DNA of 64,000 nt, taken from positions 1 to 64,000 of the forward strand of contig NZ_BCQV01000012.1 of the NCBI RefSeq assembly GCF_001552255.1. Reading direction: 5' to 3'. The notes beneath the pieces are model-generated. The model searched no databases. It was not told where the DNA came from and was given only the letters and a program-made list of their open reading frames with translations. Within the stretch, counting starts at the first letter, position 1. Every line of letters starts with the position of its first letter. Both the position numbers and the translations under genes were made by a program. This document shows positions 1-64,000 of the stretch, in pieces. Origin of the DNA: Alicyclobacillus shizuokensis NBRC 103103 (lineage in GTDB: Bacteria > Bacillota > Bacilli > Alicyclobacillales > Alicyclobacillaceae).

Positions 1-597
1 CCCCCCCGCCGCTATCGGCTCGGCCTGTCGGTGCTCACACTGGGCGGCATCCTGATGTCCAACCTGGAAATCTACCGCGAGGGCCAGCACCTGTTGGAAA
101 GTTTCGTAAACCGCTTTGACGAAACCGTCCACCTGGCTGTGTTGGAAGGCCTGTCCACCGTCTACGTAAGTAAGATAGAGTCCAAACACCCGGTGCCCAT
201 GCTGACCCACCTGGGCCGCAAAAACCCTTTGCACTGCACCAGCTCCGGCAAGGCCATCCTGGCCTTTCAAGAGGATGAGTTGATCCAGGAGGTCATCCGG
301 CGCGGCCTCACCCGCTACACACGCACCACCATCACCGACCCGGAGCAGCTTTTGCTCCGCCTGGAGGACATCCGCCGCCAGGGCTTTGCCACCAGTGAAG
401 GAGAGTTGCGGGACGGGATATCGTCGGTGGCCGTGCCGGTGCGCGACTACACGCGCAAGGTGATGGGCGCGGTCACGGTGGTCGGGCCGACCTACCGTTT
501 CACGCCCGACAAGGTGAAAACATTGGCCCGCCAGTTGTTGGACGTGGGACGAGAGATCTCCACCCGATTGGGCTATTATGTGCGCCGCAGCCCCTGA
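1..597 (+). CDS. IclR-family transcriptional regulator, C-terminal part
   Basis: The frame is open from the window edge, so this is the 3' part of a gene whose helix-turn-helix domain lies upstream. The first residues read RYRLGLSVLTLG, the usual junction between the winged helix and the effector domain in IclR proteins. The rest matches the IclR effector-binding fold: HLAVLEG, the PLHCTSSGKAIL motif and the late GISSVAVPVRD segment are all present. The protein ends naturally. Its neighbours on the opposite strand are sugar-catabolism genes (kinase, dehydrogenase, isomerase, ThuA), which it may control, but the convergent arrangement gives no direct proof. The family assignment is firm; the ligand is unknown. 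Confidence 0.9.
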   Translation, partial: PPRRYRLGLSVLTLGGILMSNLEIYREGQHLLESFVNRFDETVHLAVLEGLSTVYVSKIESKHPVPMLTHLGRKNPLHCTSSGKAILAFQEDELIQEVIRRGLTRYTRTTITDPEQLLLRLEDIRRQGFATSEGELRDGISSVAVPVRDYTRKVMGAVTVVGPTYRFTPDKVKTLARQLLDVGREISTRLGYYVRRSP

Positions 598-815
598 CGC
601 GTGGACTGACCGACTCAAGCCGCCTGCAAGCGGACAGACACACGCCGTGGAGCCGGACGGACCTCCGTCAAAAAGGTCAAGAGCGCGGACAGCGGCGCAC
701 AGGCTCCGGTAGCTGGAAAACCGCCCAGGTTGTCTCTATCATGGGGAGATGTAAGCGCCGGCCCGTTTGCCGCGACTTCTGCCGGTGCCGCAGCGCACTC
801 GGGATGAGGTGTCAC

Positions 816-1007
816 ATGAAAGAACACATGCTCGCTTTTTTGATTGCGCTCGTCATTGTCCTCTCGATGGTATTGCCCCTTTTCTCCCACAATGGCGGCG
901 GACCCATGGGATCAGCCTATCCATCGCGCTCACGGGTCTTTGTCTCCCCCCACGTCGGCGGAATGGGAGGAATGGGCATGCGCGGAGGACGCGGCAGCCG
1001 CAGGTAA
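816..1007 (+). CDS. Small single-span membrane protein with Gly/Met-rich tail
   Basis: This 63-residue reading frame starts at an ATG preceded by GGATGAGGTG, a plausible ribosome binding site. Residues 6-24 form one hydrophobic segment (LAFLIALVIVLSMVLPLF), followed by a tail rich in Gly, Met, Ser and Arg (GGMGGMGMRGGRG). No family is recognised. It ends three bases before the end of the convergent FGGY kinase gene. The composition suggests a small membrane or exported peptide. The gene call rests only on start context and the clear hydrophobic segment. Confidence 0.45.
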   Translation: MKEHMLAFLIALVIVLSMVLPLFSHNGGGPMGSAYPSRSRVFVSPHVGGMGGMGMRGGRGSRR

Positions 1008-1010
1008 CCG

Positions 1011-2510
1011 CTACGGTTCCCGCGCAGTCACGGAAGAATCTACAGCTGCCAGGCCCAAAGCGTGGGCCAGCTGTTGAAACCGATCCAGGCGCTCCTCCCA
1101 TAGAGTATGCCGGTGAAGGTCAGGCTGGTGCAACTCCTCGGACGCTGGCGGCGCCACTTCGCTCCAGGTCCGCCATCCCGCACAGATCTCCGCCCACAGG
1201 ACTGCCCCCAGGGTGGATGCGTCCGCGGCTTCGGCCGTCCGCACCGGTACGCCGAACATATCCGCCACCAGCTGCCGCGTCCACGGCAGATCAAACAGCT
1301 TGCCGCAGGCCATCACACGCGCTGGCTGCCCCACACCCTGCATCAGCCGCTCCGCCATCCAGCGGGCGTTGAGCAGCATCCCTTCGACAGCCGCGCGCAC
1401 CACGTGTTCAGCGCGGTGCTGCGTGGTGAATCCGATTAACGCTCCCGTAGCTGCGGCATTCCACAAGGGCGCCCGTTCGCCCGCTACGTAGGGAAGATAG
1501 ACAAGAGACCCGCTCTCCACTGATCCCGCCCGAGCCAACAGCTCCGGCAGCGGCGGCGCACCAGCCGCGTTGAACAGACTTCGATGCAGGTGGTCCAGGA
1601 CTACCCCACCACTGTTGCTGGGCGCACCCACCACGTACCGGCCCGTGGTTAAGATGTAGGAAAACGGGCGTGTCTCCGGATCGGCCACGGGCCGGGCGCT
1701 GCCCACACGGACCGCGCAACTGGTCCCGATGGTCAACACCATCGCCCTATGGTCCACGACGCCCGCGCCCAGGTTGGCCAAGACTCCATCGGACGCGCCG
1801 ATGTTCACGCTGACCGACGTGTTCAGACCGCGCCCGGCCAATTCGCTCCCGGGTTCCGGGTGACGGCAGTGCGACGTAGGCACCGGCTGACTCAGACGTG
1901 TGGCGTCCACGCCGGCCAGCTGTAGCGCCTGCTCATCCCATACCTGCCGACGAATGTCGAACATCCCCGTCGCGCTGGCCATCGAGTGGTCAATCACCCA
2001 CTCCCCAAACCAACGGTGCCAGATCCACTCCTTGATGGAGACAAACCGGGCGGCCTGGTTGAACACCTCCGGCCGCTCCTCGCGCAGCCAGACCAATTTC
2101 GGCAGCGGCGACATCGGATGGATGGGCGTGCCCGTCCGTTCGTACAACCCGGGCCCAAAGGGAGCGGTCCATATGGCGTCCGCTTGGCGCTTTGCGCGCG
2201 TGTCCAGCCACGTGAGCGCGCCGATCAGAGGCTCCCCTGCAGCATCCACCGCGAGCAGGCTGTGCATGGCCGCGCTGAAGCCGACGCAGCGGACACGACC
2301 GCCCACGAGCTGCGCCGTCACCTCACCCAGTGCCTCCATCACCGCCCCATACACTGCGCGCACGTCCTGCTCGCGCGCTCCTTGTACGTCCGCTGGCAGC
2401 ATCGCCACGCGGCGGCTGGTGCGCACCGACGGCACGCCGTCCACAAAGGCTATCACCTTGACGGAGGTGGTCCCGATGTCAATCCCGAGGCTGTACTCTG
2501 CCAGTCCCAT
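1011..2510 (-). CDS. FGGY-family carbohydrate kinase (gluconokinase/xylulokinase-like)
   Basis: A 499-residue protein, the normal length for FGGY sugar kinases. The N-terminal ATPase phosphate-1 motif reads LGIDIGTTSVKVIAF (residues 8-22), and the C-terminal actin-like domain has MVLTIGTSCAVRV and the GGVVLDHL segment. The start is fixed by GGAGGGGTATAAGAT before the ATG. Family members phosphorylate pentoses, gluconate or related polyols in the cytoplasm. The next genes upstream on the same strand encode a Gfo/Idh/MocA dehydrogenase, a TIM-barrel isomerase and a ThuA protein, so the kinase probably serves the same unidentified sugar derivative. GntK-like is my closest impression, but substrate cannot be read from sequence. 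Confidence 0.88.
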   Translation of the reverse strand: MGLAEYSLGIDIGTTSVKVIAFVDGVPSVRTSRRVAMLPADVQGAREQDVRAVYGAVMEALGEVTAQLVGGRVRCVGFSAAMHSLLAVDAAGEPLIGALTWLDTRAKRQADAIWTAPFGPGLYERTGTPIHPMSPLPKLVWLREERPEVFNQAARFVSIKEWIWHRWFGEWVIDHSMASATGMFDIRRQVWDEQALQLAGVDATRLSQPVPTSHCRHPEPGSELAGRGLNTSVSVNIGASDGVLANLGAGVVDHRAMVLTIGTSCAVRVGSARPVADPETRPFSYILTTGRYVVGAPSNSGGVVLDHLHRSLFNAAGAPPLPELLARAGSVESGSLVYLPYVAGERAPLWNAAATGALIGFTTQHRAEHVVRAAVEGMLLNARWMAERLMQGVGQPARVMACGKLFDLPWTRQLVADMFGVPVRTAEAADASTLGAVLWAEICAGWRTWSEVAPPASEELHQPDLHRHTLWEERLDRFQQLAHALGLAAVDSSVTAREP

Positions 2511-2671
2511 ATCTTATACCCCTCCGTATCCGTTCTCGATGGCATAATCCGGATCCATCCCCGCCCGTCCTACTGTCCAGATCATGCACCGCCGCCAGCG
2601 CAGGCAGCCCGGACGGCCAGGGCCGCTCGGGCTGCTTGTGGTGTTTTCTCCGGTCGGCAGGCGCGGGTGTG

Positions 2672-3718
2672 CTACCCGATGCGCACCGCTTCTCCAGTCT
2701 CTGCCGATTGATAGATGGCGTTGATGATTTTTTGCAGGGTCACACCCTGCTCCGCTGTCGCCAACGGTTTCGGACCGCCCAGGCAAGCGGCCACAAACGC
2801 CTCGATCTCGGCCTCATGGCCGCCTTTTTTCGGCAGATACACAGGAGTCACATCAATCAGGGTGTCTTGCTTCTCCTGGTAGATCTTCAATGGGAAGACG
2901 TCGGCCCCACCGTCCACGCCCATCAGTTGCACCTGCATCACGTCCGCCTTTTCGACGTTCGCCGCAAACGCGGCCTCCAGCACCAGCGTGGCCCCGTTTT
3001 TGAAGCGAATGAAACCTCGGGCCATGTCTTCTACGGTGAAGTTCTGCCAGTCCCATTGTCCAAGCAAACCGACGCCTTTGCGGGTGCCGAGTCGCTGATA
3101 GGTGCTGCCCACCACCAACTCGGGCTTCGGATACCCCATCAGGTGCAGGGCCGTATCCAACATGTGCACACCGATGTCAATCAAGGCGCCGCCACCCTGC
3201 AGCTCCTTGTTCGTGAACACTCCCCAACCGGGAATGCCGCGGCGGCGCACCGCATGGGAGCGAGCGGCGTAAACCTCGCCCAATTCGCCCGCGTCGATGA
3301 ACCGTTTAAGCGCCAGCACCTCCGGCGTATAGCGATAGTGCAGGCCATAGGTCAATATCTTGCCAGAGCGCGCCGCCGCCTCCGCCATCGCCTCGGCTTC
3401 CGCCACCGTCATCGCCGGCGGTTTCTCGCACAGGACATGACAACCCGCCTGCAGCGCCGCGATAGCGGCCGGTGCGTGGAACTTGTTGGGTGTGCAGATG
3501 CTGACCGCGTCCAGCTCCACCTCACGCAGCATCTGTTCATAATCGGCAAAGTGGTGCCGAATGCCGAACTGCTCGGCCGCCTGCTGGGCCCGTTCGTGGG
3601 CCACGTCGGCAATGGCCACCAATTCCACCTTGTCGGCCTGCTTCTGATAATTGGGCAGATGAATCGACTGGGCTATTCCGCCCGCACCTATGACGCCTAC
3701 TCGCAACTTGTCCGCCAT
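2672..3718 (-). CDS. Gfo/Idh/MocA-family NAD(P)-dependent dehydrogenase
   Basis: A 348-residue oxidoreductase with the N-terminal Rossmann motif VGVIGAGGIAQ (residues 8-18), the family EKP motif in LCEKPPAMTVAEAEAM, and the C-terminal alpha/beta domain with ALIDIGVHMLDTALHLMG, which contains the usual catalytic histidine. The start is supported by AGGAGGTCAACTACAG immediately before the ATG. Relatives oxidise or reduce sugars, inositols or glucosides at one carbon. It lies 30 bp downstream of the isomerase gene and 160 bp upstream of the kinase, so the genes probably form one catabolic operon. Substrate unknown. Confidence 0.9.
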   Translation of the reverse strand: MADKLRVGVIGAGGIAQSIHLPNYQKQADKVELVAIADVAHERAQQAAEQFGIRHHFADYEQMLREVELDAVSICTPNKFHAPAAIAALQAGCHVLCEKPPAMTVAEAEAMAEAAARSGKILTYGLHYRYTPEVLALKRFIDAGELGEVYAARSHAVRRRGIPGWGVFTNKELQGGGALIDIGVHMLDTALHLMGYPKPELVVGSTYQRLGTRKGVGLLGQWDWQNFTVEDMARGFIRFKNGATLVLEAAFAANVEKADVMQVQLMGVDGGADVFPLKIYQEKQDTLIDVTPVYLPKKGGHEAEIEAFVAACLGGPKPLATAEQGVTLQKIINAIYQSAETGEAVRIG

Positions 3719-3748
3719 CTGTAGTTGACCTCCTGTCTCGACTCACGC

Positions 3749-4531
3749 TCAGCGGGCGGCCACGATTCCGTTGTCGCGCAGCCACTGCATACTCTTGGCC
3801 ACATCGGACAGCGGATCCGACTCGGAGTAATCCTGCTCGACAATCAACCACTCCACGCCGGCCGCGTCCGCCGCCTCGACGACCGCGCGCAATTGTATGT
3901 CACCATCGCCCAGCGGCACGGTCTGGACTTCCCCGCCGGCTGCGCGGCGGGTGTCCTTGAGATGGATGAGCGGTACACGGCCCGCGTAGCGTGCCAAATA
4001 AGCGATCGCGCTCTGCCCAGCCCGCTCGGCCCAGCACGTGTCCAGCTCCACACACACCAAGTCAGCGTCCGTGGCCGCAAACAGCGCGTCAAACAACCAC
4101 TGATTGCCCACTTTCTCCTCAAACTCGAACCAGTGGTTGTGGTAGCCAAACTGAATGCCGGCGTCCCGAAACGCCCGACCGGCCCGCTCCAGCACCGCCA
4201 GAGTGTGTTGCCACGCCTCTGGCTGACTCGGATTGTAGCGACAGGCGGGATCGAGATACGGACAGACCGCGTAGCGGCTGCCCAGAGCCTCCTGATACGC
4301 TACCTCTTCCGCCAACCGGGTGTCCAGCGCATCGAAGCTGATGTGGCTTCCCACCGCAGTCAGGCCCAACTCATCCAGCGCCGCCCGCAGCTCCGCAGCG
4401 GATAAACCGCCGTGCCCGGCAAACTCGACGCCTTGATAACCCATCTCAGCAACCCGCCGCAGTGTGCCGACAAAATCCTCTGCCGCCGGCTCGCGAACGG
4501 AATACAATTGCAAAGCCACTTGTCTCGACAT
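3749..4531 (-). CDS. Sugar phosphate isomerase/epimerase (xylose isomerase-like TIM barrel)
   Basis: The protein (260 residues from the chosen ATG) begins SRQVALQLYSVREP, typical of IolE/IolI-type TIM barrels, and carries metal-binding motifs YHNHWFEFE, VCVELDTCW and LIHLKDTRR. The start at 4531 is preferred because AAAGGATGG lies seven bases upstream, whereas an earlier in-frame ATG has no such site. Proteins paired with Gfo/Idh/MocA dehydrogenases commonly epimerise or isomerise the keto-sugar product, and that role is inferred here from the adjacent dehydrogenase and ThuA genes. Confidence 0.88.
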   Translation of the reverse strand: MSRQVALQLYSVREPAAEDFVGTLRRVAEMGYQGVEFAGHGGLSAAELRAALDELGLTAVGSHISFDALDTRLAEEVAYQEALGSRYAVCPYLDPACRYNPSQPEAWQHTLAVLERAGRAFRDAGIQFGYHNHWFEFEEKVGNQWLFDALFAATDADLVCVELDTCWAERAGQSAIAYLARYAGRVPLIHLKDTRRAAGGEVQTVPLGDGDIQLRAVVEAADAAGVEWLIVEQDYSESDPLSDVAKSMQWLRDNGIVAAR

Positions 4532-4710
4532 AATCCGCCATCCTTTCCGGTCCATGCTGTGGAAAGCGCAACCATCTTGCAGCGAACGCTGCGCCCAGAC
4601 GCACGCACCTGTGATTAAATCACAAGCCGCCGTGGATGAGAATGACGTATCTGGTCAAGTCCTTACGCATCTGGCTGCAAAGCGGGAACGCGAGCGCTGA
4701 CTCCATCCCT

Positions 4711-5433
4711 TTACAACGATTCAATGGGCTTGTGATTGCCGTACGTGGGCGCCACGCCGCCATTGTCCGCCGCCCAACGGACCGCATTGCGAATGACCGT
4801 CTGCACGTTCGCGTCATAATACGTCGGATGGGTCTCGTGTCCAGGCCGGAAATAGAACACCTTGCCCCGGCCGCGGCGATAGGTCAGACCACTGCGGAAC
4901 ACCTCTCCGCCTGGGAACCAGCTGATGAACACCACCTCGTCCGGCGTCGGCACGTCAAAGTGCTCTCCGTACATCTCCTCATGCGGAAGCTCGAAGTATT
5001 CACCCAAACCGCGGACAATCGGGTGGCTCGGATTGACCACCCACAACCGTTCATGCTCACCGGCTTCGCGCCACTTTAGGTCGCACGAGGTTCCCATCAG
5101 CGCCTTGAACACCTTGGAGAAGTGCCCCGAGTGCAGCACAATCAGGCCCATGCCCTGCCACACACGCCGGACCACACGCTCGACGACAGCGTCCGCCACC
5201 TCCTGGTGAGCCATGTGCCCCCACCACACCAACACATCGGTTTGGTCCAGGGTCTCCTCCGTCAGCCCATGCTCGGGCTCATCCAGCGTGGCCGTGCGCA
5301 CCTGGTGGCCGTCCGCAGCCAAGAACTGAGCGATGGTATGGTGAATCCCGTCTGGATACACCTCCCGCACTTTCGCATCCGTCTTTTCGTGGCGGAACTC
5401 ATTCCACACGGTGACGCGGATTGACTGACTCAT
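4711..5433 (-). CDS. ThuA-domain protein
   Basis: A 240-residue protein of the ThuA (trehalose utilisation) family, a glutamine-amidotransferase-like fold. Typical segments are [13 protein letters not shown] and [21 protein letters not shown], and the C-terminus has [28 protein letters not shown] precedes the ATG. ThuA proteins act with Gfo/Idh/MocA dehydrogenases in 3-keto-sugar metabolism, and this is the first gene of the minus-strand sugar operon. The 179 bp between it and the isomerase gene contain no gene that I can support. The precise reaction is unknown. Confidence 0.88.
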
Positions 5434-5690
5434 GCGCTTTCCCCCGCTCTCGCAGACTGTGTCGGTATAACGCTCTCTATTCTAGCATGTCGAGCATGCG
5501 CGGAGAGCCGGCGTTCCACCCAAGCCCAGGAAGCGGACAGACGACATCGTTTCGATCCGGCCGTATTTGTGGAAAAACTATGCGAGGGCGCTTTCATGAT
5601 TTGCCAGCTGCGGCAGCGAGGTGTAAGGTGAGAAATTGAAGCTTTGAGTCACTGCCAAGACGTGCCGACCACAAAGAGGTGGATTCCCAT

Positions 5691-6503
5691 ATGTATTGCG
5701 AAGTCATGGGGGAACGCATTTTCTACGACCGCGCCGGCGACCGGACGGCGACACACAAGCTGCTGTTTGTCCACGGCGCCAGCAGCTACGCGTCGTTCTG
5801 GCTGCCGGTGATGGCGCGCCTGGGGCAGATGGGCGGGGTAGAGGGCATTTTGCTCGACCTGCCCGGCCACTACCGGTCCTCCGGCGAGGCGCGCACGTCC
5901 ATTTCCGACTACGCCCAGTTCCTGCACGAGTTTATCCAGGTGATCACCCGCCTGCACCCGGACCTGGGCGGTCGCATCACCTACGTGGGCCACTCGATGG
6001 GCGGAGCCATCGGCCAGGAGTTGGCCATCTCGCGGCCAGACTGGCTGGACAAGCTCATCCTGCTCAACACGGCGGCCAAGCTGTCCGTCCCCGAGGAATT
6101 CTTGCAGCGCCTGGCCAAAGGGGACTACGACGCTGAGTACTTCCTTGGCCGTGGGTTCGCCAGCGGAGCTCCACAGCGGCTGCGCCAGTCGCTGTTCAAG
6201 CATCAGGCTGTTTCCATCACGGCCAGCTATCACGATTTTCTCGCCGCCGCCCGCTTCGATAGGACGCGCGACGTGCATCAAATTGACGCCCGCACGCTCA
6301 TCCTCTGCGGGGCGGAGGACCACATCGTTCCACACGACGGTCCTTCTCACCTGCACGAGGAAATCGCCGATTCCGTGCTGATGACCGTCCCCGGCACAGG
6401 GCACTTTCTGCCTTTGGAAGACCCGCGCATGGTCGCGCGGGCCATCCACGACGTCGTCATCTCCGGGATGGTCGAGTCCGAACAGCTGCTGCGGATTCAA
6501 TGA
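5691..6503 (+). CDS. Alpha/beta hydrolase
   Basis: A 270-residue alpha/beta-hydrolase fold enzyme. The oxyanion motif is LLFVHGASSYASFW, the nucleophile elbow is YVGHSMGGAIGQ (serine in GHSMG), the acid is in LILCGAEDHIVP and the histidine is in PGTGHFLPLEDP, so the triad is complete. I chose the ATG at 5691 because AAAGAGGTGG lies eight bases upstream; a GTG twelve bases earlier overlaps that site. It is divergent from the ThuA gene and convergent with a 3-hydroxyacyl-CoA dehydrogenase. It could be an ester, lactone or C-C bond hydrolase; the substrate is not evident. Confidence 0.87.
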   Translation: MYCEVMGERIFYDRAGDRTATHKLLFVHGASSYASFWLPVMARLGQMGGVEGILLDLPGHYRSSGEARTSISDYAQFLHEFIQVITRLHPDLGGRITYVGHSMGGAIGQELAISRPDWLDKLILLNTAAKLSVPEEFLQRLAKGDYDAEYFLGRGFASGAPQRLRQSLFKHQAVSITASYHDFLAAARFDRTRDVHQIDARTLILCGAEDHIVPHDGPSHLHEEIADSVLMTVPGTGHFLPLEDPRMVARAIHDVVISGMVESEQLLRIQ

Positions 6504-6519
6504 ATCAGGCGAGACCGTC

Positions 6520-6547
6520 GGTCTGGACGTCTACACGCGTCCAGACC
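6520..6547. terminator. Perfect inverted repeat between convergent genes
   Basis: GGTCTGGACG and its exact complement CGTCCAGACC enclose an eight-base loop, midway between two converging genes. There is no long T-run on either side, so it may be a bidirectional terminator or mRNA-end stabiliser rather than a classical intrinsic terminator. Confidence 0.5.
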
Positions 6548-6613
6548 CCATGCCCCCCGCCCCAGTGCTACTTTGCCCGCAACCCCTGATGCCCTTAGGC
6601 CTTCACTCGTGTT

Positions 6614-7471
6614 TCATTCGTAGTCATACCACCCCTTGTTCACCTTTTTCCCCAGCCTTCCGGCCCGAATCAGCGCCCGCAGCGACTGCGGCGCCGCGTA
6701 GCGTGGGTCCTTGGTCTCCTGGAAAAACACGTCCATCACGTGCAGGCCAATATCGACGCCGGCAAAATCCTGCAATTCAAAGGGACCCATCGGGTAATTG
6801 AGCCCCAACTTGACGGCGGTATCCACGTCCTCCTTGCTCGCCACCCCTTCTTCGACCAGCCGGATGGCCTCAATGAACTGCGGCACCAGGATGCGGTTTA
6901 CGATGAAACCGGGAGTGTCCCGCTTCACTTCCACGGTTGTCTTGCCCATCCGCTTGGCCAAATCCGTGGTCAGGGCCACCGTGGCGTCATCCGTTTCGTA
7001 CCCACGGACCACCTCAACCAGACGCATCACCTGGGGCGGATTGAAAAAGTGCATCCCCACCACCTGTTTCGCGCGCGTCGTGGCCGCCGCGATGCTGGTG
7101 ATGGGGATGGAAGAGGTATTGGTCGCCAGCACCACCTCCGGCCGGCACAGCCCATCCAACTGCCGAAACAACGCCTGCTTGGCGCCCTCATCTTCGATGA
7201 TGGCCTCAATGACAAAGTCTGCCGAGCGCACATCTTCCAGACGGGGAGTCACCGTCAACCTCGCCAGCGTCTCCTCCGCTTCCGCCGGTGTCAGCTTCCC
7301 CTTCCCGACTGCCTTTTCCTGCAGCTGCCGAATCCGCTCCAGGGACCGCTCCAACGCCGGCTCCAAGGTGTCCGTCAGGACCACCGAAAAGCCGCTTTGC
7401 GCCGCCAGGTGGGCAATCCCTCCTCCCATACTCCCGGCGCCCACCACGGCAATCGTCCGAATCTGGGTCAT
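6614..7471 (-). CDS. 3-hydroxyacyl-CoA (3-hydroxybutyryl-CoA) dehydrogenase
   Basis: A 285-residue protein with the N-terminal NAD motif IAVVGAGSMGGGIAHLAA, the catalytic region GMHFFNPPQVMRLVEVV and the C-terminal helical domain ending LGKKVNKGWYDYE, all standard for single-domain HBD/FadB-C enzymes. It oxidises (S)-3-hydroxyacyl-CoA to 3-ketoacyl-CoA with NAD. GGAGGGGACAGGAC before the ATG at 7471 sets the start; the frame remains open 81 bases further but without a better site. It is divergent from the PucR-type regulator and may supply the missing dehydrogenase step for the enoyl-CoA hydratase and thiolase encoded at 16.8-18.7 kb. Confidence 0.93.
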   Translation of the reverse strand: MTQIRTIAVVGAGSMGGGIAHLAAQSGFSVVLTDTLEPALERSLERIRQLQEKAVGKGKLTPAEAEETLARLTVTPRLEDVRSADFVIEAIIEDEGAKQALFRQLDGLCRPEVVLATNTSSIPITSIAAATTRAKQVVGMHFFNPPQVMRLVEVVRGYETDDATVALTTDLAKRMGKTTVEVKRDTPGFIVNRILVPQFIEAIRLVEEGVASKEDVDTAVKLGLNYPMGPFELQDFAGVDIGLHVMDVFFQETKDPRYAAPQSLRALIRAGRLGKKVNKGWYDYE

Positions 7472-7544
7472 GTCCTGTCCCCTCCTGTCTATTCCTACTC
7501 GCTCCCATGATAGTCCCGGCCAGCTCACACAGAAATTCGTACAT

Positions 7545-7567
7545 TCAATCAATCAGATTGATATAAT
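7545..7567. promoter_or_regulatory. Dyad and TATAAT in the hbd/pucR divergent region
   Basis: TCAATC and GATTGA form a six-base inverted repeat with a five-base spacer at 7545-7561, directly abutting a TATAAT (7562-7567) on the plus strand. No convincing -35 element is seen at the right distance. The dyad next to a -10-like box is a candidate operator for one of the two divergent genes. Confidence 0.35.
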
Positions 7568-7619
7568 TCCTCTAAAATGAGGATAAGGTCGATCCGCCTG
7601 AAAGGAGAGGTCCTCTGTG

Positions 7620-9509
7620 ATGCGCGAGATCCCTGCCGCCGAGCACCCGTTTCCGCTGCGCGGACGGGATCGGCTGCATCTCAACCTGCGCCAGATTGTG
7701 CATGACCTGGCGGATGCCCCTTCGCAGGCCCAACTCCTCCGCACTCTGCTGAAAACGGTACACCAGGTGTTTCACAGCGACGTGACCCTCGTCTATCTGA
7801 CCGAGGTGAGCGGCCAGACGGTGGTTCCGCATGCGGAAGACGCTTCGGAGATCGCAGACTGCGGCCCGCTTCCGCTGTCCGCACTCAGCCAGCGTGTCAT
7901 GGAGGCGCCGTACCACTGGCCCTCGGCCGAGATCGACCCGATTGTCGGCGCCTGCGCCTTGTGCCGCCAGCTGTCCGAACTGGGGCTGAAGACCTGGTTC
8001 TCCCTGCCCATCCGGCGTCGTGGTGTGCTGCTCGGCATCATGGTCGTCGGCTACTACCACCACGAGTACTTGGTCGAGGACGTGGTGCAGGTGCTCTGGG
8101 AGTTCGCGCACGACGTGGCCGATCTGATGGCGCGCCATCTCCCTGACCCCTTGCGCCGGCGCGTCGAGACGGCTCCTGATCAGCCAGAGGTGCCAACACT
8201 GTACCAACAGCGACGCATGCGCCGGCTGCTCATGAGCCATTTCCAGTTGACCAACACCCTGTGGACCGATGACAATTTGGCGGCGATTGCCCGCACCCTG
8301 TCTGGCCTGCTGCGCCAGCCGGTGATGGTCATGGATGAATACCTGGGAGTTCTGTGTGTGGCGCCGGAGGACGGACATTGGGCGAGACCACTCCGCAGAC
8401 TGCGCCGGTGGGTGGAACAGCACCCGGTGCTCCGCCAGCATCATCCGTTCCCGGTTCGCACCGATAAGCTGGGTGACTCCTCCTTCGTGCTGGCGCCTGT
8501 CCAGATGGGCACAACGCCGCTGGGATGGCTGGTCGTCTGGGAGCAGGTGGGAAAACTCGACGACCTGGACATCGTCTCCCTGCAGCAGGCCAGCACGCTG
8601 CTGGCGGTCCACTTTTACCGCCGCGGCCTGGGGATTGAGCGGCGCGCCGAGCGGTTTCAGGAATTGTTCAACCTGCTCATCGACGCGCCGGAGGCGTTTG
8701 GCCCGGCTCAGGAGCACGAGGCGCGGCTGCTGTCGTTCAATCCAAACGCGCCCCAGTATGTCATGGTTGTCCATCTGCAGCAGCCGGAGCCAGCCTCGCT
8801 GGTCGATGCCCTGCGGCTGCGGCTGGCCGCGGAGTACCCGGAGGTGCTGATGGCCCGGCGCCAGTCAGACCTGATCTTGCTTCTGCCCTGCAACCGTTTT
8901 CTGAACGAGGAAGACACCCAGCGGTTTGCCCGGTGGCTGACGCACACGCTGCATACCGTGGCCTCCCTCACCCCGCATCCATCCACCATCAACAGGACAG
9001 AGGAGAAGACGGCTGACCAGGCGGAAGAACAACCCGCTAGCCGGCAGACCCCGTCCCCTCCACCCGCGCTCGGGATAGGCATCAGCGGCCGATGCTCATC
9101 CCGCGCGGAGCTGATGGAGGGTTTTGCCGCCGCCCACCTCGCCTGCCGCCTCGCACCGGTCTACTCGCCACCCGATGCGCTTCTGCACGCCGAGGAGGTG
9201 CTCACCGAGCGGGTGTTGCAGCCGATTGCCGCCAGCGATACAGCGCAGCAGTTCATCCGCGAGCGATTGGATCCGCTGCGACGATACGACGCCGACCACG
9301 AGTCGGACCTTCTCCATACCCTCTGTGCCTATCTGGAGCATAACGGGAACGTATCGGAGACCGCGCAGACGCTGTACATCCACCGCACCACGCTGCAGTA
9401 CCGGCTGCGGCGGATTGAGCAGCTGCTGGGTTGTTCCCTGGATTCGGGCCGCATGCGCTTCGAACTGCAGCTGGCGCTCACCCTCGACCAACTGCGCGGC
9501 TGCACGTAG
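7620..9509 (+). CDS. PucR/CdaR-type transcriptional regulator with GAF-like N-terminus
   Basis: A 629-residue cytoplasmic regulator. Residues about 15-170 resemble a GAF sensor domain (LLKTVHQVFHSDVTLVYLTE ... WFSLPIRRRGVLLGIMVVGYY), the middle is a second sensory region, and the C-terminus is the PucR helix-turn-helix: NGNVSETAQTLYIHRTTLQYRLRRIEQLLG. The ATG at 7620 follows AAAGGAGAGG; a GTG one codon earlier is an alternative. Members activate purine, amino-acid or aromatic catabolism genes in response to a metabolite. It sits between an acyl-CoA dehydrogenase-type gene and the gentisate locus, which is a plausible target. Confidence 0.85.
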   Translation: MREIPAAEHPFPLRGRDRLHLNLRQIVHDLADAPSQAQLLRTLLKTVHQVFHSDVTLVYLTEVSGQTVVPHAEDASEIADCGPLPLSALSQRVMEAPYHWPSAEIDPIVGACALCRQLSELGLKTWFSLPIRRRGVLLGIMVVGYYHHEYLVEDVVQVLWEFAHDVADLMARHLPDPLRRRVETAPDQPEVPTLYQQRRMRRLLMSHFQLTNTLWTDDNLAAIARTLSGLLRQPVMVMDEYLGVLCVAPEDGHWARPLRRLRRWVEQHPVLRQHHPFPVRTDKLGDSSFVLAPVQMGTTPLGWLVVWEQVGKLDDLDIVSLQQASTLLAVHFYRRGLGIERRAERFQELFNLLIDAPEAFGPAQEHEARLLSFNPNAPQYVMVVHLQQPEPASLVDALRLRLAAEYPEVLMARRQSDLILLLPCNRFLNEEDTQRFARWLTHTLHTVASLTPHPSTINRTEEKTADQAEEQPASRQTPSPPPALGIGISGRCSSRAELMEGFAAAHLACRLAPVYSPPDALLHAEEVLTERVLQPIAASDTAQQFIRERLDPLRRYDADHESDLLHTLCAYLEHNGNVSETAQTLYIHRTTLQYRLRRIEQLLGCSLDSGRMRFELQLALTLDQLRGCT

Positions 9510-9532
9510 ACCGACCAGCCCCCGTCCCGCCT

Positions 9533-10747
9533 TCAATACTTGCTAGCCAGGCTGGGCCCCGTTTTGGGCCCATAAGGCCCCTCGTCCAACCAGCGGCCGG
9601 CCTTGGGAAACAACGGGGCTATCGCGGCGGCCAGACGCCGCTGGATGTTGATGGGAAAGGCTCGGCCCTGGATGTGGTGCAGCGCCGTGCCCGCCGCATC
9701 CCGGTTGTACTCCGCTGCCGCCCGGCGCTCCTGTTCAAACGACCGAACGGCCGCCTTCGCCGCGTCTCCGCCGCTGGCGAGTGCCTGCCGGATCGCTTGG
9801 GCGGCGGCGACCGCGTCGGCAATCCCCGAATTCATCCCCCGCGCCCCGAAGGGCGCAAACAGGTGTGCCGCCTCGCCAACCAGCAGCACGCGGGCGTGCG
9901 CGTCACAGAACGATTCCGCCACCACCTGCAGGAACTGGTACGCGGACACCCAGGTGATACGCTCTGCGTACTTTTTGTCCATCACGCGCGGAAGCCAACG
10001 CCGCACACCCTCCTCCCCGTTGTAGTCGTCGGCGTTGTCCGTCTCAAACAGCTGCAAGTCCACCCGCCACCCGCCGGCGAACGGAACAAACAGGACGTTG
10101 CGCCCGTCCATCGCCGGGTGCTGATAATGAAACACCCGTTCCAGAGGCAACGGATTTGCCTCGTCCTCTTGTATATCCACCACGATGAACGTGTTCGCGG
10201 ACCGGGTACCCTTCATCTGCACGCCTATCTGTTTGCGCACCACCGAGTGGGCCCCGTCGGCGCCGATGACGTAAGGAGCATGCCAGACCTTGCCCGATTG
10301 TGTTGTCACCGCGACCCCCTCGGGGCTTGACTCTACCTTTGTCGCCCCATCCTCCCAGACAAACTGCACGCCCGCAGCCTCACAGGCAGCGAACAGGTGG
10401 GCCTCGGCGCGCACCTGCGGCAGGCTGGTGAATGGAGGCAGGGCGTTCGGTTGGGGGGCGGGATAGCGCCGCACATAGACCTCCTTCCCGCGCCAAAACG
10501 TGCGTTTTACCGGCCAGACGATGCCATCCGCAGCGAAAGTGCCCGCCAACCCCGGGAAAATCTCATCCAAATGCTTTAACGACGCCTTGTGAATGAAGAT
10601 GGCGCGGCTGCCCGGGCGAACACGTTGTTTGGGTTCCGCCTCCAGCACCGTGACCGGCAGACCCTGGTGGCGCAGCGCCAGCGCGGCCGTCATGCCGACC
10701 GGCCCGGCGCCGATAACGAGGATATGGGACAAGGAAGCTTCGGACAT
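9533..10747 (-). CDS. FAD-dependent aromatic monooxygenase
   Basis: A 404-residue class A flavoprotein hydroxylase. The FAD Rossmann motif is ILVIGAGPVGMTAALAL (residues 9-25), the DG motif is VIGADGAHSVVRK, and the second FAD motif is VGEAAHLFAPFGARGMNSG, where Glu replaces the usual Asp of GDAAH. AAAGGGG precedes the ATG at 10747, chosen over an upstream in-frame ATG. Such enzymes hydroxylate aromatic acids or their CoA thioesters with NAD(P)H and O2. Its operon also has CoA ligases, a thioesterase and gentisate dioxygenase, so a CoA-thioester hydroxylase such as salicylyl-CoA 5-hydroxylase or 4-hydroxybenzoyl-CoA 1-hydroxylase is a reasonable inference. Confidence 0.88.
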   Translation of the reverse strand: MSEASLSHILVIGAGPVGMTAALALRHQGLPVTVLEAEPKQRVRPGSRAIFIHKASLKHLDEIFPGLAGTFAADGIVWPVKRTFWRGKEVYVRRYPAPQPNALPPFTSLPQVRAEAHLFAACEAAGVQFVWEDGATKVESSPEGVAVTTQSGKVWHAPYVIGADGAHSVVRKQIGVQMKGTRSANTFIVVDIQEDEANPLPLERVFHYQHPAMDGRNVLFVPFAGGWRVDLQLFETDNADDYNGEEGVRRWLPRVMDKKYAERITWVSAYQFLQVVAESFCDAHARVLLVGEAAHLFAPFGARGMNSGIADAVAAAQAIRQALASGGDAAKAAVRSFEQERRAAAEYNRDAAGTALHHIQGRAFPINIQRRLAAAIAPLFPKAGRWLDEGPYGPKTGPSLASKY

Positions 10748-10859
10748 GCTGACCGCCCCTTTCTGCTCATAACGCGTAAAAAGAAATGTCACACATCCAA
10801 CCAAATCCTAATTCTTACGCTACTTTTATTATACGGATTTTAATTCCGCAATGGCACGA

Positions 10860-12128
10860 CTACGCTTCGACAACCTCGACCTCAGGCACCTCGTAGACAA
10901 TCCCTTTTTTCTTCAGCTTCAGTGGCGCGGTCTCCTTCAGCCCGAAGGAGACCAGAAATACGAGGAACGAGCCTCCAGCCGCCATCCAGAACGGAGCTGC
11001 CGGACTGACCGTATCGGCCAATGTCCCGGCTATCGTGGGCACCAATGTGCCACCAAACAGCTCGCCGACCAGCACGATCGACGACATGGCGGTCGCAACA
11101 AAGGCCCGGGGAATGGATTCTGCAGGAATGATGGACATGAACACCGGCGCATACCCTTGCGCAACCGCCAGAAAGAAAGCTAGGATCATGAAGGTGCCCA
11201 CCCCGACGTGCAACGTGGCTACCAGCGCCGGTGAAATCGCTGCAATGAATCCGAAGATGATCATGATCGGCTTGCGACCAACGTGGTCAGACAAGTAAGG
11301 AAGCACCAATCCCCAGATGAAACTGCCTATCCCCATCGCACTCATGATCAGCGATACCTGCGACGGTGTGAACTTATCGACCGTCGTGAAGAAGGTCGGG
11401 GCAAACGTGGTAAAGGCAAACAACCAGCTCATAAACCCGATCGATATGATCATGCCCAGCCAGATGTTACGGTGCCGAAACGCCAGTTTATAATCGGAAA
11501 GCTTCGGACGCACGTGCACATGACTCCCCGCCTCGCCGATGAGAGCTGGCTCTTTCATGTATTTCATCAAGATCAGCGCGACGACAATACCCGGGACCGC
11601 CAGGATGTAGAAGGCGTACTGCCAACCCATGCTCTCGGCGATACGGACAACAAGCAGCGGCGCCACCACGCTGCCCAACAGCGCGGTCGAACTTTGCACC
11701 AGCCCCATGTTGAAACCGCGGCGTTGCGGCGTGGAGTCGGCAATCACCGCCGCCTGCGCCAGTGTCACCACCGGTCCTTCGGCTGCCCCCATCAAGCCCC
11801 GCGCCAGCAGCAGGATCGACAAGGATGTGGCCAGCCCGGTCGAGAACGAAGCGATGGAGAACACAATGACGATGGCAATGAAGAATTTTTTCTTTGAATT
11901 CATCAGATCGGACAAGCTGGAAAACAACCAGCTGGAGATGGCCCAACAAATCGACAGAATCGACACAGACAACCCCATTTGCGCCTCACTCAGCTTGAGC
12001 GCCGGTGCCATGAACGGAAACAGGAACGTGATGCTGAGTCTGTCCATCATCACAAAACCGTAAGTAAAGAACATAGCGGTGACGATGAAGTTCTCGTAGC
12101 GCCAAAAGCCAGCCCTGGCTTCACGCAT
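10860..12128 (-). CDS. MFS transporter, probable aromatic-acid uptake
   Basis: A 422-residue major facilitator with twelve predicted hydrophobic segments. The family loop between TM2 and TM3 reads SSWLFSSLSDLMNSKKKFF and the mirrored one YLSDHVGRKPIMI. Its start has AAGGAGGTATTCCTG before the ATG, an almost ideal ribosome site. Overall form resembles the anion:cation symporter/aromatic acid:H+ symporter group. It sits between a CoA ligase gene and the FAD monooxygenase in the gentisate locus, so import of the aromatic substrate is the likely job; this is inference from context. Confidence 0.87.
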   Translation of the reverse strand: MREARAGFWRYENFIVTAMFFTYGFVMMDRLSITFLFPFMAPALKLSEAQMGLSVSILSICWAISSWLFSSLSDLMNSKKKFFIAIVIVFSIASFSTGLATSLSILLLARGLMGAAEGPVVTLAQAAVIADSTPQRRGFNMGLVQSSTALLGSVVAPLLVVRIAESMGWQYAFYILAVPGIVVALILMKYMKEPALIGEAGSHVHVRPKLSDYKLAFRHRNIWLGMIISIGFMSWLFAFTTFAPTFFTTVDKFTPSQVSLIMSAMGIGSFIWGLVLPYLSDHVGRKPIMIIFGFIAAISPALVATLHVGVGTFMILAFFLAVAQGYAPVFMSIIPAESIPRAFVATAMSSIVLVGELFGGTLVPTIAGTLADTVSPAAPFWMAAGGSFLVFLVSFGLKETAPLKLKKKGIVYEVPEVEVVEA

Positions 12129-12278
12129 CAGGAATACCTCCTTATCACGTCGCAGAGTGGTGGACGGGCGGAGGCTCTTCCCAGTGTTTCCCTATCTCCC
12201 ATATGTGACGCTGCATACGCAACCCTCCATCCCGTCTTTTCCTCATAAAATCAACACTTCCTCAGCTCAGTCGACCGA

Positions 12279-13877
12279 TCATCCTACCGACGCCCGCACC
12301 CAGGCGGCCAGCTTCGCCTTTTGAACCTTTCCCGACGCAGTGGTTGGCAACTCCGGGCGGATTTCCAACCGTTCGGGCAGTTTGTACTTGGCAACCCCTT
12401 TCGCCAACAGATAATCGGTTACATCGTTTAGTGTCAGGACATTCCCCCCTTCGTGCGCAGACGATTCGGTGAGCGCCACAAAGGCGCACGACCGCTCGCC
12501 CAAGCGTTCGTCCGGCATTGCGACCACCGCCGCCTGGCGGATCTTGGGGTGCTCCAGCAGCAGGTCTTCGATCTCCAGGGCGTAGATCTTCAACCCGCCG
12601 CGGTTGATGATGTCCTTGGTACGGCCGACGAAGTGGATGAACCCCTGCTCATCCAGGTACACCAGGTCGCCAGTGCGGAAAAAACCATCCTGAGTCATGA
12701 CTGCGGCTGTGGCTTGCGGATTCCCTAGGTATTCAACAAACAGGGACGGACCACGAAACGCCAGTTCGCCGATTTCGCCGACAGGGAGTTCCTGGTCACC
12801 GGCCGGATCGAGCACACGCACCTCGGCACGCGGACAAACACGGCCCACCGTCTGCCACGAGGCTTCCGGGGGATCCCCGGGCCGGGTGTACGCGCCTGCG
12901 CACACCTCGGTCATCCCCCACTGGGCCGCCACGGTGCAGCCAAACTGATCTCGCAGCTGATGCACCATGTGCGGGGGTATTTTCGATCCGCCCGTAATCA
13001 CCAGCCGCATCTTCAGTGGGATGCCCTCGTCGCGGGCGGCGCGCAGGATGTCCAGCCACTGGGTCGGCACCCCGGTGGCCACCGTCACGCCTTCCCGCCG
13101 GGCCGCCGCCAGAAACGCCTGCGGGCTGTACTCGGGCAGGAGCACGTGGCGCATGCCGCAGCGCAGCGTGGTGGAAATCATGGGAATGGAAAACATGTGC
13201 CCAAAGGAACCCAGACTGAGGAACACATCCTCGGACGAGAACTGGTATTCGACGGACTGGTCGATATGCCCGGGCACAAACGTGCGATAAGTGTGCAGGG
13301 TGGCCTTGGGATTGGATTGGGTGCCCGAGGTGAACAGGATGGCAAACGCGTCGTCGGCTCCCGGCCGGTGCTTGGCCAAATCGGCGTCCGAGACCACAGC
13401 GTCCCGCTTGAGCAGGTCGTCGACCACAATCGCCGATTTATCATCGGTCGCGCGACTGACCAGCACGTGTTCGACACACCCCACCTCCGGCAAGACGTCC
13501 AACAGCACCGAGAGCAGGTCCGTCCCTTGCCAATCGGGTGTAAGAACCACCATCCGCACCTGATTGTGCGTCAACATATACCTCAGTTCCTGCTGCCGAT
13601 AGGCGAGGTTGAGCGGGGTCAAGACGGCCCCCACCCGGCACAGCGCCAAGTGCGTCAGGACATGCCACCTATCATTGGGCAGCATCACCGCCACCCGGTC
13701 TCCCTTCCCGATACCCAATGCCAAAAAGTGTTTGGCGAGCCGGATGGAGAGATCCCGCACCTCGACGAAAGTCAAGCGTGTTTCCCCCTCCACAAACGCG
13801 GTCCGGCCGCCAAACCGGCGGGCCGCTTCGTCGACAATGTCCACGATGGTCGTATCCCGTTCATCCCATATCCGCAT
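12279..13877 (-). CDS. AMP-forming acyl/aryl-CoA ligase
   Basis: A 532-residue ANL-superfamily adenylate-forming enzyme. The phosphate loop reads LFTSGTQSNPKATLHTYR, a variant of the usual TSGTTGxPKG; the adenine motif is AQWGMTEVC, the hinge GRTKDIINRGGLKIY, and the C-terminal catalytic lysine lies in TTASGKVQKAKL. The ATG at 13877 follows GGAGGTGAAAGCGGG, so the 35 residues upstream are not translated. The enzyme activates a carboxylic acid as acyl-AMP and then CoA thioester. It is one of three ligases in this locus and is transcribed after the gentisate dioxygenase gene. Aryl acid specificity is inferred from neighbours. Confidence 0.9.
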   Translation of the reverse strand: MRIWDERDTTIVDIVDEAARRFGGRTAFVEGETRLTFVEVRDLSIRLAKHFLALGIGKGDRVAVMLPNDRWHVLTHLALCRVGAVLTPLNLAYRQQELRYMLTHNQVRMVVLTPDWQGTDLLSVLLDVLPEVGCVEHVLVSRATDDKSAIVVDDLLKRDAVVSDADLAKHRPGADDAFAILFTSGTQSNPKATLHTYRTFVPGHIDQSVEYQFSSEDVFLSLGSFGHMFSIPMISTTLRCGMRHVLLPEYSPQAFLAAARREGVTVATGVPTQWLDILRAARDEGIPLKMRLVITGGSKIPPHMVHQLRDQFGCTVAAQWGMTEVCAGAYTRPGDPPEASWQTVGRVCPRAEVRVLDPAGDQELPVGEIGELAFRGPSLFVEYLGNPQATAAVMTQDGFFRTGDLVYLDEQGFIHFVGRTKDIINRGGLKIYALEIEDLLLEHPKIRQAAVVAMPDERLGERSCAFVALTESSAHEGGNVLTLNDVTDYLLAKGVAKYKLPERLEIRPELPTTASGKVQKAKLAAWVRASVG

Positions 13878-13992
13878 CCCGCTTTCACCTCCAACGTGCC
13901 CGTATACGAACGAGTAGACACCCGCGGCCCCGACGGTTGATAACCCGCGTCCCGGCCGCCGTGGCGGCGGGCGCTCAGGCAACTTGACAGAT

Positions 13993-15093
13993 TCAGGTCA
14001 ACGGGGCGAACACCTCGCGCACCGCCTGGTGTCCGTCGCCTTCCGAGTACGCTTCTGTGCGTTCCAACTCCAACAGCTCCATCAACGGCCGGTCGTTGAT
14101 GGAGAACAGGACGGCATCCCCATCCCCCGTGTTGGCATGCTCATGCCAGGCCCAGGGAGGCACGGTGAAAAAGTCCCCCTTTTCCCAGTCCAGCTGCACG
14201 CCGTTGACGACGGAGCGCCCGCGGCCCTCGACCACGTGGTAGACGGCGCTGCTGAGGTGCCGGTGGGCCTTTGTGTGCATGCCTGGCGTGAGCGTTTGCA
14301 TGACGGCGCCGATGCGCGGATCAGCCGATTGACCGTTGGCCGGATTGATGTATTCGACCGCATAGCCGTCATGGGGATCCGGCGGCAGCGACTTCAGGCT
14401 CTCCATCGCGGCCACCGTGTGCTGCCACGGATAAACGGTGAGCGGCGACGGATAACCGTGGTGCCGATCACCGAGCGGGCGCAACGCCCCGTTTCCGTAA
14501 CGGCGCACCGAGTAGTTGTCCGGCAGCGACAGGGGTTGCCGCTTTTCCTTGTGCGGTTCAAAGAAAGAGGCGTCGATGAGCTGGATGAACGGGGAGTCCA
14601 GGCCGTCCATCCAAATCATCGGTTTGTCTCCCTCATGACCGTGATCATGCCAAGTCCAGGCCGGCGTCAGGATGTAATCGCCCCGCTGCATGAAGATTTT
14701 TTCGCCCTCCACCGCCGTGTACGCGCCTTCGCCCTCAATGATGAACCGGACGGCCGATTGAGAGTGTCGGTGCGAAGGGGCGATTTCCCCAGGCAGCAAC
14801 AGCTGGATGCCGACGTACAAGGTGCGGGTGACCGCCGCCTGTTGTCCGGCGGCTTTCAGACCCGGGTTCTCCAAGAAAATCACGCGCCGCTCACCGCCGC
14901 GCTCAGGTGTGATAAGCTCCCCGGACCTCATCACCCGCTCCCGGATGACCGGCCACTTCCACAGGTAGGGTTCTACCCTCGTGTCCGGCTTGGGCGTGAT
15001 GATTTCGTGGATGACATCCCACAACGGCCCCAGGTTGTACCGGCGCACCTCATCGTGAAAAGCGAGCAATTCGGAACTCCACTGCTGACTCAT
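13993..15093 (-). CDS. Gentisate 1,2-dioxygenase (bicupin)
   Basis: A 366-residue bicupin enzyme that opens the gentisate ring to maleylpyruvate using Fe(II) and O2. The first cupin holds PSHRHSQSAVRFIIEGEG (His108 and His110) and TPAWTWHDHGHEG (His149 and His151), matching the metal-ligand pattern of characterised gentisate dioxygenases; the second cupin has TKAHRHLSSAVYHVVEGRG. GAGGAGTG precedes the ATG at 15093. It is 12 bp downstream of a CoA ligase gene, in the same operon as ligases, thioesterase and monooxygenase. A 1-hydroxy-2-naphthoate dioxygenase is the main alternative within the family. Confidence 0.88.
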   Translation of the reverse strand: MSQQWSSELLAFHDEVRRYNLGPLWDVIHEIITPKPDTRVEPYLWKWPVIRERVMRSGELITPERGGERRVIFLENPGLKAAGQQAAVTRTLYVGIQLLLPGEIAPSHRHSQSAVRFIIEGEGAYTAVEGEKIFMQRGDYILTPAWTWHDHGHEGDKPMIWMDGLDSPFIQLIDASFFEPHKEKRQPLSLPDNYSVRRYGNGALRPLGDRHHGYPSPLTVYPWQHTVAAMESLKSLPPDPHDGYAVEYINPANGQSADPRIGAVMQTLTPGMHTKAHRHLSSAVYHVVEGRGRSVVNGVQLDWEKGDFFTVPPWAWHEHANTGDGDAVLFSINDRPLMELLELERTEAYSEGDGHQAVREVFAPLT

Positions 15094-15105
15094 ACAGTTC
15101 ACTCC

Positions 15106-16755
15106 TCATGCCTGTTTTCGAAAGACGGGCGGATGTTTCTCCCGCATCATGCGCGCCAACTCCAGCTTGTAGATCTTCTTGCTGCTGTTGAGGGGCAGTT
15201 CGGGAAGGATTTCGACAATGTCCGGCACCTTGTAGTCCGCCAGTCGCTCACGGCAGAACTCCCGGACGTCCTCGGCTGAAAGCTGGCATCCAGGCTTCAC
15301 CGTGACGCACGCGCACGAGCGCTCGCCGAGCACCGGATCGGGCACCGGGACCAGTGCCGCCTCCTGGACGGCCGGATGCTCATAGAGGACGTCCTCCACC
15401 TCGCGCGGGTAAATCTTCAGCCCGGCGCGATTAATCATCTCCTTGATCCGTCCGACTACCGTCACATACCCTTGCTCGTCCAAGCGGCCCAAGTCGCCGG
15501 TGTGAAACCAACCTTCCGCGTCGATGGCCTGCCTCGTCGCCTCCTCGTTGCGGTAGTATCCGCGCATCAACCCGGGCGACTTGGCCACCAACTCACCCAC
15601 CTCACCCGTTGGCAGCACTCGTCCCGCTTCATCGACCACCCGCAGCTCGACGCCGGGCAAGACCTGGCCGACCGTGGCATACACCCACGCTTCGGTCTCG
15701 AAGTGGGAAGCAGTTAGAGCAGGGGAACACTCGGTCATGCCATAGGACAGGATGGGACTGAGCCCCAGCTCAGAGCGGATGCGTTCGATGACCTCGTAGG
15801 GACAGGGCGTGGCGGCGACGATGCCGGTCCGCAGCGAAGACAGGTTGTACTGCGAGCGCCTGGGGTGATTCAGTTCCAGCACGAACATCGTCGAAACCCC
15901 GTGATGCACCGTCACGTGCTCGCGTTCAATCACCTGAAACACGGCTTCCGGATGGAATTCGTTCATCAGCACCATGGTCGAATGGGTGGCCACCGTCATG
16001 ATGGTGACCGCGAGTCCAAACACGTGGCAGACCGGTACCACAATCAGGACCACGTCCCGCTCCCCGTTTTCCAAAGCCTCGTTCATGCGGTCTCCGGAAA
16101 ACAACAGATTGCGGTGCGACAGCATGGCGCCTTTGGGGGTGCCCGTGGTGCCCGAGGTGTAGACTATCGCCGCGATGTCCTCGGCGTCCACCGGCGCAGA
16201 CGCTGCGCCCGGATGGACGCCCGCACTTCGGTCGGGAGCCGCGCCGGCCTTATTGACAGCGTTTTCATGGATTCGCCCCAACTCCAACACGGAAGAGAAC
16301 GGGGTGCCCACGCTTAGGTCCTGCCCGGCCGGACCGACCGTAATCAGGTGCTCAAGCCCGGGATGAACCTGCCGCACCTGCACAAACAGGTCGTGGTGAT
16401 AGGCATCCTCGCATTCATCCCCAATGACCGCGGCGCGCGGCTCGGAGTTGCTGACAACAAACTCAATCTCCTGTTGACGCAGCCGCGGGTTCACCGGGAC
16501 CAGGATGAATCCAGACTGGGCACAGGCAAACAAGGTGATGGCAAACTCCGGCCAGTTGGGCAGACAGGCGACAACCCGGTCCCCCGCCCGCAGACCCATG
16601 CGTCGCAGTCCATTGGCCAACGCCCGGACCCGCTCGTGAAACTGCGCGTACGTCAGGCGGACGTCTGACTCGGCCTGGACGATGGCCGGCTTGTGGGGAT
16701 GGCTGCGAACCGCGTCCAGGAGAACGTCATAAATGGTTCGCTTCCCCACCCTCAT
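15106..16755 (-). CDS. AMP-forming acyl-CoA ligase (fatty-acid/aryl-CoA type)
   Basis: A 549-residue ANL ligase. The loop IVYTSGTTGTPKGAMLSHRN, the motif SYGMTECSPAL, the hinge GRIKEMINRAGLKIYPREVE and the C-terminal lysine segment LPLNSSKKIYKLEL are clear. The start (ATG at 16755) is 13 bp after the thiolase stop and lacks a strong ribosome site, so translation is probably coupled to the upstream gene. It forms an acyl-CoA from a free acid, presumably feeding the adjacent hydratase and thiolase. An in-frame extension upstream is available but reads through the thiolase gene and is not family-like. Confidence 0.88.
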   Translation of the reverse strand: MRVGKRTIYDVLLDAVRSHPHKPAIVQAESDVRLTYAQFHERVRALANGLRRMGLRAGDRVVACLPNWPEFAITLFACAQSGFILVPVNPRLRQQEIEFVVSNSEPRAAVIGDECEDAYHHDLFVQVRQVHPGLEHLITVGPAGQDLSVGTPFSSVLELGRIHENAVNKAGAAPDRSAGVHPGAASAPVDAEDIAAIVYTSGTTGTPKGAMLSHRNLLFSGDRMNEALENGERDVVLIVVPVCHVFGLAVTIMTVATHSTMVLMNEFHPEAVFQVIEREHVTVHHGVSTMFVLELNHPRRSQYNLSSLRTGIVAATPCPYEVIERIRSELGLSPILSYGMTECSPALTASHFETEAWVYATVGQVLPGVELRVVDEAGRVLPTGEVGELVAKSPGLMRGYYRNEEATRQAIDAEGWFHTGDLGRLDEQGYVTVVGRIKEMINRAGLKIYPREVEDVLYEHPAVQEAALVPVPDPVLGERSCACVTVKPGCQLSAEDVREFCRERLADYKVPDIVEILPELPLNSSKKIYKLELARMMREKHPPVFRKQA

Positions 16756-16768
16756 CCAATCGGAGTGT

Positions 16769-17950
16769 TCAGAGGGCTTCCCAAATGGTTGCAATGCCCT
16801 GACCCCCTCCAATGCAGAGTGAGGCGACTCCGTATTTCTTGCCGCGGCGCCGCAACTCCAGCAGCAGGGTCTGAATGAGTCGCATGCCGCTGGCGCCGAG
16901 TGGATGGCCGAGTGCCACGGCGCCACCGTTGACATTCGTGATGGCCAGGTCCAAGTCCAGCTCTCGCTGGCAGCCCAGGACCTGAGCCGCAAACGCCTCA
17001 TTGATCTCCACCAGGTCCATCTGCCCGAGCGTCATCCCCGCTTTCTCCAGGGCCTGGCGGATAGCGGCCACCGGCCCCAGCCCCATCAGGCTCGGTTCCA
17101 CTCCGGCGATGCCCCAGGCCACCAAGCGGCCGAGCGGACGCAGTCCCCGCCGCTCGGCAAACCGAGAAGACACCAACACGCCCGCCGCCGCCCCATCGGA
17201 CAGGGCACTGGCGTTGCCGGCGGTGACCACGCCATCCGCCACAAACCGGGGCGGCAGTTTAGCCAGTGTGGCGGGAGTCGTCGGGCGCGGCACTTCGTCC
17301 TGGTCCACGACCCGCATTCCGCGTTTTTCCGCCACATCGACGGGCACAATCTCCTCCGCGAAGTACCCCGCTTCCATGGCAGCCAAGGCCCGCGCATGGC
17401 TGGCCGCCGCGAACGCGTCCACCTCGTCACGCGGGATGCCGTGCTTCCTCGCGATGCTTTCTGCGGTGCCGGCCATGGTGCAGCCGCCGTACGAATCCAT
17501 TAACGCTTCCCACAAGGCATCCTCCAGCTTTCCCCCGCCCAGCGGTACCCCCCTGCGGGCACCGCGGACGACAAACGGCACCTGGCTCATGTTCTCTGTG
17601 CCGCCAACCAGTGCGACCTCCGACTCCCCGTACGCGATCGACAGAGCGGCCGAGACCACCGACTGCATCCCGGATCCACACACGCGATTGATGGTGATAG
17701 CCGGGCACTCTATGCGTGTACCCGTTTTCAAGCCAATGTGGCGGGCGGTGAGAATGCCCTCCGGAGAACTGGATTGATGGACGTTCCCGATGACGACATT
17801 GTCCACTTCTTCCGCTGCCACGCCGGCCCGCCGCAGCGCCTCCCGACTGGCCGCGACAGCGAGATCGACCGCGGGCGTATCTGCGAAGGCTCCGTTGAAC
17901 TTGCCAAACGCGGTGCGTGCCGCACCCACCAAAAGAAACTCCGTCGCCAC
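16769..17950 (-). CDS. Acetyl-CoA C-acyltransferase (thiolase)
   Basis: A 393-residue thiolase, normal length. It has the nucleophilic cysteine in NRVCGSGMQSVVSAAL, the motif NEAFAAQ, the active-site histidine in GHPLGASGMR and the second cysteine in SLCIGGGQG. The GTG at 17950 is chosen because GGGGGAAGG lies five bases upstream and VATEFLLVGAARTAFG is a typical thiolase N-terminus. It cleaves 3-ketoacyl-CoA to acetyl-CoA and a shortened acyl-CoA. It starts 14 bp after the enoyl-CoA hydratase stop, indicating one operon for side-chain beta-oxidation. Confidence 0.93.
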   Translation of the reverse strand: MATEFLLVGAARTAFGKFNGAFADTPAVDLAVAASREALRRAGVAAEEVDNVVIGNVHQSSSPEGILTARHIGLKTGTRIECPAITINRVCGSGMQSVVSAALSIAYGESEVALVGGTENMSQVPFVVRGARRGVPLGGGKLEDALWEALMDSYGGCTMAGTAESIARKHGIPRDEVDAFAAASHARALAAMEAGYFAEEIVPVDVAEKRGMRVVDQDEVPRPTTPATLAKLPPRFVADGVVTAGNASALSDGAAAGVLVSSRFAERRGLRPLGRLVAWGIAGVEPSLMGLGPVAAIRQALEKAGMTLGQMDLVEINEAFAAQVLGCQRELDLDLAITNVNGGAVALGHPLGASGMRLIQTLLLELRRRGKKYGVASLCIGGGQGIATIWEAL

Positions 17951-17964
17951 TGCCCTTCCCCCCG

Positions 17965-18741
17965 TCAGCGGCCGATGAATGCAGGCCTGCGTTTCTCCCG
18001 AAAGGCCGTAATCCCCTCGTGCGCGTCCTGGCTCGCAAACACCTTTAGGAACGCCTCGTTTTCCAAGTCCAGTCCGTGACTCAGCGGGTTGTCGAAAGCC
18101 GCGTGAATCACGCGCTTGGCTTCCCCCAGCGCCACAGCAGGCCGCTCGCTGAGCTTGCGAGCAAAATCGCGGGCCCCGTCCAGCAGGTTCTGTGCTTCGT
18201 ACACCTCGCACACCAGGCCCCAATCCTTCGCTTCGTCGGCCGTCAACGGGCGGCCGAGGAGGATGACTTCCTTCGCGCGCGCCTCGCCCACCAACCGGGT
18301 CAAGCGCTGTGTGCCACCTCCGCCTGGGATGATGCCCAGTGTCAACTCCGGCAGGGCGAAGACCGCGTGCGCCGCCGCGATCCGAAAGTCACACGCGAGT
18401 GCCAGTTCAAAGCCGGCCCCGTACGCCGCTCCCGACACCGCTGCAATCACCGGCTTTGGGAGGGTTTCCAGTTTTCCTAGCGCGGCCCGAGACACGCGGT
18501 TGAACGCAGCCATCTCCGCCCGCCCGTACGCGGCCACCTCCTTGATGTCGATGCCGGCAACAAAGGCTTTATCGCCCTTCGCGGTCAGAACAACCACCCG
18601 GACCGCGTCGTCCTCCTGAATCTGCGTCAGAACATCGTCCAATTGAGCAAAGGCGGCGAGGCTGAACGCATTGACCGGCGGATTGTCCACCTCTACCCAA
18701 GCGACCCCATCTTCGATGCGCAATTGCAAATGTTTCGCCAA
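17965..18741 (-). CDS. Enoyl-CoA hydratase
   Basis: A 258-residue crotonase-family enzyme. The oxyanion-hole segments are KAFVAGIDIKE and AVSGAAYGAGFELALACD, and both catalytic glutamates are present (GFELAL and ALPELTLGIIPGGGGTQRL). I chose the TTG at 18741, preceded by GGACGGAGGCG, because it gives the standard family length; the ORF extends upstream but with non-homologous sequence. It hydrates 2-enoyl-CoA to 3-hydroxyacyl-CoA, and with the neighbouring thiolase could shorten a phenylpropenoyl-CoA side chain. Fatty-acid turnover is the alternative. Confidence 0.92.
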   Translation of the reverse strand: MAKHLQLRIEDGVAWVEVDNPPVNAFSLAAFAQLDDVLTQIQEDDAVRVVVLTAKGDKAFVAGIDIKEVAAYGRAEMAAFNRVSRAALGKLETLPKPVIAAVSGAAYGAGFELALACDFRIAAAHAVFALPELTLGIIPGGGGTQRLTRLVGEARAKEVILLGRPLTADEAKDWGLVCEVYEAQNLLDGARDFARKLSERPAVALGEAKRVIHAAFDNPLSHGLDLENEAFLKVFASQDAHEGITAFREKRRPAFIGR

Positions 18742-18906
18742 TCGTTTCGCCTCCGTCCCTCTGCGTAGCCCGGCGTCGCCCAGGCGGCACTCTGGTTGCA
18801 CTTTTAGTATAGGAAGGAGACATGCGGTCAGGCTATCCGCTGATTCGAGCAACTCTAGCGGCGGACTTCCTCTGCTTCGCGGAACTGACGCCTGGCCGCC
18901 TGGCCA

Positions 18907-19317
18907 TCACTCGCGACTGCCAAACAGCCGGCGGACGTGCTCAGGAATCGAGACCGCGTGCAGTCCCGCTCCGTCTTGTTGCACCCATGCCCGCCACTCG
19001 TGGCCCTCGCCGGTCACGGTATCCCCAGTGCATACGGTGTGGAGAATCTGGAACGAACGCCGCTTGACCTGGCCGATGCGGGAGGTGACCGTCAGCGCAT
19101 CGTCGTACCGGAGAGGCGCACGAAAATCGCAGTGTGCGGACAGGATGGGCAACAGGATGCCCTGTCGCTGCGACAGGTCCCGTGGCGGCAACCCCAGAGA
19201 CCGAAGCAGTTCATGGCTGGCTTTGTCGAACCACCGGAAATAATTGGGGTAATAGACAATGCCAGCCGCATCGGTCTCTCCCCACTCGACGCGCGTGGTG
19301 AGTACATGTTCGGGCAA
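18907..19317 (-). CDS. Acyl-CoA thioesterase (4-hydroxybenzoyl-CoA thioesterase-like hotdog)
   Basis: A 136-residue single hotdog-domain protein. The active-site segment WGETDAAGIVYYPNYFRWFDKASHELL has the family pattern DxxGxVYYxxY with the catalytic aspartate at residue 16. The start is a TTG preceded by AAAGGAGAGTTCCAG. Such enzymes hydrolyse aryl- or acyl-CoA. Lying between a PaaK-like ligase and the hydratase, in an operon with gentisate dioxygenase, it could release gentisate from gentisyl-CoA; that substrate is inferred only from context. Confidence 0.85.
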   Translation of the reverse strand: MPEHVLTTRVEWGETDAAGIVYYPNYFRWFDKASHELLRSLGLPPRDLSQRQGILLPILSAHCDFRAPLRYDDALTVTSRIGQVKRRSFQILHTVCTGDTVTGEGHEWRAWVQQDGAGLHAVSIPEHVRRLFGSRE

Positions 19318-19410
19318 CTGGAACTCTCCTTTCCGTCCTGCGAACCAGCGTCATCCGCCCGCTCGGGGGAATCATCCGCCCCGAACGGTCAGTGCAAACG
19401 AGACCTGCAC

Positions 19411-20745
19411 TCAATCCGTCCCATCTTGAGGGGCCAGCGGACCTGACGCGGCAACCTGAGTTTGCGGGCGCAGATCCAGCACGCGGCGCGCCTTCATTTC
19501 GAACCGGGGCAGGCTCCCCGGCTCCACCGGCTCGACATCAATGCGCAGCCCGATGCCCTCCCGCAGACGCCTGCCCAGGATGCCGACAGTCTGGGTGTCC
19601 GCTTCCACCTGCACCTTGATCTGCGGCATCTGCTCTTCGGTGTAGTACACGATGCGGAACTCCCGCACGTCGGAAAACTCCCGGACAATGGCCTCAATCG
19701 ACTGGGGAAAGATGTTCACGCCGCGAATGACCACCATGTCGTCGCTGCGCCCCACCACGCCACCGGGTAGAAAACGGAACGGGCGGCCGCAGGGGCACGG
19801 TTGGTCCGCCGCCACCACGATGTCGCCAGTCCGATAGCGAATGAGCGGGTACCCACGGCGGCCAAAGTTGGTCAACACCAGCTCTCCGGTCTGCCCCGGA
19901 GGGACGGCATCGCCGCTCACGGGATCGATAATCTCGGCGAAAAACTGCCGCTCGTTTACGTGCAATCCGCGCCGCAGCTGACACGCGTAGGCGTACGCCC
20001 CCATCTCCGTCATTCCCGAGTGGTCGTAGCAGCGCGCGTTCCACAAGGTATCAATCTGATCCCGCACCGAAGGAATGGAAGCGCCCGGCTCACCAGCGTG
20101 GATGAGCACACGCACCGCCGAGGACTTCAGATCCAGCCCGTTTTCCGCCGCGACCTCGGCCAGGTGCAGCGCGTAGCTCGGCGTACACAAGAGCACGGTG
20201 GCTCGCATCTCCAGGATGAGCCGCAACCTCTCCAACGAGGTCTGGCCACCCCCGGGAATCACCAGCGCCCCAATGGCTTCCGCCGCTGCGTAGGCGGCCC
20301 AGAACCCGATGAAGGGGCCAAAGGAAAAAGCCAAAAACACACGGTCCTCCCTCGTCACCCCCGCGGTTTGCAGCACCTCCACCCAGCAGTCCCGCCACCA
20401 CGCCCAACTCTCGGGCGTGTCCAGGACCTTGAGGGGTTTGCCCTTGGTGCCGGAGGTCTGGTGGTACTGGACATACTCATGTTCCGGCAAGTAATGGTTG
20501 CGGCCAAAGGGGGGAAACCGCTGCTGGTCGTCCACCAATTCGGCCTTCGTCGTGAACGGAACCTGCGCCAGGTCTTCCCAGCGTTGCAGCGGCAGTTTCA
20601 CGCCCGCCAGCTTCTCTTGGTAGAACGGATTGTGCTCCCTGGCCTCCATCAGGACACGATTCAATTCGGCAAATTGATGGCCTCGCAGCACTTCGACCCC
20701 TGACCCATACGGCGGCCGAAGGTGCGCATCCGCATCTAATGACAA
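19411..20745 (-). CDS. PaaK-like phenylacetate/aryl-CoA ligase
   Basis: A roughly 444-residue phenylacetate-CoA-ligase-family enzyme. It carries YHQTSGTKGKPLKV (phosphate loop), YDHSGMTEMGAYAY (adenine motif), RYRTGDIV and the C-terminal GRSDDMVVIRGVNIFPQSIE. The TTG at 20745 is suggested by AAGGGAGG ten bases before it; an ATG at 20766 overlaps this site and has none of its own, so it is less likely. The reaction is ATP-dependent CoA thioesterification of an aryl acid. It is the first gene of the aromatic locus, behind a clear sigma-A promoter. Hydroxybenzoate or salicylate are candidate substrates by context. Confidence 0.88.
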   Translation of the reverse strand: MSLDADAHLRPPYGSGVEVLRGHQFAELNRVLMEAREHNPFYQEKLAGVKLPLQRWEDLAQVPFTTKAELVDDQQRFPPFGRNHYLPEHEYVQYHQTSGTKGKPLKVLDTPESWAWWRDCWVEVLQTAGVTREDRVFLAFSFGPFIGFWAAYAAAEAIGALVIPGGGQTSLERLRLILEMRATVLLCTPSYALHLAEVAAENGLDLKSSAVRVLIHAGEPGASIPSVRDQIDTLWNARCYDHSGMTEMGAYAYACQLRRGLHVNERQFFAEIIDPVSGDAVPPGQTGELVLTNFGRRGYPLIRYRTGDIVVAADQPCPCGRPFRFLPGGVVGRSDDMVVIRGVNIFPQSIEAIVREFSDVREFRIVYYTEEQMPQIKVQVEADTQTVGILGRRLREGIGLRIDVEPVEPGSLPRFEMKARRVLDLRPQTQVAASGPLAPQDGTD

Positions 20746-20835
20746 CGCTTTCAAACCTCCCTTCATCCTGGTCGGCCCAGCTGATTGTTCACAAATGATA
20801 AAATGAGTTTATTATTGGATCTATAACGTAAGTTC

Positions 20836-20865
20836 AATATAGTCAGTATGCGTTTTGATTGTCAA
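20836..20865 (-). promoter_or_regulatory. Sigma-A promoter of the aromatic-acid operon
   Basis: On the minus strand, TTGACA (20865-20860) and TATATT (20841-20836) are separated by 18 bases, about 90 bp upstream of the PaaK-like start. The surrounding sequence is AT-rich compared with the flanking genes. Confidence 0.65.
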
Positions 20866-20966
20866 CTACGTCTTGCGATGTGCTTGAATCTACTGGGGAT
20901 TGTGGATTAAAGTAGAGATTGTGCGGTGCATTTGTCGCAAGTCCCGCAGCTGGGAGGTTGATCTGG

Positions 20967-21797
20967 ATGGTAGCTCGTCATCTTGCAGACGCCACGGTGC
21001 TGCATAATGGTGTCCAGATGCCGTGGTTTGGGCTGGGCGTCTGGCAGGCCAAGGACGGCGAAGAGGTGGAACAGGCCGTCAAGGCCGCGCTCGCGCACGG
21101 ATACCGCCATGTGGATACAGCGGCCGTGTACGGCAACGAAACCGGTGTGGGCAAAGCCATTCGCGAGTCAGGTGTGGCGCGCGAGGAAGTCTTTGTCACC
21201 ACAAAGGTCTGGAACTCGGACCAGGGCTACGACAGCACCCTGCGGGCCTTTGAGGAAAGCCGCAAGCGGCTCGGCTTCGAATACGTGGATCTGTACCTGA
21301 TTCACTGGCCGGTCAAAGGGAAATACAAGGACACCTGGAAGGCGCTTGAGAAACTCTACCAGGACGGGGTTGTCCGCGCCATCGGGGTGAGCAACTTTCA
21401 AATTCACCATCTGCAAGACCTGATGGTGGACAGCCAAATTGTCCCGATGGTCAACCAGGTCGAATACCACCCCCTCTTGACGCAAAAGGAACTGCACGCG
21501 TTCTGCAAGCAGCACAACATCCAATTGGAGGCGTGGAGCCCCCTGATGCAGGGCAACCTGAACCAGCCGCTGCTGACCGACCTGGCGCACAAGTACGGCA
21601 AGACCCCGGCGCAAATCGTGCTGCGCTGGGATTTGCAGAACGAGGTTGTCACGATTCCCAAGTCGGTGCATGAGAACCGCATCGTGGAAAACGCGAGCGT
21701 CTTCGACTTTGAACTGTCGGCGGAAGACATGGAAAAAATCGACGGTCTGAATCAGAACCACCGTTTCGGGGCGGATCCAGACAACTTCAACTTCTGA
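20967..21797 (+). CDS. Aldo/keto reductase
   Basis: A 276-residue AKR5-type reductase. The tetrad is visible: Asp and Tyr in [11 protein letters not shown], Lys in FVTTKVWN and His in [11 protein letters not shown], with the C-terminal NADPH segment [22 protein letters not shown]. The ATG at 20967 follows GGGAGGTTGATCTGG. It reduces aldehydes or ketones with NADPH; relatives in Bacillus act on methylglyoxal and glyoxal. It is divergent from the aromatic operon and may be a detoxification enzyme rather than a pathway step. Confidence 0.92.
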
Positions 21798-21817
21798 GCT
21801 TCGCTGCGATAATCCAA

Positions 21818-21910
21818 GGCGCCGGGGGCTCGTCCTCGATGAAGGGAAAAAAGGCGGCTGGCCACCCCCGGCGCCAGGCAGGGGGCTGTCCCCGCGGCTG
21901 GCCACCCCCG
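21818..21910. repeat. Inverted and direct repeats after the AKR gene
   Basis: GGCGCCGGGGG (21818-21828) and its exact complement (21865-21875) could form a long hairpin, and GCGGCTGGCCACCCCCG occurs twice (21854-21870 and 21894-21910). A short GGGGGCTGTCCCC dyad lies between the copies. The array fills the space between two convergent genes, so it may terminate transcription from both sides, or be a REP-type element. Confidence 0.5.
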
Positions 21911-21918
21911 CGCTCATA

Positions 21919-22989
21919 TCAAGGCGTGTCCGACTGCATCGCCTGAAATTGCTCCCAGGCTTTCCCCGAGTCGAGGCACTCCCGGGCCCGCTCGATTCCC
22001 TCGCGGATGTCTTCGCACCGACCCACGTGCCAGAGCCGAATTCCGGCGTTCAACACCACCATGGCCCGCCATGGGTGCTGTGGGTCTTGCAGTACGTCCT
22101 CAATCGCGTGCGCCTGGTCGGAAGCAGACCACTCGACGCGTAGACACGGTGCCTGCACGCCAAGGTCGGCAGGGTTCACCACCAATTTCTCTATCTTCCC
22201 ATCCTCAATTCGGCAAATCTGTGAAGCCCGGTGTGTCGGTACGTCTTCCGATCCGTCCACTCCCTGCACCACCAGCACACTCCGCCCGTCCACTCGCAGG
22301 GCGAGGTCGACAGCCTTCTCGACCGCGGCGCCATGGAACACCCCAACCACCAGAAACTCCGCCTGACTGAGGTTGAGAAATTTCTCCGCCGTGTTGAGGG
22401 CGGTGCGGACCCCCAGCTGCTGACGCAAGGGCCGCAAGCCAGCGAGCGCCGGGCACCAGCGCTCCGTGTCCGCCAAGACCACGCGCGCGTCCGCCAGCTG
22501 TTCCGCCAGCCGCTCTGGGCTCGGAGTTTCATCCGCCACCGGAGACCAATGCGCGGGCGCGATCCGCAGGGCGCGCCAAATGTCCAACAGCGTCGCCCCG
22601 TATTTGGGCGGCAGGGACGCCGATGCGTGCAAAAATACCGGAACGCCGAGCGCGGCCAGGACCACGGCCGCCGGCACTGTGGCCGCGAAGCTGTGCGCCC
22701 GCCCGTCGTACGGCCCGGCGCAATCAAGCACGCCGGGCACCGCCGACAGCACCGGTCCAGAGCACGCCTCAAGGCCCGCCGTCGCCGAGCGCTCCCTGAG
22801 CGCCCGGGTCAGAGCGGCCAACTCGTCCACACTCTCTCCTTTCAAGCGCAGGGCCACCAAAAAAGCCCCAATTTGCGCGTCCGTAGCCTGTCCGTCCAAA
22901 ATCGCACAGGCCGCTTCGTAGGCTGCCTCAGCCTCAAGGTCCCGCGCCCCCTTCGGCCCGCGCGCCACTTCGCGTAAGTAAGCCTGCAT
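21919..22989 (-). CDS. TrpD-family (anthranilate phosphoribosyltransferase-like) protein
   Basis: A 356-residue protein with the TrpD N-terminal helical domain (QATDAQIGAFLVALRLKGESVDELAALTRALRER) followed by the nucleoside-phosphorylase-like domain. The PRPP-binding glycine-rich motif of genuine TrpD (GTGGD...TFN) is replaced by CAGPYDGRAHSFAATV, so the protein is closer to the TrpD2/YbiB group, for which nucleic-acid binding has been reported, than to a tryptophan enzyme. No trp genes are nearby. The ATG at 22989 has GAGGGGG upstream; a TTG one codon earlier is possible. Function is not assigned. Confidence 0.75.
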   Translation of the reverse strand: MQAYLREVARGPKGARDLEAEAAYEAACAILDGQATDAQIGAFLVALRLKGESVDELAALTRALRERSATAGLEACSGPVLSAVPGVLDCAGPYDGRAHSFAATVPAAVVLAALGVPVFLHASASLPPKYGATLLDIWRALRIAPAHWSPVADETPSPERLAEQLADARVVLADTERWCPALAGLRPLRQQLGVRTALNTAEKFLNLSQAEFLVVGVFHGAAVEKAVDLALRVDGRSVLVVQGVDGSEDVPTHRASQICRIEDGKIEKLVVNPADLGVQAPCLRVEWSASDQAHAIEDVLQDPQHPWRAMVVLNAGIRLWHVGRCEDIREGIERARECLDSGKAWEQFQAMQSDTP

Positions 22990-23011
22990 CAAGTAGGCGC
23001 CCCCTCATGTC

Positions 23012-23034
23012 TGTATCCTGTTCAACAGGATACA
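23012..23034. repeat. Perfect 9-bp inverted repeat
   Basis: TGTATCCTG and CAGGATACA flank a five-base loop, 23-45 bp upstream of the TrpD-like start and 44 bp beyond the end of the aldehyde dehydrogenase gene. It may be a terminator for the LacI-controlled operon or an operator for the TrpD-like gene; no T-run accompanies it. Confidence 0.45.
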
Positions 23035-23077
23035 ACGTCGGAGTAGGATGCACCACGGGCAGGCCGAAGTTCGTTTG

Positions 23078-24559
23078 TCACTGGTATTGCGTATACACCA
23101 CCTTGGTCTGCATGTAAAACTGCTGGTTTGTAGAACCAATCGAGTACGGACCATATCCCGATTCCTTGATACCTCCAAACGGAACATGGGGTTCACTGGC
23201 CGTGCCGTGATTGATGTGCACCATGCCAGCTTGAAGGCGTTTGGCAGCCATTCGTGCAGCGGACAATCGATTGGTGAACACAGTCGCGGCCAAACCATAG
23301 GCTACATCGTTCGCCATCGAAATGGCATCTTCCTCGTCGGCAGCGGTGATAATGCTCAGGACGGGCCCGAAAATTTCTTCGCGAGCGATACGCATCTCCC
23401 TGGTCACGTTAGTAAATAAGGTGGGCAGCATATAGTGGCCACGACTATGTTCGCTTTCGCTCATTTGCTCGCCTCCATACGCCAGCGTCGCTCCTTCTTG
23501 AAGACCTTGATGGACGTAATCTACGACTGTGTTCAGGTGCTCCTCGCTAATCAGCGGTCCCATGGTAGCCTGTGCATCCCAGGCGGGTCCGACCTGTATC
23601 TTTTTCACTTCTTGCAGAATAGCAGCCGTTACGACTTCCGCCAACGGCTGCACAACAATGACCCGGCTGATGGCGGTGCACCTTTGGCCCGAACATGCGA
23701 AAGCCGCGTTGACAATTTGCCGAGCAACCGACTCCACATCCTCGGTGTCGAGGACGACCGCAGGGTTCTTTCCACCCAACTCCAATTGTGTGGGTATTAG
23801 TCTACGAGCAGCTTGCTGCTGAATCGCCATCCCCTGCTGCGACGACCCAGTGAAACTAATTCCACGTACAAGCGGGTGGTTAACGAGCACTGGACCAATT
23901 GTCTGACCGGAACCTATGACTTGGTTCACGACCCCCGCGGGCACTCCCGCCTCGCGCAGTAGGGACATTAATTTCGAAGAAGACCAGGGTGTCAACGTGG
24001 CAGGTTTGTAGACAACCGTGCATCCATAGGCAAGCGCGGGAGCAATCTTTCTCACCGGAGTAACGACGGGAAAGTTCCACGGAGCAATGGCCGCCACAAC
24101 GCCGATTGGTTGACCGATGACCTCAATATCCACGTTGGTGCGTTCACTGGGAATGATTTTACCCTCGATTCTTAGGGCCTCGCCGGCCGCGAAACGCGCT
24201 TCCTTGATAGCCCTTTGCACCTCTCCAATGGCCTCGTTCAGGGGTTTTCCTTGTTCCGCTGAAAGGATATACGCCAGTTCGTCGCGATCCCGTTCCATGA
24301 GAGACGCAAACTTCGCTATGATCTCTGCCCTCCCCGGACCGGGGACCTGCGACCAAGTATCAAAGGCGTGGTGGGCCGCCCGCACGGCCTCATTGGCGAT
24401 GTTTTCATCCGCCTCCCAGAACAAACCCAGCACTTGTTCCTTAAGGGCTGGATTAACCAGTTCGTATTTTCTAGGTCCCTGGTGCAACCATTCTCCGTTG
24501 ATGAAATGCCCGTATTCGTGACCCGTGGATTGGGATAACCATTCCTTCATGCTGGACAT
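23078..24559 (-). CDS. NAD(P)-dependent aldehyde dehydrogenase (semialdehyde type)
   Basis: A 493-residue ALDH. It has the cofactor segment GVVAAIAPWNFPVVTPVRK, the catalytic Glu in LELGGKNPAVVL, the catalytic Cys in FACSGQRCTAISRV and the C-terminal HVPFGGIKESGYG. GGGAGTGG upstream favours the ATG at 24559 over a GTG three codons earlier. Overall resemblance is to succinate- or 2-oxoglutarate-semialdehyde dehydrogenases of sugar-acid pathways. It is the last gene of the LacI-controlled operon and presumably oxidises the terminal aldehyde of that pathway. Confidence 0.9.
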   Translation of the reverse strand: MSSMKEWLSQSTGHEYGHFINGEWLHQGPRKYELVNPALKEQVLGLFWEADENIANEAVRAAHHAFDTWSQVPGPGRAEIIAKFASLMERDRDELAYILSAEQGKPLNEAIGEVQRAIKEARFAAGEALRIEGKIIPSERTNVDIEVIGQPIGVVAAIAPWNFPVVTPVRKIAPALAYGCTVVYKPATLTPWSSSKLMSLLREAGVPAGVVNQVIGSGQTIGPVLVNHPLVRGISFTGSSQQGMAIQQQAARRLIPTQLELGGKNPAVVLDTEDVESVARQIVNAAFACSGQRCTAISRVIVVQPLAEVVTAAILQEVKKIQVGPAWDAQATMGPLISEEHLNTVVDYVHQGLQEGATLAYGGEQMSESEHSRGHYMLPTLFTNVTREMRIAREEIFGPVLSIITAADEEDAISMANDVAYGLAATVFTNRLSAARMAAKRLQAGMVHINHGTASEPHVPFGGIKESGYGPYSIGSTNQQFYMQTKVVYTQYQ

Positions 24560-24601
24560 CTTAACCACTCCCGATTCATGTACTCACATGCAAGTTATGG
24601 G

Positions 24602-25759
24602 CTACATCGCCATTCGACAGATGGAAATCAAATCTTCGGCCGTAGTTCGACGTGGATTCACCGGCACGTTGCCCGACTCCAACGCCTCAGCGGCCACGGA
24701 AGGCAAGGCAGCTTCCTTGATCCCGAAGTCTGAGAGCGTAGCTGTGATGCCAATGTCTTCCTTTAATTTCCGAACGACCGATACGGCCTCCTCGGCCAAC
24801 TCCCGCCGCGTTCTTCCTCGTCTGCTGCAACCGAAAATCTCAGCTATATCGCCAAACTTTTCAACATTCGAGACCACATTGAATTGCATGACCTCAGGTA
24901 GTAAAATCGCATTGACCACTCCGTGTGGGATGTGGTAACGCGCTCCCAGTGGCATCGCCAACGCGTGTGCCAAGCCCAAGCGAGTCGGGTTGAACGCCAT
25001 GGCAGCCATTAAGCTGGCCAAGAGCATATTGTACCGCGCTTCTCGATTGTCCCCTTGCCACACGGCTTGACGCAGACTTGTAGCAATCAAACGCATGGCG
25101 CGTATCGACATGGACTCCGAAATGGGTTGAGTCGTCTTGTTCACGTAGGATTCCAGCGCATGAGTCAACGCGTCCATCCCTGTCGCAGCCGTCACTTCAG
25201 GAGGCAGCGTAAGCGTCAGGTCCGGGTCACAGAGGGCCAGGTCAGGACAATTAAAGTAGCTACCGACACTGACTTTCACTTGCCGAGACCGGTCAGATAA
25301 AACGGACCAGATGGTGATTTCGCTTCCGGTTCCCGCAGTCGTTGGGACCGCAATGACCGGAGCTCCTTTGTGGGGCACCTTGTTGATGCCAACGTAGTCT
25401 CGTATGTTGCCTTCGTTTTTCATCATCAGTCCAATAGCCTTGGCGGTGTCCAAGGAACTGCCGCCACCAACCCCCACAACCAGGTCACACCCGTGTTGGA
25501 AAGCCACTTGGACACCATCATCTATGGACTGAATGTCCGGATCCGATTGAATCTTGGAAAAGACATGGGTCGGTACATGAGCCTTCTTGAGCACCTCCAG
25601 CACCTTTTCAGCCACACCCGCCTTTACAACCCCGGGATCGGCGACCAGCAGAACCCTGGTCCCGGATAGACTGCGAACATGATCAGGCAGACGGTCTACA
25701 GCACCGAATCCAAACTCGACGGCCGTCGGAAGTTCATAACGAAAGGTACGTTGAAGCAT
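24602..25759 (-). CDS. Iron-containing alcohol dehydrogenase
   Basis: A 385-residue group III alcohol dehydrogenase. The NAD site GVGGGSSLDTAKAIGLM, the metal region TGMDALTHALESY (Asp and His ligands) and GLAHALAMPLGARYHIPHGVVNAILLP (two further His ligands) are intact; the residue between these histidines is Met where FucO has His. The ATG immediately follows the stop of the preceding Ldh-family gene, so translation is likely coupled. It interconverts an alcohol and aldehyde with NAD(H), plausibly supplying or removing the substrate of the adjacent aldehyde dehydrogenase. Confidence 0.9.
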   Translation of the reverse strand: MLQRTFRYELPTAVEFGFGAVDRLPDHVRSLSGTRVLLVADPGVVKAGVAEKVLEVLKKAHVPTHVFSKIQSDPDIQSIDDGVQVAFQHGCDLVVGVGGGSSLDTAKAIGLMMKNEGNIRDYVGINKVPHKGAPVIAVPTTAGTGSEITIWSVLSDRSRQVKVSVGSYFNCPDLALCDPDLTLTLPPEVTAATGMDALTHALESYVNKTTQPISESMSIRAMRLIATSLRQAVWQGDNREARYNMLLASLMAAMAFNPTRLGLAHALAMPLGARYHIPHGVVNAILLPEVMQFNVVSNVEKFGDIAEIFGCSRRGRTRRELAEEAVSVVRKLKEDIGITATLSDFGIKEAALPSVAAEALESGNVPVNPRRTTAEDLISICRMAM

Positions 25760-26839
25760 TTACACCATCTCCTTGCCAGATATTCGGGTCAACACAGACG
25801 GCGCACCAAGTTCCCGGGATAACTTATTCAGCTCTTCAAGCACCCGCTCTGGTAGTTGAATCCCATTCTTCTTATTGATTTCCTCGATCCGGGATTCAAT
25901 TTCTCCGGGTATGAAGATTTCGTCCACGCCGGGAGCCTTAGGCTCCGCCTTCAATTCACGGATATATTGATCCATGCGCGACTTGAACTCTTCTGCCGGC
26001 ATGAACCGGTTTATATCAATGGCTAAGAACAAGTGCCCGACATTTTGCGGATGTAGCCAGTCCTCATACATATTCCGGACGTACCGACCAAATCCGGCAC
26101 CCGTTAGGACCCCGGCCAGCATGTCTATCAAGAGGGAGATGGCATACCCTTTGTATCCTCCAAAGGGTAAAACTGAACCCTCGAGAGCTGCTGCCGCATC
26201 GGTCGTTGGCCTCCCGAACTTATCTAGGGCCCAGCCCTCCGGAATGGGTTCTCCTTTTTCTGCCGCCACAATGATTTTCCCTCTGGCAACAACACTCGTG
26301 GCCATATCGAGAATAAAAGGATGTTGATCGCCTGCCGGTATCGCCACCGTCAGCGGATTCGTACCGATGAATGGCCTTATTCCTCCGGTGGGAGGCATGG
26401 TTTGGGAGGCGTTGGACATGACGATAAGTATTACGTCCCGCTGAATGGCTTTCAGGGCATAATAGGCTCCGGTCCCAAAATGATTGGAATGCTTGACCCC
26501 AACCACCGCGGTGCCGCAGCTTTTGGCCAGGCGAAGAACCTCGTCCAGCGCCGCGCTACCTGCTACCACGCCTACGGTGTTGTTCCCATCGACCCGAGCC
26601 GCTGCCGGAGCGATGGACTCTATGGCGATCTCGGCCCTGGGGTCGACCATTCCCTTCTGAATGCGTTTCACATAGATCGGCACTCGAACGACTCCATGTG
26701 AGTCGACCCCACGAAGATTCGCCTGAACTAATGATTCGGCAATCAAGGAAGCACGGTCTTGCGGTACTTTAATCAGCCGCAGTATCTGCTCGCACCAGTC
26801 CTGTAGTTGCAGCCAATCAATCCTGATGAAGTCAGACAT
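25760..26839 (-). CDS. Ldh-family malate/L-lactate/ureidoglycolate-type dehydrogenase
   Basis: A 359-residue member of the type-2 malate/L-lactate dehydrogenase family (not the Rossmann LDH). Diagnostic segments are ANLRGVDSHGVVRVPIYVKRI, GVVAGSAALDEVLRLAK, VGVKHSNHFGTGAYYAL and PFGGYKGYAISLLIDMLAGVLTGA. The ATG at 26839 follows AAGGGATG and overlaps the end of the RraA-like gene by eight bases. It oxidises 2-hydroxyacids, or reduces 2-oxo acids, with NAD(P). In this operon it may act on a sugar-derived hydroxy acid. Confidence 0.88.
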   Translation of the reverse strand: MSDFIRIDWLQLQDWCEQILRLIKVPQDRASLIAESLVQANLRGVDSHGVVRVPIYVKRIQKGMVDPRAEIAIESIAPAAARVDGNNTVGVVAGSAALDEVLRLAKSCGTAVVGVKHSNHFGTGAYYALKAIQRDVILIVMSNASQTMPPTGGIRPFIGTNPLTVAIPAGDQHPFILDMATSVVARGKIIVAAEKGEPIPEGWALDKFGRPTTDAAAALEGSVLPFGGYKGYAISLLIDMLAGVLTGAGFGRYVRNMYEDWLHPQNVGHLFLAIDINRFMPAEEFKSRMDQYIRELKAEPKAPGVDEIFIPGEIESRIEEINKKNGIQLPERVLEELNKLSRELGAPSVLTRISGKEMV

Positions 26840-27512
26840 CAAATGAACATCCCTTTTGTCGTAAAGTTTGGTCTACCCAACTGCGATCCACAGTTCCTGA
26901 CACAACATCAGATAGGATCGCTTGCTCGCGTTGTCTCTGACTTACCGCTGCGCGCAAGACTGACTCGGCCGCATCGGGCGGAATTGCAACCACCCCATCC
27001 GCGTCACCCACGATGATGCTTCCAGGAACCACGGTCATACCGCAAACCGATACGGGGACATTGATCTCCCCGGGGCCATCTTTGTAAGGACCTCGGTGTG
27101 TTACCCCCCTCGCGTACACCGGAAAGTCTGCCTCAGCGAATGCTCGGACATCCCGAATCGCACCGTCGACCACAAACCCACGAAGGCCTTTGTGCATCGC
27201 CAGTGTCATCATGATCTCGCCGACAATGGCATTTGTTACGTCTCCACCCGCATCGACAACGATCACGTCCCCTGCCTGCGCCAGGTCCAGTGCTTTATGC
27301 ACCATCAGATTGTCACCCGGTCTGGTCTTGACGGTCAGGGCGACCCCCAGCAGTTGTGCGCCTCGATGCAACGGCCGCAAGTGAGCCGTAGAGCCGTAAA
27401 TTCGATTCAGATTGTCACTGATCAGCGGAGTCGAAATGCCTCGATAGCCCTCCACGAGTTCCCACCTAGGACGCGACGACATCTGTAAAACTTGAAATCC
27501 GTGTGAGCCCAT
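26832..27512 (-). CDS. RraA-like aldolase/decarboxylase, copy 1
   Basis: A 226-residue protein of the RraA/4-hydroxy-4-methyl-2-oxoglutarate aldolase family. The catalytic surroundings are GDNLMVHKALDLAQAGDVIVVDAGGD, GFVVDGAIRDVRAF and GSIIVGDADGVVAIPP, all standard. The ATG at 27512 follows GGGAGAGGAATC. Enzymatic members cleave or decarboxylate oxo-acids with a divalent metal; others inhibit RNase E, which seems unlikely inside a catabolic operon. A second, divergent RraA-like gene starts the same operon. Confidence 0.87.
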   Translation of the reverse strand: MGSHGFQVLQMSSRPRWELVEGYRGISTPLISDNLNRIYGSTAHLRPLHRGAQLLGVALTVKTRPGDNLMVHKALDLAQAGDVIVVDAGGDVTNAIVGEIMMTLAMHKGLRGFVVDGAIRDVRAFAEADFPVYARGVTHRGPYKDGPGEINVPVSVCGMTVVPGSIIVGDADGVVAIPPDAAESVLRAAVSQRQREQAILSDVVSGTVDRSWVDQTLRQKGCSFDV

Positions 27513-27546
27513 GATTCCTCTCCCTGTATACGTGACGTGGGTTGTC

Positions 27547-28419
27547 TCATTCTGCATCAAACAATTTGCTGACGGCCGAAAAGTCAACCTCACCGAACTT
27601 ATGGGATGCTAACAGGTACAAACTTCTTGCCAGACTGGCCAGAGGCATCGAGACGGAAGCTCCGTCGGACAAAGCGATGCCGAGATCCTTGATCATGAGA
27701 TTCATTTTGAATCCCAGGGAGTCGTTCCCGGTAAGAATATCTTTGCTCTTGTGGGTAAAGATCCAGGAAGCTCCCGAACTCTGGCTGACCACCTCAAGGA
27801 CGCGGGACATGTCCAGATTCAGCTTGCGCGCTAACTGTATGGCCTCCACTGTCGCCAACATATGGATGCCGGCCAACATCTGGTTGATGGCCTTGACGGC
27901 TTTGCCATCCCCAACATCGCCAACCGGAATGACGTTGGCGGCCAGTTCACCGAGAATGTCGCGGACAGCTTCGATAACAGCGGGACTGCCCCCGGCCATA
28001 ATGGTTAACGTTCCGTTCTCCGCCCCGGAAGTCCCGCCACTAACCGGGGCGTCCAAAACACTCGCACCGCGAGACCGGAATTCTTCATCCACGCGCTTCA
28101 TAACGCCTTTGCTGCCGGATGTCATCTCAACCAGGACGAGCCCCGGGCGCACTCTGAATAAAACATCCTCCTGCAGTAAGGAAGATTCCATTTCACGGTC
28201 GGACGGCAGGATGGTCATCACCACATCGGATTGCTCTATCATCTCCGCCACATCGCGAACAACCTTTGCTCCGAGCGTCTCAAGTTGCTGTACAGGCTGT
28301 GGTCGCCTGTGTCGAACGACATTCAGACTGTATCCTGCCTTGCACAGGCGGGTGGCCATAGGCAGTCCCATGGCACCCAATCCCAGAAAACCGATTGTTT
28401 GTTTACGGATGTCACCCAT
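27547..28419 (-). CDS. 3-hydroxyisobutyrate/2-hydroxy-3-oxopropionate dehydrogenase-like
   Basis: A 290-residue beta-hydroxyacid dehydrogenase. It has the NAD motif IGFLGLGAMGLPMATRLCKAG, the substrate-binding DAPVSGGTSGAENGTLTIMAGG and the catalytic lysine segment GKAVKAINQMLAG. The ATG at 28419 has GGAGGGGAGAG upstream; an ATG seven codons earlier overlaps that site. Relatives such as GarR reduce tartronate semialdehyde to glycerate. Its placement right after the ABC permease genes makes it an early catabolic enzyme of the imported compound. Confidence 0.9.
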   Translation of the reverse strand: MGDIRKQTIGFLGLGAMGLPMATRLCKAGYSLNVVRHRRPQPVQQLETLGAKVVRDVAEMIEQSDVVMTILPSDREMESSLLQEDVLFRVRPGLVLVEMTSGSKGVMKRVDEEFRSRGASVLDAPVSGGTSGAENGTLTIMAGGSPAVIEAVRDILGELAANVIPVGDVGDGKAVKAINQMLAGIHMLATVEAIQLARKLNLDMSRVLEVVSQSSGASWIFTHKSKDILTGNDSLGFKMNLMIKDLGIALSDGASVSMPLASLARSLYLLASHKFGEVDFSAVSKLFDAE

Positions 28420-28503
28420 GGTTCCATCTCTCCCCTCCATATGATCCGTGTTTTACCTATGACCGAAGGGTTGGATTTATCTGTCCAACGAGAGGGCGGC
28501 TGC

Positions 28504-29340
28504 CTATCCCTTGACACTTCCCGCTGTAATGCCCTCAATGAGGTATTTCTGAAAGAATATGAATATGATAAACAACGGGACCAAAGACAGGGTGGCCATG
28601 GCAAACAGCGGGCCCCATGAACTTTGCCCGGTCACGTCCACAAATTGTCGCAGGGCGAGTGCGACCGTGTAAAGATTTGTACTGCTGATGTACAGTAACT
28701 GGCTGAAGTAGTCATTCCAAGTCCAAATAAAAGTGAAGATTGTCGTAGTAACTAAAGCGGGAACGGTCATGGGCAGAATCACAAAAAAGTACATCCGTAC
28801 AGGTCCGCATCCATCGACCCTGGCTGCCTCATCCAATTCTTTGGGTATGCCCCTCATGAACTGAATCATAAGAAAGATAAAAAATCCTTCCACGCCGAGA
28901 AACTTAGGAACAATCAACGGCCAGTAGGTGTTTATCCACCCCAATTTATGGAACAAAATGTATTGAGGAATCACGGTGACATGAAAGGGCAGCATCAGCG
29001 TTACAAGCATTACCGCAAAGAGAAATCGTCGAAGGCGAAAATTCAGCCGGGCAAAGGCGTACGCCGCCATAGAACAGGAAATCAAATTTCCGATAATAGA
29101 CATAGCCACGATGAAAAATGAATTTAGGAAGAAACGGTCAAAACCAATCCCGGACAGCCCAGCCCATCCCTCGACATAATTCGCAAGCGTCGGCATGCTG
29201 GGTATGAAGAAGTTGTCTCTAAATATTTGGTTCTCCTGATTGAACGAACTGCCCAGCATCCATAGAAGTGGATAAATCATGAGAATACCCAACAAGATGT
29301 TAAAAACATGCCGGAACCAATGCACTCTGGTCAGGCTCAC
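28504..29340 (-). CDS. ABC sugar transporter permease (MalG type)
   Basis: A 278-residue inner-membrane permease with six hydrophobic segments. The cytoplasmic EAA loop reads RGIPKELDEAARVDGCGPVRMYFFVILP, which docks the ATPase. GTG at 29340 is chosen because GGTGGG lies five bases upstream and 13 bp after the stop of the partner permease; this gives the usual CUT1 length. It forms the channel with the MalF-type permease. No ATPase gene is found in the operon, so a shared MsmX-like ATPase elsewhere must be used. Confidence 0.9.
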   Translation of the reverse strand: MSLTRVHWFRHVFNILLGILMIYPLLWMLGSSFNQENQIFRDNFFIPSMPTLANYVEGWAGLSGIGFDRFFLNSFFIVAMSIIGNLISCSMAAYAFARLNFRLRRFLFAVMLVTLMLPFHVTVIPQYILFHKLGWINTYWPLIVPKFLGVEGFFIFLMIQFMRGIPKELDEAARVDGCGPVRMYFFVILPMTVPALVTTTIFTFIWTWNDYFSQLLYISSTNLYTVALALRQFVDVTGQSSWGPLFAMATLSLVPLFIIFIFFQKYLIEGITAGSVKG

Positions 29341-29353
29341 ATCAACCCACCGC

Positions 29354-30337
29354 CTATTCCGAATAGAATACCCATTTCTTGGATGTCGCAAAGAGGAACG
29401 CCGAAATGATGGCAATGGCAATCAGCAACACCCAAGCCATGGCTGAAGCGTATCCCATTTGGAAATTAGAAAATCCGGTTTGATACAAATACAGCGTATA
29501 GAACAAGGTTGAGTTGAGAGGACCACCACTGCCGTCGCTCACAATGTACGCCGGCGTAAACGCCTGGAATGATGAGATGATCTGCATCACCAAATTGAAA
29601 AATATGAAAGGTGTCAACAGCGGCAAGGTGATTCGAAAGAATCGTTTCGATGTGCTGGCTCCGTCAATGGTCGCGGCCTCGTGGAGTTCGACAGGTATTT
29701 GTTGTAGGCCGGCCAAAAAAATGATCATAGGTGACCCGAATTGCCAAATCGCCAAAATGATTAAGGTATATAACGCTGTCTGTGGAGAATCAATCAGGTT
29801 TACATTCTGTAAACCGAATAGATGCTCCAGCAGATTACTGACCAGACCGCCCCCGCCAAAAATTTGCTTCCATAACAAGGAAATTGCCACACTGCCACCA
29901 AACAGGGATGGAACGTAATAGACTGCCCTGTATATATGCAGTCCGCGAATGCCTTTGTGCAGCAAAAGGGCAATGAGCAGGGCTACGACGAGATGAATAG
30001 GCACATTCAGTAATACGTAGGTGAGTGTAACCTTTACACTCATCAGGTACTGCGGATCCTGGAACATTTTAACATAGTTACCGATTCCAATCCACCGAGG
30101 ACGATTGATCATGTCATAATTAGTAAATGATAGATACAAAGATGCGATCATGGGCAGGGCTGTTAATCCGAGCAAACCCACAAGCCACGGTGTAAGAAAA
30201 AGATATCCGGCCATACTCGATTGGCCATTTCGAGTCCGAGCTTTCAAGGACATTGTGCGAAGAATTACGTATCTCCGAGCTGCGAGATCCGTTCGCTTCT
30301 GCACTTCATGCAACGGTTTCAGAGTGGTCCCCCCCAT
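29354..30337 (-). CDS. ABC sugar transporter permease (MalF/UgpA type)
   Basis: A permease of about 327 residues with six hydrophobic segments beginning AGYLFLTPWLVGLLGLT, and the EAA loop QQIPVELHEAATIDGASTSKRFFRITLPLL. The start is uncertain. The ATG at 30337 and another at 30253 both lack a strong ribosome site; the frame is open to 30403, right after the binding-protein gene. It pairs with the MalG-type permease and the lipoprotein encoded upstream to import a carbohydrate. Confidence 0.85.
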   Translation of the reverse strand: MGGTTLKPLHEVQKRTDLAARRYVILRTMSLKARTRNGQSSMAGYLFLTPWLVGLLGLTALPMIASLYLSFTNYDMINRPRWIGIGNYVKMFQDPQYLMSVKVTLTYVLLNVPIHLVVALLIALLLHKGIRGLHIYRAVYYVPSLFGGSVAISLLWKQIFGGGGLVSNLLEHLFGLQNVNLIDSPQTALYTLIILAIWQFGSPMIIFLAGLQQIPVELHEAATIDGASTSKRFFRITLPLLTPFIFFNLVMQIISSFQAFTPAYIVSDGSGGPLNSTLFYTLYLYQTGFSNFQMGYASAMAWVLLIAIAIISAFLFATSKKWVFYSE

Positions 30338-30403
30338 TTCATCATTCCAGGAAGGGCGGGCACTGCGCCCGCCACCCATGGTTCGAACACACTGGGGCCC
30401 CAA

Positions 30404-31732
30404 TTATTGACCCAGAAGGCTGTTTACTTGCTCAAAGAACTGTTGGGCTCCCTGGGATATCGACACCTTGCCATACGCGACAGCTTGGGCGGCATTGGTA
30501 AAATCTGCAGCAATCTGGTTGTACCCTTTGGGCGGTTTCGGGGCCGTGCTTGCCAGTTTCAATCTGTTGCTGATGAAGTCCATCTCTGATTGCTGTGGCG
30601 GCGAAAGCAATGGCTTGATAACTGAATCTATCTTTGTGGATCCGGGCGAGCCCTGTTCAAGTTTGAATATCTTTCCCGCTCCTACATCATTGATGAAGAA
30701 ATTGATGAACTCAGCGGCCTCTTTCGGATGTTGGGAAGATTTCGGAATCGCGAGGTAGGCTCCTTCGACAAACTCCCCGTTCCTTCCATTTTTCATCCGA
30801 GGTTCGCCGACCAATCGGACTTTGGCGTCTGGCATGGCGGTTTGGTACAGGTATAACTGGTTGGCAGGTATCGCAGTGATACCAACCTTGCCCTTGGCGA
30901 ACAATGTTTGTTCCGGGGCCACCCCTGTATACTGCGCCTCGGTTGCCGCATCGGGGACAACGCCGTCCTTGCGAAGCTTCGCCCACATCGCAAACCAATC
31001 TTCCAAATCCTGTTTGGTGAACCCCAATTTCCCGTCAGTCGTAAATAGGTCCTTTCCGCGCTCCCGCAGAAAATACTCAAAGACAGGCTCCATGGCACCG
31101 CTTTCATCATCTGCTCCCCAATGATCCTTGCCTTCCCCTTTGGCTATGAAGGCCTTTTTCACGGCGGTGGCTTCGTTAATAAAATCGTCCCACGTCCAGT
31201 TCATTGTGGGCGGTTGGACACCCAGCTGTTTGAAGAGAGTCTCATTGTAAATTTGCCCAGACATCGTCACGCCCTGAGCAATCATGTCCAAAGACCCATT
31301 GACTTTCCCGCTGTCCGTCACAGCTTGAGGGAAGTCTTTCAGGTTAATCACGCCCGACTTGACGTAGGGTTCCAAATTCAGTAAGGCCCCTCGTTCCGCA
31401 TAATCGGAGACATAGAATTGATGCATACCAATAACGTCTGGGGCATTCCCACCTGCAATCTGGGTAGAAAGCTTGGTCCAATAATCGGCCCAACTGGTCG
31501 GTTCTGCCTTGACATCGATATTAGGGTACTTTTTCTCAAACTGAGAAATGACACCATTGTATACCTTGTTGCGAACGGGGTCCCCCCACCACGTGAAGCG
31601 AATCGTAACCTTCTCTTTGCTAGCTCCCCCGGCCGCGTTGTCCGTCCCGGAGTTGTTCCCCTGGCCACAAGCTGACACAAGGCAAGCGGCGGCCATCGAG
31701 ACCACGAATGCGGATCCCCATTTTCTCTTCAT
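30404..31732 (-). CDS. ABC transporter sugar-binding lipoprotein
   Basis: A 442-residue extracellular solute-binding protein (family 1). The signal peptide MKRKWGSAFVVSMAAACLVS ends in a lipobox with Cys22, so the mature protein is a membrane-anchored lipoprotein. The mature part starts with KVTIRFTWWGDPVRNKVYNGVISQFEKKYPNIDVK in its first strand, typical of CUT1 binding proteins. The ATG at 31732 follows GGAAAGGCGGGA; the ORF extends 15 codons further without signal-peptide character. It delivers the substrate to the two permeases encoded next. Confidence 0.92.
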   Translation of the reverse strand: MKRKWGSAFVVSMAAACLVSACGQGNNSGTDNAAGGASKEKVTIRFTWWGDPVRNKVYNGVISQFEKKYPNIDVKAEPTSWADYWTKLSTQIAGGNAPDVIGMHQFYVSDYAERGALLNLEPYVKSGVINLKDFPQAVTDSGKVNGSLDMIAQGVTMSGQIYNETLFKQLGVQPPTMNWTWDDFINEATAVKKAFIAKGEGKDHWGADDESGAMEPVFEYFLRERGKDLFTTDGKLGFTKQDLEDWFAMWAKLRKDGVVPDAATEAQYTGVAPEQTLFAKGKVGITAIPANQLYLYQTAMPDAKVRLVGEPRMKNGRNGEFVEGAYLAIPKSSQHPKEAAEFINFFINDVGAGKIFKLEQGSPGSTKIDSVIKPLLSPPQQSEMDFISNRLKLASTAPKPPKGYNQIAADFTNAAQAVAYGKVSISQGAQQFFEQVNSLLGQ

Positions 31733-31773
31733 GGAAAATCCCGCCTTTCCTGCAGATAGTGCTGGATACTTCC

Positions 31774-32238
31774 TCAAGACTCCGGAGCGACACGTTGACC
31801 CTCTTCTATGGCCCGCACCTTGGCCAGCCGTCTACTGAACGGAAGCATCTCGACATAGCGCGCCGCCAAATAACGGTCGATGATATCCTGAGCAAGCCAT
31901 GGACCTATGATTTGCGCCCCCAGGCACAATACATTACAATTATCGTGTTCCACACATTGATGAGCTGAGTGGGCGTCGTGACAGAGTGCGGCGCGAATTC
32001 CACGGAACTTGTTCGCTGCGATAGTTGCACCGACACCCGTTCCACACACGATTACGCCTCTATCGCAAGTGCCGTCGAGCACGAGCCCACAAACTTTTTC
32101 TACGATATCTGGAAAATCCACTGGTTCTACGGATCTGATTCCACAGTCCGTTAATTTATGCCCGCATTCTTGCAGGTGAACACAAAGGAAATCCCTCAGG
32201 CCAGCACCAGCGTGGTCATTCCCAAACGCGATTTTCAC
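31774..32238 (-). CDS. RpiB/LacAB-family sugar-phosphate isomerase
   Basis: A 154-residue protein with the RpiB pattern: KIAFGNDHAGAGLRDFL at the N-terminus, the active-site cysteine in VIVCGTGVGATIAANKFRGIRAALCHDAHSA and NVLCLGAQIIG. The GTG at 32238 follows GGAGGGTATACG. These enzymes interconvert aldose and ketose phosphates (ribose, allose, galactose, erythrulose series). Between an RraA-like gene and the sugar-binding protein, it suggests that the imported compound is a sugar or sugar acid processed as a phosphate, although no kinase is in the operon. Confidence 0.9.
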   Translation of the reverse strand: MKIAFGNDHAGAGLRDFLCVHLQECGHKLTDCGIRSVEPVDFPDIVEKVCGLVLDGTCDRGVIVCGTGVGATIAANKFRGIRAALCHDAHSAHQCVEHDNCNVLCLGAQIIGPWLAQDIIDRYLAARYVEMLPFSRRLAKVRAIEEGQRVAPES

Positions 32239-32278
32239 CGTATACCCTCCGGCAGTGCGGTGAAGAAGCCACATCCAA

Positions 32279-32971
32279 TCATTTCACCGTCTCGTCCAAT
32301 TCCCAACCTAATTGTTCGTAAAGCTTCCGTCGCCCAATCTTGTCTTTTTCCAACTCCTGTCTTGCATACTTGGCAACGTCCTTCGCAATCTTACGCGGAA
32401 CAACAATCACACCGTCCCCGTCGGCCACAATCACGTCTCCCGGGTATACAACAACGCCGCCAATGTTTACCGGAACGTCTTTTGCTTCAAAGCGTATCCT
32501 TCCCTGGTCCATCTTCTGGCTCACAAACTTTGACCACACAGGAATCTTTTGAAGAATAATTTCATCAGTATCGCGAACTCCGCCGTTGGTAACGATACCT
32601 CGGATTCCTTTTGCATAGCAGGCAAGTGAATTATTGGAGCCAATGATCCCTACATCCACGCCACTCTGGTCGATGACGATGAAATCTCCAGGCTCGATGT
32701 CATGAAACCAAGGATCATTGCAAACCTCGCGGTAATACCAGGAAACCCACTGCGTGTACTCCTCCGGACTCATGGATGGAATATTACTCTCGTACGGCAC
32801 GTACCTCGCCGTCCTTGCAATTCCGAAAGCCCGCGTTCGGAAGAGAGGACGAATGTCATAGGAAACCGATCCGTAATGGTGCATCATGTTCCAATCCATT
32901 CCGTCACGCACGTCCGTAACCCGCAATCCTTCGAAGAGTTCCAATAGCTCCTGACGTTCCTCCGGTGACAC
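32279..32971 (-). CDS. RraA-like protein, copy 2
   Basis: A 230-residue RraA-family protein, distantly related to the copy at 26.8 kb. Core motifs are GDFIVIDQSGVDVGIIGSN, GIVTNGGVRDTDEI and GDVIVADGDGVIVVPR; here VIDQSG replaces the VDAGG of copy 1. I chose the GTG at 32971, preceded by a run of seven G, because the frame upstream of it contains the operator and promoter. It is the first gene of the LacI-controlled operon, implying an early step, possibly decarboxylation or aldol cleavage of an oxo-acid. Confidence 0.82.
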   Translation of the reverse strand: MSPEERQELLELFEGLRVTDVRDGMDWNMMHHYGSVSYDIRPLFRTRAFGIARTARYVPYESNIPSMSPEEYTQWVSWYYREVCNDPWFHDIEPGDFIVIDQSGVDVGIIGSNNSLACYAKGIRGIVTNGGVRDTDEIILQKIPVWSKFVSQKMDQGRIRFEAKDVPVNIGGVVVYPGDVIVADGDGVIVVPRKIAKDVAKYARQELEKDKIGRRKLYEQLGWELDETVK

Positions 32972-32996
32972 GTCGAAATCCCCCCCGAGGGTTATA

Positions 32997-33022
32997 TGCA
33001 ATCGATTTCTGCAACCGATTGC
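32997..33022. promoter_or_regulatory. LacI-type tandem operator of the catabolic operon
   Basis: TGCAATCGATTTCT is followed without gap by GCAACCGATTGC, closely matching the pair found before lacI (22 of 26 positions). The site lies just downstream of the -10 box of the operon, where repressor binding would block initiation. Confidence 0.8.
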
Positions 33023-33026
33023 CTTG

Positions 33027-33055
33027 ATTGTACATCCGACTTCTGATTGAGTCAA
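33027..33055 (-). promoter_or_regulatory. Sigma-A promoter of the LacI-controlled operon
   Basis: On the minus strand, TTGACT (33055-33050) and TACAAT (33032-33027) are exactly 17 bases apart. The predicted start falls inside the tandem operator. Confidence 0.75.
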
Positions 33056-33089
33056 TAGATAGATTTCTCAACGGAATCGGATTTTCTCG

Positions 33090-34082
33090 TCACCGAGTCC
33101 GGACTGAGGACTCGCGGACGACGATCTCTGGAGTCAGAGTCACTGCATCATCAGACAGTTTCTCACCTTGGATCAACTTGATGACCGATTCCGTAGCTAT
33201 CCTTCCCAGTTCACGAGCTGGCTGTTTGATCGTGGTCAAAGGTGGGGCTAGGTGCTTGGCCCAGACCGTTTCGTCATACCCAACGATAGCGACGTCGCCG
33301 GGAATTCGCAGGTTTAGCTCCCGCAACCTCTCGATCACATACAACGTAAGCACGTTGTTAGTAACAATCACGGCGTCCGGTTGATACTCTTCGTACAGAG
33401 GTGAAAGATTCAACTCCGCTTCAGGGTGCTTCCGCCATACGGCCACGGAATTGATGCCATGTTCGCGCATCCCTTCTTTGTAACCCTCTACACGTTCCGT
33501 CCACGTGCTGACGCCTTCTTCATTGTAGGTGACAAGGGCAATCCTCCTAAATCCTTGTCCAAACAGGTGCTCGACGGCCAGACGAATTCCCTGCCTATTG
33601 TTCACAACAACAGAATTTGCGACAATCCCTTGAATCGTTCGATTTAGGAACACGAGCGGAAAACCGGTTTGGATAAGATGGGCCAGCATTTCCTTGTTGT
33701 GCACGGTAGGGTTGATAAGAATCCCATCGACCCGCCTTTGCTGCAGGCTGAGGATATATTCTTGCTCCTTGTCGCCGTTGTTTCCCGAATTGCAGATCAT
33801 TAGGTGGTAACCAAATTGATTGCACGCCTCTTCCACACCGTCCAGAACGGTCATCCAAAATGGATTCTTCAAGTCCGACAAAATGAGACCAATTACCCGT
33901 GTTTGCGCCATCTTGAGGCTACGAGCCAGCTCATTCGGTCTATAATTTAGTTCCTGAACGACCGACAGCACCTTTTGCCTTGTTTTTTCTGAGATATTCA
34001 CCGTTTTTCCGCTTAGAATTCGCGAGACGGTGGACTTAGACACTCCAGACAGCTTCGCGACATCTTCCATCGTGAATTTCAT
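33090..34082 (-). CDS. LacI-family transcriptional repressor
   Basis: A 330-residue repressor. The N-terminal helix-turn-helix and hinge read TMEDVAKLSGVSKSTVSRIL and ELNYRPNELARSLK, followed by a periplasmic-binding-protein-like effector domain starting RVIGLILSDLKNPFW. GGAGAGT precedes the ATG at 34082. Two adjacent palindromes 20-45 bp upstream of its start and a matching pair before the neighbouring operon indicate autoregulation and control of the transport and catabolic genes. The inducer is probably the imported sugar or a derivative. Confidence 0.93.
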   Translation of the reverse strand: MKFTMEDVAKLSGVSKSTVSRILSGKTVNISEKTRQKVLSVVQELNYRPNELARSLKMAQTRVIGLILSDLKNPFWMTVLDGVEEACNQFGYHLMICNSGNNGDKEQEYILSLQQRRVDGILINPTVHNKEMLAHLIQTGFPLVFLNRTIQGIVANSVVVNNRQGIRLAVEHLFGQGFRRIALVTYNEEGVSTWTERVEGYKEGMREHGINSVAVWRKHPEAELNLSPLYEEYQPDAVIVTNNVLTLYVIERLRELNLRIPGDVAIVGYDETVWAKHLAPPLTTIKQPARELGRIATESVIKLIQGEKLSDDAVTLTPEIVVRESSVRTR

Positions 34083-34101
34083 ATACTCTCCAACCCTTTC
34101 T

Positions 34102-34127
34102 TGCAATCGATTGCAGCAACCGGTTGC
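34102..34127. promoter_or_regulatory. Tandem palindromic operator before lacI
   Basis: TGCAATCGATTGCA and GCAACCGGTTGC are two perfect palindromes side by side, 20-45 bp upstream of the repressor start and just below AT-rich sequence with TAGAAT/TATACT boxes. Central CG symmetry is typical of LacI-family operators. Confidence 0.8.
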
Positions 34128-34238
34128 TCATTGCTATCTAGTATATATTCTAGCATTCCTGCTGAAAGAGTTGACATCAATGGGCAGCAAACGATATGGG
34201 CGGAGACGCGAAGCAACAGCGTACGCTCAGAAAGGATC

Positions 34239-34766
34239 TTATTCTACTCCCTCGGCTGTGCCGCTCTCCTGACGTAGCCCCCGCCCGACCGCCTGCAGCA
34301 GGCCAAGCATCCAGGCGAGACCAGCGGCGACGTCCGGATCGCGCAGAGCGGCCAGCAGCGAGAAGAAACCGTCAGCACGGAGCGCTGCCGGCGGAGAAGC
34401 AGCGACCTCCGGCTGGCCCGCCTCAGCCGCGTCCCACGCGGGCCGTAAAAAGGGGGCCAAGAGCGGCTGCAGCCGCGCCAGGTCGAGACGGCCAAGGAGC
34501 TGCAGCAGCCCTATCAGGTTCTTGATACCGCCCGCGTATTCTGGCCTTCCGGCCTGGCGGACGAGGATCTCCAACACATCGCTGCCCTGTTCGAGCAGCG
34601 CAGACCCCATCTCCAACAGGCCGCTCTTTTCCAGCGCGTCCAGCAGGCGCAGCCCGGCCTGGATGGCGTCGTGGTGCTTGGCCGCCGCCTCTGCAATCGC
34701 CGTCGCGGAATCCGGCCCGACAGCTGGGCGTGGTGTTGGAGCCATCAAACGGATGGCCTGTGCCAT
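34239..34766 (-). CDS. DUF1641 protein, formate dehydrogenase-associated
   Basis: A 175-residue alpha-helical protein of the DUF1641 family, recognisable by LLDALEKSGLLEMGSALLEQGSDVLEILVRQ and IKNLIGLLQLLGRLD. GGGGAGGTATTCATCC precedes its ATG, 15 bp after the formate dehydrogenase stop. In Bacillus relatives a DUF1641 gene regularly follows fdhA/yjgC, and a role in assembly or activity of the enzyme is assumed; no catalytic residues are evident. Confidence 0.85.
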   Translation of the reverse strand: MAQAIRLMAPTPRPAVGPDSATAIAEAAAKHHDAIQAGLRLLDALEKSGLLEMGSALLEQGSDVLEILVRQAGRPEYAGGIKNLIGLLQLLGRLDLARLQPLLAPFLRPAWDAAEAGQPEVAASPPAALRADGFFSLLAALRDPDVAAGLAWMLGLLQAVGRGLRQESGTAEGVE

Positions 34767-34781
34767 GGATGAATACCTCCC

Positions 34782-37700
34782 CTATGGTCCTTGGCTGTCG
34801 ACCGGCGACTCTTGCCGTTCTCCGTCGAATGTGAAGCCGCTGCCCGCACCGAGACCGGTCGCCGACCGGCCGTCTGGAGAATGGCCACCAGGTCCTGGCG
34901 CAGGCGCAGCCTTCCCGGCGACGCGCTGTCTGGCAGTGTACACGTCCACGGCGGCACCCTTGACGAACGGCTGCACCGTGCGGTCCACCAGTGAGCGGTA
35001 GTCACCGCGCCGCCACTTGCGTTCCACCTCCACACCTGCCTGCGGGTTAGGATGGCCGAGCCGAAAGTTGCCGCGTACGACGGGGGACGGTCCCCGCGGT
35101 TCCAACACCTCCATGCGGACCGCGACCTCTTTATAGGCGGGCGTGCGCGTGACGTGGTCATGGTAGCTGCTGGTGAGGTAGTTGACCGCCTCATCGTCCT
35201 CCGGCGTATTCATCGGCAGATACAGTTCTTTGCCCTGCACCCGGTCTGTCACCGTCGCCCTGACTTGGACCGATCCGTACGGCGACACGATACGCACCAG
35301 AGCGCCGTCGGAAATTCCCCGCTCCCGCGCCAACTCCGGCGACACCTCGACATAGGTGGTCGGCACCTTGCTGCGAATTCCGCACACGCGGTACGTGAGA
35401 TTGCCTTCATGGAAATGCTCCAACATGCGCCCGTTGTTCAGGTGCAAGTCGTACTCCTGGTTCGGCTCCAGGACAGGCTCGCGCCAGGTGGGCGGGTGCA
35501 GGCGGGCCTTGCCGTCGGGAAACGGAAATCCGTCCGTATACAAGAGCGGCGTATCACGCCCATCGGGCTGCACCGGCCATTGCAGGCTCTGGTACCCCTC
35601 CAGCCGGTCCCAGCGAACACCGGCCATCAGGTCCGTGAGGGCGCAGGCCTCGTCGAGGATCTGACCCGGATGTTCGTATTTCCAATTTGCCCCAAGCCTC
35701 TGCGCTAGCCGCGTGATGATCCACCAATCCGGCTTCGCCTCTCCCATCGGCGTGAACACCTGGTACAGCCGCTGGATGCGCCGCTCCGTGTTGGTAAATG
35801 TGCCTTCCTTTTCAAGGCTCGGGCAGGCGGGCAGAATGACATCGGCAAACTGCGCTGTCTTGCTGAAAAACACATCCTGGACCACGAAGAATTCGAGCTT
35901 TTCGAAGGCGGCCTGTACGTAGTTGGAATTGGAATCCACCAGGGCCATCTCCTCGCCCTTCAGATACATGGCTTTGAGCTCGCCTTTGTGGATGGCTTCG
36001 ACCATCTGGTGGTTGTCCAAGCCCGGCCGCTCGGGCAGCTTCACTCCCCAGGCGCGCTCGTACTTGGCGCGCACCGCTTCGTCCTCCACCCGCTCATAGC
36101 CCGGCATATAGGCCGGAGCGCAGCCGAAGTCGCCGGCTCCCTGCACATTGTTGTGGCCGCGCAGCGGGTATGCTCCGGTGCTAGGGCGCCCAAAGTTGCC
36201 GGTGACGAGCAACAGGTTGCAGATGGCAGTGCTGGTCTCGCTGCCTCCCACGTGCTGCGTCACCCCCATGGCCCAGCAGATGCAGACCTTTTGCGCCGCG
36301 TGAATCATCTCGGCCGCCTTGGCCAACTGGTGGCGCGGGATGCCCGTCTCCCGTTCGGCGTACTCCAGCGTATAGGGCTGGAGCCATGCGCGAAAATCGT
36401 CGAGCCCGTTCACGTGAGCATCCAAGAACGCCTTGTCCTCCCAACCGTTGTCCAAGATGTGTTTCGTGACCGCGGCCAGCCAAATAAGGTCGGTGCCAGG
36501 CCTGGGATGCAGCCAAAGATCGGCGCGGTTGGCCATGTCATTTTTGCGCAGGTCCGCTACAATGAGCTTCTGGCCGTGCAGCTTGTGCGCCCGCCGGATA
36601 CGGGTGGAAAGGACCGGATGCGATTCCGCCGGATTGGCCCCCACGATGATGACCAAGTCGGCCATCCCCAGGTCGTGGATGGATCCGCTGTCGCCACCGT
36701 ACCCGACGGTCCGCCGCAACCCTTCCGTGGCCGGCGTCTGGCAATAGCGCGAGCAATTGTCGATGTTGTTGGTGCCAATCACCGCACGGGCGAACTTCTG
36801 CATCAGGTAGTTTTCCTCGTTTGTGCACTTGGATGAGGAGATACAGCCAATCGCGTCTGGACCGTATTTCTGGCGGATCTCCTGCAGCCGCCGCGCCGTG
36901 TAATCGAGCGCCTCATCCCAGGACACAGGGATAAATCGATCATCGCGGCGGATGAGCGGCTGTGTCAGCCGATCCGGGCTGTTGACAAAGTCCCAGCCAA
37001 ATTTTCCTTTGACGCAGGTGGAGATTTGGTTGGCCGGCGCTTCCAGCTGCGGTTCCACCTTGAGGATTTTTCGGCCTTTCGTCCAGATGTCGAAGCTGCA
37101 GCCGACACCGCAGTAGGTGCAGACGGTTTTTGTCCGACGGATGCGCGACTCGCGCATCTTCGCCTCCACCTCGGAGACGGTGAAGATAGGACCATAGCCC
37201 GGTTCCACCTCCTTGGTCAGGTGGACCATCGACTCCCACAGGGACGGCTTCATCCCGGTCATGAACCCAGCCTCACCCAACATCGACTTTTCCATCAGGG
37301 CGTTGCACGGGCACACCGTGACACAGTGGCCGCAGGACACACAGGACGATTCGTTGATGGGCACATCGTCATCCCAGATCACGCGCGGGCGATCCCGTTC
37401 CCAATCAATGGAGAGCACCTCGCTGACCTGCAAGTTCTGACAGGCCTCCACACAGCGGCCGCAGAGGATGCACTGGTCCGGATCGTACCGATAAAACGGG
37501 TGCGAGTTGTCTTGCTCGTAGGGCTTGGGTGAAAACGGATACTTCTGACTGTTGATATGCATCGCCATGGTCGTGTTGTGAACGACACAGTTGCCGTTGT
37601 TGTTGTCGCATACGGTGCAGTACAGCTCATGGTTGTGCAAGATACGGTCCATGGCCTCGCGCCGGGCGGCCTTCGCCCGTGGGGTCTTGGTCTGAATGGT

Positions 37701-37973
37701 CATCCCCTCTGTTGGCGCCTGTGCACAGGTGCGCACCAGCTGTCCGTCCACCTCGGCGATGCAGGTGTCGCACGTCTCTACAGCGCCTAGCGCAGGATGA
37801 AAACACACATGCGGAAAATCGGCTTCCATCTGCACAATGGCGGCAAGAATGGGTTCGTCCACGGCCGCATCCAGAGTCTGGCCGTCCACCGTGACGCGCA
37901 CGCGCGCTGCCTCTCCGGCCAGCGTCGCCACAGTTGCCTTGGACTCGGCTGTATTGACGGGAGCTTTGCCCAT
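34782..37973 (-). CDS. fdhA: NAD-type formate dehydrogenase alpha subunit (molybdopterin, multi-FeS)
   Basis: A 1063-residue enzyme. In order: a 2Fe-2S ferredoxin domain (Cys57, 68, 71, 83), a His/Cys cluster segment (HNHELYCTVCDNNNGNC), two 4Fe-4S motifs (Cys168-178 and 211-221), the molybdopterin 4Fe-4S motif CTYCGVGC with Cys320, and the Mo-bis-MGD catalytic and dinucleotide-binding domains. The active-site residue is Cys411 (SRYCQTPAT), so no selenocysteine. GAGGGG before the ATG at 37973 sets the start. It oxidises formate to CO2 and passes electrons towards NAD or a carrier. The DUF1641 gene follows directly. Confidence 0.92.
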   Translation of the reverse strand: MGKAPVNTAESKATVATLAGEAARVRVTVDGQTLDAAVDEPILAAIVQMEADFPHVCFHPALGAVETCDTCIAEVDGQLVRTCAQAPTEGMTIQTKTPRAKAARREAMDRILHNHELYCTVCDNNNGNCVVHNTTMAMHINSQKYPFSPKPYEQDNSHPFYRYDPDQCILCGRCVEACQNLQVSEVLSIDWERDRPRVIWDDDVPINESSCVSCGHCVTVCPCNALMEKSMLGEAGFMTGMKPSLWESMVHLTKEVEPGYGPIFTVSEVEAKMRESRIRRTKTVCTYCGVGCSFDIWTKGRKILKVEPQLEAPANQISTCVKGKFGWDFVNSPDRLTQPLIRRDDRFIPVSWDEALDYTARRLQEIRQKYGPDAIGCISSSKCTNEENYLMQKFARAVIGTNNIDNCSRYCQTPATEGLRRTVGYGGDSGSIHDLGMADLVIIVGANPAESHPVLSTRIRRAHKLHGQKLIVADLRKNDMANRADLWLHPRPGTDLIWLAAVTKHILDNGWEDKAFLDAHVNGLDDFRAWLQPYTLEYAERETGIPRHQLAKAAEMIHAAQKVCICWAMGVTQHVGGSETSTAICNLLLVTGNFGRPSTGAYPLRGHNNVQGAGDFGCAPAYMPGYERVEDEAVRAKYERAWGVKLPERPGLDNHQMVEAIHKGELKAMYLKGEEMALVDSNSNYVQAAFEKLEFFVVQDVFFSKTAQFADVILPACPSLEKEGTFTNTERRIQRLYQVFTPMGEAKPDWWIITRLAQRLGANWKYEHPGQILDEACALTDLMAGVRWDRLEGYQSLQWPVQPDGRDTPLLYTDGFPFPDGKARLHPPTWREPVLEPNQEYDLHLNNGRMLEHFHEGNLTYRVCGIRSKVPTTYVEVSPELARERGISDGALVRIVSPYGSVQVRATVTDRVQGKELYLPMNTPEDDEAVNYLTSSYHDHVTRTPAYKEVAVRMEVLEPRGPSPVVRGNFRLGHPNPQAGVEVERKWRRGDYRSLVDRTVQPFVKGAAVDVYTARQRVAGKAAPAPGPGGHSPDGRSATGLGAGSGFTFDGERQESPVDSQGP

Positions 37974-38133
37974 GTCCACCCCTCTTTGTAGCGGGAAGAT
38001 TTGTCTGCCACACCATCGCGGGCTTAATCCCCTCGTATGCTCTCCGAGTTCGGGGTGGATGATTCCTGAATCCGACGAATTTAGCTTGATGCGCCAAGAC
38101 ATCCGCGCTATAGTAAGAAAATGAACAATTAAC

Positions 38134-38378
38134 CTTATTTTCCCATACATGTTAGTGGATGCTGGTCTGAATGATCCGCGCGTGGGTTATCGGGAACCAG
38201 CGAAGTGGGTGGCACGGCTGCGCGCCATGAGGACGGACGATCACGTACTGGTGCTCAAGACGCATATGGGGTGGGCCCTTTTGGCGCTTTCGGCCGCCTC
38301 AACCGGCGGCGGGAATCGGCCGAGATATACGCCTTCCTGGTGGACAAAATTGGCGCCGGAGCGGCGTTTAGCCTGTAA
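38134..38378 (+). pseudogene. Remnant of an S9 (oligopeptidase-type) serine peptidase C-terminus
   Basis: The frame from about 38137 reads FPYMLVDAGLNDPRVGYREP and then AKWVARLRAMRTDDHVLVLKTHMG, the conserved region around the catalytic Asp of prolyl-oligopeptidase/oligopeptidase B proteins. After HMG the frame shifts by one base and continues GPFGAFGRLNRRRESAEIYAFLVDKIG to a stop at 38378, matching the family's terminal segment GHxGxxGR...EYAFLLD. The catalytic His position reads Pro. The N-terminal part is absent because the fdhA promoter region begins immediately. A frameshift, a lost catalytic residue and 5' truncation together indicate a decayed gene. Confidence 0.75.
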
Positions 38379-38448
38379 GCGCGGCGGACGGCGGGCGCGT
38401 GAAAGTGTCCGCCGTTGACCTGTCCAGCCAGAGCCCGCGGCTAGATCC

Positions 38449-39684
38449 TCAATTCGCGACGCGCACCAGCGTCCGGTACAACAATTCCACGCCGATTGCG
38501 CAATCCTCCGGAGAACTCCACTCCTCCGGCTGGTGGCTGATTCCGTCTTTCGAGCGGACAAACAGCATCCCAACCGGGCAGAGGCCGGCCAACTGCATGC
38601 CGTCGTGGCCTGCGCCGCTGGGCAAGGATAGGGTCTGGATGCCCATCTCCTGGGCGCAGCCGGCCATCTCCTCCTGCAGCCAGGCCGAGCAGGACACCGG
38701 GGGTACCCGCTGCAGTTCCTGAATTTCCAATCGGACCCCGCGCCGTGCGCAGATGGCCTCGGCCTGGTGGCGAATTTGGCGCTCCACTTCGTCTCGTACC
38801 GACTCGTCCGTGTCGCGCAGGTCGAGCGTAAACTCGGCGCATCCCGGGATGATGTTCACCCCACCCGGACTCACCGTCAGCTGGCCCACCGTGGCCACGG
38901 TCCGCTTCTGCCCAGCAGCCGCCGTCTCCGCCGCCGTCAATACCTGCGCCGCAGCGGCCAATGCGTCTTTGCGCATCCGCATCGGTGTCGTTCCGGCATG
39001 GCCGGCCTCCCCCAAGATGCGGAACCGCAGCCATAGCGGACCCGCGATGCCGGTGACAATGCCCACCGGCAGATTCGCCGCCTCCAGCACGCGACCCTGT
39101 TCGATGTGCAACTCCACGTACGCCTTGACCGATCCGGCCGCCCGCGCGGCCTTGTGGACCGTCTCCGGAGACAGCCCGGCAGACCGCATCGCCTCGGCCA
39201 CAGTCACCCCGTCCGCATCCTGCGCCTGTAGATGCTCCGCGGTCAACGTCCCCGCCAGGGCCCGGCTGCCAATCATGCCAAAGCGAAAGCGGGCCCCCTC
39301 TTCATCCGTAAAGGCGATGACTTCAATCGGGTGGATGTGGGATATGCCCTGTGCCCGCAGCGTCTGAACCGCCTCTAGGGCCCCCAGCACGCCCAGCGGT
39401 CCATCGAACTTGCCGCCGTTTGGCACCGAGTCGAGGTGCGAACCCACCAACACCACCGGTGCATGCGCATCGGTCCCGTCCAGCCGGCCAATCAAGTTGC
39501 CGACCGCGTCCTCGCGAACCGATAACCCCGTGCCCTGCATCCAGCCAGCGACCAAGTCCTTTGCCATGCGCTCTTCGCGCGTAAATGACATCCGCGTCAC
39601 CCCGCCGGACGCTTGACGGCCAATCTCAGCCAATCGCATCAAACGGGACCATAACCGTTCCTGATTGACAGAGCCGCTTGCCAC
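38449..39684 (-). CDS. M20-family amidohydrolase (allantoate/N-carbamoyl-amino-acid hydrolase type)
   Basis: A 411-residue binuclear zinc hydrolase. Metal-binding segments are VGSHLDSVPNGGKFDGPLG, FTDEEGARFRFGMIGSRA and YVELHIEQGRVLE, with the C-terminal SGAGHDGMQLAGLCPVGMLFVRS. The start is a GTG preceded by GGGAGGTTGACG. Family members hydrolyse allantoate, ureidoglycolate, beta-ureidopropionate or N-carbamoyl-L-amino acids, releasing ammonia or carbamate. No purine-catabolism genes stand next to it, so the substrate stays open. Confidence 0.9.
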   Translation of the reverse strand: MASGSVNQERLWSRLMRLAEIGRQASGGVTRMSFTREERMAKDLVAGWMQGTGLSVREDAVGNLIGRLDGTDAHAPVVLVGSHLDSVPNGGKFDGPLGVLGALEAVQTLRAQGISHIHPIEVIAFTDEEGARFRFGMIGSRALAGTLTAEHLQAQDADGVTVAEAMRSAGLSPETVHKAARAAGSVKAYVELHIEQGRVLEAANLPVGIVTGIAGPLWLRFRILGEAGHAGTTPMRMRKDALAAAAQVLTAAETAAAGQKRTVATVGQLTVSPGGVNIIPGCAEFTLDLRDTDESVRDEVERQIRHQAEAICARRGVRLEIQELQRVPPVSCSAWLQEEMAGCAQEMGIQTLSLPSGAGHDGMQLAGLCPVGMLFVRSKDGISHQPEEWSSPEDCAIGVELLYRTLVRVAN

Positions 39685-39784
39685 ACCGTCAACCTCCCGG
39701 GCTGTCCTCTTCTTTTAGAATGGAAGAGAACTTATGAAAGAGAATCTCGACGTGATGGAGCAGTTTCTCACCATAGGGGGTCGG

Positions 39785-40312
39785 TTACGCCTCGAAATTC
39801 CGCTTCTCACCAGGCGGCAACTGTACGTCTTTCTTTTCTCCGACGAATCCTGCACGAGCTGCGCTCCACCACGCGCCGATGACCCCAGCCGTCATGCCAC
39901 CCATCTCACCGCCCATGACGACATTAAAGATGGACATGAAGTCCATCGCATTGGGCATATGCATATCCATATGATACATGTATAAGACCCATCCAGCGGC
40001 AGCCACCCCGGTCCCCACCGTGGCTCCAACAACTCCCCCTACCATGGCCCCCATCAATGACCACATAGCTCCATGTTGTTTATGGATCTTGACGACGTCC
40101 AGCGGTGAAGTCGTGTGGCACACTGCATTCTCTATATCTTTCGATCCGACCCGAAATCCTACACGACTGCCCAAAAGTGCACCGAGGCCACCGAGTAGGA
40201 AGGCGAGCAGCCCGGATGTACCGATAAAAAAATCGAGCATGCCACCCATGATAGATCCAGACACACTGCCCCAGGCGCAGCCCCATCCTGTCGTCCGATA
40301 AAATCGATCCAT
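39785..40312 (-). CDS. Glycine-zipper membrane protein of unknown function
   Basis: A 175-residue protein with several Gly/Ala-rich hydrophobic stretches: GSVSGSIMGGMLDFFIGTSGLLAFLLGGLGALLGSRVG in two helices, and later LMGAMVGGVVGATVGTGVAAAGWVLY. Between and after them lie a His/Met-rich turn (YMYHMDMHMP) and a Lys-rich tail. GGAAGGCGG seven bases before the ATG at 40312 makes this start better than one 15 codons upstream. Glycine-zipper spacing suggests helix packing or oligomerisation in the membrane. I do not recognise a named family. Confidence 0.7.
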   Translation of the reverse strand: MDRFYRTTGWGCAWGSVSGSIMGGMLDFFIGTSGLLAFLLGGLGALLGSRVGFRVGSKDIENAVCHTTSPLDVVKIHKQHGAMWSLMGAMVGGVVGATVGTGVAAAGWVLYMYHMDMHMPNAMDFMSIFNVVMGGEMGGMTAGVIGAWWSAARAGFVGEKKDVQLPPGEKRNFEA

Positions 40313-40567
40313 ACGATACCGCCTTCCATCTATACGAGTTTTATGATGAGTTTCCATCGTAAAGCCTTGAGAGTAAGAACCCTCAAGTGACTCTCGCCTG
40401 AATATCCTTCAAGACCAGAGAACATCCGGTCAGGTATTAAGAAACATCCATTTAGGTATACATGAACCCTATATTATCATTATACATTCATTATATAATC
40501 GAGAATACAGGAAACTTTATCGAGCATGTCGAATTCACCTCCAGCGAAACCAAGGAGATGACGAACT

Positions 40568-41617
40568 GTGTCGAGGATCGATGAAGCACGTGACGTGTTT
40601 TCCCGGATTGAACAGGCCTGGTCGGATGGGGAACGGACGGCTCTGTTGACGATTACCCAAGTGAAAGGCTCCGCGTACCGCCTTCCTGGTGCCAAAATGA
40701 TGATGACAGAAAAAGGCAAGATGCTCGGCACACTCAGTGGCGGTTGCTTGGAATCCGACTTGTATGGATGGGCGGAAAAAGCCATGGAAGAAGACGAACC
40801 CCGTCTTGTCAATTACGACCTCAGTGAAAACGAACTGTGGTCTCTCGGAATTGGCTGCAAAGGAACACTCGAAGTCGCCATCTTTCCCATTCACGCTGAA
40901 GACCCATTTTGGCAATCTGTGCGAAAAGCCGTCGCCCAAGACCGTGCCATCTCATTAGCCATTGAATTACCGACCGGTGCCCGCGCCGTCTTTGATGGGA
41001 CGAATCCGCTTTCCGGAGATATGGACAACCTCCCAGAGGCCGTCGTACGGCAGCTGACAAGCCGTGTCTGGAGCCGTACGAGGGCGGAAGTGGCCATTGT
41101 CGACGACCGCCGCTTTTATATCGACACGATGCGGCCGAACGAACGGCTGATCCTGTGCGGCGCAGGTCATGACACGGTGCCGGTGGCAGCGCTCGCTGCC
41201 CAGTGCGGCTTTCGAGTGTCGGTTCTTGATCCCCGTAAAGAGTTTAATGGGGTTAAGCGCTTTCCTAACGCCGAACACCTGGTGGTTGAACCCGACCAAG
41301 CAGATCCCGCGCAACTCACAAATAGTTGGTGGTTGATCATGAACCACCTGCAGATGCGCGACGAGGCCGCGCTTCGCCTAGCCTTGCAAGCACAACCCAA
41401 GTTCATCGGCGTGCTCGGCCCCTTGTCGCGCACGGTCGAGATGCTGGACCATATTGGCGCCAACATGAGCAGCGGGCCGATTCACGCCCCGGTTGGACTG
41501 GACGTGGGCGCGGAAACGATTGACGAAGTTGCAGTGTCCATCGTGTCCGAATTGCTCGCAGCGCGCTCCGCGCGGTCGGGAGGACCGCTCCACGGACGGG
41601 AAAACATTCACTCTTGA
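40568..41617 (+). CDS. XdhC/CoxI-family molybdenum cofactor maturation protein
   Basis: A 349-residue XdhC-family protein. The N-terminal CoxI domain has LLTITQVKGSAYRLPGAKMMMTEKG and LGTLSGGCLESDL; the C-terminal Rossmann domain has LILCGAGHDTVPVAALAAQCGFRVSVLDPR and a final FIGVLGPLSRT. GTG is the start, with AAGGAGATGA upstream. Such proteins bind molybdenum cofactor, insert it (and sulfur) into xanthine/CO dehydrogenases, and are required for active enzyme. It is convergent with coxE, separated by four bases, and so closes the CO dehydrogenase locus. Confidence 0.9.
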   Translation: MSRIDEARDVFSRIEQAWSDGERTALLTITQVKGSAYRLPGAKMMMTEKGKMLGTLSGGCLESDLYGWAEKAMEEDEPRLVNYDLSENELWSLGIGCKGTLEVAIFPIHAEDPFWQSVRKAVAQDRAISLAIELPTGARAVFDGTNPLSGDMDNLPEAVVRQLTSRVWSRTRAEVAIVDDRRFYIDTMRPNERLILCGAGHDTVPVAALAAQCGFRVSVLDPRKEFNGVKRFPNAEHLVVEPDQADPAQLTNSWWLIMNHLQMRDEAALRLALQAQPKFIGVLGPLSRTVEMLDHIGANMSSGPIHAPVGLDVGAETIDEVAVSIVSELLAARSARSGGPLHGRENIHS

Positions 41618-41621
41618 GAGC

Positions 41622-42755
41622 TCAGGGCGCTGCGGATTGCAGTGCCCCGCTCAACACTGCCTTTTTCCATGTTCTCACATCATGGACATCGACGAACGCG
41701 TCAAGGTAAGGCAAGGCCATCGACATACCGACCGATGTTGGCTCATATCCGGGTTCGCCGAGCAGCGGATTCAACCAAACCACTCGACCAACCCGGGCAG
41801 CCAAGTCGCGCATGGAAGTGTGCATTTGCTCCGGATGCCCGGCGTCGAATCCATCCGATACAATGAGGACGCACGTATGCCGCTGCAAAAGACCTGGATA
41901 CCGGCGCAAGAGCTGTTCCAACGCACTGCCAATGCGAGTGCCTCCCCTCAGCCCCGGCAACTCGGCGTGCGTGATGCCCGCAACGCCTTTGCGCGCGATG
42001 AGAGAGGTTACTCGCAACAGGCGCGTTGAAAACAGAAAGATTTGGGTGCGTGCCCGGGCCCGCGTGAATGACCAGGCGAGCGATGTGACAAAAGGTGCAT
42101 ACGGCTTCATAGAACCGGATATGTCCATCACCAGGACAACACGCGGCTTGTCGGGACGGTGTCGCCGCATCTTCAGCACAAACGGCTCCCCTGCATGACG
42201 CATAGCGTGGCGCATGGTCTGACGGAGATCAAGTTTCTCTCTGCCTCGGGGCCGCCATTTGCGCCCACGCGGCGCATCCATGGTGCGCACCGCCAAGCGG
42301 GTCAACTGAACGACATCCTTCAACACCTGTTCGTCCGCCCGCAATGCATAGCGCTCGCCATCGTTGGGATGATACCCAGCGAGAAAGCCCTGCACTGTAT
42401 CAACCGGAGGGTGCTCCGCCTGATCACCGCCGCTGCCACCTTCGCGGTCCGCCCAATCATCCGGCTGCAGACGGCGCTTTTCCTGCAATTGCACGCCCCG
42501 GTCCCCAAAATATCGCTCGAACAGACTCGGAAAGATGCCCCACTCTGCGGGGGTCCGCGAATAGATGGAGCGAAAGGCGCTGCAGACCTCTTCCATACGG
42601 GTCAGGTCCAATTCCGCCAAGGCAGAAATGGCTATCAACGTTTCCGGAACGCCCGCCCGAAATCCATGTTGTCTCAACCAAGGCGCAAAATCCTTAACCT
42701 GCCGCACGATATCGCCCGTCAAGCGGTTCATCTCGGCCGCCGTCAGGCGTTCCAT
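41622..42755 (-). CDS. coxE: CoxE-like von Willebrand factor A protein
   Basis: A 377-residue protein of the CoxE family. The N-terminal part is helical; the VWA domain has a complete MIDAS start VLVMDISGSMKPYAPFV and later TRIGSALEQLLRRYP and LIVSDGFDAGHPEQ. It overlaps the coxD gene by 13 bases. In Oligotropha, CoxD and CoxE cooperate as a MoxR-type ATPase plus VWA pair in maturation of the [CuSMoO2] active site of CO dehydrogenase, and that role is inferred here. Confidence 0.9.
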   Translation of the reverse strand: MERLTAAEMNRLTGDIVRQVKDFAPWLRQHGFRAGVPETLIAISALAELDLTRMEEVCSAFRSIYSRTPAEWGIFPSLFERYFGDRGVQLQEKRRLQPDDWADREGGSGGDQAEHPPVDTVQGFLAGYHPNDGERYALRADEQVLKDVVQLTRLAVRTMDAPRGRKWRPRGREKLDLRQTMRHAMRHAGEPFVLKMRRHRPDKPRVVLVMDISGSMKPYAPFVTSLAWSFTRARARTQIFLFSTRLLRVTSLIARKGVAGITHAELPGLRGGTRIGSALEQLLRRYPGLLQRHTCVLIVSDGFDAGHPEQMHTSMRDLAARVGRVVWLNPLLGEPGYEPTSVGMSMALPYLDAFVDVHDVRTWKKAVLSGALQSAAP

Positions 42756-43603
42756 AACACGTCGAGTCCCCTCTCCCGCACGAAGTTCAAGTCCTCTTCC
42801 GTCTTCAGCAAACAGCCGAGAGTGAGTCGCACCACTTCTTCGTCCAACTCCTGCGCCCCCAACTCATGCAGCGCCTGTGCAAAATCGATGGACTCCGCCA
42901 ATCCGGGCGGCTTGAGCAGTGACAACTTGCGCAGCCGTCGTACGCCGCGTGCGATTTGTTTCGCAAGTTCCGATGCTATCCGCGGCACATGCAGCGAAAT
43001 GATGGCCGCCTCTTGTTCAGGGGACGGGTAATCGACCCAAACGTAGAGGCAACGGCGCCGCAAAGCGTCCGACAAGTCGCGTGTACGATTGGACGTCAAC
43101 ATGACAATCGGTGGCTTTTCGGCGCGAAAGGTTCCCATCTCCGGAATGGTAATTTGGAATTCCGAGAGGAATTCCAAGAGCAGCGCCTCGAATTCCTCGT
43201 CAGCCCTATCGACCTCGTCAATCAGCAGCACAGGCGCTGGCTTTTCGCGCAGCGCGCGCAAAAGCGGCCGTTCAATGAGAAACGGCTCACTGTACAGCGC
43301 CGCCTGATTCACGACACCGTCGGCAAACGCTGTGCGCGCCGTCAGCAACTGCTTTGGGTAATCCCAATCGTACAACGCCTGACTCGCATCTAAGCCTTCA
43401 TAGCATTGCAAGCGCACCAGGTCCACGGAACGAACGGTGGCAACCGCTTTCGCCAGTGCTGTTTTCCCTACACCCGCAGGCCCTTCCAACAATAGAGGTC
43501 GGGCCAGCCGCTGTGCCAGATGCAGTACAGTAGCCAACCCTTCCTCGACGACATAGTGAGCGCGATGCAATTCTTCCTGCAGTCGGCACACCTGTTCATT
43601 CAT
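42743..43603 (-). CDS. coxD: CoxD-like MoxR AAA+ ATPase
   Basis: A 286-residue AAA+ ATPase. Walker A is LEGPAGVGKTALAKAVA, Walker B VLLIDEVDRADEEFEALLLEFLSE, and sensor-1 PPIVMLTSNRTRDLSDALRRRC. The ATG at 43603 follows GGAGGCTGTCCGG; the longer ORF upstream is not family-like. MoxR ATPases act with VWA proteins as chaperones; CoxD is needed for sulfuration/copper insertion into the CO dehydrogenase cofactor. It is flanked by coxG and coxE in the same operon. Confidence 0.92.
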   Translation of the reverse strand: MNEQVCRLQEELHRAHYVVEEGLATVLHLAQRLARPLLLEGPAGVGKTALAKAVATVRSVDLVRLQCYEGLDASQALYDWDYPKQLLTARTAFADGVVNQAALYSEPFLIERPLLRALREKPAPVLLIDEVDRADEEFEALLLEFLSEFQITIPEMGTFRAEKPPIVMLTSNRTRDLSDALRRRCLYVWVDYPSPEQEAAIISLHVPRIASELAKQIARGVRRLRKLSLLKPPGLAESIDFAQALHELGAQELDEEVVRLTLGCLLKTEEDLNFVRERGLDVLWNA

Positions 43604-43628
43604 CCGGACAGCCTCCACCTGACGTCCT

Positions 43629-44117
43629 TCAACCTTGGTCCGCTGTTTTATCCGTTGCGGCGACCTCTTCATCTGGCAAGGCGAGCAAGGCATTCTTCAG
43701 ATTGGCAAATACCTTCTCCGTAATCTTCCGCGCTTCGTTATCAATCAGTCGCCCGCCCAGACTTGCGATGGGTCCACTGATCACCGCGTCGCAACGCCAT
43801 TTTAAGAGGGTCCCTCCATCAACGTCGCCGAGTTCCATTTGCGCTTTCATATCAACTCCGCTGCCCATTCCACCGCCGCGAATCGACAGGGAGGCCGCCT
43901 TACCCGGTTCCGTCACGGTCAATTCACTGGTGAGGTCGAACTTGCCTCGCACCGGCCCCACGCCGACCTTCACAAGACTGCGAAAACGGGTCTCACTCTC
44001 TACGTTCAATTCAATCAAGTCGGGAATACAAGTTCCCATTTTATGCGGATCTGTAACGAACGCCCAGATTTTCTCCCGCGGCTGCTCAATCGTAAATTCT
44101 CCTTCGTACGTACGCAT
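43629..44117 (-). CDS. coxG: CoxG-like SRPBCC protein
   Basis: A 162-residue START/SRPBCC-fold protein. The N-terminus YEGEFTIEQPREKIWAFVTDPHKMGTCIPDL and the central LTVTEPGKAASLSIRGGGMGSGVDMKAQMEL match the CO dehydrogenase subunit G family. GAGGAGGCAAGACC precedes the ATG at 44117. CoxG recruits CO dehydrogenase to the cytoplasmic membrane and the quinone pool, as shown in mycobacteria; here it lies between the XdhC-YHS gene and coxD. The typical C-terminal membrane anchor is absent, the protein ending in a polar tail. Confidence 0.88.
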   Translation of the reverse strand: MRTYEGEFTIEQPREKIWAFVTDPHKMGTCIPDLIELNVESETRFRSLVKVGVGPVRGKFDLTSELTVTEPGKAASLSIRGGGMGSGVDMKAQMELGDVDGGTLLKWRCDAVISGPIASLGGRLIDNEARKITEKVFANLKNALLALPDEEVAATDKTADQG

Positions 44118-44244
44118 GGTCTTGCCTCCTCTGTTGTTCATGCCAATTTGCTAAGGCCCCTTCAGCCGCCAACCATCGACAGGACGGAGGTACTGTCCCC
44201 GTGCCTTTTGTGTGAGTACACATCCAGATCCGCATGGCGCATGG

Positions 44245-45258
44245 TCAAGCGTGACTTTGCAGGTACTTGTCTGGCTCGCGCGCAAAGCGATCCCGGCAGC
44301 CAGAACAGCAAAACCCGTAGGTGGTTCCGTCCAGTTCAAGACGGTATGGAGTCTTCGCCAAGTCCACGGTCATGCCGCAGACCGGATCGACCACTTGTTG
44401 CTGAACCGCAACCTGGCTGCCATGCGTGGCCGGCGACCCAGACGCCGAACTGCCTGTATCGGACTGTCCCGGCCAGGATACGCTCACCCCCCGACGACGG
44501 CACTCCACAATTTGCGCCAGAATACTGAGGGATATCTCATTGGGTCCCACGGCCCCGATATCGAAACCTGCAGGTGCCGTAACAAAGTCGATAAATTCGC
44601 TTGACGCGCCTACTTCTGCCAACTCGGCACGCACGGTTGTCCAGCGCTTGGGGCTGGTGACGAGGCCCAGATAACGGAGCGGCAATGAAGAGACCGCCAG
44701 TAATCCATCGACATCGTACAACCCCATCGTGGCAACTACGGAGTACGCTGGCGCACTCGTATGGACAGGAAGTTGGTGGCGCAGTTTTACGGCCGGATCT
44801 TCAGCGGAACCCGTGTCTATCGCCGCTTCCAAGGAAATCCGGTACGGCGTCAGTGAAAATCGAGGTGCCAATTCTGCGAGAGCGTGCGCGATGGGGGAAT
44901 CTCCTACGAGCACCAATGGTGGATCCACATTTTTGGGCTCCAAGAACAGTTCGACCGTTCCCTCGGATGCGCACGTCATCGGCAGAACGGTGACGCCTTC
45001 CGCCACGTCGGCCGGCGGCTGCGAGGTCACCAGCAAAAGCTTACTTTCGCCACTGGTCAGGCACTTCTTCGCTTGGTCAATGACCAGCTCCCGCGTGCAC
45101 TGACCACCGACGAAGCCTTGCATCTCCCCATCGGCCGTGACAATCGCCTTGTCACCAACAGTCGCCGAACTCGGGCGCACACGGCGGACGACTGTCACCA
45201 TGACATACGGTTCCGAGCGTTCGTCCAGGTCCCTCGCGGCTTCCCAAAGATTATCCAT
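44245..45258 (-). CDS. XdhC/CoxI-family protein fused to a YHS domain
   Basis: A 337-residue fusion. Residues about 1-110 are the XdhC N-terminal domain (MVTVVRRVRPSSATVGDKAIVTADGEMQGFVGGQC), residues 115-245 the Rossmann-like XdhC C-terminal domain (LVLVGDSPIAHALAELAP ... YLGLVTSPKRW), and residues about 290-337 a YHS domain with DPVCGMTVDLAKTPYRLELDGTTYGFCCSGCRDRF, including the metal-binding Cys pattern CCSGC. YHS domains occur in copper and heavy-metal proteins, and CO dehydrogenase needs copper in its active site. The gene is 65 bp downstream of coxL with an intervening hairpin. Confidence 0.88.
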   Translation of the reverse strand: MDNLWEAARDLDERSEPYVMVTVVRRVRPSSATVGDKAIVTADGEMQGFVGGQCTRELVIDQAKKCLTSGESKLLLVTSQPPADVAEGVTVLPMTCASEGTVELFLEPKNVDPPLVLVGDSPIAHALAELAPRFSLTPYRISLEAAIDTGSAEDPAVKLRHQLPVHTSAPAYSVVATMGLYDVDGLLAVSSLPLRYLGLVTSPKRWTTVRAELAEVGASSEFIDFVTAPAGFDIGAVGPNEISLSILAQIVECRRRGVSVSWPGQSDTGSSASGSPATHGSQVAVQQQVVDPVCGMTVDLAKTPYRLELDGTTYGFCCSGCRDRFAREPDKYLQSHA

Positions 45259-45267
45259 CCGTCGGGC

Positions 45268-45291
45268 CCCGGCGGCCTCCGTGCCGCCGGG
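45268..45291 (-). promoter_or_regulatory. Intercistronic hairpin before the XdhC-YHS gene
   Basis: CCCGGCGGC and GCCGCCGGG form a perfect 9-bp stem with a six-base loop, ending nine bases upstream of the XdhC-YHS ATG. The 3' arm includes the G-rich stretch that would serve as ribosome site, so it could lower translation of this accessory gene or protect the coxMSL mRNA end. Confidence 0.5.
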
Positions 45292-45323
45292 TCTTCCCTC
45301 CTCAATTCAGGTTGGCTACCGAA

Positions 45324-47675
45324 TTACTCGGTGATACCGTGCTCCCTCAAGATGTTCCATACCTTCCATGGAAAAATCGGCATATCGATGTGTTCCACAC
45401 CAAGCGGCGACAGGGCATCCACCACCGCGTTGACAAAGGCTGCGGGTGAGCCGACGTTCGGTGACTCACCAACGCCCTTGGCGCCGATTGGATGGTGTGG
45501 CGACGGCGTAACCGTCCGATCCGTTTCCCAATGCGGAGTGTCTGCCGACGTGGGAACCAGGTAGTCCATCAGGTTCGGCGCCAGACAGTTGCCATCCGCG
45601 TCATACGGAATGTCTTGCATGAACGCAATCGCAAACCCTTCGGTCACCCCTCCGTGCACCTGTCCTTCGACAACCATGGGATTAATCACGTTGCCGCAAT
45701 CATCAACGGCCAAGAAACGCCGCACCTTGACAGCACCCGTTCCCTTGTCGATATCCACCACCGCGATGTACGCCCCGTTAGGGAAGGTGAGGTTCGGCGG
45801 ATTGTAGTAGTACGTCGCTTCCAGGCCCGGTTCCATGCCCTCAGGTACATTTGTGTAGGCGGCGAACGCCACGTCCTTCATCGACACGGCCCGACCTGGC
45901 AAGCCTTTTGCGGAGAAGGCGACCCCGTCCCAGACCACGTCGTCTTCGCCGACCTCCAGCAGATGCGCCGCGATTTTGCGAGCTTTCTCGCGAATCCTGC
46001 GCGCGCAGAGGGCCGCCGCGCCGCCGGCCGTCGGCGTCGAGCGGCTGGCGTACGTGCCCAGCCCGTAGGGAGCTGTGTCGGTATCGCCTTCCTCAATCAA
46101 CACGTCATCCGCACTGAGTCCGAGTTCTTCAGCGATGATCTGGGCAAAAGTCGTTTCGTGTCCCTGGCCCTGGTGCCGTACCCCAAGCCGCGCAATCACT
46201 TTACCGGTCGGATGGAAGCGAATCTGCGCGCTGTCGAACATCTTGATGCCGACGATGTCGAACTGATGAGCCGGGCCAGCACCGACCACCTCTGTGAAGG
46301 TCGAGATGCCAATCCCCATCAATTCTCCACGCGCCCGCTTTTCCGCCTGTTCCTTGCGCAGCTCTTCGTACCCAATGCGCTCCAGCGCGAGTTTCAGCGT
46401 CTTTTCATAGTCCCCGCTGTCGTAGACCCATCCGGTCGGCGAGTGATACGGGAACTGCTCCTTACGGATGAAGTTTTTCAGACGCAGTTCAGCCGGATCC
46501 ATCTTCAGCCGCTGGGCCAAGATGTTCATGACTCGTTCGATGAGATACGATGCCTCTGTGACACGGAAGGAACAGCGGTAGGCTACACCGCCCGGAGCCT
46601 TGTTCGTATATACCCCGTCCACCTCAACGAACGCAGCCTTGAAGTCATACGACCCAGTCACAATGCTGAACAACCCAGCCGGGAATTTGGACGGATCGGC
46701 AGCCGCGTCGAACGCACCGTGATCGGCAATCGTCTTTACACGCAGGGCGAGCACCTTGCCGTCCTCACGCGCCGCAATCTCCGCAGTCATATGGTAGTCG
46801 CGAGCAAAATGGGTACTGGCGATGTTTTCGGTGCGGGTTTCAATCCACTTTACAGGGACCCCCAATTTCAAGGATGCAACCGTCGCAATCACGTAACCGG
46901 GGTACACAGGGACCTTATTCCCGAAACCACCGCCGACATCGGGTGAAATGACGTGAATTTGATGTTCTGGAAGCCCGGACACCATCGCCAGTACGGTCCG
47001 GTGGACGTGCGGCGCCTGCGAAGTGACATACAGCGTTAACTTATTCCGGGCTGCATCCCAGTCCGACACGCACCCACAAGGTTCAAGGGGCGCAGGATGG
47101 ACGCGTGGAAAGCGCACATTCTGCTTGACGACGACCGGCGCGTCGCGGAACAGCGCTTCCGTTTCCTCTCTGTCCCCTGCCTCCCAGTGGAAGATGTGGT
47201 TCGACTTTTTCTCTTTGTCTTCGCGAAGAATCGGAGCGTCCGGCTCAAGTGCCTGGAACGGGTCCGCTACGACCGGCAAGGGTTCGTAATCGACTTCAAT
47301 CAGTTGCGCCGCGTCCTCTGCTTGAGCGCGCGTCTCAGCGACGACCGCCGCGACTTCCTGGTACTGAAACAGGACCTTGCCGGTGGCCATCACCATCTGC
47401 TGGTCTCCTGCCAGCGTCGGCATCCAGGCGAGGTTCATCTCGGCCAAGTCTTCTCCAGTAAGGACCAGCTTGACCCCCGGTGCGGCAAGTGCCGCAGACG
47501 TGTCAATCCGGCGAATGCGCGCGTGCGCGTACGGACTGCGCACGATGCAGAGATAGAGCATATTCGGCAACATCACGTCATCCACGTAATGGCCCTTGCC
47601 CCGAATCAGGCGCGGGTCCTCCTTGCGCCCAATCGGTTTACCCATGGGCCGCAACTCAGTCTGTGGAAGTGCCAC
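45324..47675 (-). CDS. coxL: Aerobic CO dehydrogenase large subunit, form I (CoxL)
   Basis: A 783-residue molybdenum-binding subunit of the xanthine-oxidase family. The form I active-site loop AYRCSFR is present at residues 365-371, with Cys368 corresponding to the Cys that binds copper in the Oligotropha enzyme; form II proteins have AYRGAGR instead. Other cofactor motifs are SPDVGGGFGNK, HQGQGHETTFAQI and the C-terminal GAKGVGESPNVGSPAAFVNA with the catalytic Glu. The GTG start follows AGGAGGCGG and overlaps coxS by 20 bases. It oxidises CO to CO2 and passes electrons via CoxS and CoxM to the respiratory chain. Confidence 0.95.
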   Translation of the reverse strand: MALPQTELRPMGKPIGRKEDPRLIRGKGHYVDDVMLPNMLYLCIVRSPYAHARIRRIDTSAALAAPGVKLVLTGEDLAEMNLAWMPTLAGDQQMVMATGKVLFQYQEVAAVVAETRAQAEDAAQLIEVDYEPLPVVADPFQALEPDAPILREDKEKKSNHIFHWEAGDREETEALFRDAPVVVKQNVRFPRVHPAPLEPCGCVSDWDAARNKLTLYVTSQAPHVHRTVLAMVSGLPEHQIHVISPDVGGGFGNKVPVYPGYVIATVASLKLGVPVKWIETRTENIASTHFARDYHMTAEIAAREDGKVLALRVKTIADHGAFDAAADPSKFPAGLFSIVTGSYDFKAAFVEVDGVYTNKAPGGVAYRCSFRVTEASYLIERVMNILAQRLKMDPAELRLKNFIRKEQFPYHSPTGWVYDSGDYEKTLKLALERIGYEELRKEQAEKRARGELMGIGISTFTEVVGAGPAHQFDIVGIKMFDSAQIRFHPTGKVIARLGVRHQGQGHETTFAQIIAEELGLSADDVLIEEGDTDTAPYGLGTYASRSTPTAGGAAALCARRIREKARKIAAHLLEVGEDDVVWDGVAFSAKGLPGRAVSMKDVAFAAYTNVPEGMEPGLEATYYYNPPNLTFPNGAYIAVVDIDKGTGAVKVRRFLAVDDCGNVINPMVVEGQVHGGVTEGFAIAFMQDIPYDADGNCLAPNLMDYLVPTSADTPHWETDRTVTPSPHHPIGAKGVGESPNVGSPAAFVNAVVDALSPLGVEHIDMPIFPWKVWNILREHGITE

Positions 47676-48171
47676 TGGCTGCCGCCTCCTCTATTGCTTC
47701 TTGGTTTTCACCCGCCATCTTGCGAGCAGCATTTTGAACGGCTTTCACGATATTCATATACCCTGTGCAGCGACAGATATTTCCTGACAGCGCCTCGCGA
47801 ATTTCTACGTCAGTAGGTGCCGGATTCGTCTGTAACAACCCGTAGGCCGCCATCAGCATGCCAGGGGTGCAGTAGCCGCATTGCAGAGCATGATCCTCCC
47901 AAAACGCACTCTGCAACGGGTGCAATTGACCATTTGATTCAAGCCCTTCGACGGTCATCACCTCGTGGCCGTCCGCCTGCACAGCCAACACCGTGCACGA
48001 CTTGATGGGCTTCCCGTCGAACAGCACCGTGCACGCACCGCAGGTGGTCGTATCGCAACCAATATGCGTTCCTGTCAGATTCAGTTGTTCACGCAGGAAA
48101 TAAGCCAACAGCGTACGCGGTTCAACGTCCGCTTCGTACAGGCGTCCGTTGACCTTTACTCGGATGTTCAT
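47656..48171 (-). CDS. coxS: CO dehydrogenase small iron-sulfur subunit (CoxS)
   Basis: A 171-residue two-cluster protein. The plant-type 2Fe-2S motif is CDTTTCGACTVLFDGKPIKSC near residues 39-60, and the C-terminal four-helix cluster has CGYCTPGMLMAAYGLL and GNICRCTGY. It transfers electrons from the molybdenum site to FAD in CoxM. Its ATG overlaps the coxM stop by four bases (ATGA), so the two are translationally coupled. Confidence 0.95.
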   Translation of the reverse strand: MNIRVKVNGRLYEADVEPRTLLAYFLREQLNLTGTHIGCDTTTCGACTVLFDGKPIKSCTVLAVQADGHEVMTVEGLESNGQLHPLQSAFWEDHALQCGYCTPGMLMAAYGLLQTNPAPTDVEIREALSGNICRCTGYMNIVKAVQNAARKMAGENQEAIEEAAASGTSTD

Positions 48172-49055
48172 TCATCCCCCACCCTTCCATGCAACTCTTC
48201 CGCGATCTCGCGAAGCGCGCGCGCAGCGAAAACACGCAACAGGTCGCGCTTGTAGGCGGCACTGCCGCGCAGGTCATCCGCGGGATCGGCGTCTTCCGGC
48301 ACCAGCCGCGACACGGTCGCAATCGTCTCCTCTGTGATGGGTTGTCCGATGAGCGCCTCCTCCGCCTTGGTCGCCCGCAGAGGAATCGGTCCACAGGCGC
48401 CGATGCCGATACCGCCCTCGGCAACGCGGCCTTCACTGTCGAGCACGATGTGCACAGCCAGCGCGGCGATGGCGAAATCGCCGGCCCTGCGCTCAAGTTT
48501 CATGTAACGGGCGGCGACGGGCCCGCCAGGCGTCGGGACATGCACCGCGACCGCGAGTTCGTTTTCATTCAGCGATGTCGCAAACGTGTCTACGAAGAAC
48601 TCGTCAATGGGAATCAGTCGGTTTCCCTCCGTCCCCTGCACCTCCACCTCGGCGCGAAGAGCTATCATCGCCGCGCCCCAATCCGAGCCTGGATCTGCGT
48701 GAACGAGTGAGCCGCAAATGGTGCCCCGGTTGCGAATTGGAGGGTCCGCAATCCAGCGGGCAGTGCGGGACAAAAGCGGATATTTGTCATCGAGTTCTGA
48801 TGCATGTTCCAGTTCCGCGTGGCGTACCAAAGCCCCGATGCGCAGTTTCCCATCGGCCTCGCGCCAACCCTTCAAATCCTGGATGCCGTTCACATCGATG
48901 AGTACAGCCGGCGCCGCGATGCGAAGCTTCATCATCGGCAACAGGCTCTGGCCACCCGCCAACACCTTGCTGTCGTAACCGTACTCAGTCATGAGACGCA
49001 CCGCCTCGTCGACTGATGTCGGTACTTCGTACTTGAACGCATTGGGAAACACCAT
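48168..49055 (-). CDS. coxM: CO dehydrogenase medium FAD subunit (CoxM)
   Basis: A 295-residue FAD-binding subunit. The FAD motifs are VLAGGQSLLPMMKLR and NRGTICGSLVHADPGSDW, slightly different from the canonical AGGHSLLP and TIGGNxxHADP. The ATG at 49055 has AAAGGGGGCCTT before it; the ORF runs 51 codons further upstream through the promoter. It accepts electrons from CoxS and delivers them to quinone. First gene of the cox operon (order M-S-L), divergent from the sensor kinase. Confidence 0.93.
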   Translation of the reverse strand: MVFPNAFKYEVPTSVDEAVRLMTEYGYDSKVLAGGQSLLPMMKLRIAAPAVLIDVNGIQDLKGWREADGKLRIGALVRHAELEHASELDDKYPLLSRTARWIADPPIRNRGTICGSLVHADPGSDWGAAMIALRAEVEVQGTEGNRLIPIDEFFVDTFATSLNENELAVAVHVPTPGGPVAARYMKLERRAGDFAIAALAVHIVLDSEGRVAEGGIGIGACGPIPLRATKAEEALIGQPITEETIATVSRLVPEDADPADDLRGSAAYKRDLLRVFAARALREIAEELHGRVGDE

Positions 49056-49181
49056 AAGGCCCCCTTTGTTGAGAAACGTGAGAATGACAGAGGTCGGTGG
49101 TCGGACCGCGATCCCGACGAAGTCCCATTTTGAATGCGGTTTCAAAAACAGGATAAAAGGTAGTTCACTGTTCTCGGGATT

Positions 49182-49208
49182 ATTATAAAATAGCTGATAG
49201 ACACGCAA
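49182..49208 (-). promoter_or_regulatory. Predicted cox operon promoter
   Basis: On the minus strand, TATAAT (49187-49182) is preceded 15 bases upstream by TTGCGT (49208-49203). The short spacer and imperfect -35 element suggest a promoter that needs an activator. The leader to coxM would be about 120 bases. Confidence 0.5.
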
Positions 49209-49209
49209 T

Positions 49210-49225
49210 ACACCCGATCGGGTGT
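49210..49225. promoter_or_regulatory. Perfect 16-bp palindrome upstream of the cox promoter
   Basis: ACACCCGATCGGGTGT is a perfect palindrome directly next to the weak -35 box, its centre about 42 bp upstream of the predicted cox start. This is where a class II activator usually binds. It is a good candidate site for the divergently encoded NarL-type regulator. A T-run (TTTTT) follows it on the plus strand, so hairpin formation in RNA is an alternative. Confidence 0.6.
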
Positions 49226-49279
49226 TTTTCGATACCGGGTCCTCCCTTTACTATCCTTGGAAAGGACGGGAGACAGCGG

Positions 49280-50431
49280 ATGAGCCAACCCACGACAAAT
49301 CAAGCCGAAGTCTTGCGGATTTTGTCGGAAGCGCTGGAACGCCTGCAGCCGTGGATGGAGGAAGGCCTTGAACCGCTGTTGCAGGCTGTCGTGGACCACG
49401 CGCGTACATTGGTCAACGCTGCGTTCGCCGGGATCATCATTACAGAACCAAAGAATCCGTCCACCATTCGATACTTTAAAGTTTCCGGATGGGACGGAAA
49501 GCCCGTGGAATTTCCGAAAGGACACGGGATGTACTTCGTACCCGTCAAAACCGGTGACTCGCTGCACGTCGATTCCATCTCCGGACATCCACTGTCTGTC
49601 GGCATGCCGACAGGCCATCCACCCGTCGAGGCGTTGTTGACCATCCCACTGAAATACCATGGACAGGCGATTGGTTGCATCTTTTTCGGCCAGCCACCCA
49701 AGACAGGATCCTTCACCAAAAGCGACGAAGACATGATGAATGGATTTGCTTCGCTGTGTTCCATTTTCATCTCATGGTGCGACCAACAAAATGAAAACTG
49801 TTTCCGCATCTTAACGGAAGAACGGCAACGAATTGCGGAAGAATTACACGATTCACTGTCGCAGACCCTGTTTGCCGTGGTACGCGAGATTGACCGCTTG
49901 GAACGGCTGACGGTCGCAGAGAAGAGTGAGCTGCAGGCGCGTACCGCTCGATTGCGTGAATTGACGGAACAATGCCAATCCGAACTTCGAGCCATTTTGT
50001 TTCGCCTCATGGACGATGAGGCTCGACCCAACGTCACCGCCTTGACTCATCTCGTACAAGAATTCGAGCGAATCAGCGGGATTTCCACAAAACTCATCAC
50101 ACACGGTGATGGTGACTTCAGCCGATTGAGCCTCCCCATTCGTCAAACCATACTCAAAATCGTCGCCGAATCTCTGACCAATGTGTTCCGCCACGCCAAC
50201 AGCCCAGTGGCCATCGTCCACCTGCTTGTAGAAACAGACGCAGCGACCATCACGGTACAGGACGCCGGGGACGGCATTTCAGACGAAGCCCTGCGTCTCA
50301 TCACCCATCCAACCGGGCACTTTGGCTTGCATTCGATAGCGCGTTCCGTCGCCGTTCTCAACGGGCAGTTGGACATTTTTCGCAATGAGGATGGAGGGAC
50401 AACCGTGCGCTGCACGTTTCCCATTCGCTAA
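49280..50431 (+). CDS. DevS-like GAF-domain sensor histidine kinase
   Basis: A 383-residue soluble kinase with no membrane segments. Residues about 30-165 form one GAF domain; 175-383 is the NarL-type transmitter with H-box RIAEELHDSLSQTLF (His190), N-box ESLTNVFRHANSP, and glycine boxes DAGDGI and GHFGLHSIA. The segment ISGHPLSVGMPTGHPPVEAL resembles the heme-GAF of mycobacterial DevS/DosT; His113 aligns with the DevS heme ligand His149, and Phe135 falls at the DevS Tyr171 position 22 residues later. ATG follows GGGAGACAGCGG. It is divergent from coxM and 100 bp upstream of its response regulator. Heme binding is an inference. Confidence 0.85.
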   Translation: MSQPTTNQAEVLRILSEALERLQPWMEEGLEPLLQAVVDHARTLVNAAFAGIIITEPKNPSTIRYFKVSGWDGKPVEFPKGHGMYFVPVKTGDSLHVDSISGHPLSVGMPTGHPPVEALLTIPLKYHGQAIGCIFFGQPPKTGSFTKSDEDMMNGFASLCSIFISWCDQQNENCFRILTEERQRIAEELHDSLSQTLFAVVREIDRLERLTVAEKSELQARTARLRELTEQCQSELRAILFRLMDDEARPNVTALTHLVQEFERISGISTKLITHGDGDFSRLSLPIRQTILKIVAESLTNVFRHANSPVAIVHLLVETDAATITVQDAGDGISDEALRLITHPTGHFGLHSIARSVAVLNGQLDIFRNEDGGTTVRCTFPIR

Positions 50432-50531
50432 GGCTCGATTGAACCAGGGCATGAAATGACACCCGATTCCGTTCATTTTGCCCCGATTCGACACCACAGC
50501 ACAGTCGGCGATATGCAAGGAGGGGCTGACC

Positions 50532-51164
50532 TTGACAGAGAGCATCGTTATTGTTGACGACCATGAACTGGTTCGCATTGGTTTACAGACGTTGCTCAGC
50601 GAGCACGGATTGAACTTGGTTGGACAGGCAAGCACCGGAGCGGAAGGACTCGATCTCATTCAATCTCTGCAACCCGATCTCGCTCTGATTGACGTGCGAT
50701 TGCCCGACATGAGCGGCATTGAGTTGTGTAAGTCGGTGCGGGAGACAAACACGTCCACGCGCCTCGCCATCCTCACTTCGTCGATGGACAAGAATGTCGT
50801 ACACGCCTGTCTCCAGACAGGGGTTCAGGGATATCTGCTCAAGGATATGCCCGGAGAAGAGTTATTCAAATCCATACAAAATATTTTGAATGGTAAATCT
50901 GTCCTCGATCCGACCGTAACAGAGTACGTCCTCCATTGGATTGAATCACCGAGACAAGGCGAATCCGGCAAAGACGCTCTCGATCTACGGGACGTGGAGA
51001 TCCTGCGCCTCATGGCCCAAGGACGCACCAACCAAGAAATCGGCAAGCACCTCCACCTGTCGGAAAACACCGTCAAGTCCATTATCAATGAAATTTATCG
51101 TCGGCTCGGCGTCAAAAGCCGCGTAGAAGCCGTAATGGAAGCGCACCAGCGGCGACTTCTATAA
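50532..51164 (+). CDS. NarL/DevR-like response regulator
   Basis: A 210-residue regulator. The receiver domain has the acidic pocket IVDDHELV, the phospho-acceptor in ALIDVRLPDMSGIELC, a Thr/Ser in AILTSS and the switch lysine in GYLLKDMPG. The LuxR helix-turn-helix reads RDVEILRLMAQGRTNQEIGKHLHLSENTVKSIINEIYRRLGVKSR. The TTG at 50532 is chosen since AAGGAGGGG lies six bases upstream; the earlier ATG in frame lacks a site. DVRLPDMSGIELC is close to the DevR sequence. It probably receives phosphate from the adjacent kinase and acts on the cox promoter. Confidence 0.9.
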   Translation: MTESIVIVDDHELVRIGLQTLLSEHGLNLVGQASTGAEGLDLIQSLQPDLALIDVRLPDMSGIELCKSVRETNTSTRLAILTSSMDKNVVHACLQTGVQGYLLKDMPGEELFKSIQNILNGKSVLDPTVTEYVLHWIESPRQGESGKDALDLRDVEILRLMAQGRTNQEIGKHLHLSENTVKSIINEIYRRLGVKSRVEAVMEAHQRRLL

Positions 51165-51312
51165 TGGCCTGGGAATACAGATGGACAACAATGACTAGCT
51201 CAAGTTTCGCACCCTTGAATCGACCGGGATTTGTTTATGCTACTGTTTATGTTACTAGAGATCTGGAAGGTCGATTGTTAGATACATTGATACATTGAGA
51301 CAGCCAAACGAC

Positions 51313-51343
51313 TTGGGCATATTCGGATATTCTGTGGTATACT
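51313..51343 (+). promoter_or_regulatory. Extended -10 promoter of the ABC-F gene
   Basis: TGGTATACT (extended -10, box 51338-51343) with a weak TTGGGC 19 bases upstream. Transcription would start near 51350, giving a leader of about 365 bases before the ABC-F start. The 51165-51312 stretch after the response regulator gene holds nothing that I can assign. Confidence 0.5.
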
Positions 51344-51388
51344 GAACGCGAAGCACACTTTGACCGTGGAGGTATCCAATTTTCCGTC

Positions 51389-51470
51389 ATGATAGATCCT
51401 CGTGCGTGAACAACCACACAGATTCAGGCGCGCGACGCCTGCGTGGTTTGTGCGACGGGGAGGATCTATC
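51389..51470 (+). ncRNA. Structured leader with possible mini-ORF, upstream of ABC-F
   Basis: GATAGATCCTC (51391-51401) pairs perfectly with GAGGATCTATC (51460-51470). Inside lie AACCAC/GTGGTT (51412-51417 with 51443-51448) and the apical hairpin CAGGCG-cgcga-CGCCTG (51425-51441), so the whole segment can fold into one long stem. A six-codon frame MIDPRA begins at 51389 within the 5' arm, so a translating ribosome would disrupt the stem. GGAGGT is 15 bases before its ATG, rather far. Confidence 0.5.
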
Positions 51471-51597
51471 CTTTTCACGGGATTGGATGCTCGGGTGAGA
51501 GGTGGATGAGTCGTCTTTTAACCCGCCCCGGGTGAGATACTCGTTCTTCCTGGTCCCCTGCAACGTATTCACTGTCCGACATCGAAACTCCGTGGCC

Positions 51598-51626
51598 AAC
51601 CGCAGGCGTCCGCGCCCGCGGTTTTT
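51598..51626 (+). terminator. Intrinsic terminator inside the ABC-F leader (attenuator)
   Basis: AACCGC-a-GGCG-tccg-CGCC-c-GCGGTT is a nearly perfect 10-bp stem with one internal mismatch, followed by TTT (TTTTT in all). It lies about 90 bases before the ABC-F ATG and downstream of the predicted promoter, so it would stop transcription unless prevented. A small hairpin, GCGT...ACGC, follows at 51627-51642. Confidence 0.7.
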
Positions 51627-51716
51627 GCGTCTTGGGAAACGCATCTCGGACGTCCGCGCGCTGGCCGTATGGCTGAGGCCACCGACGCAGTGCGCCGGCG
51701 AGTTGGAGGGATTTCG

Positions 51717-53363
51717 ATGCCGAATGTCATCAAGGCACAGGGACTGTCCAAGGAATGGGCGGGCAAATCCCTGTTTACAGGAGTGGACTTTGAAATCGCC
51801 GAGGGGGAGCGAGTGGCGCTTTTTGGTCGCAACGGCGTGGGTAAGACAACGCTCCTCCGCGGCCTGATGGACGACGGGACATTTGATACGGGTACCATAT
51901 GGCGACGCTACCCACTGGAATCCTGGGGTTGGCTGCAACAACACCTGAACGTGGAGACAGCCGCCACCCTGCAGGAATTTGTGCAAAGCGGCCATCCACG
52001 CTTGTTTCGGCTACGCCAGCAGCTCGATGCCTTGCAGGAACAGTTGGAAGAGGCAGCGTCCGGATCGGACGGGGAGGGGGATACGGGCCATCGTGGCCGG
52101 CTGAACCAGCTGGCGGAGGCGTACAGCGCGCTGCAGGAACGGTATCTCGCACTGGACGGCTACACCTGGGAATTGCAGGTGGAACAGACATTGTCCCGGT
52201 TTGGCTTTGCGCCCGCGCAACACGCTGTCCCCTATGGACGTCTGAGCGGCGGAGAGAAAACGCGGGCCCAACAGGCCCTCTACGACAAGCAGCAGCGGGA
52301 GAAACAAGCGTTGTTGGAAGCCATCCGCCGTTATCGTGAGTGGTATCAGCAAGCACATGACGCAGCGGGCGTCAACTTTCACCTGCGCAAGAAAGCTGAG
52401 AAGAACTCGACTCGCTTTAAGGCGAAGGAACGGGCGTTGGAGCGCTTGGAGGCGGAGATGGTGGAACGACCGAAGGCGGACCCGTCTTTGTGCATTGAGT
52501 TTCGGGAAGGTCTGTCGGAGGCAAAGACCTTGCTCACATTGCACGATGTCGCGTTTCAATACACGGCCAAACCCCTTTTTGACGGCCTCAACCTGCGCGT
52601 ACAGCGCGGCGACAGAATCGCCGTCATCGGCGGCAACGGCATGGGCAAGACGACATTGCTAAAGCTGATGACCGGCCGTCTGCAACCACAACGCGGGCGG
52701 GTGGATGCCCATCCGGCCCTGAACATCGGCTACTTCGCCCAGGAACTTGAGGACTTGGACCTATCCCGCACCGTGCTCGACACGCTGCTGGTGCTGGAGG
52801 GAATGACGCAGTCATACGCGCGCACCGTGCTCGCCGGGTTCCTGTTCCCGCGCGAGGACGTGTTCAAACGCGTCGGCGATCTGAGCATGGGTGAGCGCTG
52901 CCGCGTTGCCTTCGTCAAACTGTACTTTTCCGGCGCGAATCTGCTTGTGCTTGACGAGCCTACGAATTATCTCGATATCGACGCCCGCGAGCGGATTGAG
53001 GAGGCGCTCCGTGCGTACCCGGGTGCGCTGCTGGTGGCATCCCATGACCGGTATTTGGTCCGCAGGGTGGCCAACCGCATCTTGCACCTGGAACCGCATG
53101 CGGGAGCACCGGGCACACAGGTCACCCTGTTTCCAGGACCTTACGACGAATGGCTGCAGCGTCTTGACGATCCGTCCGACCTCCCCGTCCACGTGCGCGA
53201 TCGCATCCGCCAATTGGAGTACCAACTGGTTGAGGCCGTGGCCAGGGAGGAGGACTCAGCTGATGAAGAGGCGAGAATAGCGGAAATCCGACACATTCGT
53301 GAGCAATTGAACCAACTCAGGGAAAATCGGCGCAGATCCGATACTTGGAAACGGCGGGATTGA
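51717..53363 (+). CDS. ABC-F family ATPase with incomplete first ABC domain
   Basis: A 548-residue ABC-F protein. ABC1 has Walker A GRNGVGKT (37-44) and the signature LSGGE (176-180), but right after KTRAQ it runs into linker sequence (LYDKQQREKQALLEAIRRYREWY); the Walker B, D-loop and H-switch that should follow are missing, about 80 residues. The charged interdomain linker reaches residue 260. ABC2 is complete: Walker A GGNGMGKT (305-312), LSMGE (389-393), Walker B LLVLDEPTNYLD (409-420) and SHDRY (442-446). The ATG follows GGAGGG. ABC-F proteins act on the ribosome, often giving antibiotic resistance; a leader attenuator fits that class. Confidence 0.88.
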   Translation: MPNVIKAQGLSKEWAGKSLFTGVDFEIAEGERVALFGRNGVGKTTLLRGLMDDGTFDTGTIWRRYPLESWGWLQQHLNVETAATLQEFVQSGHPRLFRLRQQLDALQEQLEEAASGSDGEGDTGHRGRLNQLAEAYSALQERYLALDGYTWELQVEQTLSRFGFAPAQHAVPYGRLSGGEKTRAQQALYDKQQREKQALLEAIRRYREWYQQAHDAAGVNFHLRKKAEKNSTRFKAKERALERLEAEMVERPKADPSLCIEFREGLSEAKTLLTLHDVAFQYTAKPLFDGLNLRVQRGDRIAVIGGNGMGKTTLLKLMTGRLQPQRGRVDAHPALNIGYFAQELEDLDLSRTVLDTLLVLEGMTQSYARTVLAGFLFPREDVFKRVGDLSMGERCRVAFVKLYFSGANLLVLDEPTNYLDIDARERIEEALRAYPGALLVASHDRYLVRRVANRILHLEPHAGAPGTQVTLFPGPYDEWLQRLDDPSDLPVHVRDRIRQLEYQLVEAVAREEDSADEEARIAEIRHIREQLNQLRENRRRSDTWKRRD

Positions 53364-53506
53364 TACCGACGACGGCGTCCTGCCGGAGGCCTATGGCGTT
53401 GCGGCGAACGCAGAACAAAGGCCATTTGATTCCCTACACAAAGGGTCCGCCTTACGGCGGTACCCATCTTTCACAGTATTCATACGTCATGAGGCTCACG
53501 TCCGTA

Positions 53507-54229
53507 TCAAACCCTAAGACTCGGATGCACCCAGGATGGTCGGCTCCGATTGGGTGAAGTGGAATGCATCCTTGGTGCCCGCCGATTCGAGACGCCACCA
53601 GTGGTGCTGGTTCGCCGGGCTATCCCTTCATCATTCCCTGCTGCCGCGGCAAGGCGACGCCGCCGGGAGCGCTGGCTGTCCCTTCGAAACAATTTCAACT
53701 GATTGGATTCGGACGCAGCCGATGCTTCCGCTCTGGCGACATCTCCGGTTGCGACGGTGGATTGGGTGCTGCTCCCTTCCCGGGCGCCGGCGCTCGGCTC
53801 TGGAGCGTCCGCTATCCCTTTGAGTTGAAAAACCGGAGACAAATTGACGATTTGAAAAACGGGATAGTATATCAACTCCTTGGAACTCAGGACGAGACAA
53901 ATGGCATCATCTTCAATCTGAACCAGGACGCCTTGTCTGGCTCCTTCGCCAAGTTCAACACGAACCAGCTGCATCCACAACGCTGCCAGCACATCGCGGA
54001 AAGATTCCGGGAACGCGATCTGCGGGACATTGACCTGCTGCGGAAGCTCCGTAATGTTCGTCGTAACGGACTTGATGTGCCCAAATGGGTAGTGAACGAT
54101 TCGTCCGTCGTCTGTGAACACGGACGCGTAATCGGGCTGAATGTTGACGAGCCATCCCGTAAGCCCCGTATCATTATGCTGTTCGATGTGAATGCGCGTG
54201 CCAAGGAGCGGAGTCAACAATGACTGCAT
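53507..54229 (-). CDS. CotB-like spore coat protein, third of three
   Basis: A 240-residue protein with two CotB-type modules: LLTPLLGTRIHIEQHNDTGLTGWLVNIQPDYASVFTDDGRIVHYPFGHIKSV and a second one ending LIYYPVFQIVNL. The last 90 residues are rich in Ser, Arg and Ala with an Arg cluster, like the charged, Ser-rich tail that is phosphorylated in CotB of B. subtilis. The ATG at 54229 follows AAGGGGG. It is the last of three minus-strand CotB-like genes and probably forms part of the outer coat. Confidence 0.75.
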   Translation of the reverse strand: MQSLLTPLLGTRIHIEQHNDTGLTGWLVNIQPDYASVFTDDGRIVHYPFGHIKSVTTNITELPQQVNVPQIAFPESFRDVLAALWMQLVRVELGEGARQGVLVQIEDDAICLVLSSKELIYYPVFQIVNLSPVFQLKGIADAPEPSAGAREGSSTQSTVATGDVARAEASAASESNQLKLFRRDSQRSRRRRLAAAAGNDEGIARRTSTTGGVSNRRAPRMHSTSPNRSRPSWVHPSLRV

Positions 54230-54280
54230 GGCTATCCCCCTTCCGCTCCGGTCCATCGGTGGAACCCGTGTCGTCGCTGA

Positions 54281-54796
54281 TTACCCGCGGCCCTCTCTGC
54301 GACCTGGACGTTCTCCAGACGCCCTTGAATCGGCGCGTTCCGGTTTTTGGACAATCCAGGTGACGCTCCGGATATGATAAGTCGGGTAGTGTACATAAGC
54401 CTGCATGTCGTGTAGAAGCGTCACCACCCCTGGCCGCAGTTCAATGAGCACCCCTTGCACGGAGTTGGGGCCACCGTGATTGATCCGCACCAGCCGATGT
54501 TTCAATTGAGCGAGGAGGTCGTCGAAGTCGCTCGCCTCTATCAACGGCGGAGATTCTTCCTCGATCACCTGCCCATCGGGATCCACTGCTGGACGATCCG
54601 CCTGCATCTGCGGAATTACCGGTTCCGAGATTGTCTTGATGTGCCGCGCGTTGACGTACACCACGCCTTCTTCCGGCGTATCCACGGCGATATAATCTGC
54701 CATGATGGCGGCGAGTTTTCCAACGATTCGTTCCGGCCCGCCCCTCTCCAGTTGAATTGTCTTCCCAATGGAATCCTCCAAAAAACTGAGATCCAT
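54281..54796 (-). CDS. CotB-like spore coat protein, second of three
   Basis: A 171-residue protein with two clear CotB modules: DSIGKTIQLERGGPERIVGKLAAIMADYIAVDT...VVYVNARHIKTIS and LKHRLVRINHGGPNSVQGVLIELRPGVVTLL...HYPTYHIRSV. The double RGGPE/HGGPN with the DY...HIKSI pattern is the signature of the family. GAGGAGGTTAGGAAT precedes the ATG at 54796. The Ser-rich C-terminal tail of CotB is absent. It lies 51 bp after the third module gene's start on the same strand, in a likely sporulation operon. Confidence 0.82.
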   Translation of the reverse strand: MDLSFLEDSIGKTIQLERGGPERIVGKLAAIMADYIAVDTPEEGVVYVNARHIKTISEPVIPQMQADRPAVDPDGQVIEEESPPLIEASDFDDLLAQLKHRLVRINHGGPNSVQGVLIELRPGVVTLLHDMQAYVHYPTYHIRSVTWIVQKPERADSRASGERPGRREGRG

Positions 54797-54873
54797 ATTC
54801 CTAACCTCCTCAAGTGTCTGCCCGAAATCGTACGTAATACCACTGCAAGCCTCGGTGCTGCGTGCCCCAGTTG

Positions 54874-55587
54874 TCATGCCGAAGTCATCCCTGGGGAGGC
54901 CTGAGCGTTAAGACGCCCCGGTCGGGAGACCGATTTCACGTGATGCATGGGAATACGAACCCGTTCACACGGCGACACAACCAGCTCCACAAACTGCTCA
55001 TGCACGGCGCGGATGATGCCAACCACCTCATCCGCACCACCGCGGCCGAATTTCGCCAACTTCCCGACTTCTTGTTCCAGTGCCTCTATGAGCCGAGTGG
55101 CCCCGGTCGGCAACTGTTCCTTTTGATGGTTGGCCCACTCGACGAATTCTGGCTGGATTTGGACGTCCAACGGCCGCACCAATTGGATGTGACGAACAGG
55201 TATATACAAAACTCCATCTGGGATGGCGCTGACAACCAGGTAATCGGCCTTCACGTCGATCACATAGACGACGATAGGATCTGGTCCTGCGCCGTCCAGT
55301 TGCAGCACCGATGCCACCCACGTCCGCACTACGCCGTGCAAGGCATCGGGCAATGACCCAGGGTCGAGTGGCGCACTCGCGGCATCAATCTGCGGCGGTT
55401 TGTGAACAGGCACCCCTTCGCCAACACGTAACTGCTTGATATGCTCCAATGCGACCAAGGCCATCCCCATCTCGGGATCATCAACAAGTAAGAAGTCCGC
55501 GCCGACCTTTCGCACGATTCCACAGTAACATTTCTGTGGGCTCATAGCCGCGATCACGGGAAGGTTGACCAGGTCCTCATGTGCCAC
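54874..55587 (-). CDS. CotB-like spore coat protein, first of three
   Basis: A 237-residue protein with three degenerate CotB modules: CGIVRKVGADFLLVDDP...ALEHIKQL, LDGAGPDPIVVYVIDVKADYLVV...YIPVRHIQLV and FGRGGADEVVGIIRAVHEQFVELVV...PMHHVKSVSRPG. The GTG start is preceded by GGGAGG eleven bases upstream. The modules differ strongly from one another and from those in the two following genes, indicating old duplications. It is first in the cotB-like operon. No sigma-K promoter could be identified with confidence. Confidence 0.75.
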   Translation of the reverse strand: MAHEDLVNLPVIAAMSPQKCYCGIVRKVGADFLLVDDPEMGMALVALEHIKQLRVGEGVPVHKPPQIDAASAPLDPGSLPDALHGVVRTWVASVLQLDGAGPDPIVVYVIDVKADYLVVSAIPDGVLYIPVRHIQLVRPLDVQIQPEFVEWANHQKEQLPTGATRLIEALEQEVGKLAKFGRGGADEVVGIIRAVHEQFVELVVSPCERVRIPMHHVKSVSRPGRLNAQASPGMTSA

Positions 55588-55698
55588 CGTTTGGTTCGCC
55601 TCCCTGCCACCACATGTTCAGTTCACACTATGCCAGCAACATTTGTACATGTGTTGGGCTGTCGTCTGTCCATGGGGCAGATGGTTCGAACAGCGCCC

Positions 55699-57123
55699 TC
55701 AGCGCAGCAGCCATGTACCCCAGCTGTACAAGGTAAGAAGGGAAAGCATGAGACTCGGTGGAATGACGAGCAACGATACACGCATGTAATCCCCCCAGGT
55801 AATCCCGGTTTTCCCTCGGACCAAGTGAAGCCACATCAAAGACGCCAACGTGCCAGTCGGAACCAACAGCGAGCCTATGTCACTGCCGAGTACACTCGCA
55901 AGGTAGGCGAGCTTCAGATGCGCAGCTGGCAAATGCAAATCCGTAAGCATCACTGTGCCAATCATCACAGATGGCAAGTTGTTGAACAGCGATGACATCA
56001 CAGTCACCAGGAGCCCCGTCCATATCACGACAGCCAACAGCGAAGAACCGGCCATCCCTTGCAGCACATGCCCCAGCAGGAGAGTGAGTCCTTGTTTGTG
56101 CAGCGCGTAGACCAGTGTGTACATGCCAAAGGCAAATACCAGGACATACCACGGTGCTGTCCGCACGAGCTGCCATGCACCTTTGGGCCGCCGAGAGACA
56201 TAGACCCCGAGCATCACCAGTGCGCCTGTAATGGCGATGACTTGGACCGGAATTCCGTAAGCCGCACCCACAAAAAATCCCACCCGAACCAGCACAACGA
56301 GAACAATGCCAATGCGGCACATGAAGGGATCAAAGTCGGGTACACCCGCCCATGGACGAGAACGAAACCCCTTAGGTCCGGGCGGATGTACGGGAGGTGG
56401 ACCTCCTGGCCACATTGGAGCGACAGGTCGAAGCACATGCCAAGTGTCACCGGGGCGAGGCGGGAACGTCCGAGCTAGCTCTGGCTCAACCATCCTGTAC
56501 CGTTGCGGAATGTGACGACGGCACACAGCGTAGAGAAGGACTATGCAGACGATAATTCCCAGGAGTGATGGGACCAGCATCAATGTCGCATACTGGTTGA
56601 GATCGAGACCAACAATACTCAACGCGATGAGATTCGCCAAGTTGCTGACACCAATCGGCGCACTGGCAGATGAAGCCACCAAGCAACCGCCAATCAGGTA
56701 GGGGAGCGCCTGGATCTTGTTGAAGCCAAGTCGCTGCATAATCTCCACAATGATGGGTGTCGTAATCAAAACGCTGCCGTCGTTATTGAAAAACATCGTC
56801 ATACAAAAACAGAGCATCAGCGTCAGCACGAACAACCGCCGGCCAGATCCGCCGGCCTTGCGAGCAATCTGCAGGGCGGCCCACCGGAAAAGGCCTGCGC
56901 GGTCCAGCACAGCCGACATCAGGATGGTGCCGAGAATGGTCAAACCCGCCCCCGACACCACATGTAGCACAGCGGTGAGGTCGCCCAGATTGACCACCCC
57001 GAAGATGACCAACAGCGCGGCGCCGGTTGCTGCAGGGATAGCTTCATTTAGCCTGCGGGGTCTCCACAAGATGGTTGCGACGACACACGCGAGCACGAGT
57101 GGCGATAACCAAGAAGTGAGCAT
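55699..57123 (-). CDS. ArsB/NhaD-type ion transporter
   Basis: A 474-residue ion-transporter-superfamily membrane protein with about eleven hydrophobic segments. The motif FFNNDGSVLITTPIIVEIMQRLG and the mirrored LFNNLPSVMIGTVMLTDLHLPA are the hallmark half-helix regions of ArsB/NhaD permeases. AGGGAGAAGGACG precedes the ATG. It may export arsenite or exchange Na+/H+; no arsR, arsC or arsA gene is nearby. A 48-residue membrane protein gene ends 12 bp upstream, suggesting one transcription unit. Confidence 0.87.
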   Translation of the reverse strand: MLTSWLSPLVLACVVATILWRPRRLNEAIPAATGAALLVIFGVVNLGDLTAVLHVVSGAGLTILGTILMSAVLDRAGLFRWAALQIARKAGGSGRRLFVLTLMLCFCMTMFFNNDGSVLITTPIIVEIMQRLGFNKIQALPYLIGGCLVASSASAPIGVSNLANLIALSIVGLDLNQYATLMLVPSLLGIIVCIVLLYAVCRRHIPQRYRMVEPELARTFPPRPGDTWHVLRPVAPMWPGGPPPVHPPGPKGFRSRPWAGVPDFDPFMCRIGIVLVVLVRVGFFVGAAYGIPVQVIAITGALVMLGVYVSRRPKGAWQLVRTAPWYVLVFAFGMYTLVYALHKQGLTLLLGHVLQGMAGSSLLAVVIWTGLLVTVMSSLFNNLPSVMIGTVMLTDLHLPAAHLKLAYLASVLGSDIGSLLVPTGTLASLMWLHLVRGKTGITWGDYMRVSLLVIPPSLMLSLLTLYSWGTWLLR

Positions 57124-57135
57124 CGTCCTTCTCCC

Positions 57136-57282
57136 TTATCGTGGTCGGGCACTTCTCATCCTGGCATGGAGCGCAGCAGCCCGCGCCCGTTTCGAAGCTG
57201 TGCGTTGTGTCACAGGTTTGGACGGAGAGAGGATGTACACAAGTCCGAGAAACGCGGCCGTGACCAGCACCACTTCCAGCAT
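57136..57282 (-). CDS. 48-residue single-span membrane microprotein
   Basis: The frame starts at an ATG preceded by AAAGGGGGATGTAGA, one of the best ribosome sites in the region, and stops 12 bp before the transporter ATG. The peptide has a hydrophobic N-terminal helix (LEVVLVTAAFLGLVYIL, residues 2-18) and a strongly basic C-terminus with about eleven Arg/Lys residues. It should insert with the basic tail in the cytoplasm. The tight coupling with an ArsB/NhaD-type transporter suggests an accessory or regulatory small subunit, as KdpF is for Kdp. No family recognised. Confidence 0.65.
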   Translation of the reverse strand: MLEVVLVTAAFLGLVYILSPSKPVTQRTASKRARAAALHARMRSARPR

Positions 57283-57454
57283 TCTACATCCCCCTTTGAA
57301 ATCCCCGATATAGATAGATCACCGGGTAGATGCGTACTGTACGGATATTCGCAAGGGGTAGTGCAGGTTCACATCATTCCTGAAATTGGTGCAATCGCCC
57401 AGGCGTGAGGCGGGGACAACGGTGACTGTCGGATAGCGAAGGGCAAAACAACAC

Positions 57455-57486
57455 AAAAAAAGACCCATCGGTTCATTACCGATAGG
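57455..57486 (-). terminator. Intrinsic terminator of the CotG-like gene
   Basis: On the minus strand, ATCGGT-aatga-ACCGAT with flanking CC/GG pairs is followed by GGGTCTTTTTTT, 15-45 bp after the stop codon of the repeat protein gene. This is a standard Rho-independent terminator. Confidence 0.8.
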
Positions 57487-57499
57487 ATCTACGGACTGA

Positions 57500-57793
57500 T
57501 TAGCGGCTTTTGCCGCCACTCTTGTGCCCGTGGCCGCCGCTCTTGTGCTCATGGCCGCCGCTCTTGTGCTCATGGCCGCCGCTCTTGTGCTCATGGCCGC
57601 CACTCTTGTGCTCATGGCCGCCACTCTTGTGCTCATGGCCGCCGCTCTTGTGCCCATGGCCGCCACTCTTGTGCCCATGGCCGCCGCTTTTGGTCTGGTG
57701 ACCCTGTTTCTCCAATCCCCACAGCCGTTGCAACTCCTCACGGACGATCTCTCGGATCGTCTCCTGCAAACGGCTTTCCCGCCGAGTCGCCAT
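57500..57793 (-). CDS. CotG-like repetitive spore coat protein
   Basis: A 97-residue protein. Residues 1-33 form a charged helix (SRLQETIREIVREELQRLWGLE); residues 36-91 are eight perfect heptads SGGHGHK or SGGHEHK, ending SGGKSR. AGGAGGTACCCCA precedes the ATG at 57793. B. subtilis CotG is likewise made of short Ser/Lys/His-rich repeats, is divergent from cotH, and is phosphorylated by CotH; the arrangement here is the same although the repeat sequence differs. The Ser of each heptad would be the phosphorylation target. Metal binding by the histidines is an additional possibility. Confidence 0.78.
   Translation of the reverse strand: MATRRESRLQETIREIVREELQRLWGLEKQGHQTKSGGHGHKSGGHGHKSGGHEHKSGGHEHKSGGHEHKSGGHEHKSGGHEHKSGGHGHKSGGKSR
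57521..57688 (-). repeat. Eight 21-bp coding tandem repeats
   Basis: Eight in-frame copies of a 21-bp unit encode the heptad SGGHxHK. Copies differ mainly by GGC/GAG at one codon (HGH at both ends, HEH in the central five) and by a synonymous Gly position. Such arrays change copy number by slippage. Confidence 0.9.
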
Positions 57794-57905
57794 TGGGGTA
57801 CCTCCTACATACAATTTGGTACCACACTATGTCACGGAGACACGGGGGGAATGGGCAGCTGCGGGCGAATGTGTGCCCTATGTGTACGCCATGGAGGTGT
57901 TCAAG

Positions 57906-58979
57906 ATGGACCTCCCTATCCGTCGGCTTTTCGTCTGGAGCGACGATGTCAAACGACTTCAAGCCCAACGCGGACAGACCAGATTTGTGGACGGCGTGTT
58001 GATTCGCGATGGCTACACCGAATCGGTCCGAGTGAGTTACCGTGGCAATCGCACACGACACGCCCCGAAAAAGTCCTATGAAATCCGGCGCCAATCAGGG
58101 ACCCTACACTACAACGCCGAATACGACGATCCATCCTTAGTCCGGAACGCTCTCTCCTTTTGGTTCTTTAACCGAATTGGCCTCATTGCCCCCCAGACGC
58201 TCCACTGCCGACTCTATTTCAACGACGACCTACTCGGCGTGTACCTGGAAATCGAGGGCGTCGATGCGTCGTTTTTTCGCAGACGCAACCTCGCATGCCG
58301 AAGCCTGTTCTACGCCGTGAACCACGACGCCGATTTCAGTCTTTTTACAGGTGATGATACCCGCCGGCTCAAACCATCCCTGTTTGACGGATACGAACGC
58401 GTGATAGGCACCCACGCCAATCAAAAGCGCTTTGAGCGGTTCGTTTTGGAATTGAACCTGCGAGACGGTGAGGCGCTGCAACACCTGATCGCCCGACAGC
58501 TAGATATCCATCAGTATCTCCAGTGGCTGGCAGCGACAGTGTGCATTGGCCATGCGGACGGGCTCACACAAAACTATGCGGTCTATGAATTGTCAGAGGA
58601 TGGACGATACCGATTCTCCCCATGGGATTGTGAAGGCACGTGGGGGCGGAACTGCTACGGTGCGCTCTGCCCCGCAGACACCGTCGACCCATTTGGTGAA
58701 AACATCCTTACCGCCAAGCTCATGCAACTACCGTCGATAAGGCGAGCGTATCGGATGCGGCTAAAGCGGCTTCTCAATACTACTTTCAGTGACGCGACCA
58801 TCGTGCCCGTGGTACGGGAATGGATGCATCGCATCGGTCCTGCAGTGCTTGCGGAACCTACTCGGCGCATCCATACATCCCAGTGGATGAGCGAGATCGA
58901 CGTTTTTCGTCACTACGTGCGTGAACGCCGTCAACTCCTCAGTGACGCGCTAGCCAGGGATGAGGCTGAAGACGAGTGA
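57906..58979 (+). CDS. cotH: CotH-family spore coat protein kinase
   Basis: A 357-residue protein close in length to B. subtilis CotH (362). The ATP-lysine region is HAPKKSYEI (about 53-60), the glycine/strand region LYFNDDLLGVYLEIEGVD, and the catalytic/metal aspartates are Asp218 in HADGLTQNY and Asp241 in SPWDCEGTWG; their 23-residue spacing equals that of Asp228 and Asp251 in B. subtilis CotH. GGAGGTG places the start at 57906. CotH phosphorylates CotB and CotG on serines during outer-coat assembly. Divergent from the CotG-like gene. Confidence 0.9.
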   Translation: MDLPIRRLFVWSDDVKRLQAQRGQTRFVDGVLIRDGYTESVRVSYRGNRTRHAPKKSYEIRRQSGTLHYNAEYDDPSLVRNALSFWFFNRIGLIAPQTLHCRLYFNDDLLGVYLEIEGVDASFFRRRNLACRSLFYAVNHDADFSLFTGDDTRRLKPSLFDGYERVIGTHANQKRFERFVLELNLRDGEALQHLIARQLDIHQYLQWLAATVCIGHADGLTQNYAVYELSEDGRYRFSPWDCEGTWGRNCYGALCPADTVDPFGENILTAKLMQLPSIRRAYRMRLKRLLNTTFSDATIVPVVREWMHRIGPAVLAEPTRRIHTSQWMSEIDVFRHYVRERRQLLSDALARDEAEDE

Positions 58980-59006
58980 CAGATGAGGGGATGGCGGTAC
59001 CCCCTG

Positions 59007-59675
59007 CTACTCTCTCCGCGTCTTGCGCCAGCGTCGGAACGCCTCCAGCGTGGCCAGCTTGTGCGCGCGGGCAAACGACTCAATTTGGTCCGCCCCCGCT
59101 CCATCGGCCATTAACCGAATGAGTTCCTCATGCTCTGCGATGGAATCGGTGGTCCGGTGCGGGATAAGCATGAACACGGTGGCCCGCACGGTGTCCATCC
59201 GTTCTTGAACCGACTTGAGCTGATTGACCAAATAGGTGTTCGGGCAAGCCCTCCAGATGCGCTCATGAAACTGCTTGTTCAGGTTGCTGTACTCCTCCAG
59301 GGCAAACGAAACGCGCGCTTGTTCCATCTTGGTATTGATGGTGCGCAGCGCTTCCCAATCGTCTTCGGTCATGTGTGGAGCGGCCAGCGCCGTCGCATAT
59401 CCCTCCAAGAGAGCGAGCACCGACAAGGTCTCCACATAGACCTGCTCATCAATGCGGGTGACCCGCACCCCGCTGAACCGCTCCACCTCGACGAGTCCCT
59501 CCGCCTCCAACCTGCGGACGGCCTCACGAATCGGAATGGCGCTGATGCCCAACTCCCGCGCCAATCTGTCAATTACCAATCGGTAGCCGGCGCCAAAGGT
59601 TCCGTCCATAATGCGCGATTTAATCCACTCATACGCCTGTTCCTGTTTGTTCGGACTTGCAGCCTGTGTTTTCAT
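59007..59675 (-). CDS. GntR-family regulator (FadR/FCD type)
   Basis: A 222-residue regulator. The winged helix reads AYEWIKSRIMDGTFGAGYRLVIDRLARELGISAIPIREAVRRLEAEGLVEVE and the C-terminal FCD domain contains the metal/ligand histidines in NKQFHERIWRACPN and MLIPHRTTDSIAEHEELIRL. No ribosome site precedes the ATG at 59675; instead a sigma-A promoter would start transcription at the ATG itself. The MFS transporter, P450 and aromatic ring-fission genes upstream on the same strand are its likely targets. Confidence 0.9.
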   Translation of the reverse strand: MKTQAASPNKQEQAYEWIKSRIMDGTFGAGYRLVIDRLARELGISAIPIREAVRRLEAEGLVEVERFSGVRVTRIDEQVYVETLSVLALLEGYATALAAPHMTEDDWEALRTINTKMEQARVSFALEEYSNLNKQFHERIWRACPNTYLVNQLKSVQERMDTVRATVFMLIPHRTTDSIAEHEELIRLMADGAGADQIESFARAHKLATLEAFRRWRKTRRE

Positions 59676-59682
59676 ACATTTT

Positions 59683-59711
59683 ATCATATATGGATACGAG
59701 GGGGCGGTCAA
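59683..59711 (-). promoter_or_regulatory. Leaderless sigma-A promoter with operator for the GntR gene
   Basis: TTGACC (59711-59706) and TATGAT (59688-59683) are 17 bases apart; seven bases later comes the ATG at 59675, so the mRNA would begin at the start codon. The -10 box is part of ATCATATATGGAT (59683-59695, plus strand), nearly identical to the palindrome before the P450 gene. Confidence 0.65.
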
Positions 59712-59861
59712 TTCCGGTTCTTTCGGCTGGACACCATCCGGCTGTCGATCCGCACCCTGCAAGCAGCCCAACCGCTGAAGCGGTGGAACGGGCTGCCGGT
59801 GCCGACGCCCATGGCGTTGAGCTCAGTACCCGGCAGCCCGGTATATTGAGCCCCTGTGGCC

Positions 59862-61289
59862 TTACGGCGATATCTCTTCCAAGGTGCGGTCCTTCGTTCG
59901 CACCCCGAACAGTGCAATCACGGCCGCCACGAACAAGAAGCCGCTGATGAACAGGAACCCTTTCAACGCGCCAAGCGGCGCCACCAAGGGCGCGATGGCC
60001 CAGATGCCGATGCCGGCTCCGATGTGGCCCACGCCGTCCACCAGGGCAAAACCGCTGGTGCGGGCGCGCGCCGGGAAGTTCTCTGAGGTCCACGCGTAGG
60101 CGATGGGCACCCAGAAGTTTTCACCCAGGAACAGAATCACAGACCCTACCATCGCCAGCGTCAGATTGCTGCCGGCCAGACCGATGAGGACGCCACCGAG
60201 AATCGTCGTCAAGGCGGATAGGATCAGCCACACCTTTCGCTCCAGGCGTTCCCCAAACCAGTACGCAAACACAGCGGACAAAACCATCCCGAACACACCC
60301 ACAGCGGTAATCATTCCGGCCTCGCCCTCGTCGTAATGCAGGCCAACCAGGAGCGAGGTCATGCCACCCGAAAAGCCGTACACAGTCACGTAACTGAACA
60401 GCCACACGCAGAACAGCAGCACAACACGACGGATGTACGTGGCGTTGTTTAGGATGTCGCCGTACGGATTGGGTTTCGCGGGGACCCACTGCACGGAGAC
60501 GGAGACGGGTTGGGGCAGTGGCGCATGCCGCGCGGCTGTCGCCTCCATCTCGGCCACCACGCGCTCTGCCTCCTCGCCACGGTCCACGGCCAGCAGCCAA
60601 CGCGGCGACTCGGGCAGGCGGAAGCGCATGAGGACCGCAATCAGAGCGAGCACCGCGCCAATCCAGTACATGATGCGCCACCCGTACGGAAGACTGGCGC
60701 CCAAGGCAAACGGCAGTCCGGCCGGGAATGGGGCTGCGGGCGTCGTCAGCCACAGCCCAATCCACACCGCCACGAGCGCTCCGAGCGCCGAGAAGATGAA
60801 AATGAGGGCAGTATACTTCGCTCGCGTTTTGGTCGGCGCCACTTCGGCGATGTAGGTGTTCACGACAGCTAGGTCAGCGCCGATGCCGATGCCGGTAATG
60901 CCTCGGAACACGACGAACGCCCAGTAGCTCGTGGTGAACGCGGTGCACAATGAGCCCAATCCGGTGATGAGCATGGTGATGAGAAGCATGTTTCTGCGTC
61001 CGATTTTGTCCGAAATCGGGCTGAGTACCAGAGTGCCGACCACATACCCAAGCAGGTTCATGAGTATCGGCATGCCCAGGTACTGCCCAGCCATCTCTGA
61101 CTTGAAGCCCGGGATGATACTGACACAAGTCTGGATAAAGGATACATTGCTGTCGAAGATATCATAAAACGTGAACAGGAACCCAAGGCCAATCACCAGG
61201 ATGAATTGATACGGCAGCGCCCATACCGGGATGCGCTCCAGACGCGCCACGGTTTGCCGCCAAGTTTCTGTATTCAGTCCCACTTCCAC
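59862..61289 (-). CDS. MFS transporter (sugar porter/aromatic acid symporter-like)
   Basis: A 475-residue major facilitator with twelve hydrophobic segments. Loop motifs PISDKIGRRNMLL (TM2-3) and RGITGIGIGADLAVVNTYIAEVAPTKTRAKY, and the central RFRLPESPRWLL, are typical of the sugar-porter/SHS/AAHS branches. The GTG at 61289, six bases after the P450 stop, has GGGAGAGGTGAT upstream. Co-transcription with the P450 and ring-cleavage genes suggests uptake of an aromatic acid. Confidence 0.85.
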   Translation of the reverse strand: MEVGLNTETWRQTVARLERIPVWALPYQFILVIGLGFLFTFYDIFDSNVSFIQTCVSIIPGFKSEMAGQYLGMPILMNLLGYVVGTLVLSPISDKIGRRNMLLITMLITGLGSLCTAFTTSYWAFVVFRGITGIGIGADLAVVNTYIAEVAPTKTRAKYTALIFIFSALGALVAVWIGLWLTTPAAPFPAGLPFALGASLPYGWRIMYWIGAVLALIAVLMRFRLPESPRWLLAVDRGEEAERVVAEMEATAARHAPLPQPVSVSVQWVPAKPNPYGDILNNATYIRRVVLLFCVWLFSYVTVYGFSGGMTSLLVGLHYDEGEAGMITAVGVFGMVLSAVFAYWFGERLERKVWLILSALTTILGGVLIGLAGSNLTLAMVGSVILFLGENFWVPIAYAWTSENFPARARTSGFALVDGVGHIGAGIGIWAIAPLVAPLGALKGFLFISGFLFVAAVIALFGVRTKDRTLEEISP

Positions 61290-61294
61290 GCCAA

Positions 61295-62497
61295 TCACCT
61301 CTCCCTTTCCCAACGGAGATTGAGTTGCACCGGCCCGCGAAACACCCAGCCGCGGATGATGGGCGGCTGGTCCAGGTCCAACTGCATCCCCGGCAGGCGC
61401 TCAAACAGCGCCGGCAGGGCGGCGTGCGCCAGTTCCTGTCGGGCCAGCCACGCCCCCAGGCAGTAGTGCGGGCCTGTGCCAAAGGCCAGGTGGCTGCGCG
61501 GCCGCGGGCGGGTGATGTCGTACTCGTCCGGTCGTGCGAAACGACGTTCGTCGCGGTTCGCGGAAGCCACCAGCACCGCCAGCTTGTCGCCCTTTTTCAG
61601 CGGTATTCCAGCCAACACCGTATCCACCGCCACTTCCCGGGGATACATCCCCAGCGGCGCCACCTTGCGCAGCGACTCCTCGACCGCGGCCGCAAACAGC
61701 TCAGGTTGCGCCCGGACCTGCGCCAATACGTCCGGGTGTGTCAGCAGGTCCCACACAGTCAGCGAAATGCCGTCCCTCGGCTCGTTTAAGCCACCACCGA
61801 TGATGAGCTTGACGTTGGCGCGAATTTCTTCACGGGTGATGGCAGGACCCTCCACCTCCGTGTGCACCATGCTCGAGATAATGGTCCCGTCCGGCTGCCT
61901 GCGCACCCGCGTGAGGGCCAGGTCCACCGCCTCGTCAATCTCAGCCGCCGATTTCCGTGCCCGCTCCCACACCGACTCATCGTCCGCATAGTTGGACGTC
62001 CCGTCCATCAGGTCGCGCGTCCAACGCTGCATGTCCCCGTCGGTCGCGTCCCGGAGCCCCAGGACATGCTTCAGGCAGTGGGCCGCAAACGGATCGGCAA
62101 AAGCGCTGACCAACTCCACCTCCCCATCGTCAGCAAACTGATCAATCAACTCATGCGCCGTTTGCAACAAGTGCGGACGCCAGCGTTGGGCAACAGTGCG
62201 CGGCTTCAGCGGCTCTTCGCAGGCTTGACGCAGACGGGCGTGTGCAGCCCCGTCTAATCTCAGCATGGTCACCCCCATCACACGGGTTTGTAAGGAAGCG
62301 GTTTCACGCGCGGTGAACGTCTCGGGATGAGTGTCCACGTAGGCGCACTCGTCATAGCGCGTGACAAACCAGCGACCCGCACATGGCACGTAGCAGACCG
62401 GGGCTTCCTGCCGCAGTTTGCGGTAGATCGGGTAGGGATTGACGTTCAATTCATCGAGTGTGATGCTGGCTCCCAAGTCTGCCGCGAGAGTTGTCAT
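61295..62497 (-). CDS. Cytochrome P450
   Basis: A 400-residue soluble bacterial P450. The heme-binding loop is HLAFGTGPHYCLGAWLARQ with Cys346, and the ExxR motif is Glu274-Arg277 in EESLRK. The I-helix region (234-244) reads GGGLNEPRDGI instead of the usual [A/G]GxxTT, a variant that I associate from memory with aromatic O-demethylase-type P450s (CYP255). GGAGGTGAACGGTT precedes the ATG. No ferredoxin or reductase gene is adjacent. It likely hydroxylates or demethylates an aromatic substrate leading into the ring-cleavage genes upstream. Confidence 0.92.
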   Translation of the reverse strand: MTTLAADLGASITLDELNVNPYPIYRKLRQEAPVCYVPCAGRWFVTRYDECAYVDTHPETFTARETASLQTRVMGVTMLRLDGAAHARLRQACEEPLKPRTVAQRWRPHLLQTAHELIDQFADDGEVELVSAFADPFAAHCLKHVLGLRDATDGDMQRWTRDLMDGTSNYADDESVWERARKSAAEIDEAVDLALTRVRRQPDGTIISSMVHTEVEGPAITREEIRANVKLIIGGGLNEPRDGISLTVWDLLTHPDVLAQVRAQPELFAAAVEESLRKVAPLGMYPREVAVDTVLAGIPLKKGDKLAVLVASANRDERRFARPDEYDITRPRPRSHLAFGTGPHYCLGAWLARQELAHAALPALFERLPGMQLDLDQPPIIRGWVFRGPVQLNLRWERER

Positions 62498-62548
62498 AAC
62501 CGTTCACCTCCAATTTCACTGTAATTCCATCAGCTCATGTTATTCGAT

Positions 62549-62560
62549 ATCATATATGAT
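62549..62560. promoter_or_regulatory. Palindrome upstream of P450, candidate GntR operator
   Basis: ATCATATATGAT is a perfect palindrome about 50 bp upstream of the P450 start, and differs by one inserted base from the element overlapping the GntR gene's own -10 box. The surrounding 62.50-62.58 kb is AT-rich. Confidence 0.6.
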
Positions 62561-62663
62561 CAACTATATTTATGGAGCAGTTAGTACATCCCCCAACCCC
62601 GGCCCGGGTCGGGCCGCAGGTGTCCTGCGATCCGCCTGGGCTTCCTGGCTGCCACCCGCTGCC

Positions 62664-63062
62664 CTACGGCGGCGATGCGCCACGCAGCCGCTGGTGGATG
62701 TTGTTGTGCTTGTACGTTCCCATCTCGCTGAACTCAGCAACCTCCATCGAGAGCGCCAGGTATCGGCGCGCGTAGAGGTCGGCAAAGTGGTCCTTGATGA
62801 CGGCAAACAATTCGTCCCCGACCTTCCGCTTCACCTCCTCCGGACGCCCACGGCCTATCTTCAGCGTGGCGTGCACGAACGCGTCATCGGCCAATCCATC
62901 CGCAACCCGGTACTGATGCAGCTCCATGGCGCGCGAGCGGATGCCGCCGGCGGGGAACACGTCAGGGTGAGCCAGCAACACGTCGTGCACCTTCTTCAGC
63001 AGACCCGCGATGTCCGCCTCGTCACGGATGTTGTCCGTGTATTCGACAATGAAATGCGGCAC
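62664..63062 (-). CDS. 5-carboxymethyl-2-hydroxymuconate delta-isomerase-like protein
   Basis: A 132-residue tautomerase-superfamily protein (HpaF family) beginning PHFIVEYTDNI, so Pro1 would be the catalytic base after Met removal; LHQYRVADG and FVHATLKIGRGRPEEVKRKVGDELF also fit. The GTG start follows AGGAGGCTAATCAG, 18 bp after the FAH-family gene. In the homoprotocatechuate pathway this enzyme isomerises the ring-cleavage aldehyde product, matching the neighbouring HpaG-like genes. Confidence 0.87.
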   Translation of the reverse strand: MPHFIVEYTDNIRDEADIAGLLKKVHDVLLAHPDVFPAGGIRSRAMELHQYRVADGLADDAFVHATLKIGRGRPEEVKRKVGDELFAVIKDHFADLYARRYLALSMEVAEFSEMGTYKHNNIHQRLRGASPP

Positions 63063-63080
63063 CTGATTAGCCTCCTCTCC

Positions 63081-63824
63081 TCACCCGTCCGCTGCGACGA
63101 AATTGACCAAGCGGCCGATTCCGTCAATTTCGGTCACCACCTCGTCCCCCACACTGACCGGCGTCGCTCCCCGCGGCGTTCCGGTGAGAATCACGTCCCC
63201 AGGCCGAAGCGTCAACCACTGGCTGATGTGGGCGATGAGGAACGGGATGTCGAAAATCATGTCCCTGGTGCACCCCTCCTGCCGCAACTCGCCGTTGACG
63301 TACGTGCGCAGACTGAGGTTCATCGCATCCGGTATGTCGTCCTTATCCACCAGGCAAGGTCCGATGGGGGTCGAGGCATCCCGGTTTTTCACACGCAGGT
63401 TGGGACGGTAAAAGTTTTCCAGGTAATCGCGAAACGCGTAGTCGTTGGCCACCGTATAGCCAGCGATGTGGTCGTACGCCCGTTCGCGCGAGATGTGCTT
63501 ACCGCCGCGCCCGATGACCACCGCCAGCTCACACTCGTAGTGCATGAATGTGACGTCCCTTGGCTTGACCGTCTGGCCGCGATGACCGACCCAGGTGTTG
63601 GGGCCCTTCAGGAACACCAAAGGCTCCTTGGGCGGATGAAACGCCAGTTCTCCGGCGTGATCAGCGTAGTTCAACCCGAGCGCGAACGCCGTGCCCGGCG
63701 TAAACGGCGGCAACCAGACCACCTCCTCTTCTCCCACCAACCGACCGTCGGGCAGGCGCAGGCGTCCCTCCTCCACGATGGCGTAGTGAATCGCCCCCTG
63801 GTATGCGACACGTGCCCGTCTCAC
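63081..63824 (-). CDS. FAH-family hydrolase/isomerase (HpaG or fumarylpyruvate hydrolase-like)
   Basis: A 247-residue fumarylacetoacetate-hydrolase-fold enzyme. Metal-binding and catalytic segments are FALGLNYADHAGEL, YECELAVVIGRGGKHIS (Glu ligand), GYTVANDYAFRDYLEN (Asp ligand) and the end PGDVILTGTPRGATPVSVGDEVVTEIDGIG. GTG at 63824 follows GGGAGGTGG and overlaps the previous stop (GTGA), so the two FAH genes are coupled. With the CHMI-like gene it resembles the split HpaG1/HpaG2 of homoprotocatechuate degradation; fumarylpyruvate hydrolysis in the gentisate route is the alternative. Confidence 0.88.
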   Translation of the reverse strand: MRRARVAYQGAIHYAIVEEGRLRLPDGRLVGEEEVVWLPPFTPGTAFALGLNYADHAGELAFHPPKEPLVFLKGPNTWVGHRGQTVKPRDVTFMHYECELAVVIGRGGKHISRERAYDHIAGYTVANDYAFRDYLENFYRPNLRVKNRDASTPIGPCLVDKDDIPDAMNLSLRTYVNGELRQEGCTRDMIFDIPFLIAHISQWLTLRPGDVILTGTPRGATPVSVGDEVVTEIDGIGRLVNFVAADG

Positions 63825-64000
63825 GGCAACCACCTCCCATCCGGCGGCAGGTCAAAGACTGGGGGCCGCGCGTCGGCCGCGGTATAGTGCGCGGCGGCCT
63901 GGGACTCGGCCACCAGTGGGTTTTCCAGCACACCTACTCCTTCGATGGCCGCGCGCACCCGCTGCCCCGCTCGTACCAGGGGCGCATCCGCCGGTACACC
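63821..64000 (-). CDS. Second FAH-family protein, C-terminal end
   Basis: The frame is open from the window edge. The last 59 residues include GVPADAPLVRAGQRVRAAIEGVGVLENPLVAE, matching the C-terminal strand of the fumarylacetoacetate hydrolase family, followed by a Pro/Asp tail. Its TGA overlaps the GTG of the next FAH gene. It is probably the partner half of a HpaG1/HpaG2 pair; the rest lies outside the window. Confidence 0.8.
   Translation of the reverse strand, partial: GVPADAPLVRAGQRVRAAIEGVGVLENPLVAESQAAAHYTAADARPPVFDLPPDGRWLP

Follow-up and report, generated by a model that had tools for sequence, protein, structure and literature searches.

The locus described here raises the question whether a two-component system encoded beside the genes of a CO dehydrogenase (CODH) senses CO and switches these genes on. 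It lies in the window, by which we mean the whole stretch of 64,000 nucleotides that was analysed. The CO sensors of CODH genes CooA, RcoM and CoxC are single-protein factors (PMC11347149, PMC11942997). In the literature searched, which was covered only in part, we found no two-component system that controls cox; the CODH regulators described there were CooA, RcoM, CoxC and CutR. The searched passages of the Thermomicrobium roseum genome paper do not discuss the kinase-regulator pair of that organism. An initial annotation of our locus had read the pair as a heme-GAF kinase that senses CO or O2, with its regulator, and that drives CO oxidation. This reading is supported by the present analysis. 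It has been strengthened because the pair is also linked to cooS, because phenylalanine in place of the distal tyrosine of DosS is confined to CODH-linked kinases and because an operator is found at both cox promoters. Heme, the CO signal and activation by CO are still inferred.

The kinase-regulator pair adjoins a complete form I CODH cluster

The minus strand of the window carries a complete form I CODH cluster consisting of coxM, coxS, coxL, an XdhC-family gene, coxG, coxD and coxE (Table 1). CoxL reaches 1268 bits on TIGR02416 (cut-off 991) and contains the active-site motif AYRCSFR. Together with the coxMSL order, this bears out the earlier assignment of the adjoining enzyme to form I. 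xdhC1 on the plus strand converges on the far end of the cluster. The CODH cluster has two transcription units, one represented by coxM and the other by xdhC1.

The pair had been described as divergent from coxM, and this is correct: coxM starts at 49055 and the intervening gap measures 224 bp. Pfam places the GAF domain of the kinase at residues 30-164, HisKA_3 at 181-244 and HATPase_c at 290-382. The GAF domain has no other match among the proteins of the source genome; three weak matches cover the kinase core instead. For the regulator, the open reading frame 50532-51164 with a TTG start is the most likely call. Its description as DevR-like needs a small qualification. DevR is among the best PDB matches, ranking second with an E-value of 1.5e-32, but NarL is closer (1.1e-37).

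Table 1. Positions of the features discussed, as numbered in the window
Feature	Position	Strand	Basis or remark
Composite operator GGTATTAAGAAACATCCATTTAGGTAT upstream of xdhC1, second perfect copy	40433..40459	+	
xdhC1, XdhC-family maturation gene, second predicted target operon	40568..41617	+	
coxE, VWA protein	41622..42755	-	position and sequence
coxD, MoxR-type ATPase	42743..43693	-	position and sequence
coxG	43629..44141	-	position and sequence
XdhC-family maturation protein, C-terminal YHS-like segment	44245..45258	-	YHS judged by eye
coxL, form I	45324..47675	-	AYRCSFR motif, TIGR02416
coxS, 2Fe-2S subunit	47656..48171	-	ORF
coxM, FAD subunit	48168..49055	-	ORF
TATAAT, -10 element of the coxM promoter	49182..49187	-	22 nt from palindrome
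Composite operator GGTATCGAAAAACACCCGATCGGGTGT upstream of coxM	49210..49236	-	16-bp palindrome 49210-49225
Soluble sensor histidine kinase, 383 aa	49280..50431	+	ORF and Pfam: one GAF, HisKA_3, HATPase_c
GAF domain, residues 30-164, DosS/DosT GAF-A-like	49367..49771	+	sequence match, predicted fold
Kinase residues 51, 85, 88	49430-49432, 49532-49534, 49541-49543		
His113, equivalent in position to DosS His149 (heme ligand)	49616..49618	+	alignment; invariant in A3
Phe135, equivalent in position to DosS Tyr171 (distal)	49682..49684	+	alignment
His190, predicted phospho-accepting histidine (EELHDSLSQT)	49847..49849	+	Pfam HisKA_3 match; assigned by motif
NarL/DevR-family response regulator, REC and GerE HTH, predicted phospho-acceptor Asp54	50532..51164	+	Pfam, PDB matches

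The sensor domain resembles the heme-binding GAF-A of DosS and DosT

The best PDB match of the GAF domain (phmmer) is GAF-A of DevS, also named DosS (2y79, E 2.6e-13), followed by GAF-A of DosT (2vzw, 2.7e-9). A structure model was built from 32 aligned GAFs, leaving out the T. roseum plasmid sequence, and reached a mean pLDDT of 88.3 and a pTM of 0.84. Its top 17 Foldseek matches, i.e. the nearest solved structures, are all heme GAF-A chains of DosS or DosT including the CO-bound 4ynr, with TM values of 0.66-0.70 by query length. The resemblance to the DevS/DosT heme GAF that had been noticed at the outset is thus found in the sequence matches and in the predicted fold.

In the printed phmmer alignment, His113 falls on the HPP histidine that serves as heme ligand in DevS, and Phe135, 22 residues further on, sits where DevS has Tyr171. 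Both assignments had been made before and were upheld, the former as a position only and not as ligation. A location of His113 in the heme pocket is predicted from the alignment; the coordinates of the model were not inspected. Glu87 and His89, the remainder of the distal hydrogen-bond network of DevS, align with Ile53 and Thr55 of the kinase.

The pair persists beside cox in two Bacillota classes

The expected conservation of the pair beside coxMSL in relatives was found across two Bacillota classes. Among 59 genomes of the source organism's order, nine encode CoxL with at least 83% identity and eight of these also the kinase. In these eight the pair lies beside form I coxMSL, always divergently; in the ninth, the contig ends inside coxM. 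A second Bacillota class (154 genomes) has CoxL with at least 73% identity in 26 genomes, and the pair is linked in about 22 of them, namely 21 matches at E ≤1e-40 and genome G563 with a divergent GAF. Only a fragment of the regulator remains in a 23rd cox genome, and G152, G113 and G582 have form I cox clusters but lack the kinase-regulator pair. These three pair-less clusters (L077, L078 and L079) are all of one family, f17. The linkage is retained across varying arrangements of the pair (divergent, co-directional downstream or 5 kb away). Fisher tests gave p values of about 4e-9 and 1e-21, which overstate independence because the genomes are related.

The sampling comprises two groups of Bacillota and a single plasmid from Thermomicrobium; outside Bacillota, only plasmids were searched. 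The megaplasmid of T. roseum encodes a distant GAF kinase, a regulator, a nucleotidyltransferase and a peptidase, and then coxMSL; Gly takes the place of Tyr171 in this kinase. At the same locus (L053 13893-16389), the kinase/regulator genes overlap the nucleotidyltransferase gene, which is possibly MocA-like.

G495 is the sole genome of the second class that has the kinase but no form I CoxL. There (L073 5339-10082, G495:C74), a Phe-type kinase and the regulator are immediately followed by a CooF-like 4Fe-4S protein and CooS. The latter scores 621 bits on TIGR01702 (cut-off 478) and its best PDB match is a Ni-CODH (6elq). CO is what the Mo-Cu and the Ni-Fe CO dehydrogenases have in common, the two enzymes being unrelated. 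The linkage to cooS rests on this one genome only.

Phenylalanine at the Tyr171 place sets CODH-linked kinases apart

Phe occupies the Tyr171 place in 30 of the 31 CODH-linked Bacillota kinases, i.e. in 29 of 30 linked to cox and in the one linked to cooS. The histidine is also kept in 30/31, and L080, the sole kinase without Phe, is the one that has lost it. Other DevS-like GAF kinases of the second class (e.g. L031, L032 and L082) belong to the same GAF subfamily and have His at the ligand place. In contrast to the CODH-linked kinases, these controls have Tyr in 70/70 cases, with the HPP His in 69/70. The 70 control GAFs comprise the 30 best matches fetched with a Tyr-type query and 40 from further down the match list, and neither coxL nor cooS was found in the flanks of the 40 control loci for which longer flanks were available. 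Gly51, Phe/Tyr85 and Pro88 also separate the CODH-linked from the other DevS-like GAFs without exception. Since every Phe-type kinase falls on one side of a tree branch with support of 97/90, the replacement of Tyr by Phe may represent one evolutionary change and not thirty.

The HPP histidine alone was ruled out as proof of heme binding and CO sensing. It is common to 69 of the 70 unlinked GAFs and therefore marks the subfamily, not CO sensing.

Both cox promoters carry the same composite operator

The palindrome in the divergent gap reads ACACCCGATCGGGTGT and is common to Alicyclobacillaceae; related palindromes occupy the same place in genera of the second class (ATACCTAASTAGGTAT, ATACCTTTTTRGGTAT). 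Of 26 divergent gaps, 12 contain AYACCYNNNNRGGTRT exactly and 16 with at most one mismatch, compared with 0.007 and 0.11 in shuffles. These counts are optimistic because the related sequences counted here also served to derive the pattern. At about a dozen loci, a -10-like hexamer starts exactly 22 nt downstream of the palindrome. This spacing puts the palindrome centre at -42.5, the position of a class II activator.

Across the 3.6 Mb genome, GGTAT-N6-AYAYCCNNTYNGGTRT has exactly two copies without mismatch, one in front of coxM and one in front of xdhC1; one-mismatch copies were absent from the genome and the reversed control gave none. With only two composite copies, a small regulon is predicted, namely the CODH cluster itself. 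The xdhC1 site is kept in relatives with some changes. No match with fewer than three mismatches was detected in the co-directional cox loci (L068-L072), the f17 loci, T. roseum and the cooS locus. At the cox locus of G563 (L080 3201-4394), whose GAF has neither the His nor the Phe, the operator-like GTACCCGGTTTGGTAT still precedes coxM.

The DosR box, with the core GGGACTWWAGTCCC, was considered for the cox genes and rejected. Its one weak match lies inside coxL and is below chance expectation, and a different palindrome is conserved.

Discussion

Overall, we favour, without great certainty, a CO-responsive two-component system built on a heme-GAF and dedicated to the activation of cox, in which heme, CO as the ligand, a kinase that is ON with CO and binding of the operator are all inferred. 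For signalling that depends on CO, the evidence is confined to genomic linkage. In such a system, the GAF domain would hold heme through His113, in a distal pocket from which the tyrosine network that discriminates O2 in DosS has been lost. Binding of CO to the heme would alter autophosphorylation at His190 and the phosphate would pass to Asp54 of the NarL-family regulator. The regulator would then bind GGTAT-N6-AYAYCCNNTYNGGTRT at about -42.5 and act as class II activator of coxM and xdhC1.

The weak point of this mechanism is the response of the kinase. The Tyr of DosS forms a bond with O2 and labels the O2-bound state as off. The Y171F variant of DosS does not discriminate between the gases: with any of O2, CO and NO bound it is off, only the gas-free state is on, and CO and O2 are bound more tightly, with Kd values of 3.33 and 0.12 µM (PMC4082495). 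If this logic were copied, cox would be shut off under CO or air. If the regulator acts as activator, the response must therefore have been re-tuned compared to DosS; Pro88, Phe/Tyr85 and Ile53 are candidates for the re-tuning residues. Should the Y171F logic hold after all, we would be dealing with an O2-type sensor or with a regulator that represses. We regard it as an even call whether the Phe-type kinases form a clade that lost the distal tyrosine and thereby changed from a sensor of O2, NO and CO into a dedicated CO switch for CODH genes, beside both unrelated CO dehydrogenases and possibly across phyla.

The heme-GAF could instead sense O2 or redox and turn on cox when oxygen or energy is limiting, so that CO would not be the physiological signal. 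In favour of this, O2, NO, CO and redox all act on the nearest characterised relatives, T. roseum increases cox when nutrients are limiting (PMC6776052), and DosS Y171F, which has a higher affinity for O2, shows activity only in the unliganded state (PMC4082495). We still consider this unlikely, given that the O2-bonding Tyr is lost only in CODH-linked kinases, that both unrelated CO dehydrogenases are linked to the pair, and that the two composite operators of the genome both lie at the cox cluster, unlike in a broad hypoxia regulon. Our confidence is also low that the GAF domain has no heme, owes its likeness to DosS to ancestry and senses another small molecule such as a metabolite or cofactor precursor of Mo-CODH assembly, which we judge a rather poor prospect. 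Such a role would agree with the presence of the HPP His in the whole subfamily, with a maturation gene, xdhC1, as second target and with the position of L080 beside cox despite its missing His. However, the nearest structures are all heme-GAFs, the His is retained in all but one of the CODH-linked Bacillota kinases, and linkage extends to a Ni-CODH, an enzyme without Mo cofactor.

It is hardly credible that shared descent alone has placed the pair here and that it has other targets. Related genomes do have synteny blocks in common, and the sampling of two Bacillota groups and a single Thermomicrobium plasmid is narrow. Against this, the linkage outlasts changes in arrangement, coxM and xdhC1 have the operator in common, and the pair is also found beside cooS.

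The CO-responsive system that we propose is similar to M. tuberculosis DosS (DevS)/DosT-DosR (DevR) in its GAF-A fold, the position of the His ligand, the combination of HisKA_3 and HATPase_c and the NarL-family partner. Unlike DosS and DosT with their tandem GAF-A/GAF-B, the kinase has one GAF (residues 30-164). It has Phe at the distal Tyr (Tyr171/Tyr169) and Ile/Thr for Glu87/His89. The operator also differs, with no DosR box at the targets, and the genes are located beside CODH genes and do not control dormancy. RcoM (PAS-LytTR), CooA (CRP/FNR) and CoxC (MHYT-LytTR) have the same predicted job, CO control of CODH genes, but are one-protein transcription factors, whereas kinase and regulator are separate here. 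The earlier statement that known CODH regulators are different therefore stands: the sensor is not fused to a DNA-binding domain, and GAF/HisKA_3/HATPase and REC/GerE are found in two proteins. CutR also regulates aerobic CODH genes, those of the mycobacterial CO-DH, but it is LysR-type, of an unrelated family and without a kinase.

If our proposal is true, CO sensing by a kinase and a regulator in Firmicutes is a solution separate from the single-protein factors, and it would explain how thermophilic and acid-loving CO oxidisers, which form a large group, control their CODH. The approximately 30 Phe and 70 Tyr variants of one domain, sorted by their neighbourhood, provide a natural test of the CO/O2 discrimination of DosS, for which the coxM promoter is a ready reporter.

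Two minor observations were made in passing. The coxE gene of Alicyclobacillus herbarius (L006 2347-3475) is in two overlapping pieces, possibly due to a frameshift or an assembly error. At 57500-57814, the window contains a small histidine-rich open reading frame with tandem HKSGGHGHKSGG-type repeats.
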